Origin: a virus
Direction: 5' to 3' (one strand)
DNA length: 25,384 nt
Virus record (IMG/VR): IMGVR_UViG_3300006750_000072
Span: 1-25,384 of that record
Below the pieces are notes generated by a model. That model made no database searches. It saw nothing but the letters and a program-made list of their open reading frames with translations, and had not been told where the DNA came from. Below, one piece after another: positions 1 through 25,384 of this stretch (positions are counted from its first letter, which is position 1; every line of letters begins with the position of its first letter). Made by a program: the position numbers and the translations under genes.

Positions 1-23
1 CAATACTCCTTCTTGATCCAGGG

Positions 24-1028
24 TTAGCTGACCGTTGCTTCATCAGCGGAGAGGCTGTCGCAACGCCGCAGAGGAATGCCCGAGAAGTGGGTGATCATCT
101 TACCGCCCACATTATCGATGGTCAAAGTGGAACCAGACGTAGCATTGGTTGCCTGGCGACGACAGTACGACATGGTGTTACGAGACATGTACCAAGCAGC
201 CCGACCAAGCGAAAGGTTGGGGATCTGCGTCATAGCCTGAAACATCAGGTCAGGGATATCAGCACCACTGGATGCATCTGCAGTCAGAGTACTTTTGTCG
301 ATGTTGGCGATGCGAACCACATAACGCCAATCACGGACACAGAGGCCTGCATCCCAGCGATAGTGAGTCCGATACGCCTGCATGCGGCCAGAGTTGGAGC
401 CATCAGATGCATCCTCAATGGTGACTTCACCAAGATCAGTGCGCTGAAGACCAGCAACCGAGCCTTTGGGGATGATGCCGAAGCATGTCTGAGGTGACCA
501 AACAATAAGCCAGATTGAGGCGTTGTCTGAACCACTGCCACCACCTGCGATGACGTTCTCGCCGTTGGCTGCAGTGGTGGAGTTGAAGCGAGGAGAAAGA
601 CCAGTAAAGGCTTCCGGCTCGGAGTCTTCATTTCCATAAAACAGCGTATCGACGATTTCCTGGTTGAGACCTTCAAGGTGGCCACGTTCTTCAACCATCC
701 TGAAAGCTGCAGTGTTGTTGGACAAATCAGCCAAAGCCTTGTCCACCTCAGCATATGCTTCCAGCATACCTGTGGTGTCATCGACTTGGGTCTGAGTGCC
801 CTTGTCCGGCTGCACGCCGCCATACATCTTGCGCCACGTAGGGGTGGGCAGTCCAGTACGGATCGACGTTCTATTGCCTGAGGTGAGGTTGCCCTCGACC
901 CAGGTCATGTCATCAAGAACCTCATTCGTTTCAGAGAGGATCTCAACGATGTCTGCGATCCCACCATCCGGATCAGTGGCCTTAGCCAGATCCAGCAAAG
1001 TGGGATTTTTGACAGAGAGAGTTGCCAT
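24..1028 (-). CDS. major capsid protein
   Basis: This 334-residue protein is probably the major head subunit, of the kind found in epsilon15/BPP-1-like podoviruses. The N-terminal third carries the typical sequence around residues 35-80 (a DDMTWVEGN stretch, then GLPTPTWRKMYGG). A DTLFYGN segment follows near residue 127 and a DWRYVVRIANID segment in the C-terminal half. The ATG is preceded by a good ribosome binding site (AAGGAGAA). It is the last complete gene of the head operon in this window, just downstream of an acidic scaffold gene, which is the usual order. The family call rests on remembered sequence features plus position; no structural motif proves it. The stop codon lies 23 bases from the window edge, so tail genes would be expected beyond. 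Confidence 0.88.
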   Translation of the reverse strand: MATLSVKNPTLLDLAKATDPDGGIADIVEILSETNEVLDDMTWVEGNLTSGNRTSIRTGLPTPTWRKMYGGVQPDKGTQTQVDDTTGMLEAYAEVDKALADLSNNTAAFRMVEERGHLEGLNQEIVDTLFYGNEDSEPEAFTGLSPRFNSTTAANGENVIAGGGSGSDNASIWLIVWSPQTCFGIIPKGSVAGLQRTDLGEVTIEDASDGSNSGRMQAYRTHYRWDAGLCVRDWRYVVRIANIDKSTLTADASSGADIPDLMFQAMTQIPNLSLGRAAWYMSRNTMSYCRRQATNATSGSTLTIDNVGGKMITHFSGIPLRRCDSLSADEATVS

Positions 1029-1055
1029 TTGCTTTTCTCCTTATTTAGCATGCAA

Positions 1056-1760
1056 CTAAGACTTGGAACCAGTCGTTTGTTCTTTCATGGTCCCGTCCTC
1101 GTTGTAATGGCTTGGATACATGCGACGCAACCGAGCTTCTTCATCATTCGGTCCCGACGCTCTTCCACGAGCGTGTTGATCTGCTCGCAGTGTTTCCCCG
1201 ACACGGTTTAGCATGCGAACGAGTGCAGGGTTCTCACCATACATCTTGTTCGTTTGTAGGAGGACAAGCATCTCCTTGTCGCCATACCTTTCGGTGGCTG
1301 CAAGGACGTTGGGGACAGTTTCTGCTTTAAACTTGTCACCACCGATCTCTTTGTCGCTTAGCAGTTCGCCTCGCCACTCAGAGAACTTGAGCTCCCATTC
1401 GCCTATTGAATCCTTGACGGTCTTAGCTCTGAAATCAACAAGCAGCTGGGCATCTTCTTTGGACAATCCCTTACCATCATTCATCTTGGCAGCGATATCT
1501 TTGAATTCTCCCAACATTGCCTCGTCGATCTCCATGCCCTCAGGCATTGTAAGATCTTCGTAATCAACAGGCTCTGCTTCACCGTCGCCTTCAGCATCGT
1601 CACTCTCGGTGTCCTCTGCTTTGTCGGCATCTTGATCAGCAGCTTCGTCTTTAGTCAATAAGGTTTCGTCGGCCGAGGAGGTCACGTCCTTATCGTCTGA
1701 AGACTCGTCTTGACTTTCACCTGCGGGTTCGGTGTTTTCTTCCGCAACTTTTTCAGCCAT
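1056..1760 (-). CDS. probable head scaffolding protein
   Basis: This 234-residue protein probably guides capsid assembly and then leaves the head. The first 75 residues are extremely acidic and low in complexity (runs of E, D, S, A). A conserved-looking segment follows at about residues 75-120 (LTMPEGMEIDEAMLGEF, then KEDAQLLVDF), which resembles known phage scaffold proteins. The basic C-terminus (about residues 190-220, several Arg) could be the capsid-binding tail. It lies directly before the major capsid gene with a 27-base gap, and its start overlaps the end of the preceding gene by 8 bases, so translation is probably coupled. I see no protease catalytic motif, so a scaffold is favoured over a maturation protease. 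Confidence 0.75.
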   Translation of the reverse strand: MAEKVAEENTEPAGESQDESSDDKDVTSSADETLLTKDEAADQDADKAEDTESDDAEGDGEAEPVDYEDLTMPEGMEIDEAMLGEFKDIAAKMNDGKGLSKEDAQLLVDFRAKTVKDSIGEWELKFSEWRGELLSDKEIGGDKFKAETVPNVLAATERYGDKEMLVLLQTNKMYGENPALVRMLNRVGETLRADQHARGRASGPNDEEARLRRMYPSHYNEDGTMKEQTTGSKS

Positions 1761-2070
1761 GTAACGTCTCCTTTAATTGCTCGTCCATGATCTTCATGAA
1801 CGCTTGAGGTTCTGACCCCATGATTTCGTTGTACAACCAAAGACCGAGGTCACGCTTGCCCAGGTTGTAAAAAGTGGTGCTGTTGCCAGTGAACATATCT
1901 GGCGCCAACAATTTTGATTGCTCCATGATCCGCCATAGCACTCTGCGCCCTGATGGGTCTTTAAGCATCTTGCTTAAGTCTTCCTTCTCCTTTGTCTCAC
2001 GCAGCTTGAAAGCCTTGCTTCGCTTTTTGTGCTGCCGTGGGTCAGTAAAGTCTTCAGCTACTTCTGCCAT
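1753..2070 (-). CDS. Bbp19-like small head-module protein
   Basis: This 105-residue protein has a highly charged N-terminus (about 35 residues) followed by a compact helical segment. The signature is GRRVLWRIMEQSK, then NSTTFYNLGKRDLGLWL, which matches the Bbp19 family of BPP-1-like phages. Its molecular role is not established; its constant place between portal and scaffold genes points to head assembly. Its ATG overlaps the portal stop codon by one base (TAATG) and its end overlaps the scaffold start, so the three genes are translationally linked. Confidence 0.72.
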   Translation of the reverse strand: MAEVAEDFTDPRQHKKRSKAFKLRETKEKEDLSKMLKDPSGRRVLWRIMEQSKLLAPDMFTGNSTTFYNLGKRDLGLWLYNEIMGSEPQAFMKIMDEQLKETLHG

Positions 2071-3812
2071 TATTGGCCTCCCTGCGAATTCAACCCACCA
2101 ACAAGATCACCCAGCACATTGCCAGCAGTGGTATCGGTGTCGCTTAATCCTTTGGCTCCTTCTATTACACCTTGGAGGCTCTGTGCAGTCTCTTGCTGCG
2201 CTATCTTCTCGGCACGTGCCTGACGTTGCTCTTGAACCTGCTCCTCACCAATAACCACTTGGTTCGGAACACCAAGATCATCTGCCATGATCTCAACGAT
2301 CTCGTCAGCATTGAGCTTATCAAGAACTTCCGGCCGTAAGCCAGCTAGCTGACCAGTGAACCCAACCCAACGCTCCATAGCGCCAGTGCTTACCAGCTTC
2401 TGGGCTTGAGCGAGGATGCTGATGTAATCAACCTTGAGCTCTGCACCGAAGATCTCATCAGGAGGTGGCGGAAGCATCTGGGGCTGGCTTTCGTCTGACC
2501 ATCCCGGCTCACTCAGCCTCATCAGGCGAGCAAAGGTGTTGTCAATGAGCGGGTCAAGTAGCTCGTCATGCATGCCCTCAAGCACTGGACCTAGCTGAAG
2601 CAGCTTCTCCTCCTGCCTTGCGTTGATCTCAGTGGCTGTGCGTATATCGTCCTGCCGACTGATCAACAGGAACAGATCCACGTAAAAGGCTCTGTTGATG
2701 CGATCCTCTGTCAACTGTATGTCTGCACTCAGCTCTGCCACTCTGGGGTTAACCTGATAGATCGGCTTAAAGATGTTATTAGGGTCATCACTAAAGTTGT
2801 TCGCTCCAGGAAGCAAGCTGACATTGGTATTCTTGAGTGCGCTTGGAGCAGTGGTCGGTGGGGCAACCATCTTGGCAATTGCCTTGCCCTTCTCACGCTC
2901 TTGAACCTGCAGTACCCGGCTATCGCCCAGAGCATCCATGCCAGGGCTGAATCCATATATGTCACCTGCCTTGGCATCCCAACGAGGGGCAAGGATTGGA
3001 AAATTCTCATAGCCTTTGACACGGAGGAACTTGGTCTTATGTAGGCCGTCCCTGCCTGGTTCATAATAGATAGAGCGCCACTTGAACTTCGGATCAAGAT
3101 TAAACTCATCAAACTCCATGTTGCTGACTGGCTCAATCAGGTGGACGACCTTGATCCATGAGCCATATGTGCCCACGTCATAAAGGTTCTGAACAGTCCG
3201 ACTGACATTCTCGTAACCAAATTCATCAATCAACTGGTGAACGGTCATCTCATACTCACGACCAAATGTGTCCACCTTCAACCTGCCATCAATGTCCAGC
3301 ATGTACTCGCCAACAGTGAAGTTGGTGAAGCGTATGACGTTGTCAAAATCATCCTCTTGGATCATGGCAGCTGTACCGATGACTCCTGCCTCTTCGTAAA
3401 TGAGTGGCAGCGCCTTGTACAAGTTGGACGAGGCAAACACTTTGTACATCAGCTTCTCTGCACTGTCAAGCCACTCACGTACTGGGCCAAAGTCATCCAT
3501 GTCAGGGTCTGGCGATGACAGCCGGAACCAAGGTCTTGCTGGGCTGGTGATGCCCGTCATAAGCCCACTGACCAGAACTCGTCTAGCGAACAAAGGTGTA
3601 TTATTTGATAATGTGTTTCGCTTAGCGCCTTTGTTCCGGTCAGTGGATAGAAACTTCCCTCTGCGAGGAGAGAAGTTATCCATTAAGTCTTTCCAATGGA
3701 AGTCCCACGAAGCTCTTTCTGAGTTCATAGCACCAATGCGGCGTGTGACATAATCATGCGCTGTGGTGGGCTTTGTGTTGCTGGATCCTGCGATGGGATT
3801 GACTGTGGCCAA
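2070..3812 (-). CDS. portal (head-to-tail connector) protein
   Basis: This 580-residue protein should form the dodecameric ring at the DNA-entry vertex that connects head to tail. It matches the podoviral head-to-tail connector family: an N-terminal WDFHWKDLMDNFSPRRGKF segment near residue 35, then a SGLMTGITSPARPWFRL segment near 83. A YGFSPGMDALGDSRVLQ segment lies in the middle, and a TATEINARQEEKLLQLGPV helix typical of the stem/crown region lies near residue 395. The C-terminal 40 residues are Gln/Ala/Gly-rich. The start codon is TTG; an AGGAG site about 7 bases upstream supports it, and no in-frame ATG fits as well. It begins 2 bases after the stop of the proline-rich gene upstream. Confidence 0.93.
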   Translation of the reverse strand: MATVNPIAGSSNTKPTTAHDYVTRRIGAMNSERASWDFHWKDLMDNFSPRRGKFLSTDRNKGAKRNTLSNNTPLFARRVLVSGLMTGITSPARPWFRLSSPDPDMDDFGPVREWLDSAEKLMYKVFASSNLYKALPLIYEEAGVIGTAAMIQEDDFDNVIRFTNFTVGEYMLDIDGRLKVDTFGREYEMTVHQLIDEFGYENVSRTVQNLYDVGTYGSWIKVVHLIEPVSNMEFDEFNLDPKFKWRSIYYEPGRDGLHKTKFLRVKGYENFPILAPRWDAKAGDIYGFSPGMDALGDSRVLQVQEREKGKAIAKMVAPPTTAPSALKNTNVSLLPGANNFSDDPNNIFKPIYQVNPRVAELSADIQLTEDRINRAFYVDLFLLISRQDDIRTATEINARQEEKLLQLGPVLEGMHDELLDPLIDNTFARLMRLSEPGWSDESQPQMLPPPPDEIFGAELKVDYISILAQAQKLVSTGAMERWVGFTGQLAGLRPEVLDKLNADEIVEIMADDLGVPNQVVIGEEQVQEQRQARAEKIAQQETAQSLQGVIEGAKGLSDTDTTAGNVLGDLVGGLNSQGGQ

Positions 3813-3813
3813 G

Positions 3814-4059
3814 TTAAGCTCCTAAAAGAGTCTTGCCAGTGGACCCTGCTCCTACCTGTGACAGCAAGGTGCTTGATCCGATGGTTGCACTTGCGCCTGT
3901 CTGCTGCAAAGCTCCAGAGTTCCTGGACCTTGTTGCTGAGTAAGCTGCATTGGCACGACGCCTACTGCCCTTTGGTGCCTTGGGAGGCAACGGAGCAGGC
4001 GGTGGCGGCGCTGGCGCTGGCGCTGGCGCTGGTGGTGATGGCGCTGATCCTCCACACAT
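3814..4059 (-). CDS. small proline-rich protein A
   Basis: I cannot assign a function to this 81-residue protein. The N-terminus is MCGGSAPSPPAPAPAP followed by more Pro/Ala, then a basic stretch (GSRRRANAAY) and a C-terminal TGKTLLGA. The Pro/Ala run is encoded by four perfect tandem copies of a 6-base unit (GGCGCT on the plus strand, 4007-4030), a possible site of slippage. The start is an ATG with an AGGAGG site. It looks like a paralogue of the next gene upstream (same layout, same C-terminal TGKT(T)LLG). Small proline-rich proteins between terminase and portal occur in other podoviruses; a head-tail or connector accessory role is an inference from position only. Confidence 0.7.
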   Translation of the reverse strand: MCGGSAPSPPAPAPAPAPPPPAPLPPKAPKGSRRRANAAYSATRSRNSGALQQTGASATIGSSTLLSQVGAGSTGKTLLGA

Positions 4060-4063
4060 CGGT

Positions 4064-4303
4064 CTAACCTCCTAACAGAGTTGTCTTGCCAGTATTCTCT
4101 GGCACCAATAGTCCTTGTGCACCTAGGGGGCCAATGGTTGAACGGTCACCAGCAAGGTGGCGTGCACGCGTTTCAGCATCCTCACGTGCCCGCCTCACCG
4201 ATTCATTCGCCTTGGTGGGAGGTGGCGGCGGTGGTGGCGGAACTGGCGGTGGCTCAAACTTGGGTGGTGATGGGATTTTAGGTGCGAAAGGGCCAATACA
4301 CAT
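4064..4303 (-). CDS. small proline-rich protein B
   Basis: This 79-residue protein starts MCIGPFAPKIPSPP and has a run of nearly uninterrupted prolines at about residues 19-29. A charged, probably helical middle follows (SVRRAREDAETRARHLAG) and then a C-terminal NTGKTTLLGG. The C-terminus and overall design match the adjacent gene, so a tandem duplication is likely. The ATG overlaps the large terminase stop by one base (TAATG). The AGGAGG site of the next gene lies across this gene's own stop, which suggests coupled translation. No enzymatic motif is visible; function unknown. Confidence 0.7.
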   Translation of the reverse strand: MCIGPFAPKIPSPPKFEPPPVPPPPPPPPTKANESVRRAREDAETRARHLAGDRSTIGPLGAQGLLVPENTGKTTLLGG

Positions 4304-5823
4304 TATGCGTTCTCCTGTGCATATGGGTCAAAGTCATGCTGGGCTTTCTGTTTCTTAACTGGCACATGATCAACCTTGACCACAGGCATAGCAAATGTCA
4401 GAGCCAGAGCATCAGCTCTGTTGGGCGATGGCACACCACGACGCTTCATATCCTCTTTGGACTCCAGCTGGATCTTGCCATCAACACGAGGCACAGTCTC
4501 TGGGCCTGTGAGGTCACTATGAAGGATGTCGTCCTTAGGGATGCACCCACCGTCCTTAAGCCACACACGTGTTTGGTTCCACATATAGGCACGCAGGTTC
4601 ATGCAACCGACATCTGGGCTCTTGGCGCTAAACCATACAATCTGCCAGTTGCGACCCATGGTCTTGCCAGCACTCACAATGCCAGTGCCAAACCCACCGT
4701 CAACGTGGACAGCATCAGCTCCCTCATCATCCTCAAATCGTGCAATGATGTTGGCCATCTCAATATCATTATCATTCTTCTCCCATTTACCCAGCTGCTT
4801 ATAAAAGAGTCCTTGGCGAATGCCTATGACGAACTCATCATCTCCTGACCATGACGGGTCAACGCCAATGACCTTGGGTGCAAAGCTGTAGGATGTCTGC
4901 TTGATGTGACGATCCATGGCTGCCTCAACATCAGCCTCGTTGATGAATTGCTTGAATGACTGGGCTGGGAACTCACCTAGTACACGCACCTTGACAGTGT
5001 CACTATTAATGCCATAGTCATCAATGAGCGACTGTAGGTGCTCTTTGTTGGTGATCTGAACATCACGGCTGTCCACCTTGAATGTGATCCAGCGATGACG
5101 GAACTTGCGCCAGCACTCACGGAAGAAGCCAGTGTTGCGTGTTGGGTTGCCAAAGTTAAACTGCATAGACTCACCATCGGTCAGGCCACCCTCCTGCACC
5201 TCATAAATGATATTGGCAATGGCAGAGCCTTCATCATTGATGTAAAAGGATGTACTGTTCACAGCATGCTGACCAGCGAATGCCTCACTGTTCTCTTCAC
5301 GGCATGTCTGGGCTGAACAAAACCAGGACTCCGAGTGGTCCTTGTGATACATCTTAGTGGCTGACGTTGCGAACCAATGTGATGTGGCACACTTCTTAGT
5401 CCACTTAATGATTTGGGCCCACGTCTTGGTCTCAAGCTGAGCATATGTGTTGGCAGTGACTGTGCCCTGAGCGTATGGGCGAGTGCTCATGATCCAGTTG
5501 ACCAACCAACCAGTCATTGCGCTCTTGCCTACGCCATGGCCAGACGTCACTGCCATGCGTATGGGGTTGACAGCATTGATGCCATCAAAGCCTCGCTTCT
5601 TAACTTCCTCACCCAAACGATCAAGGAACTTGCATGACCACTTATCAGGACCATACTTACTATTATACTTACTGGCCCATGGCTCAGCCAACTCAACTAT
5701 CTGAATTGATGCATCATTGTCCCAGTCATATGCATACATCACAAACCCTAATGGGTCAGTATAAAAGAGCGCCATGTCCTCACACAGCATCACCTCAGGA
5801 TCAACTTTGTTTGTGTGATGCAC
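4303..5823 (-). CDS. terminase large subunit (packaging ATPase/nuclease)
   Basis: This is the motor that pumps phage DNA into the prohead and cuts it. The N-terminal ATPase has a Walker A SGHGVGKS at about residues 94-101 and a Walker B with catalytic Glu (FYINDEGSA) at about 193-201. A coupling-like segment, FNFGNPTRNTGFF, follows near 222. The C-terminal RNase H-like nuclease shows its acidic residues in VIGVDPSWSGDD (about 319-330), AVHVDGGFG (about 371-379) and the final SPNRADALAL. I chose the GTG start at 5823, giving 506 residues, because a strong GGGGAGG lies about 5 bases before it. A TTG nine codons upstream (5850) keeps frame but has no visible site. It overlaps the preceding gene by 23 bases. 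Confidence 0.95.
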   Translation of the reverse strand: MHHTNKVDPEVMLCEDMALFYTDPLGFVMYAYDWDNDASIQIVELAEPWASKYNSKYGPDKWSCKFLDRLGEEVKKRGFDGINAVNPIRMAVTSGHGVGKSAMTGWLVNWIMSTRPYAQGTVTANTYAQLETKTWAQIIKWTKKCATSHWFATSATKMYHKDHSESWFCSAQTCREENSEAFAGQHAVNSTSFYINDEGSAIANIIYEVQEGGLTDGESMQFNFGNPTRNTGFFRECWRKFRHRWITFKVDSRDVQITNKEHLQSLIDDYGINSDTVKVRVLGEFPAQSFKQFINEADVEAAMDRHIKQTSYSFAPKVIGVDPSWSGDDEFVIGIRQGLFYKQLGKWEKNDNDIEMANIIARFEDDEGADAVHVDGGFGTGIVSAGKTMGRNWQIVWFSAKSPDVGCMNLRAYMWNQTRVWLKDGGCIPKDDILHSDLTGPETVPRVDGKIQLESKEDMKRRGVPSPNRADALALTFAMPVVKVDHVPVKKQKAQHDFDPYAQENA

Positions 5824-6118
5824 GTCGCCTCCCCTCTTGGATGATCTCAATGAGTGGAGCGTTCATGCTTATGTCTGCTTTAATTTGTTGTGGGAGCATC
5901 TTGACCCATAGCTTATAAAAGCCTTCGGTGTCTGTCTTTGCATATTTGATAAGAGCATCAACCCCACCAATGCCATCAAACGCTGACTGCAGTGCTTCGG
6001 CCACAGCCACAGTGCGCTTGTTCTTCGAGCCTTTGGCACGACCAGGATTGCCTGCTTTAAATTGCGTGGCCTCCTTGCCTGTGCCATTCATTGATTTTTT
6101 AACAGCCACACTTCCCAA
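5801..6118 (-). CDS. putative terminase small subunit / DNA-binding protein
   Basis: This protein of about 105 residues precedes and overlaps the large terminase gene, the usual place of the small terminase, which recognises the packaging site. It carries the FKAGNPGRAKGSKNKRT signature near residues 20-36, typical of small phage DNA-binding proteins with a KGxxNK motif. An alpha-helical body follows (ALQSAFDGIGGVDALIKYAK, then FYKLWVKMLPQQIKAD). The start is uncertain: the longest form starts at TTG (6118), while a GTG at about 6106 or an ATG at 6091 is possible, and none has a strong ribosome binding site. Function is inferred from position and the N-terminal motif. Confidence 0.68.
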   Translation of the reverse strand: MGSVAVKKSMNGTGKEATQFKAGNPGRAKGSKNKRTVAVAEALQSAFDGIGGVDALIKYAKTDTEGFYKLWVKMLPQQIKADISMNAPLIEIIQEGRRRASHKQS

Positions 6119-6195
6119 TCCGTAAACACGCCGTTCTAAACGGTACAGAAGTTATGCACCAAACTGCCACAAAAAGAAACAAAATAAAAATTCCT

Positions 6196-6231
6196 GTTTT
6201 ATATAAAGCCAAAGTGTGTTTTCAAATCACA
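6196..6231 (-). promoter_or_regulatory. putative promoter of the packaging/head operon
   Basis: Read on the minus strand, this holds ATTTGAAAA, 15 bases, then TTTATATAAAACAGG. The region upstream of the other minus-strand operon (about 18260-18290) has nearly the same arrangement: ATTTGAAAA, 13 bases, then TTTATATAAAACTGG. Both copies end about 70-80 bases before the first gene of their operon. TTGAAA and TATAAA resemble sigma70 boxes, but their spacing (16 here, 14 in the other copy) is short. A phage-modified promoter or activator site is possible. Confidence 0.45.
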
Positions 6232-6252
6232 CAGTTTCAGGTCTGTATGGCT

Positions 6253-6366
6253 CAAGGTTCGGAGTTCGCTTTTTTCATTGTATTCCAAAACTCTTAGGAA
6301 TTACTTTCTCTTTATTAATTCCCTGAAAGTCTTGAAACAAGCAAAAAAAGCGAACTCCGAACCTCA
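6253..6366 (-). repeat. 114-bp nested palindromic element, copy 1
   Basis: The ends form a perfect 20-bp inverted repeat, GGTTCGGAGTTCGCTTTTTT (from 6256) against its complement near 6344-6363. Inside lies a second imperfect inverted repeat around AGGAATTA/TAATTCCCT. Segments between the two repeats are also related to each other, so almost the whole element is one long imperfect palindrome. The reverse complement matches copy 2 (21548-21662) at most positions, including the outer TGAGGTTCGG and CCGAACCTTG. In both places the element has the same orientation relative to transcription and sits between genes. On this strand it also contains TTGTTT, 17 bases, TAATAA, a possible promoter, and a tiny reading frame MKKANSEP (6278 down to 6252). 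Function unknown. Confidence 0.85.
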
Positions 6367-6411
6367 GTATTCAATGAAAACAAGGACTTAACTTTTTGGT
6401 TTTTTCCACAA

Positions 6412-6843
6412 TCACGACAGCCCATCACACAGCTTTTTAGCTGCAGGCAACTTGGACAATGCAGAAACAACATCAAGCCGACAGGAAACAGGTTCCATTT
6501 TCACCTCTTTATCATCTTCACCAGCCTGAAAATACTTTTCAAAAGAGCACAGCCATAGCACCTTTTCAAATTCCGAACCAACAAGGATGTGCATTTTCAC
6601 ACCATGCTTCAAGAACTGTTTACCAACCATCCTTTGTGCAGAACGAAGCCACCCAGACCAATAGCCATTCTTAATGTTGCCATATTTAAGCTCCATCGGC
6701 CAGCACATCTGATCCATGAGCAGCACACAATCAGGGAAGCCAACACTGCCACCAGAGGCATGTTCAACCCACAGCACCTGATCACCAAACTCTTTAGTGA
6801 CCCATTTGCGCACATCGCGCTCACACTTGATTTTTGCTGACAT
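6412..6843 (-). CDS. PD-(D/E)XK nuclease, VRR-NUC/resolvase-like
   Basis: This 143-residue protein is probably a small DNA endonuclease, perhaps a Holliday-junction or branched-DNA resolvase used in phage recombination or before packaging. The PD-(D/E)XK core is visible: HASGGSVGFPDCVLL (GxPD, about residues 28-42), then PMELKYG (ExK, about 49-55), then a helix with LRSAQRMVGKQFLKHG and the strand VKMHILVG. The C-terminal 40 residues are unlike known domains. It is the last gene of the replication operon and overlaps the preceding small gene by 23 bases. Family membership is well supported by the motif order; the substrate is inferred. Confidence 0.75.
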   Translation of the reverse strand: MSAKIKCERDVRKWVTKEFGDQVLWVEHASGGSVGFPDCVLLMDQMCWPMELKYGNIKNGYWSGWLRSAQRMVGKQFLKHGVKMHILVGSEFEKVLWLCSFEKYFQAGEDDKEVKMEPVSCRLDVVSALSKLPAAKKLCDGLS

Positions 6844-7057
6844 TCTGGAATATTTTCTCTTCTCTCAGGTGTATGAGCACCAACCAAAGCGGAACACCAA
6901 GAGGACCAAGATCACCTTTATACCCTTCACCCTCCTTAATGAACTCATCAATGTCTCCTTCAACACTACCATCAGCATTGAGCTTTACACCCTTGCCATT
7001 GATCTCCATCCTCACAGGCCACGCTGGCCTCTTCACACCTATTATCTCAGCCATCAT
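6821..7057 (-). CDS. hypothetical protein, 78 residues
   Basis: I do not recognise this protein. It begins MMAEIIGVKRPAWPVRM, has an acidic centre (DGSVEGDIDEFIKEGEGYKGD) and a C-terminal hydrophobic stretch PLGVPLWLVLIHLREEK. It is too short and too charged for a clear membrane protein. Two ATG codons in tandem overlap the TGA of the sulfotransferase gene, and its own end overlaps the nuclease gene start. That coupling in the operon is the main evidence that it is translated. Confidence 0.6.
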   Translation of the reverse strand: MMAEIIGVKRPAWPVRMEINGKGVKLNADGSVEGDIDEFIKEGEGYKGDLGPLGVPLWLVLIHLREEKIFQNVSKNQV

Positions 7058-7593
7058 TCTGCCCTTTCATAAAGTCTCATATCCTCAGCATAGTGATCCA
7101 TGATGCGTTCCTCATGCTTCTCCTCAAGCACCAACTTGCTTCGGCCTGGGAAGTATATCCGTTTCTGTTTGTGCACTCCACGCCAATTTGTAATGCCAAG
7201 ATGCTCCCACAAACGCTTAATGTGCTCTAGCTTGAACAACTTGAGATTGACATGACCATCAAAGCCCATCAGCCACAGATATTGTGGCGCTGTGTGGCAG
7301 TCAAACACCATCTTCTTAATGGCATTGTCAACAGACCCATGCCGACGCTGCTGTCCACCCTGCTCGTATTGCATTGCCCCACTCACCCAACGGTCAACAG
7401 GGTGACGCACAATGGCAGTGTACTCCCACTCCTCATCAAACATCTTTTCTCTGAACCGCTCCCAGCCATTGCGATGCTGAAGCACCTCAGCGACAGTGTT
7501 GGTCCCACACTTGGGTATCATCAAATGCACCATGTTGCCTGACCTAAGCGGCACGAACCCGTTCACATGTCCCTTTTGATATCTTTCAATCAC
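7054..7593 (-). CDS. sulfotransferase-family protein
   Basis: This protein (179 residues from the start chosen here) resembles the sulfotransferase-2 family, which moves sulfate from PAPS to sugars or other hydroxyls. The 5'-phosphosulfate-binding loop is IPKCGTNT (about residues 26-33). The 3'-phosphate-binding motif is IVRHPVDRWVSG (about 62-73), both in the canonical order and spacing. I chose GTG at 7593: GGAG lies 8 bases upstream and the codon overlaps the primase stop (GTGA). An in-frame GTG at 7629 would give 191 residues and overlap the primase gene by 40 bases. Such genes are unusual in phages; modification of host envelope glycans is one possibility, but the acceptor cannot be read from sequence. 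Confidence 0.78.
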   Translation of the reverse strand: MIERYQKGHVNGFVPLRSGNMVHLMIPKCGTNTVAEVLQHRNGWERFREKMFDEEWEYTAIVRHPVDRWVSGAMQYEQGGQQRRHGSVDNAIKKMVFDCHTAPQYLWLMGFDGHVNLKLFKLEHIKRLWEHLGITNWRGVHKQKRIYFPGRSKLVLEEKHEERIMDHYAEDMRLYERAE

Positions 7594-9791
7594 ATTGCTG
7601 ACTCCATAAACTCGGAAGGCTTTTTGCACGCCTCACGAATGGTTTCAATTGAGTCTGCCTTGTTACGTTTAGCCTCGTCCCACAGCAACTCGTTCATCAC
7701 CACATTTTGCAAACGGCCAGAAATCTTCACCCTCTTCGGCCATGAGCGTAAGCCAGCTTCAGTCATCGCCTTGCGCAGCTCATAGTCAGAGTCAAAGACC
7801 CTACCCTGCGAGGCTTGGCGCACCCACATCACCACATCTTTCATGGCCATAGCGCCAGGAACCTGAGAGTCGGCTAGGCTTTCAGCCAAGGCCACAGCTT
7901 CGGCCTGAGCCTCGCTCCTTGAGCCTTCAATCATCTCCTTCTTGCGCTCGGTCATAGGCGCTCGGTCAGCTACATCAACGTAATCTCCGAAGTTCTCTGC
8001 CCAGTGCTTGATGATGGCTAGCCCACCACCATCAATCCATTTGCGCAGGTCACGGAACTTGCTCTTGGGCCATGCCACCTCGCTCACCTCCGGATAGAAC
8101 CATCGTCGATCATCGTTCTCCATCTTCAATGCACGCATGGAGTTTGATGAGGCCAGCACATGACACCAGTTTTCAATACGGTACTGCCTCATGTACTTCT
8201 GATTGACGGTCACGTCCCTGTCAGTAATCACCGGCTTGAGTGCGTGGTAGGCTTTCCATGAGTGACCGGAATATATCTCTCCCACAACGACGAGGCGCTT
8301 GTTGGCCATCCAGTCATTGAAGGCTGAATTGGCTATGTCAGTCTCACCAGGGAAGCCTACATTTTGGTCCCCTACCAATGGCGCAAGGATGTGGGCACCT
8401 AGGGTCGTCTTGCCTATGCCTTGCTTCTCAGAGACCAGCAACATGCCGTAGCCCATGCGTATCTCTGGCTTGGCGATCAGGGTTGCACACCACCTCATGA
8501 CCTCATGGCACTCGCTCTCATTCATGAACATATAACCCAGGAAGCCCTCCCAAGGCTTTGAATTACCCTTGACAGACTTAATGTTTGTTGGGACATGCAA
8601 GTTGATTGCCGAGCTGCCCCTAAATGTCACCAACAACCCATCATGATCAGGACGGTAGCACACCCTAGTGGACCTGCCTCTATATGCCTTGGTGATGAGC
8701 CGGGAAGTCTCTGCTGCATGGCTGAAGGGTGCCAGCATCTTATTCAGTATCGGCTCTGAGCGGATGATCTCAGGCATCTCAGTGCAGATGAACATGTCAG
8801 CCTCTTCAACGTAAGACCACATATGCTTGAATGAATCCCTGAGTACCGGGGTGGCCTTGCCCTTGGGGTTAGCTACCAGATCGGTGGCCCATGTGGCAGG
8901 ATGCAGGCAATCGCGCCAGCTAGGTCCTACATAGTGTCGCGCCTCGCCAGCCTCACCGAACAAGTACTCAGGGAACTCATCAGCCAGATCAAACGATGCT
9001 GGCCACTCATTAGTGAATTGAATCATGAATGTTGGTGCCCGGAGCTGTTGAGAGATCGCTGGTACAGCTGCCCTCCCAGGCTCGTCGTTGTCCGCTACGA
9101 TGTATGCTCTTTTGATTCCCATCTTCTGCAGGATTGACCAGTCAGTGCGGTACGGGCTCATGGCCCCACCGACCCAACCTATGTGAGCTGCACCAGCTAG
9201 CTCCTTGCCCCAAGGGTGCGTCGCCAAAGTCTTCTTGGCATTGTCCTCCTCGGCATCAACCATCCACTGGCAGTGTCTGGCAGCTTTGGCTCCTTCGTGG
9301 ATGAAGACTGCGTAGTTGTCTTTGAGCCGGTCTGCGCCGTACAAAGGCAATGGACCGTCAGGCTCACAACACCGCCACGTGTCATCGTCCCAGAAGGTCC
9401 AGGGCACATAGTTCTTGTCTCCCTCACGCTCAATGCGTACCTGAATGAAGATGATCTCACCAGTAGTGTTCCTGAATTCGTATATGTCCTCCTTGGCAGC
9501 TTCCTTGATCATCTTGGGAGGCTTGACGATGGAGTGCAGAGGCTTGATGGTCGGCCACTCTACGTTGGCGAACTCCTGCTTGATGGAAGCCTCCTCCAAG
9601 TCTGTTGGTGCGTGCTCAGCGACCGAGCAATTGACTTCGCCTTCCTTGTTGAAACGGATGATTGCAAGGTCTTTCCAATAGTTACCGAACTGCTCCCTGA
9701 TAACAGCTGTCTTGAGGGATCGGGCCTCTGCCCCCACCCTTGTTAGATATGCTCTGACTGATTTCAGATCATCAAGCGATTTAATTTTCAT
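7590..9791 (-). CDS. bifunctional primase-helicase (Toprim-like plus DUF5906-type AAA+ helicase)
   Basis: This 733-residue protein probably unwinds the replication fork and makes primers. A Toprim-like centre carries FIHEGAKAA (Glu166) and IVADNDEPGRAA (Asp234, Asp236), the Mg-binding residues. The C-terminal superfamily-3-like helicase has Walker A SEKQGIGKTT (455-463), a Walker B-like RLVVVGEI (499-506), sensor Asn in HVLASSN (550) and possible arginine fingers in NDDRRWFYPE (562-563). This layout fits the DUF5906/D5-like primase-helicases of phages and plasmids. A TDIANSAFNDWMANK segment before Walker B is typical. It overlaps the polymerase gene by 11 bases and has a GGAGACTTGG site before the ATG. 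A zinc-finger domain is not evident at the N-terminus. Confidence 0.9.
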   Translation of the reverse strand: MKIKSLDDLKSVRAYLTRVGAEARSLKTAVIREQFGNYWKDLAIIRFNKEGEVNCSVAEHAPTDLEEASIKQEFANVEWPTIKPLHSIVKPPKMIKEAAKEDIYEFRNTTGEIIFIQVRIEREGDKNYVPWTFWDDDTWRCCEPDGPLPLYGADRLKDNYAVFIHEGAKAARHCQWMVDAEEDNAKKTLATHPWGKELAGAAHIGWVGGAMSPYRTDWSILQKMGIKRAYIVADNDEPGRAAVPAISQQLRAPTFMIQFTNEWPASFDLADEFPEYLFGEAGEARHYVGPSWRDCLHPATWATDLVANPKGKATPVLRDSFKHMWSYVEEADMFICTEMPEIIRSEPILNKMLAPFSHAAETSRLITKAYRGRSTRVCYRPDHDGLLVTFRGSSAINLHVPTNIKSVKGNSKPWEGFLGYMFMNESECHEVMRWCATLIAKPEIRMGYGMLLVSEKQGIGKTTLGAHILAPLVGDQNVGFPGETDIANSAFNDWMANKRLVVVGEIYSGHSWKAYHALKPVITDRDVTVNQKYMRQYRIENWCHVLASSNSMRALKMENDDRRWFYPEVSEVAWPKSKFRDLRKWIDGGGLAIIKHWAENFGDYVDVADRAPMTERKKEMIEGSRSEAQAEAVALAESLADSQVPGAMAMKDVVMWVRQASQGRVFDSDYELRKAMTEAGLRSWPKRVKISGRLQNVVMNELLWDEAKRNKADSIETIREACKKPSEFMESAM

Positions 9792-12645
9792 CCAAGTCTC
9801 CTATGTATCTGATGCCTTTGATCATGATCATGCGGAATGAGCCACCGCCACGCACCCTGCCTTTAATAGCGTACAGAGCTTTGCCCACACGACCACGATC
9901 AATAATCTCTTTGCCCATCTTAGGAAATTTCCAGCGGTCAATCTTTCCGAAGACAGTGTCTGTGTCATCTGTCAACTGCAAATTCAGTGAGGTGGTCAAG
10001 CCATCCTTGACCTCATAGCCTCGCCTTGCCACGATCACCACTTCGTTCTCGTCACGTGGATTGATCTTGCTCAGTGTGCAGAACACAAGGGTCTCGTAAT
10101 CATCTGCCTCAATCTGCACATCTTCAATGTTGGTGGGTGGTGTGTATATGTTTCTCTCAGCAGGTTCAGGCAGCAGCTTCCTGAACCCATCACGTATCGG
10201 CCACAGAGAATCAATCGGAGTGACGGCATTCTCCATCAGCTTGCGTGCACGGTCAGGCATTGGCTCACCACGGCTACGGGCAGCTGTGATGTTGGCCACC
10301 AGCTTCGGGCCTATGCCCTTGACGTTGTTCAATGGGCCCACAAGAACCTTTTTTCCGTCCCTGTCTCCGATCGACCATTTCCGGCCAGAGTTCTCTGGGT
10401 CAATTGGCACATAGCTGTAGCCTTCTGCATGCATCTCCCTGAGCAACTGGATCTGCCTCCCAGGGTCATTTTCATGGCTGAGAGTGGCAGCTGCAAACTC
10501 AAATGGGTGATGTGCCTTGAGCCAACAGCATTGATAACTGATCATGCCATAGGCCACAGAGTGGCTCTTGTTGAATGACCATGAACCATACGCACACAGG
10601 TCATCCCAGATCTTGTCGGCTGCCTTGGGGTCAACACCCTTGGCCAGTGCACCCTTTTTCCAAGGGTCACCGAACTGGTCAAAGTATTCCTTGCCCAGTG
10701 ACTTGCTCATCGCCTTGCGGAGTGTGCTGACTGTTTCCCAATCAAGGCCACCAATCTCCTTACCAATCTGCATCACCTGCTCCTGAAACAGGACGATGCC
10801 CATGGTGTCCTTCAGGTAAGGCTCAAATATCTCATGAGGGTAGGTGATTGGGTTGATGCCATTCTTGCGCCTGATCCATTCATGGGCACCGCCAGAGGCT
10901 AGTGGACCTGGCCGACCCAACGCAGTGACACAGACGATGTCGTCGAAACACTTCACCTTGAACTGCTTGATTATGGATTGCAGGGCCATCCCATTGAATT
11001 GAAAGATGCCAGCAAAATGTGAATCATTCAAGACATCAAATGCAGCCTTGTCGTCAAGTGGGATATCACCCAGCTCGTCTCTGGTCAATCCTGCCAGCTC
11101 AAGGCAATCTTCAAACACACTCAGCTGGGTCAGGCCCAATGCATCAATCTTGAGCAGGTTCAAATCCTCAGCATCCTTTTTGTCGCACATGGTGGCGCCA
11201 GAGCGGTGGTCAATGGGGATGGTGTCTGTGATGGGGTTCTGAGCGATGCAGATTCCAGCCGCATGCTGGGAGTAATGCCGTGGGTGACCCTCCATCTTGG
11301 TGGCCACCATCATCTCAGGGAATTCCTCCAGCAGCTCAATGCCAGCCGGCATAGTCTTCATCGTATCCTCGAGGGTGTTCAGTGCACGTGAGTCGCCTGA
11401 TGACCGCACGATCATTGACTCGCTCACAGCATCGCACTTCCACCGGGGGACGTGAAGGGCAGCACCGCTTTCACCCAGTGCACTTTTGAACTTGTACATG
11501 GCCACTGTGCCGAGCCGAGCGCATCGCTCCTTGCCATACTTGTCTTTGATGTAATCAAAGACCAGCTGCCTCTGCTGATCAGAGAAGTCGATGTCAATGT
11601 CTGGCAAGTCATCCCTGTTGATGTCAATGAACCGTTCAAAGATAAGGCCATAGGGGATTGGGTCAATGGTTGTAATGCCAAGCATGTAGCACACAAGGCT
11701 TCCGCACGACGAACCACGAGCCGGTCCAACAATCATCCTGCTGCGAGCGAACTCGCAGATGTCAGCGACGATGTAAAAATAATCCTCGTATTGCTTCTCA
11801 GCTATCAGCCCAAGCTCATAATCCATGCGCTCTTTGTAAATTGGATCGCTCAAATCAATGCCATACTTCTCTGCACCTTCAAGGCACATCGTCAGTAAAG
11901 CCTTTGGCTTCTCCGGAATTAGTAAATGAGCTTGCTCAAGTTTTGCCACAGATTTATTTAAAACAGACTTTGTGTTCAGCATCGCTTGGCGTAGGGTTTT
12001 AGGGCTGAGCACAGCCTTAGACACTGCCTTCTTCCACTCTTTGTCCGATAATATGTGCTGAGGGTACGATTGGGTGCTGGCATTCCGGCCGCACACCACC
12101 TCGTAAAATCCTTGGTCATTTGCCCAAGGATACTTGTTATCGCTCACAGCAATCAGCTGATGCTTCAACTTCAGAGCCTTGGCGATGTAACCCTTGCTGG
12201 TGGCTGGGCCCAGGCCGATGTATATGTCCTTGCCAAGAGGAACAGAGTCCAGGTCTGAACGGTGCCCGACGATAACTGTTACACCACTGGCCAAGGCTTG
12301 CTCATAGGTCAGCAATGGCTGATACCGGAATTGCTGCGTGGCTAGCTCTATGAGCTGATTGATTGGCACGAGGCTCTTGCCAGCTATGAATGTCCAGTGG
12401 TCAGCAACCGGTCGCTTCTCATTGATGGACTTGGTCACAGCCAGCTCAACCCCGAACACAGGCCTTACGTCGTGGTCCTCGCAGAGCTTCGACCAGCGCA
12501 CCCAGCCAAATGCACTTGCTCTGTCGGTGATAGGTGCAGCTGGGTAGATTCCATCCTCGTTGTGTATTTCGGACAATCTTTTAATGACATTGTCCAGCTT
12601 GCCCACAGCATTGCGAAAGGAATAGCCTGTGCGGATACGTGCCAT
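9781..12645 (-). CDS. dnaE: DNA polymerase III alpha subunit (DnaE-type, family C)
   Basis: This 954-residue family C polymerase should replicate the phage genome. The active site is visible as GPARGSSCGSL (307-317), PDIDIDF (348-354, catalytic Asp351 and Asp353) and LLKIDALGL (third acidic residue, around 500). Further conserved blocks are LGRPGPLASGG, GIVLFQEQVMQIG and SFNKSHSVAYGMISYQCCWLKAHHP. The N-terminal PHP domain is recognisable (PITDRASAFGWVRWSKLCE, then VRPVFGVEL) but its metal ligands are replaced: HxxYS reads RTGYS and TDH reads TDR. It is therefore probably inactive as a phosphoesterase. A separate exonuclease gene lies directly upstream with a one-base overlap. The length is about 200 residues less than the bacterial enzyme, mostly at the C-terminus. 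A short OB-like tail may remain. Confidence 0.96.
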   Translation of the reverse strand: MARIRTGYSFRNAVGKLDNVIKRLSEIHNEDGIYPAAPITDRASAFGWVRWSKLCEDHDVRPVFGVELAVTKSINEKRPVADHWTFIAGKSLVPINQLIELATQQFRYQPLLTYEQALASGVTVIVGHRSDLDSVPLGKDIYIGLGPATSKGYIAKALKLKHQLIAVSDNKYPWANDQGFYEVVCGRNASTQSYPQHILSDKEWKKAVSKAVLSPKTLRQAMLNTKSVLNKSVAKLEQAHLLIPEKPKALLTMCLEGAEKYGIDLSDPIYKERMDYELGLIAEKQYEDYFYIVADICEFARSRMIVGPARGSSCGSLVCYMLGITTIDPIPYGLIFERFIDINRDDLPDIDIDFSDQQRQLVFDYIKDKYGKERCARLGTVAMYKFKSALGESGAALHVPRWKCDAVSESMIVRSSGDSRALNTLEDTMKTMPAGIELLEEFPEMMVATKMEGHPRHYSQHAAGICIAQNPITDTIPIDHRSGATMCDKKDAEDLNLLKIDALGLTQLSVFEDCLELAGLTRDELGDIPLDDKAAFDVLNDSHFAGIFQFNGMALQSIIKQFKVKCFDDIVCVTALGRPGPLASGGAHEWIRRKNGINPITYPHEIFEPYLKDTMGIVLFQEQVMQIGKEIGGLDWETVSTLRKAMSKSLGKEYFDQFGDPWKKGALAKGVDPKAADKIWDDLCAYGSWSFNKSHSVAYGMISYQCCWLKAHHPFEFAAATLSHENDPGRQIQLLREMHAEGYSYVPIDPENSGRKWSIGDRDGKKVLVGPLNNVKGIGPKLVANITAARSRGEPMPDRARKLMENAVTPIDSLWPIRDGFRKLLPEPAERNIYTPPTNIEDVQIEADDYETLVFCTLSKINPRDENEVVIVARRGYEVKDGLTTSLNLQLTDDTDTVFGKIDRWKFPKMGKEIIDRGRVGKALYAIKGRVRGGGSFRMIMIKGIRYIGDLDEN

Positions 12646-13181
12646 CAGATGTCCCCTCGCTTCCTGAGCTCATTGAAGCACCGGGTAAGAGCATCAACAT
12701 CGTTGCGTGCCCTGTGGGCATTCTCAAACACCTCGCCAAACAAATACTCATAAAGGTCTTGCAGCTTGAGCCGGTGACCCTTGAACCATTCAGTCTCCTC
12801 AACAGTGCACACCATTGTGTCAGGCCACTCTGGCTGAAGACCCAGCCGCCGCATCTCAAACTCCATGATGGCATGATCATAGCTCAGGTTGTGAGCCACC
12901 ACAGCATCCGAAGACCCAATCAACTTGATGACTGCATCAGCATGTTCGTTGAATGGCTTAGCACCCTTCAAGGTCTGTGCATTGATGCCGGTGATCTTGG
13001 TGATGATCGGTGGGATGGGGATGCCAGGGTCCACGAAGAACTCCAACTCCTCGATGACCTTGCCTTTCTCATTGATCATATTGCCGAAGAACTCGATTAT
13101 CCTAGGCTGGTGCTGCTCCCTGATCAGGGAGTTGTCAATGAGGCCAGTGGTTTCTGTGTCGAAAATGAGCGTGCATGTCAT
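12645..13181 (-). CDS. dnaQ: DnaQ-like 3'-5' proofreading exonuclease
   Basis: This 178-residue DEDDh exonuclease probably proofreads for the adjacent DnaE polymerase. All catalytic residues are present: FDTETTG (Asp8, Glu10), AHNLSYD (Asp102) and HRARNDVDAL (His156, Asp161). The length corresponds to the catalytic domain of the bacterial epsilon subunit without the polymerase-binding tail, so the contact with DnaE must differ or be weak. The stop overlaps the polymerase start (TGATG), and the start overlaps the stop of the small gene upstream (ATGA). This is strong evidence for coupled translation. Confidence 0.95.
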   Translation of the reverse strand: MTCTLIFDTETTGLIDNSLIREQHQPRIIEFFGNMINEKGKVIEELEFFVDPGIPIPPIITKITGINAQTLKGAKPFNEHADAVIKLIGSSDAVVAHNLSYDHAIMEFEMRRLGLQPEWPDTMVCTVEETEWFKGHRLKLQDLYEYLFGEVFENAHRARNDVDALTRCFNELRKRGDI

Positions 13182-13339
13182 TTGCTGAATATATTCAAGA
13201 GAGCCTTGACCTTGTGCACCTTGGTGAAATTGGCTTGGTCAATAATCTTAGCTGGTGCAAACTTGCGGATCATTTCTTTACCATCCGGGTCAGTTATGAC
13301 CATGGTATAACCCTTGGGCTTTTCCTCTTTCTTTGCCAT
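13178..13339 (-). CDS. small protein, 53 residues, between Nmad1-like and exonuclease genes
   Basis: This short reading frame begins MAKKEEKPKGYTMVITDPDG and ends HKVKALLNIFSK. It is basic, with one predicted beta-rich centre (YTMVITDPDGKEMIRKF) and no known motif that I recognise. It fills an otherwise empty gap exactly: its ATG overlaps the upstream TGA (ATGA) and its TGA overlaps the exonuclease ATG (ATGA). That geometry, repeated throughout this operon, is the reason to believe it. A role as a small polymerase or exonuclease accessory protein is only a guess from position. Confidence 0.75.
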   Translation of the reverse strand: MAKKEEKPKGYTMVITDPDGKEMIRKFAPAKIIDQANFTKVHKVKALLNIFSK

Positions 13340-13683
13340 CAAATTCTTCCTCTCATTTTGTCAACTTCGTGTGCTGCATTAAATGGCAGCTCTGGTTCAC
13401 TGTCGGTGTCAAGCTCTTGAAGCATCATAGCATAGACAGCAGCATCATCAAGAGAGTCAGAGTGACCACCCTCAGAGAAAAGCTCAGCATACCGTGTAAA
13501 TTTTGACAGTATCTGAACAAAAATGCCGATGCGGTTGAAGTCTTCTGGGGAGCTCAGAGTCAGGCCGTCTGGGAACAGCTGCTGCATTATCCCGCCGAAC
13601 CTTTTGTAGTTGTCCCCGTACAACTTGTTGCGATCCTCGAATATGGCTGCTGCCTGGTGCAGAAGCTCTGGCACCTTCTTCAT
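13339..13683 (-). CDS. Nmad1/DUF1599-like protein (nucleotide metabolism)
   Basis: This 114-residue protein resembles the Nmad1 (DUF1599) family, linked in phages to nucleotide modification and distantly similar to MazG/dUTPase-type folds. The pattern seen is LLHQAAAIFEDRNKLYGDNY near the start, then IFVQILSKFTRYAEL, then HSDSLDDAAVYAMMLQEL. This is the family order of acidic helix, KxxR helix and DSLxDxxxY helix. A very good ribosome binding site (AAGGAGGAG) precedes the ATG. The site lies inside the upstream gene's open frame, which runs on for about 200 bases into this gene. The substrate is unknown. Confidence 0.62.
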   Translation of the reverse strand: MKKVPELLHQAAAIFEDRNKLYGDNYKRFGGIMQQLFPDGLTLSSPEDFNRIGIFVQILSKFTRYAELFSEGGHSDSLDDAAVYAMMLQELDTDSEPELPFNAAHEVDKMRGRI

Positions 13684-13912
13684 TTCTCTCCTCCTTGTTT
13701 CTGATTGACAGCCAGTTGAACAACCGCCTGAAAATATATGACCTTGCTAAAGCCACACCTGTGTAAAGAGCAGTCACAAGCAATGCACTTTCGGCACCGA
13801 CCTCAACTCCCCATATCGACGGGACGACCCAATAGGTCAGGCCCAAGGCCATTGTGAACCCAACAGACTTGCTGCTGACGATCTCCACAATGCTCATAGT
13901 CTTGCTTTGCAT
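13484..13912 (-). CDS. DUF7220-like small membrane protein with overlapping C-terminal extension
   Basis: The first 70 residues match small phage membrane proteins of the DUF7220 type: MQSKTMSIVEIVSS, then two hydrophobic segments (about residues 17-31 and 40-58), ending ARSYIFRRLFNWLS. The ATG at 13912 overlaps the HAD gene stop (ATGA); an in-frame ATG at 13963 is less likely. Such proteins normally end shortly after RRLFN. Here no stop occurs, and the frame runs through the ribosome binding site and about 200 bases of the next gene. This adds some 67 Arg/Ala/Ser/Pro-rich residues of low complexity. The extension is probably a by-product of overlap, or the stop has been lost. Function of the family is unknown. 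Confidence 0.65.
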   Translation of the reverse strand: MQSKTMSIVEIVSSKSVGFTMALGLTYWVVPSIWGVEVGAESALLVTALYTGVALARSYIFRRLFNWLSIRNKEERNEEGARASAPGSSHIRGSQQVVRGQLQKVRRDNAAAVPRRPDSELPRRLQPHRHFCSDTVKIYTVC

Positions 13913-14352
13913 CAGTAGCCTTCTGGCCGGACCTGCCAGCAGTCCAAACCATAATTGCGCCAAGCCTCAACGACCTTGTCCCGGTCATCAAGCACAAACA
14001 TGACATTGTCAATGACGAGGTCTTTTGAACCAAACGCCTCCTCCAGCAGTTTCGGTTTTAGCTCATGATCTGGCCGGAAGTCACCATCGGGCCTCATCAG
14101 CAACATGTCAACGAATATGCCTTTGTCGCTCAGCCACTCAAAGGTCTTTGAGCGATAGGTCTCGTTGCGGCCAGTCAAGACGATGACCTGGATTGAATCA
14201 GGCAACCGTTCAAGTAGCCACTGCACGTCATAGTAGGTCTTGTCCTCTGACAGCTTAGAGTGGAACTCGTCCCATTGGCCTTGCTCTGCGTGGTGCTGGC
14301 GGTGTTTGCAGTTGGACAGCGTACCATCCATATCGACGACGATTGAGGTCAT
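13912..14352 (-). CDS. HAD-family phosphatase, polynucleotide kinase 3'-phosphatase-like
   Basis: This 146-residue HAD hydrolase shows motif I VVDMDGTL (Asp7 and Asp9), motif II LTGRNE (Thr/Ser at about 59) and motif IV FVLDDRDKVVEAWR (about 117-130). A conserved basic residue in ELKPKLLEE supplies motif III. The order and the DDRxxVVxxWR motif match the phosphatase half of T4 polynucleotide kinase, which removes 3' phosphates from nucleic acid ends. No kinase domain is attached. A 5'-nucleotidase role is possible. Given the self-cleaving ribozymes nearby, which leave 2',3'-cyclic phosphate ends, an RNA end-healing role is an attractive but unproven inference. Its ATG overlaps the methyltransferase stop (ATGA). 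Confidence 0.82.
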   Translation of the reverse strand: MTSIVVDMDGTLSNCKHRQHHAEQGQWDEFHSKLSEDKTYYDVQWLLERLPDSIQVIVLTGRNETYRSKTFEWLSDKGIFVDMLLMRPDGDFRPDHELKPKLLEEAFGSKDLVIDNVMFVLDDRDKVVEAWRNYGLDCWQVRPEGY

Positions 14353-14648
14353 GGCACCCTCACTAGCTGGAATTCCTGCAGCATAGCCACAGGATTTTTA
14401 ATATGCTCAAGAAAATGATAGGCATGGATAACGCCAACTTCTCCTGCCACAAATGGCAATGGCTCAATGTCGGCATCCCAGTTTGGATAATCCAGAGGGA
14501 TGGTATCCTCGATTACTTTGTTGCCAGCACCTAGGTTAAGGGCCAACCCTTTTGATTGGTTCTGGAGTGTCGGAATATTTCTGTCCATCCCCAACCAGAA
14601 TAATTCTTCCAGATCAAATGGCAGCTCTGGACAGAATTTGCCCAACAT
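14349..14648 (-). CDS. truncated class I SAM-dependent methyltransferase-like protein
   Basis: This 99-residue protein contains the SAM-binding half of a class I methyltransferase. Motif I is ALNLGAGNK (about residues 35-43), followed by an acidic residue after strand 2 (IPLDYPNWD). The DIEPLPFVAGEVGVIHAYHFLEHI block (about 59-82) gives strands 3-4 and the post-motif helix. It stops at LQEFQLVRVP, just where related proteins continue with (K)PGG and a further 80 or more residues. The last codons run directly into the start of the HAD gene (ATGA overlap). It is a shortened gene or a remnant kept in frame; whether it still binds SAM is open. Confidence 0.65.
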   Translation of the reverse strand: MLGKFCPELPFDLEELFWLGMDRNIPTLQNQSKGLALNLGAGNKVIEDTIPLDYPNWDADIEPLPFVAGEVGVIHAYHFLEHIKNPVAMLQEFQLVRVP

Positions 14649-15388
14649 TATCCTGCCCTCATTTGGTCAACCAGCTTGATCATAGCTGTGCGTTGGTTCT
14701 CGTTCAGCCCATTAGCGTCAATGAGGTGGGAGCAAAGGTCATCTGCAGCCTTGTCAAAGTTCTGGGCAAAGAATATATCAGCCCATGGATGGATCACAAG
14801 GATTTGGGATTTGAGCAGGGAGATGAAATCACGATACTCCCCTTGAACTCGTGGGGATGATCGCTTGCGGATCATCTCACACAGCACTCTAAGGTTGGCA
14901 CCCATGGCGATATTGGTGTGAATGTTCGTTGGCAGGATCCCACGAGCATCCTCAGTCTTGGCACCCATTTTTATCAACTCCGCATACGCTTTGTCGATGA
15001 CAGTCATGGCGTTATCGTAATAGCCCTGTCGCCGGTGGTCATCTGCCACAGTCGGGCCTGTTCCATATTTCCACCCTTCAACATTAAGCACCCTCATCGT
15101 TTGCTGGGCAAAGGAGGCTGTGCGCGTCCGGACCAGCTGATGGGTGAACGCTCTGGTGACACCTTCAATCATGAACGTGTAATGGCAGAACTCCCAGGAG
15201 GATGGAATGGTATTGGCCATGTAGGTCAACTCCTCCTCCTTTTTCTTCCACGGCCATGCTTTGATTTCAGTCAGCAATCCAGGCTTCATCTCGAGCCGTG
15301 TGCTCTTGGTGAAAATAAGAATGGACGCTGCATAATTGGACGGGTCATCAGTTCCCATGCCTGTGCAATCGATAAGGGATACTTTCAT
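14648..15388 (-). CDS. thyX: FAD-dependent thymidylate synthase ThyX
   Basis: This 246-residue enzyme should convert dUMP to dTMP using methylene-tetrahydrofolate and FAD, supplying thymidylate for replication. The ThyX signature is at 87-99, RTRTASFAQQTMR, a form of RHRxxSxxxxSxR in which the central His is Thr. HQLV precedes it. The C-terminal ARGILPTNIHTNIAMGANLRVLCEMIRKR block supplies the folate/dUMP-binding residues. The start is the ATG at 15388, 4 bases after the stop of the upstream gene. Its TAA overlaps the methyltransferase ATG. The family call is firm; activity despite the His-to-Thr change is plausible because the arginines and serine are kept. Confidence 0.93.
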   Translation of the reverse strand: MKVSLIDCTGMGTDDPSNYAASILIFTKSTRLEMKPGLLTEIKAWPWKKKEEELTYMANTIPSSWEFCHYTFMIEGVTRAFTHQLVRTRTASFAQQTMRVLNVEGWKYGTGPTVADDHRRQGYYDNAMTVIDKAYAELIKMGAKTEDARGILPTNIHTNIAMGANLRVLCEMIRKRSSPRVQGEYRDFISLLKSQILVIHPWADIFFAQNFDKAADDLCSHLIDANGLNENQRTAMIKLVDQMRAG

Positions 15389-15392
15389 TGGC

Positions 15393-15911
15393 TTACCTTT
15401 CTATCACGTAAATGTTGCCAGCATAGTCTCTGAGGAATGGGCCCAGGAATCCCTTTTTCGCCACCCCAGCACACAACGTTGAGAAGCTCGGATTGGTACT
15501 CTTGGCGTAACCTGATATCTCAGTGATGTGAACAGAGTTGACAGGCTGTGGCTCTGGCACAATCAGTGTGTGGGTCTCTTGAGAAAGAGAAGTAAACTGC
15601 TCAAAGTCTCCACGGTAAATGAAGAAGCCATCACAATCCCCATAAACTCTGAATGGCCTATCAGGAAGCTCGCTCAAAGGGATCTCAAGCCTCAGCCCAG
15701 AGATCTTGTTGGTTGCCTGAATGAAGCACTGGTGGGTGTCTTGGTGAGACTTCAGCCATGCAAGAGAGTCCTCACGAATCATGCAGCCTCCCTTTTTGCT
15801 ATCAGACCAAGTCAACAGAAACAGCTTGTCCCCGATGACATAAGCTGGTTGCGGCCCGAACAGCTTGTAAGGCGTGTGCACATTTAGGTCGGTCAAATTT
15901 CTTGAAGCCAT
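15393..15911 (-). CDS. hypothetical protein, 172 residues
   Basis: I do not recognise a family for this protein. It has no signal peptide or membrane segment. The sequence alternates short hydrophobic strands with turns (PAYVIGDKLFLLTW, then FRVYGDCDGFFIYRGDF, then HTLIVPEPQPV). This suggests a small beta-rich cytoplasmic protein. It ends FLRDYAGNIYVIER. The ATG has an AAGGATA-type site and lies 11 bases after the oxidoreductase stop; the next gene follows after 4 bases. Placement between FAD oxidoreductase and ThyX fits a metabolic accessory role, but nothing in the sequence proves it. Confidence 0.7.
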   Translation of the reverse strand: MASRNLTDLNVHTPYKLFGPQPAYVIGDKLFLLTWSDSKKGGCMIREDSLAWLKSHQDTHQCFIQATNKISGLRLEIPLSELPDRPFRVYGDCDGFFIYRGDFEQFTSLSQETHTLIVPEPQPVNSVHITEISGYAKSTNPSFSTLCAGVAKKGFLGPFLRDYAGNIYVIER

Positions 15912-15922
15912 TGTTCATATCC

Positions 15923-16828
15923 TTATTTATGAGAATAGTTAGTTTCGCCATTGATCAGGCGATGAATGACGCGAACATCATTGACTACATCATCCATCAG
16001 TAAGCCAGGACGCCATGTGGCGAACCGGCCAAGAGAGTAAATGTTATAAACTTCAGTCGCCCAAAGAATGAAACGCTTGCGTTCTGTGTCGTCGATAGGA
16101 AGTATCTTAGCATATCGTTGTTCGTGGACTGTCACTTCTTTTATTCTGTCAGCCCCAATCCCGATCACCCCAGAGGCGAAGGCCATGATCTGTTCAAGGC
16201 TCGCTGGGTTAGGCTCATCCATGATGGGGCACTCAACAATCATCTCGTCGCCTGTGACTGATATCCTTGACCCTGGAAACTCTGGCTGGGGCACATACAG
16301 ACTGAAGTAGGCGTTCATGTCATCAATTCGTGCCTTGATGTTGCGACCACTGACGTGGTTGAACTCAGCCTTGATGTCCCAATCAAGCATCTTCATCAAG
16401 ATGGGCATTGGTATTGTTGATATGACAGGCTTGCATGGTTTGAAATAGCCACTATCAACACTCATGCCAAACTTGATCGGTGCCATGACACAATCAGCCA
16501 TGCGCTGTACTAGATCAGGAGGGGAAATGTATCTGGTGGAGACTTCCCCAGTGGCAGTGGTAATTGATCGCAGAGACGACGACCCTGTGTTCTTGTAGCT
16601 GTAGGCCATCGCATCTGCGACCGGGTTGCGCCATGGGTGAGAAGCCTTCATCACCCTGACTTCTTTAAAGGGGATGTTCAACACATCAGCCACAACAGTG
16701 GACCGGAACCGCAGAACAGCTGAGTGGTTGTTGGGGATTTCTGTCTGTCGCTCAATAATCTCTGAGCATTCTCCCCTGAGCATAGCACCAGCCAAAAGGC
16801 CAGCCATGCCTGCACCAACCACAATCAT
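15923..16828 (-). CDS. FAD/NAD(P)-binding oxidoreductase-like protein
   Basis: This 301-residue protein begins MIVVGAGMAGLLAGAML, a Rossmann dinucleotide-binding motif (GxGxxG at 5-10) placed right at the N-terminus. It ends with YSLGRFATWRPGLLMDDVVNDV (about 266-287), which resembles the second FAD-contact region of amine-oxidase/UDP-galactopyranose-mutase-like flavoproteins. The middle (STIPMPILMKML) is also typical. It is shorter than bacterial relatives. The substrate is unknown; relatives occur in other phages. It overlaps the upstream gene by an ATGA. A role in nucleotide or glycan modification is possible but not shown. Confidence 0.75.
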   Translation of the reverse strand: MIVVGAGMAGLLAGAMLRGECSEIIERQTEIPNNHSAVLRFRSTVVADVLNIPFKEVRVMKASHPWRNPVADAMAYSYKNTGSSSLRSITTATGEVSTRYISPPDLVQRMADCVMAPIKFGMSVDSGYFKPCKPVISTIPMPILMKMLDWDIKAEFNHVSGRNIKARIDDMNAYFSLYVPQPEFPGSRISVTGDEMIVECPIMDEPNPASLEQIMAFASGVIGIGADRIKEVTVHEQRYAKILPIDDTERKRFILWATEVYNIYSLGRFATWRPGLLMDDVVNDVRVIHRLINGETNYSHK

Positions 16829-17394
16829 TTCTTCACCCTTGTCGCTTTCACGACCTTGCCTGTGTAAAGTCCAAGGGTGTCGGCATCAATGTCTTCACCA
16901 TTGCGTATGCGCTCACTGGCATAAGCCTTCAGCTGCATTGCATTGACCCCAAGGTCCAGATTCACAGGATGGCCATCTTTAACCAAGGACTCAGCGAGGC
17001 TTTTTGCTTCGTCGTGCTGGCTGACGCCAAACGCCATCTTCACCTCTGTACGAATCAGACCTTCACCATCATGAGCCTTGAGCCAATCAAGTGCAGCCTT
17101 ACGCTCTTTCTCTCCTTTAGGCAGCGAGCCGTTCACAAAGTTGGTGACCTTGCACTCCCAGCCATTGTGGGTGAAGTGATCGCTCTGGATCTCTGCCATA
17201 AGATCTGGCAACCGGCCAGTGCGCAAAGCCTGCAAGGATTGCTTAGCAGCCTTTAGATCTCCCTCAAGCTGGTCAATGATCTCCTCCATCTCAATCATTT
17301 CCTGAATGTGTTTGCGAAGTGAAGCCAGGGCATCCGGGGAGGCCGAAGCCTCCCCATCTGTGCCGACGTCAAATTCATCGACAACATCAATCAT
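16825..17394 (-). CDS. conserved-looking phage protein, 189 residues, function unknown
   Basis: The N-terminal 25 residues are acidic. A likely coiled coil follows (about residues 25-60, LASLRKHIQEMIEMEEIIDQ and LKAAKQSLQAL), and then a globular part with WECKVTNFVNGSLPKGEKERKAALDWL. The design resembles proteins that accompany phage ssDNA-binding proteins, and a nuclease-inhibitor (Gam-like) coiled coil is another thought. Neither is supported by a diagnostic motif. I use the ATG at 17394, which overlaps the upstream stop (TGATG) and has GAGGAGG 8 bases before it; a GTG one codon earlier is also open. It is the second gene of the minus operon. Confidence 0.65.
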   Translation of the reverse strand: MIDVVDEFDVGTDGEASASPDALASLRKHIQEMIEMEEIIDQLEGDLKAAKQSLQALRTGRLPDLMAEIQSDHFTHNGWECKVTNFVNGSLPKGEKERKAALDWLKAHDGEGLIRTEVKMAFGVSQHDEAKSLAESLVKDGHPVNLDLGVNAMQLKAYASERIRNGEDIDADTLGLYTGKVVKATRVKK

Positions 17395-18191
17395 CACATA
17401 TCCTCCTCATTGTTGGAGGTCGATGATGCCGGTTGCATGCTCGCAACATCAGCGTTGGCACTACCCTTGATCAAAGTCTCAAGGAAGCCTTCACAGTCAG
17501 ATTTGATTGACTGCCAATCAGCCACAACACCCTCTGCCTCCAATTCAGGCAGCGTGGCGCCACGGTCAATTTTCCAACCAGCCCATTCGCCTTCAGAGTT
17601 GGACTCCTCAGCGGTTGTGAGATGGTAGCACCGATAAAAGAGCTTCGGCGTATAAGTTGAACCATCGACCCTCGTCAGCTTTTCGCCAGTGGCAAGTGTG
17701 AGCCACTTACGAGCCTTCTTGAGCTGGGTCGACGCCATTGGCAGAAAACACTTGCGTCCTTCGGCTGTCAGATTGAGTCCGAAGAACTGAGCAGTCTCTG
17801 CAATGTAATTCCCATTCGGAAGAATTGGCTGCTTCTTCTCGTTGCGGGTAGTCTGATCCAAGATGGCAGGGTCAGAGTGGATGTTGACCAAGCCTTGGCC
17901 GCTGGCACGAGGTGCCCACTCAAGATAATCCTTGCGGTAAAACACCGGCAAGAATAAAATGCCATCGTTGAAAACCTCACCAGTGCCAATATCGCAGATG
18001 TCACCAATCTGGGCACCTTCAATGTACTCAGCCTTCTTCTTGGAGATTTGCGGTGAGAGCGCCTGCAGAATCGAGAGGCGAGGAACCAGTAGATCGTTGG
18101 CCCCTACATTTTCGAGGCCTGTGTTGCCTCCGTCAAACGCATTAGCAACTGAGACAGCGGTTGACTTCTTCTTAGTGATTGCTTTGGCCAT
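17394..18191 (-). CDS. putative single-stranded DNA-binding / replication protein
   Basis: This protein of 265 residues is the first gene of the replication operon. It has a basic N-terminus (AKAITKKKSTAV), then VPRLSILQALSPQISKKKAEYIEGAQIGD (about 36-65). FLPVFYRKDYLEWAPRASGQGL (about 80-102) comes next, and it closes with a Ser-rich linker and an acidic tip NNEEDM. The PRLxxLQALSP and YxRDYLEW blocks recur in uncharacterised phage replication proteins, and the acidic tail is typical of ssDNA-binding proteins that recruit partners. The assignment remains an inference. Two ATG codons follow an AGGAGG site; the second (18191) has the better spacing. Confidence 0.55.
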   Translation of the reverse strand: MAKAITKKKSTAVSVANAFDGGNTGLENVGANDLLVPRLSILQALSPQISKKKAEYIEGAQIGDICDIGTGEVFNDGILFLPVFYRKDYLEWAPRASGQGLVNIHSDPAILDQTTRNEKKQPILPNGNYIAETAQFFGLNLTAEGRKCFLPMASTQLKKARKWLTLATGEKLTRVDGSTYTPKLFYRCYHLTTAEESNSEGEWAGWKIDRGATLPELEAEGVVADWQSIKSDCEGFLETLIKGSANADVASMQPASSTSNNEEDM

Positions 18192-18255
18192 CATGGCCTC
18201 CTTTCATTCCCCATCCAAAAGGTATGGTGCTGTTGGGGATCCAGCACGCCTATTA

Positions 18256-18291
18256 TGCCCCAGTTTTATATAAAATGAAAGGTTTTTCAAA
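18256..18291 (-). promoter_or_regulatory. putative promoter of the replication operon
   Basis: The minus strand here reads ATTTGAAAA, 13 bases, TTTATATAAAACTGG, then GGCATAAT. The first two parts match the motif upstream of the packaging operon (6196-6231), including a shared 12-mer (GTTTTATATAAA on the plus strand at 18263-18274 and 6196-6207). It lies about 65-100 bases before the first gene of the operon. The spacing between boxes is not ideal for a plain sigma70 promoter. Confidence 0.45.
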
Positions 18292-18318
18292 TTGGCAGAG
18301 AAGAAAATCGTTAAATCG

Positions 18319-18391
18319 TTGAAAAGGCTAAAAAGAAAATCTAAGAATTAGTGAAAAAACACTTTTCTTTTGTGCCATTTTCAGCGATAAT
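18319..18391 (+). promoter_or_regulatory. putative plus-strand early promoter region
   Basis: Two candidates lie upstream of the ribozyme operon. One is TTGAAA (18319-18324), 17 bases, TAAGAA (18342-18347). The other is a GATAAT box at 18386-18391 without a convincing -35, which would start RNA close to 18397, exactly where the structured leader begins. The region is AT-rich and lies between the divergent operons. Both are weak matches and either could be used. Confidence 0.4.
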
Positions 18392-18397
18392 ACTAGG

Positions 18398-18535
18398 GTC
18401 CGGTAGGAACCGGCACCTGGCCCGATGGCTCTTGATCCTCGCAGGTGGGTTGACCCCCAAAAGACGGTTCCTGGTTTCCGGCAAGAGATCCGACCCCAGC
18501 GAGGGGCACGCAAACTCTGCGAGTCAAACAACAAA
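18398..18535 (+). ncRNA. structured 5' leader of unknown class
   Basis: This GC-rich stretch of about 138 bases sits in an AT-rich gap and holds many complementary segments. They are CCGGT-AGGA-ACCGG; AGGAACCG with CGGTTCCT; CACCTG with CAGGTG; CTCTTG with CAAGAG; CTCGCAG with CTGCGAG; and CCCC-AGCGA-GGGG. Some pairings exclude each other, so a switch or a pseudoknot is possible. It ends where the first hammerhead begins. I could not match it to a riboswitch; TCCTCGC and GGCAA recall parts of HDV-like ribozymes, but the full fold does not fit. No reading frame with a ribosome binding site lies in it. Confidence 0.55.
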
Positions 18536-18598
18536 GTCGAAATCGGGCACACTGCCCGATCTTGGGGAAACGGGCTACCCCAACTGATGAGACAGCCC
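18536..18598 (+). ncRNA. type II hammerhead ribozyme 1
   Basis: Stem II is GTC (18536-18538) with GAC (18591-18593). The core is GAAA (18539-18542) and CTGATGA (18584-18590). Stem III is TCGGGCA (18543-18549) with TGCCCGA (18553-18559), closed on the core side by A-T. Cleavage is expected after C18561 (AUC triplet). Stem I is TTGGGG (18562-18567) with CCCCAA (18578-18583), with a 10-base loop. The loop GGGCT (18572-18576) can pair with AGCCC (18594-18598) as a pseudoknot. Because stem II is the open stem, this is type II. It lies between the structured leader and the first gene, and cleavage would remove the leader from the mRNA. Confidence 0.93.
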
Positions 18599-18623
18599 AC
18601 CAATCAAAGAAGAGGAGGCCATC

Positions 18624-19088
18624 ATGGTTGGCATCGCTTCTGATAAACGCATCATGACTGACAAGTTCAACTCCATGCAGGTTGCTGCTGACTCTATCGG
18701 AGAAAGCAATGACTGCACGGTCAAAGCTCTGGCAGCAGTCTGCAACGTTGACTACCTAGTTGCCCACACTGCTCTGGAACATGCTGGCCGCAAAAAAGGA
18801 AGAGGCTCATCCGTATGGGACATGTCTTCAGCTCTCAAGGAGTTTGGCTTCGAAATGGAGACGGTGGACCAGCAAGAGTTCATCAGCCAGTATCCTGGCA
18901 ACCACAAGAATCTACGATCAGTTACCACCCACCACATGGACCGCTTCAACAAGGTCTGGGCGGATGGCGAGACCTACTTGATTTATACAAGAGGTCACGT
19001 TCTGGCGGTTATTGACGGAGTCAACCACGACTGGACAAAAGGTCGTGCGATGAGAGCCGTTGCCATCAAGCGCATCAAGCGCATCTGA
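18624..19088 (+). CDS. papain-like cysteine peptidase-fold protein
   Basis: This 154-residue protein begins the plus-strand operon. It has a possible catalytic triad: Cys31 in ESNDCTVKALAAV, His125 in RGHVLAVIDG and Asn134 or Asp136 in VNHDW. This is the order of papain-like (C39/transglutaminase-like) proteins, and the NDCxVxALA plus AGRKxGxG pattern recurs in phage proteins of unknown role. Substrate and activity are unknown; a host-takeover peptidase is a reasonable inference. A strong GAGGAGG site precedes the ATG. The TGA stop is part of stem II of hammerhead 2, so ribosomes terminating here would cover the ribozyme. Confidence 0.75.
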   Translation: MVGIASDKRIMTDKFNSMQVAADSIGESNDCTVKALAAVCNVDYLVAHTALEHAGRKKGRGSSVWDMSSALKEFGFEMETVDQQEFISQYPGNHKNLRSVTTHHMDRFNKVWADGETYLIYTRGHVLAVIDGVNHDWTKGRAMRAVAIKRIKRI

Positions 19089-19149
19089 CGAAACCGGGCA
19101 CGTTGCCCGGTCTGTGGGATCTGCCCTCCCCACACTGATGAGTCAGGGC
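19087..19149 (+). ncRNA. type II hammerhead ribozyme 2
   Basis: Stem II is GAC (19087-19089, extendable to CTGAC from 19085) with GTC (19142-19144, extendable to GTCAG). The core is GAAA (19090-19093) and CTGATGA (19135-19141). Stem III is CCGGGCA (19094-19100) with TGCCCGG (19104-19110). Cleavage is expected after C19112 (GUC). Stem I is TGTGGG (19113-19118) with CCCACA (19129-19134), with a 10-base loop. The pseudoknot is GCCCT (19123-19127) with AGGGC (19145-19149). The stem II extension and the pseudoknot compete for two bases. It separates the first and second genes, and the upstream TGA (19086-19088) lies in stem II. Confidence 0.95.
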
Positions 19150-19173
19150 ACCACCTTAAAGGGAGTCAACATC

Positions 19174-19515
19174 ATGTTGAAAGTCCACCAGATCGTTCTC
19201 ACCACTCCTCAAGTCAATCAGGTCAATATGGCCAGCCGCAACAACGAGCCTGTTCCGGAGTTTTACCCAGCCTACCTCGACGCCACGTTCGGCAAGATTG
19301 AGAAGGCACAGGAGCTTGGCCTCTACAATCACGTTGCGGATGTCAGCACTGACGACCTCGAAGTTGGCTTTGCGGTCATGAACCGCTGGAGCGAGGTTGA
19401 CGAGAAGATGGTTCGCCGCCACGCCGACCTTCACTCCATGAGCGTTGGCGACATCGTCGAGAAGGAAGACGGCTCAAAGTGGCTGTGCACCTCTTTCGGA
19501 TTCACCCAAATTTAG
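19174..19515 (+). CDS. small phage protein with SMSVGD motif
   Basis: I use the ATG at 19174 (113 residues) because AAAGGGAG precedes it; a longer frame would run back through ribozyme 2. The N-terminus is beta-like (MLKVHQIVLTTPQVNQVNM). The C-terminal block SMSVGDIVEKEDGSKWLCTSFGF resembles small proteins found beside DUF932 genes in phages and plasmids. Molecular function is unknown. The TAG stop overlaps the first base pair of stem II of ribozyme 3, so end of translation and ribozyme folding are linked in space. Confidence 0.75.
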   Translation: MLKVHQIVLTTPQVNQVNMASRNNEPVPEFYPAYLDATFGKIEKAQELGLYNHVADVSTDDLEVGFAVMNRWSEVDEKMVRRHADLHSMSVGDIVEKEDGSKWLCTSFGFTQI

Positions 19516-19576
19516 TCGAAACCGACCTTCGGGTCGGTCTTGGGGATCTGCCCTCCCCCAACTGATGAGACAGGGC
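19515..19576 (+). ncRNA. type II hammerhead ribozyme 3
   Basis: Stem II is GTC (19515-19517) with GAC (19569-19571). The core is GAAA (19518-19521) and CTGATGA (19562-19568). Stem III is CCGACC (19522-19527) with GGTCGG (19532-19537), capped by a TTCG tetraloop. Cleavage is expected after C19539 (GUC). Stem I is TTGGGG (19540-19545) with CCCCAA (19556-19561), with a 10-base loop. The pseudoknot is GCCCT (19550-19554) with AGGGC (19572-19576). The C(UUCG)G tetraloop, absent from the other copies, shows that stem III is kept as a structure and not as sequence. Confidence 0.95.
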
Positions 19577-19599
19577 TTACTACTATGAGGAGAAAGAAA

Positions 19600-19800
19600 A
19601 TGACTGAAGCAACTCCTAAAGTCTATGGCATTGATGCCTTCCTCGGCAACATGATGGGGAAGGATCGTGTCGAAACGATCGCAGCTGGCATGTGCATGAT
19701 GTGCGACGGCCATGCCAAAGAGTTCACTGATGATCTCTCAAAGAAAGAGTACACCATCAGCGGAATGTGTCAGAAATGCCAGGACAAAGCGTTTACCTGA
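19600..19800 (+). CDS. small zinc-ribbon-like protein
   Basis: This 66-residue protein has two Cys pairs, CMMC and CQKC, in an arrangement (about residues 32-60) that suggests a zinc ribbon. Between them is FTDDLSKKEYTISGM, a pattern seen in small phage and plasmid proteins near DUF932 genes. The ATG at 19600 has an excellent GAGGAGA site; an upstream in-frame ATG lies inside ribozyme 3 and is unlikely. It probably binds DNA, RNA or protein, with no evidence for which. Ribozyme 4 begins 8 bases after its TGA. Confidence 0.78.
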   Translation: MTEATPKVYGIDAFLGNMMGKDRVETIAAGMCMMCDGHAKEFTDDLSKKEYTISGMCQKCQDKAFT

Positions 19801-19808
19801 AACCAAAA

Positions 19809-19871
19809 GGCGAAACCGGGGCATCGCCCCGGTCTGCAGGTCACGGGCATCCTGCACTGATGAGCTTGCCC
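19809..19871 (+). ncRNA. type II hammerhead ribozyme 4
   Basis: Stem II is GGC (19809-19811) with GCT (19864-19866), one G-U pair. The core is GAAA (19812-19815) and CTGATGA (19857-19863). Stem III is CCGGGGC (19816-19822) with GCCCCGG (19826-19832). Cleavage is expected after C19834 (GUC). Stem I is TGCAGG (19835-19840) with CCTGCA (19851-19856), with a 10-base loop. The pseudoknot is GGGCA (19845-19849) with TGCCC (19867-19871). Compared with the other copies, stems I, II and III and the pseudoknot all change on both strands together. It is followed after 9 bases by the long stem element before the DUF932 gene. Confidence 0.95.
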
Positions 19872-19880
19872 ACACCGAGA

Positions 19881-20036
19881 GAGGCACTTACCGGGAAGGT
19901 AGCATTGACACGACCAAATAACGCAATGCGCCAGTTCCGAGAGGCGACGCGCTGGACCAGAGGTGATGCATACACACTGGAAAGGCACTGGAGAAGTTCA
20001 GGCTGTGGTGGCCGGACCCTTCCCGGTAAGTGCCTC
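19881..20036 (+). ncRNA. 156-nt structured RNA element closed by a perfect 19-bp stem
   Basis: GAGGCACTTACCGGGAAGG (19881-19899) is exactly complementary to 20018-20036. The 118 bases between hold smaller hairpins: GCATTG with CAATGC, CCAG with CTGG (twice), and CTGGA-GAAG-TTCAG. The element lies between ribozyme 4 and the DUF932 gene, and its right arm ends 21 bases before the ATG. An open frame runs through it, but it has no start signal and also runs through ribozyme 4, so I treat the stretch as RNA. The class is not recognised. A protected 5' UTR, a protein-binding site or a new catalytic RNA are all possible. Confidence 0.65.
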
Positions 20037-20057
20037 CCTCAAACATTGGAGACTAAT

Positions 20058-21011
20058 ATGTCACATCAAGTTGAAACAATGGCCTACGCAGGTGCAGTCC
20101 CTTGGCATGGACTTGGTGCTAGGGTCGATCAAGACGTTAGCGTTGAAGAGATGCTTGAGGCTGCTGGCCTTAACTGGCGTCTTGAGAAGTTGCCGCTGGT
20201 TGCGAAGTTGCCCAACGGTGATGCCCTGCCAGTCGATGACAAGTTCGCTCTGACCCGTAACACAGACAACAAGGTCATGAGTGTTTGCTCCGGAGCATGG
20301 ACACCGTTCCAGCCGGAAGAGACTATCAGCTTCATGCGCGAGTATGTTGAAGCTGGTGGGGCCAAGCTGGAGACAGCTGGCTCGTTGCGTGGCGGTCGCA
20401 CTGTCTGGGGTCTGGCCAAATTGGACCATACCTTCTCAGTCCGCAAGGGTGACGAAGTGCATGGCTACCTGCTGATCACATCACCGATGGAAGTTGGCAG
20501 GTCCACTCAGATCCGCACCACCACTGTCAGGGTCGTCTGCGCTAACACGCTGGCGATGGCTGAAGGCTCCTCCGACCTGAACTACTCTCAGAACCATCTG
20601 ACAGAGTTCGACGTCGCAGCTGCCAAGGAGAAGGTCAACGAGGCTCACAATCATCTGATTATTGCCGAGAAGAGATTTAAGACAATCTCAAAACTCAAAA
20701 TCGGCATTGAGGATGCTGTTCGTGAGGTGATCGTGCCCACGATAATACCCAAGGTCGCAGAGAGCGAAGCCTACGACGACATCATGCTCCCTGAGTCCCA
20801 GCCCAAAGTGTTGAGCGAGATCATCAACTCAATCAACAATGCTCCTGGTGCTGCTCCTGGTACTGGGTGGGGAGTCCTAAACGGTGTCACCCACTGGGGT
20901 GATCACGTTGCTGGACGCAACAACGCCACTCGCATGCATCGTGCATGGGTCGGCGACATCGCTCGGCATAAGATTGATGTTGAGCAAAAGCTGTACGAAA
21001 TGGCAGCTTAA
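20058..21011 (+). CDS. DUF932 phage/plasmid-like protein
   Basis: This 317-residue protein matches the DUF932 (TIGR03299-type) family of phages and plasmids. It starts MSHQVETMAYAGAVPWHGLG, a highly typical opening. ADE/LPLVAKLPNG-like and KFALTRNTDNKVM segments follow near residues 45-70, and RTTTVRVVCANTLAMA lies near 155. It ends with TGWGVLNGVTHWGDHVAGRN near 270-290. The biochemical function of DUF932 is not established. The start is the ATG at 20058 with TTGGAG upstream, not the longer frame that covers ribozyme 4. A rho-independent terminator follows it. It is the largest gene of the ribozyme-punctuated block. Confidence 0.92.
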   Translation: MSHQVETMAYAGAVPWHGLGARVDQDVSVEEMLEAAGLNWRLEKLPLVAKLPNGDALPVDDKFALTRNTDNKVMSVCSGAWTPFQPEETISFMREYVEAGGAKLETAGSLRGGRTVWGLAKLDHTFSVRKGDEVHGYLLITSPMEVGRSTQIRTTTVRVVCANTLAMAEGSSDLNYSQNHLTEFDVAAAKEKVNEAHNHLIIAEKRFKTISKLKIGIEDAVREVIVPTIIPKVAESEAYDDIMLPESQPKVLSEIINSINNAPGAAPGTGWGVLNGVTHWGDHVAGRNNATRMHRAWVGDIARHKIDVEQKLYEMAA

Positions 21012-21038
21012 TAAAACAGCGAGCTAAACGCTCCCATG

Positions 21039-21072
21039 CCCCGGAGCCTCTTAGGAGGTGGCCGGGGTTTTT
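21039..21072 (+). terminator. rho-independent terminator after the DUF932 gene
   Basis: CCCCGG (21039-21044) pairs with CCGGGG (21062-21067), with an inner CCTC/GAGG stem and a TTAG loop, followed by TTTTT (21068-21072). It lies 28 bases after the DUF932 stop. The U-tract is short, so partial read-through into the next genes is likely, since no clear promoter follows. Confidence 0.7.
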
Positions 21073-21118
21073 GGGTATCAGGGCCAAGTGCCCACCAACC
21101 AAAGAAGAGGAGGCCATA

Positions 21119-21505
21119 ATGGCCAAAGATTATTCAAGACTGACTTTAAAGCAACTCGCTGCTGAATACAACAACCTTGCTATTGAGGTTGAGAAACAGA
21201 CCGGCGACATCATCCCATCCGTCAAGAAGTTCTCAAACAGGGAGTCTGGCATTAGGCGCACAACTGAGCTGGCCAAGACTCTTGGCCCCAAGGACGACAA
21301 CCGGGGACGTCCAGCTGGCAACAACGGGAAGGGTCTCTTTCCCATCGTTGACGGCAATCCCAGACAAGCAGGGTCGCATGGCTGGCATGCATTCAAGATT
21401 GTCCAGGACAATCCCGGTATCTTGTATGAGGACTATTTAGCTTCCGGTGGCGAGAGCCATCACCTTCGTTGGGACATCCAACACAAGTTCGTGGAGGCTC
21501 GGTGA
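21119..21505 (+). CDS. basic hypothetical protein, 128 residues
   Basis: I do not recognise a named family. The N-terminal part (YSRLTLKQLAAEYNNLAIEV, then KKFSNRESGIRRTTELAKTL) looks helical and basic and could bind DNA. The C-terminal part (AGSHGWHAFKIVQDNPGILYEDYLASG, then HHLRWDIQHKFVEAR) looks like a second small helical domain. The ATG at 21119 has a strong GAGGAGG site. The 33 bases covering this site and start are nearly identical to those before the gene at 18624. It ends 42 bases before palindrome copy 2. Confidence 0.7.
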   Translation: MAKDYSRLTLKQLAAEYNNLAIEVEKQTGDIIPSVKKFSNRESGIRRTTELAKTLGPKDDNRGRPAGNNGKGLFPIVDGNPRQAGSHGWHAFKIVQDNPGILYEDYLASGGESHHLRWDIQHKFVEAR

Positions 21506-21547
21506 GCGAATTCACCGAAAAACTAAATCCTTGGTTTCACACAAAAG

Positions 21548-21662
21548 TGAGGTTCGGAGTTCGTAATTTTTACTTGTTTCAAGACTTTCAGGGAATTAAG
21601 AAAAGAAATAATAATTCCCTGGAGTTTTGGAATACAATGAAAAAAGCGAACTCCGAACCTTG
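21548..21662 (+). repeat. 115-bp nested palindromic element, copy 2
   Basis: It runs from TGAGGTTCGGAGTTCG to CGAACTCCGAACCTTG. An outer inverted repeat of 13 bp (GGTTCGGAGTTCG) surrounds a perfect inner 10-bp one, CAGGGAATTA with TAATTCCCTG. It matches the reverse complement of copy 1 through most of its length. Here the inner stem is perfect and the outer stem is partly lost, the reverse of copy 1. It contains TTGTTT (21574-21579), 17 bases, TAAGAA (21597-21602). It lies between the basic protein gene and the helicase gene; the helicase ribosome binding site (GGAGG) begins right at its end. Function unknown. Confidence 0.85.
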
Positions 21663-21675
21663 GAGGATACAAGTT

Positions 21676-23343
21676 ATGTTGTTGACAATTGAAGGCAAAT
21701 ATGCCACCCTCCACACACGGATGACCCCAGCAATCATGATGGTGTTGCCACGGCTGGAGGGTCGGCGCAAATGGCTCAAGGGAGGTGGCCTCAAGATGGA
21801 GGCTACTGACCACAATATGGAGGTCTTGAAGGAGGGTGGCATAATCCTTGATATAAAGGACCCTATTTTGGTGCAGGGGGACGATCTCAGCACTGCCTTA
21901 GGTTTTGCACCATATGAACAGAAGACCACACCCTACAACCATCAAATCATAGCTCTGGAGCGTTGCACAGCCCAGAAATCATTTGCTCTGTTCATGGAGC
22001 AGGGAACCGGCAAGACAAAGGTCGCAATTGACCATGCTGGTGGGCTGTTTTGTGCTGGCAAAATCACTGGTGTATTGGTGGTTGCCCCCAAGGGTGTTCA
22101 CCGCCAGTGGGTGGATGAGCAGCTCCCTACACATTCAGGCTGTGAGTTTACAGCCGGAGTTTGGCCCCAGTTGAACCTAATCTGTCCACTGTTCCTGCTG
22201 CCAGAAGAGCTGTGCAAGGGAGAGGACCTTAAGTGGTTGGCCATCAACATTGATGGCATAAAGACTGCAAAGGGCAGGCTCACTTGTTTAGAGTTCATCA
22301 AGAGCCACAAAGGCAAGGTGCTGATGATTGTGGACGAAAGCCACACCATCAAGAATGCTAAATCCAAACGATGGAAAGCTGCCAATGAGCTTGGCAACTG
22401 TGTTGACTATCGCTTGGCCTTAACTGGTACCCCAATCGCCAAAGACCTGACAGAAGAGTGGGCCCAGTTCAAGTGGCTTGATGAAAGGATCATAGGCATC
22501 CGTTACATCACAGCCTTCCGCAATGAGTATTGCATCATGGGAGGCTTTGAAGGACGAGCCATAGTTGGCCATAAGAATGTTGAGAGGCTGCAAGAGAAAG
22601 TTAAGTCCTACACATTCAGGGCCACCAAGGAAGACATTGGCATCTTGCCGAAGGCTTACGATCGATGGAAATTTGATCTGAGTAAGAAGCAGAGGTCCAT
22701 GATCAAGGAGATGAAGAAGTTGCTTATCACCCAGATTGATTCTGGTGAAATCTCAACTGCTTCTAATGCTGCTGTGGCAGTGATGCGCATGCAGCAAATT
22801 GCCAGCGGGTTTATGGTTGATGATGATGAGAACATCATCATGATTGAAAAGGGTCAGAAGAAGAACCCACGCCTCACAGCTCTGGCAGAGTGCCTGGAAA
22901 GTATTGAAGGAAAGGTCATCATATGGGCACGCTTTGTTAAGGACATTGAGTTAATCAAGTCCATGCTTGGTGACGACTGTGTCACTTATTATGGGGCAAC
23001 CAGCGACAAAGAGCGCAAACTAGCGATTGAGCGATTCCTCAGTGAAGAGGAAGGTTCTCCCAGATACTTTGTCAGCAATCCTGCAGCTGGTGGTGTTGGC
23101 CTTAATCTTCAAGGCCAGTGCAGACGAGCAGTCTACTATTCAAACTCCGACAACTCAATTGAGCGTTGGCAGTCTGAAGACAGGATCCATAGGATCGGCG
23201 TGACAGGTGGCGTAGTGTATACTGACTTGATCGGTGTCGGCTCTGTTGATGCTAAAATTCTGCGCAACCTGCGTAACAAGAAGACAGTCAGTGACATGGC
23301 TCTGGGTGATATCAGAAACTGGCTGGAGGAGGAAGAATGGTAA
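21676..23343 (+). CDS. SNF2-type DEAD/DEAH-box helicase
   Basis: This 555-residue superfamily 2 ATPase has motif I MEQGTGKTKVAI (107-118), motif II IVDESH (218-223) and motif III LTGTP (249-253). C-terminal motifs V and VI are AGGVGLNLQGQCRRAVYYS and QSEDRIHRIG (near residue 520). This is the SNF2/Rad54-like pattern of phage helicases involved in replication or recombination. I chose the ATG at 21676 because TGGAGG lies 10 bases upstream. In-frame starts at 21637 and 21469 would put the palindromic element inside the coding region. It is the largest plus-strand gene. Its TAA overlaps the next ATG. Confidence 0.93.
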   Translation: MLLTIEGKYATLHTRMTPAIMMVLPRLEGRRKWLKGGGLKMEATDHNMEVLKEGGIILDIKDPILVQGDDLSTALGFAPYEQKTTPYNHQIIALERCTAQKSFALFMEQGTGKTKVAIDHAGGLFCAGKITGVLVVAPKGVHRQWVDEQLPTHSGCEFTAGVWPQLNLICPLFLLPEELCKGEDLKWLAINIDGIKTAKGRLTCLEFIKSHKGKVLMIVDESHTIKNAKSKRWKAANELGNCVDYRLALTGTPIAKDLTEEWAQFKWLDERIIGIRYITAFRNEYCIMGGFEGRAIVGHKNVERLQEKVKSYTFRATKEDIGILPKAYDRWKFDLSKKQRSMIKEMKKLLITQIDSGEISTASNAAVAVMRMQQIASGFMVDDDENIIMIEKGQKKNPRLTALAECLESIEGKVIIWARFVKDIELIKSMLGDDCVTYYGATSDKERKLAIERFLSEEEGSPRYFVSNPAAGGVGLNLQGQCRRAVYYSNSDNSIERWQSEDRIHRIGVTGGVVYTDLIGVGSVDAKILRNLRNKKTVSDMALGDIRNWLEEEEW

Positions 23344-23585
23344 AACTAAACGACAATGAGCTGTTGCTATACAATCATGTGTGTGCCAGCAGGAAAGATG
23401 TGCCAATCAAGGAATTGATTGCACTGTTTTACAAAGGTCGCAAAAAGCCAAAACATCCTCACGGGTCAATGGCTGCCATGATGCGAACAATTGCCCTAAA
23501 GACTAGGGCTATGGGCATGTCACCTTTGAGACGTACATCACGGTTGGGCGTCGGCTCAACTGCAACATACATGGTCGGACAATGA
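23337..23585 (+). CDS. small basic, helix-turn-helix-like protein
   Basis: This 82-residue basic protein has helices around LNDNELLLYNHVCAS and VPIKELIALFYKG, then HGSMAAMMRTIALKTRAMG, and a C-terminal beta-hairpin-like end. This order suggests a winged-helix DNA-binding fold. No diagnostic motif confirms it. Its ATG overlaps the end of the helicase gene (ATGGTAA), so it is probably coupled to the helicase. A role as transcriptional regulator or helicase partner is inferred. Confidence 0.62.
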   Translation: MVKLNDNELLLYNHVCASRKDVPIKELIALFYKGRKKPKHPHGSMAAMMRTIALKTRAMGMSPLRRTSRLGVGSTATYMVGQ

Positions 23586-23628
23586 TGTTCTGGGCTGTGT
23601 ACAACAAGCTGACAAGGAGGCTAAGAAA

Positions 23629-23754
23629 ATGGATGCAGCGACGAAAGAGATGGTCATAAAGTGGACCAAGGAAGCGTACAAGCATTTAACAAACCCGACC
23701 ACAACGCCGAGCTTGCGAGCTCTCTGCTGGAGATTTCTCAAGCAATCAAAATAG
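23629..23754 (+). CDS. small protein, 41 residues
   Basis: This short frame starts MDAATKEMVIKWTKEAYKHL and ends WRFLKQSK. It looks like one or two amphipathic basic helices. A perfect AAGGAGG site lies 8 bases before the ATG, and the terminator follows 11 bases after the stop, which supports translation of the last gene in the operon. A 25-residue frame at 23582-23659 overlaps it, but has no ribosome binding site. Function unknown. Confidence 0.6.
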   Translation: MDAATKEMVIKWTKEAYKHLTNPTTTPSLRALCWRFLKQSK

Positions 23755-23765
23755 AACTGAAATCA

Positions 23766-23794
23766 GGGGCACCTTAGCAGGTGCCCCTTTTTTT
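23766..23794 (+). terminator. strong rho-independent terminator
   Basis: A perfect 9-bp stem, GGGGCACCT (23766-23774) with AGGTGCCCC (23779-23787), has a TAGC loop and is followed by seven T. It closes the plus-strand operon. Confidence 0.93.
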
Positions 23795-23813
23795 ATGGAG
23801 TAGGAAAATTCAT

Positions 23814-24047
23814 ATGGAAAAAGCTCTTCTGGTCGTGTATTTCTGTCTTGCTGCCGAGCCAACTTGTGATAAATTTAAGCAAAGCGGAGAAGCTCACTTT
23901 TTTCTAAACACTTGTTCTCAAACAGAAGCAGCAATAGCAACTTTACAAAAAGAAAAGACACTTCTTTTTGATCGGTATGAAATTAAAATTCTTTCATACA
24001 AATGTTTTGATGATGGAGTTTATAATGGCCTTGATTTTCAGCCTTAA
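23814..24047 (+). CDS. small cysteine-containing protein (paralogue of 25010-25249)
   Basis: This 77-residue protein starts MEKALLVVYFCLAAEPTCDKF, then has a central NTCSQTEAA and a C-terminal LSYKCFDDG. The spacing of Cys and the ends resemble the protein at 25010-25249 (MKELILFVCAF, central VLCHKVAQEAAAA, SYSCDGK). The hydrophobic N-terminus could be a short export signal, or simply a first beta-strand. It lies after the terminator, so it needs its own promoter or read-through; an AGGA lies about 9 bases before the ATG. Its base composition is clearly more AT-rich than the upstream operon. Function unknown. Confidence 0.6.
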   Translation: MEKALLVVYFCLAAEPTCDKFKQSGEAHFFLNTCSQTEAAIATLQKEKTLLFDRYEIKILSYKCFDDGVYNGLDFQP

Positions 24048-24050
24048 AAA

Positions 24051-24233
24051 TTAACGACAAAATTCTTCAACTGCCATATTGTGGGCTACGATTTGCTCCT
24101 GGGTCGCCCTCGCCAGTACGTCGGCTTCATCAACAGTAATCCTTTCTACCCAAGAGCAGCCATCACTGGTGTTTACGCAGCCGCTCAATAAGCTCAACGT
24201 CAGACATACCAGCCACATCTTCGTCGATTTCAT
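24051..24233 (-). CDS. outer-membrane lysis lipoprotein (Rz1-like o-spanin)
   Basis: This 60-residue protein has a lipoprotein signal: MKSTKMW, hydrophobic LVCLTLSL, then the lipobox LSGC at about residues 15-18. The mature part, DGCSWVERITVDEADVL followed by QEQIVAHNMAVEEFCR, matches small phage lipoproteins coded at the end of lysis cassettes. It should be anchored in the outer membrane and work with the inner-membrane partner upstream to fuse the envelopes. The ATG at 24233 has GAGG 7 bases upstream; a longer frame from 24260 is less likely. Its first 71 bases overlap the partner gene in another frame, the usual Rz/Rz1 arrangement. Confidence 0.75.
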   Translation of the reverse strand: MKSTKMWLVCLTLSLLSGCVNTSDGCSWVERITVDEADVLARATQEQIVAHNMAVEEFCR

Positions 24234-24372
24234 GTCGTTTCCTCGCGTTGTCGACAGCATCCTCGGATGCGATCCGCTTTTCGTCCGCTCTGCCCCAACG
24301 ATAAGTGACCCACATAGCTATCCCCACTACAGCAAATAGGAGCCCACCAACAAAAAACGTGCTACTCAGCAT
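24163..24372 (-). CDS. inner-membrane spanin-like protein (Rz-like)
   Basis: This 69-residue protein has one N-terminal membrane segment (TFFVGGLLFAVVGIAMWV, about residues 4-21). A short charged soluble part follows (RWGRADEKRIASEDAVDNARK, then IDEDVAGMSDVELIERL). This is the layout of a small i-spanin. The start is uncertain: ATG 24372 overlaps the holin stop by 11 bases, while an in-frame ATG at 24396 would add eight residues; neither has a strong ribosome binding site. Overlap with the lipoprotein gene on one side and the holin on the other supports the role. Confidence 0.65.
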   Translation of the reverse strand: MLSSTFFVGGLLFAVVGIAMWVTYRWGRADEKRIASEDAVDNARKRHEIDEDVAGMSDVELIERLRKHQ

Positions 24373-24556
24373 CGGCGTTCTTATTGTGACCAACATTACC
24401 GGCCAACATGTTGAGGATTTTAAGGATCGAGTTTAGCATATGATCGTCCGATTTTGAGGGCGTCAGAGCCGTCACCGCCGTTGCGGCGCTAACAAGCCCG
24501 CACAACGCCTGAATCCATTCAGGAATTAATGACCAGATATTTAATAACGCTTCCAT
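24362..24556 (-). CDS. small holin-like membrane protein
   Basis: This 64-residue protein begins MEALLNIWSLIPEWIQALCG with a hydrophobic segment running to TAVTALTP (about residues 5-32). A conserved tail of the kind ILKILNMLAGNVGHNKNAD follows. That tail is common in small phage proteins of lysis cassettes annotated as holins. It probably makes membrane holes that start lysis, though it may instead assist another holin. It lies 26 bases after the endolysin gene, with AAGGAGAAAG before the ATG. Confidence 0.68.
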   Translation of the reverse strand: MEALLNIWSLIPEWIQALCGLVSAATAVTALTPSKSDDHMLNSILKILNMLAGNVGHNKNADAE

Positions 24557-24582
24557 CTTCTTTCTCCTTCTAGTTAAACAGT

Positions 24583-25005
24583 CTAGTTAAACAGTTCATA
24601 ATGTCCTAAGTCATGGAATGTTTGGTCTTTTGTTGAACCATCTCCATCCCAATCCCCTCCCCATCTAACCTCAATACCACAGCTTTTTGCAGCTGTCAGC
24701 ATCACACCAGCCAAGATGTAGAACCGCTCAGGTTCCTTCCACACCGAAATATTATTTAACACCATTGGATGAGGAACAACATCAAAAGCTCTTGAGGGTT
24801 CATAATTATGCCTTCCTTTGATTAAAATGCCGTCAATCTTGCTTAGACCTTGCCTGAACAACATCTCTTGCCTTTCGGGGGTTCGGTACCCTTCAATGAT
24901 TGAGAAGTCCATATGGCCTTGTATGGCCTGTCTAGCCACTATCTGGAGAGCATCCTCGCAAGTTTTAAGTTCTTTTATGGATTTTTGACCGAAATAAAAT
25001 CCCAT
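24583..25005 (-). CDS. endolysin, M15 family L-alanyl-D-glutamate peptidase
   Basis: This 140-residue zinc peptidase should cut the peptide side chains of peptidoglycan. Metal ligands and catalytic residues are visible: His66 and Asp75 in RHNYEPSRAFDVV, then HDLGHYE (Asp132 catalytic, His135 ligand, Glu137). EGYRTPERQEMLFRQG (38-53) and RWGGDWDGDG (near 115-124, a possible calcium-binding loop as in the T5 enzyme) complete the family pattern. There is no signal peptide, so release needs a holin. It is the first gene of the compact lysis cassette, 4 bases after the small Cys protein gene. Confidence 0.92.
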   Translation of the reverse strand: MGFYFGQKSIKELKTCEDALQIVARQAIQGHMDFSIIEGYRTPERQEMLFRQGLSKIDGILIKGRHNYEPSRAFDVVPHPMVLNNISVWKEPERFYILAGVMLTAAKSCGIEVRWGGDWDGDGSTKDQTFHDLGHYELFN

Positions 25006-25009
25006 TCGT

Positions 25010-25249
25010 CTAACCTATCGTATGATCATCTGGAACAGGAAGATAAGGAGGATCGGGATGAGGAAAATACTGCTTACCATCGCAGCTGTAAGACATAAGT
25101 CTATCAGTTTGACGCAAGATCGCAGCTGCTGCTTCTTGAGCAACTTTGTGACATAAGACATTATTTTCATACTCCACAACTATTTTCTCTGGGTACTTTT
25201 CGCATTGTGGATTGGAAAATGCACATACGAATAAAATTAGTTCCTTCAC
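25010..25249 (-). CDS. small cysteine-containing protein (paralogue of 23814-24047)
   Basis: This 79-residue protein has Cys residues at about 9, 17, 33 and 56. It begins MKELILFVCAFSNPQCEKYP, has a central NNVLCHKVAQEAAAAILRQ, and ends SYSCDGKQYFPHPDPPYLPVP. The first 60 residues resemble the plus-strand protein on the other side of the lysis cassette. The Pro-rich tail is specific to this copy. A short hydrophobic start could guide export, but no clear signal peptidase site is seen. Function unknown; its place next to the endolysin suggests a late role. Confidence 0.62.
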   Translation of the reverse strand: MKELILFVCAFSNPQCEKYPEKIVVEYENNVLCHKVAQEAAAAILRQTDRLMSYSCDGKQYFPHPDPPYLPVPDDHTIG

Positions 25250-25263
25250 TCATTGTCCTTACG

Positions 25264-25384
25264 CTACGGTTTTCCGCTGAGAAATGGCAAAACCTTCGAG
25301 ACTAAAGCTCCGGCTGTTCCAGCAACGCCAGCAGCCAGCAATAAAGTTTTCCACCCACCACGGGCTTCATTTAGTGTTTTCAGG
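25264..25384 (-). CDS. partial small membrane protein (C-terminal 39 residues)
   Basis: Only the end of this gene is in the window; it enters from the right edge. The visible part is LKTLNEARGGWKTLLLAAGV, then AGTAGALVSKVLPFLSGKP and TAG. The ARGGWK motif plus a single hydrophobic segment recurs in small podoviral proteins beside lysis or tail genes. A membrane role is likely; function unknown. Confidence 0.6.
   Translation of the reverse strand, partial: LKTLNEARGGWKTLLLAAGVAGTAGALVSKVLPFLSGKP

Follow-up and report, generated by a model that had tools for sequence, protein, structure and literature searches.

The stretch of DNA analysed here (the window) comprises 25,384 nucleotides of a viral record in IMG/VR (IMGVR_UViG_3300006750_000072). 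Its plus strand carries an operon that begins with three small genes (A, B and C), continues with a gene for a DUF932 protein (gene D) and later includes a gene for a SNF2-type DNA helicase, and a divergent Pam3 gp34-like gene forms the left boundary of this operon (Table 1). Between positions 18536 and 19871, four complete type II hammerhead ribozymes (HH1 to HH4) are found on the plus strand, with every core base matching. The first of these is preceded by a leader of about 138 nt (18398-18535) that runs from a possible promoter (GATAAT near 18387); the predicted fold of this leader is no better than that of shuffled sequence (z 0.3), and a promoter search in the window returned weak matches only.

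Table 1. Ribozymes, genes and other elements of the operon, in window coordinates
Feature	Position	Strand	Remarks
Pam3 gp34-like gene	17394..18194	-	divergent; left operon boundary; stays beside the hammerhead array in relatives
HH1, type II hammerhead	18536..18598	+	predicted cut after C18561
HH1 stem II	18536-18538 / 18591-18593	+	GTC / GAC
HH1 core	18539-18542; 18584-18590	+	GAAA; CTGATGA
HH1 stem III	18542-18549 / 18553-18560	+	
HH1 stem I	18562-18567 / 18578-18583	+	
HH1 pseudoknot	18572-18576 / 18594-18598	+	GGGCU / AGCCC
Gene A	18624..19088	+	154 aa; phrog_3754 (unknown function); Shine-Dalgarno (SD) AGGAGG at 18613-18618
HH2, type II hammerhead	19087..19149	+	predicted cut after C19112; pseudoknot GCCCT / AGGGC
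Gene B	19174..19515	+	113 aa; no family; SD GGGAG
HH3, type II hammerhead	19515..19576	+	predicted cut after C19539; pseudoknot GCCCT / AGGGC
Gene C	19600..19800	+	66 aa; C-terminal match to phrog_19722 (unknown function); SD GAGGAG
HH4, type II hammerhead	19809..19871	+	predicted cut after C19834; pseudoknot GGGCA / TGCCC, covarying against HH1-HH3
Structured element between HH4 and gene D	19883..20034	+	perfect 17-bp inverted repeat 19883-19899 / 20018-20034
Gene D	20058..21011	+	317-aa DUF932 protein (PF06067, phrog_1221)
SNF2-type DNA helicase gene	21469..23343	+	later in the same operon; syntenic in the relative G017

All four elements share one order of parts, namely a 3-nt strand ending in C, GAAA, the stem III hairpin, UC, the stem I hairpin, CUGAUGA and a 3-nt strand starting with G, and this stem order with an open stem II is that of a type II hammerhead. 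Stem III measures 7-8 bp, stem I 6 bp and stem II at least 3 bp. Such an arrangement is rare by chance: the pattern CGAAA-N-UC-N-CUGAUGAG has exactly 4 matches in the window against a mean of 0.01 per shuffled window, a full descriptor (core plus stems I, II and III) found 1 match in 200 whole-window shuffles, and the same descriptor gave 500 matches in 7.3 Mb of loci as opposed to 1 in the reversed-sequence control. A second assembly of the same virus (a 38-kb contig) contains the identical four ribozymes and none elsewhere in the contig. The four complete type II hammerheads reported in a preliminary description of this DNA are thus borne out, core and stems I-III included, and the cut positions that it gave, those of Table 1, are correct as predictions from the sequence.

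The three stems listed there also stand, while a further helix had been overlooked. More specifically, in all four ribozymes and in the same register, the 5 nt that immediately follow stem II on its 3′ side are paired with a 5-nt stretch of loop I, forming a pseudoknot that is a majority feature of the Rfam family RF02276 (Hammerhead_II) and three pairs of which covary. In an alignment of HH1 to HH4 (with an N placeholder put into the shorter tetraloop of HH3), 88 of 88 cells are paired and two-sided changes occur in 12 of the 22 pairs; none of 500 shuffles reaches any of the five covariation measures, and sliding the pairing partners by 1-3 columns lowers the paired cells to 32-48%. Nested folding, which leaves the pseudoknot aside, returns the hammerhead layout for HH3 and most of it for HH2. 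For HH1 and HH4 the nested minimum free energy structures are alternative folds, stem I facing competition from the strong pseudoknot helix, and a fraction of these molecules may accordingly be misfolded.

A search of the window against Rfam at the gathering threshold gave no match. This blank is a threshold effect, since a search by E-value with RF02276 recovers three of the four ribozymes with E-values of 2e-5 to 5e-4 (HH4 at 36.7 bits and 2.2e-5, HH3 at 33.0 bits and 2.1e-4, HH2 at 31.7 bits and 4.6e-4), all of them under the gathering score of 37 bits. For HH1, though it is complete in core and stems, RF02276 gives no match even with the E-value limit relaxed to 10. The covariance-model check that had been suggested at the outset therefore finds HH2 to HH4, below the gathering score, and leaves HH1 unmatched. 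The gathering score is a curation threshold and not a structural feature, and all structural features of the family are present in HH1 to HH4: (i) the order stem II-GAAA-stem III-UC-stem I-CUGAUGA-stem II, with stems I and III closed by loops and a short, open stem II, (ii) the core (CUGANGA, GAAA and a UH cleavage site in the family, CUGAUGA, GAAA and UC here), (iii) the C17 cleavage site and the G10.1-C11.1 pair and (iv) the pseudoknot between loop I and the 3′ tail. The stem sequences, in contrast, are unlike the family consensus, and the scores lie just under the gathering score for HH2 to HH4, with HH1 undetected. A match to freshwater-2 RNA (RF02980) over HH3 was at chance level and was rejected.

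The first three ribozymes are placed with near-constant spacing ahead of a gene, the distance from CTGATGA to ATG being 33 nt for HH1 and gene A, 32 nt for HH2 and gene B and 31 nt for HH3 and gene C, with a Shine-Dalgarno sequence in each gap. On their other side they adjoin the preceding gene: the stop codon of gene A (TGA, 19086-19088) overlaps stem II of HH2, that of gene B (TAG, 19513-19515) touches stem II of HH3, and HH4 starts 8 nt past the stop of gene C. The earlier claim that each of the first four genes is preceded by a hammerhead therefore holds for genes A to C, but the cut of HH4 lies 224 nt from the start of gene D (20058). An inverted-repeat element takes up about 150 nt of this gap, and the distance counts against reading the array as punctuation between genes. 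The arms of the element (GGCACTTACCGGGAAGG and CCTTCCCGGTAAGTGCC) can be extended outward and enclose about 118 nt with several hairpins; its predicted fold reaches -75.6 kcal/mol (z -4.9), no Rfam family matched it, and among the loci compared it is found only in this virus. Judged against the related virus G017, it looks inserted between HH4 and the DUF932 gene, and its sequence would be compatible with either a structured RNA or a small mobile element.

Similar placement is seen in other phages. Strict core patterns (with the stem II letters fixed in two of the scans) were used to scan IMG/VR, and the resulting counts are lower bounds from a sample; gene contexts were called with a crude gene finder, the controls being treated under the identical rule. 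By descriptor, at least 329 distinct type II hammerheads were found. Among the matches listed, 76% of type II ribozymes have a Shine-Dalgarno sequence and start codon no farther than 40 nt from the core, against 14% of random sites, with the distance from core to start peaking at 25-35 nt, and pairing of at least 4 bp between loop I and the tail occurs in 86% against 39% with permuted tails. Consecutive ribozymes among these matches bracket exactly one open reading frame in 90 of 148 pairs (61%, against 7% when positions are shuffled), and the frames so enclosed have a median length of about 102 aa. That a run of four would be special was part of the original reading; among the matches listed it is not exceptional, since tandem runs reach 9-11 in IMG/VR contigs (the descriptor finds as many as nine clustered on the same strand, and RF02276, searched independently over whole contigs, up to ten in G029 and nine in G038). 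Tandem runs of four type II hammerheads are also present on two contigs that belong to bacterial genome assemblies, L392 (Bathymodiolus japonicus gill symbiont, NZ_BLYC01000025.1) and L490. The idea that only type II ribozymes sit at gene junctions was rejected: types I and III are also found there, less often than type II, and type I clusters as well, with a start within 40 nt in 47% of type I against 77% of type II among the matches listed, although these samples were seeded differently and the comparison is indicative only. In one viral contig with eight hammerheads (L615), the nearest elements upstream of a DUF932 gene are of type I, so that type I arrays exist too.

The upstream side of these ribozymes bears on a second reading. 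Among the matches listed, 81% of phage type II elements, against 16% of random sites, have an upstream open frame whose stop codon is no more than 20 nt away, and with the stops of genes A and B on stem II of HH2 and HH3 this would suit regulated switches, in which a terminating ribosome at a stop in or next to stem II, or else a ligand or protein, blocks the core and cutting is tied to whether the upstream gene is translated. A ribosome halted at the stop of gene A or B could indeed cover the core of HH2 or HH3 and delay cutting. However, HH1 has no gene before it on the plus strand, the stems hold no inserted aptamer-like domain, and the tight packing of phage genes would by itself place stops at such positions, so that regulation of this kind is unlikely.

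A hammerhead cut leaves a 2′,3′-cyclic phosphate on the upstream product and a 5′-OH on the downstream product. Such ends are substrates of RtcB, and the excised units could in principle be ligated into circular single-gene mRNAs by the host enzyme or by the reverse ribozyme reaction. In 75% of adjacent array pairs, the stem II halves of one ribozyme are complementary to those of the next, which could bring the ends of a unit together, but this array-wide figure (74.8%) is no different from that of within-array shuffles, the middle stem II pair in the window is mismatched between all neighbours (GTC/GAC, GAC/GTC, GTC/GAC, GGC/GCT), RtcB is encoded in 1 of 31 array contigs, and circular or spliced products were looked for by Perreault et al. 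in 2011 and none were found (PMC3088659); circularisation is thus very improbable. The converse idea, that neighbours keep orthogonal stem II sequences to avoid cross-folding, fits the window, where all neighbours mismatch, and fails across arrays.

Cutting between genes as the preferred reading also draws on relatives with the same operon. A search of INPHARED found no DNA-level relatives. In G017 (IMGVR_UViG_3300032278_000067), where gene A is 49% identical, DUF932 58%, gene E 46%, the helicase 50% and the Pam3 gp34-like gene 57%, there are 5-6 hammerheads; gene A follows one of them at 51 nt and DUF932 another at 84 nt. G029 (also L747; IMGVR_UViG_3300038412_000035), with a DUF932 gene 51% identical, has 10-11 type II hammerheads, the last 57 nt before DUF932; these are without the usual pseudoknot, and two have a CCGAUGA (U4C) core. 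Eleven type II elements can be counted over some 4.9 kb of this contig, close to one for each gene. A third relative, L743 (DUF932 57% identical), has a single hammerhead, again 57 nt before DUF932. A ribozyme thus stands directly before DUF932 in all three, and in G017 before gene A as well. The arrays of G017 and G029 resemble that of the window in lying in the operon beside the Pam3 gp34-like gene, with syntenic genes about 46-58% identical, and differ in number (5-6 and 10-11 against four). Since the ribozyme sequences of the three relatives are unlike those of the window, position and function appear to outlast sequence.

The trait is also dispensable, and arrays are gained and lost: the close relatives L741, L744-L746, L748 and L749 contain no detectable hammerhead. 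No convincing hammerhead was found in the stretches examined of the gene A relatives L126-L132 and the DUF932 relatives L134-L142 (one poor descriptor match each in L138, L140 and L141), or of the named phages Erebus, RHph_I1_18, ACP17 and P26059A, and gene identity alone therefore does not predict a hammerhead. DUF932 is all the same the gene family found most often immediately after a hammerhead, counted over types I to III, with at least 8 contigs in the sample (for example at loci L167, L237, L369, L615, L687, L583, L617, L743 and L747), and is present in 8 of 28 array contigs, mostly inside the array or at its end; these are raw counts within the sample, and the apparent enrichment may be taken as a lead. 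The next family, a MoxR-like AAA ATPase as judged from sequence, follows hammerheads in at least 6 contigs of the sample. In L752, L753 and L754, a type III hammerhead around 5946 is predicted to cut some 55 nt ahead of a DUF932 gene.

In the corresponding intergenic gap before DUF932, L741 (5840-6012) has two plain hairpins in place of a hammerhead, as if paired end hairpins might be useful even without self-cleavage. A terminal hairpin can protect an mRNA with no cut being made, and the window elements might likewise be inactive remnants or plain 5′ and 3′ hairpins with a role in mRNA stability or in directing host RNases. Against this, all catalytic bases in HH1 to HH4 are intact while the stems drift by compensatory change, and among the matches listed 337 of 356 array hammerheads have C at the cut site, with a nearly invariant core, which makes loss of catalysis very improbable.

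The four elements are very probably genuine type II hammerheads that act as active, self-cleaving intercistronic punctuation of the plus-strand operon, and the array would almost certainly chop one long message into single-gene messages. This role, put forward in the preliminary description, is well supported by (i) covariation, (ii) placement at gene junctions, (iii) conservation at the operon and (iv) the statistics from other phages, from which we infer cleavage itself. HH1 to HH4 would act in cis, while the operon is being transcribed or shortly afterwards, each severing the polycistronic RNA within the gap ahead of a gene. The stem III hairpin would then close the 3′ end of the upstream mRNA, carrying the 2′,3′-cyclic phosphate, and the stem I hairpin, held by the pseudoknot, would open the 5′ end of the downstream mRNA with its 5′-OH, while the ribosome-binding site, starting just past the pseudoknot, would stay accessible. 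As both new ends would be structured and neither would bear a 5′ phosphate, decay that senses 5′-monophosphates or free 3′ tails should be slowed. The probable gain would be separate, end-protected mRNAs, allowing the levels and lifetimes of small genes to be set independently.

A much wider claim, which is rather unlikely, would make gene-by-gene type II arrays a widespread and selected phage system of mRNA maturation, with one self-cutting element per junction, a hairpin on both new ends and gating by a ribosome that terminates at a stop in stem II. The DUF932 operon would then be a preferred site, acquiring, enlarging and losing arrays of between 1 and 11 ribozymes but retaining the position before DUF932. 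What hammerhead ribozymes do for bacterial viruses has been a question since 2011. With one ribozyme per junction, a start about 25-35 nt past the core, a stop against stem II and a conserved array, the processing idea becomes a testable general rule, and DUF932 stands out as the gene most often behind such ribozymes among the matches listed. If true, it would describe an RNA-only, protein-free route from an operon to defined monocistronic mRNAs.

The array had been taken initially for a distinct gene-expression system, which is not supported, as the same kind was described by Perreault et al. in 2011 (PMC3088659). These authors reported natural type II hammerheads with a pseudoknot, clustered around single phage or prophage genes, and proposed processing into mRNAs of single-gene length for prophage clusters (PMC3088659). 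That proposal is extended here by statistics on arrays, by the conservation seen at the operon of DUF932 and by arrays of larger size; no later paper on such arrays was found in the open-access literature (most subscription journals being outside this scope). The 2011 clusters (their Fig. 3) include those of Clostridium scindens and Azorhizobium caulinodans and the triple ardA set of Agrobacterium tumefaciens, and tandem sets cleave, three of them in vitro and the Agrobacterium set also in E. coli (PMC3088659). In those clusters, at least two hammerheads on one strand stand around individual genes, and the window follows suit with four on the plus strand, around genes A to C and before gene D; in both, several tandem ribozymes flank single genes or short gene blocks. 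The window differs in its genes and phage, in having four of one type and in being known here from sequence alone. Another parallel is HHphage of the haloviruses HF1 and HF2, for which the mapped 5′ end of a transcript lies within 3 nt of the cut (PMC3088659). It shares with the window a hammerhead just upstream of a phage start codon, and it differs in its variant core, its single copy and its archaeal virus.
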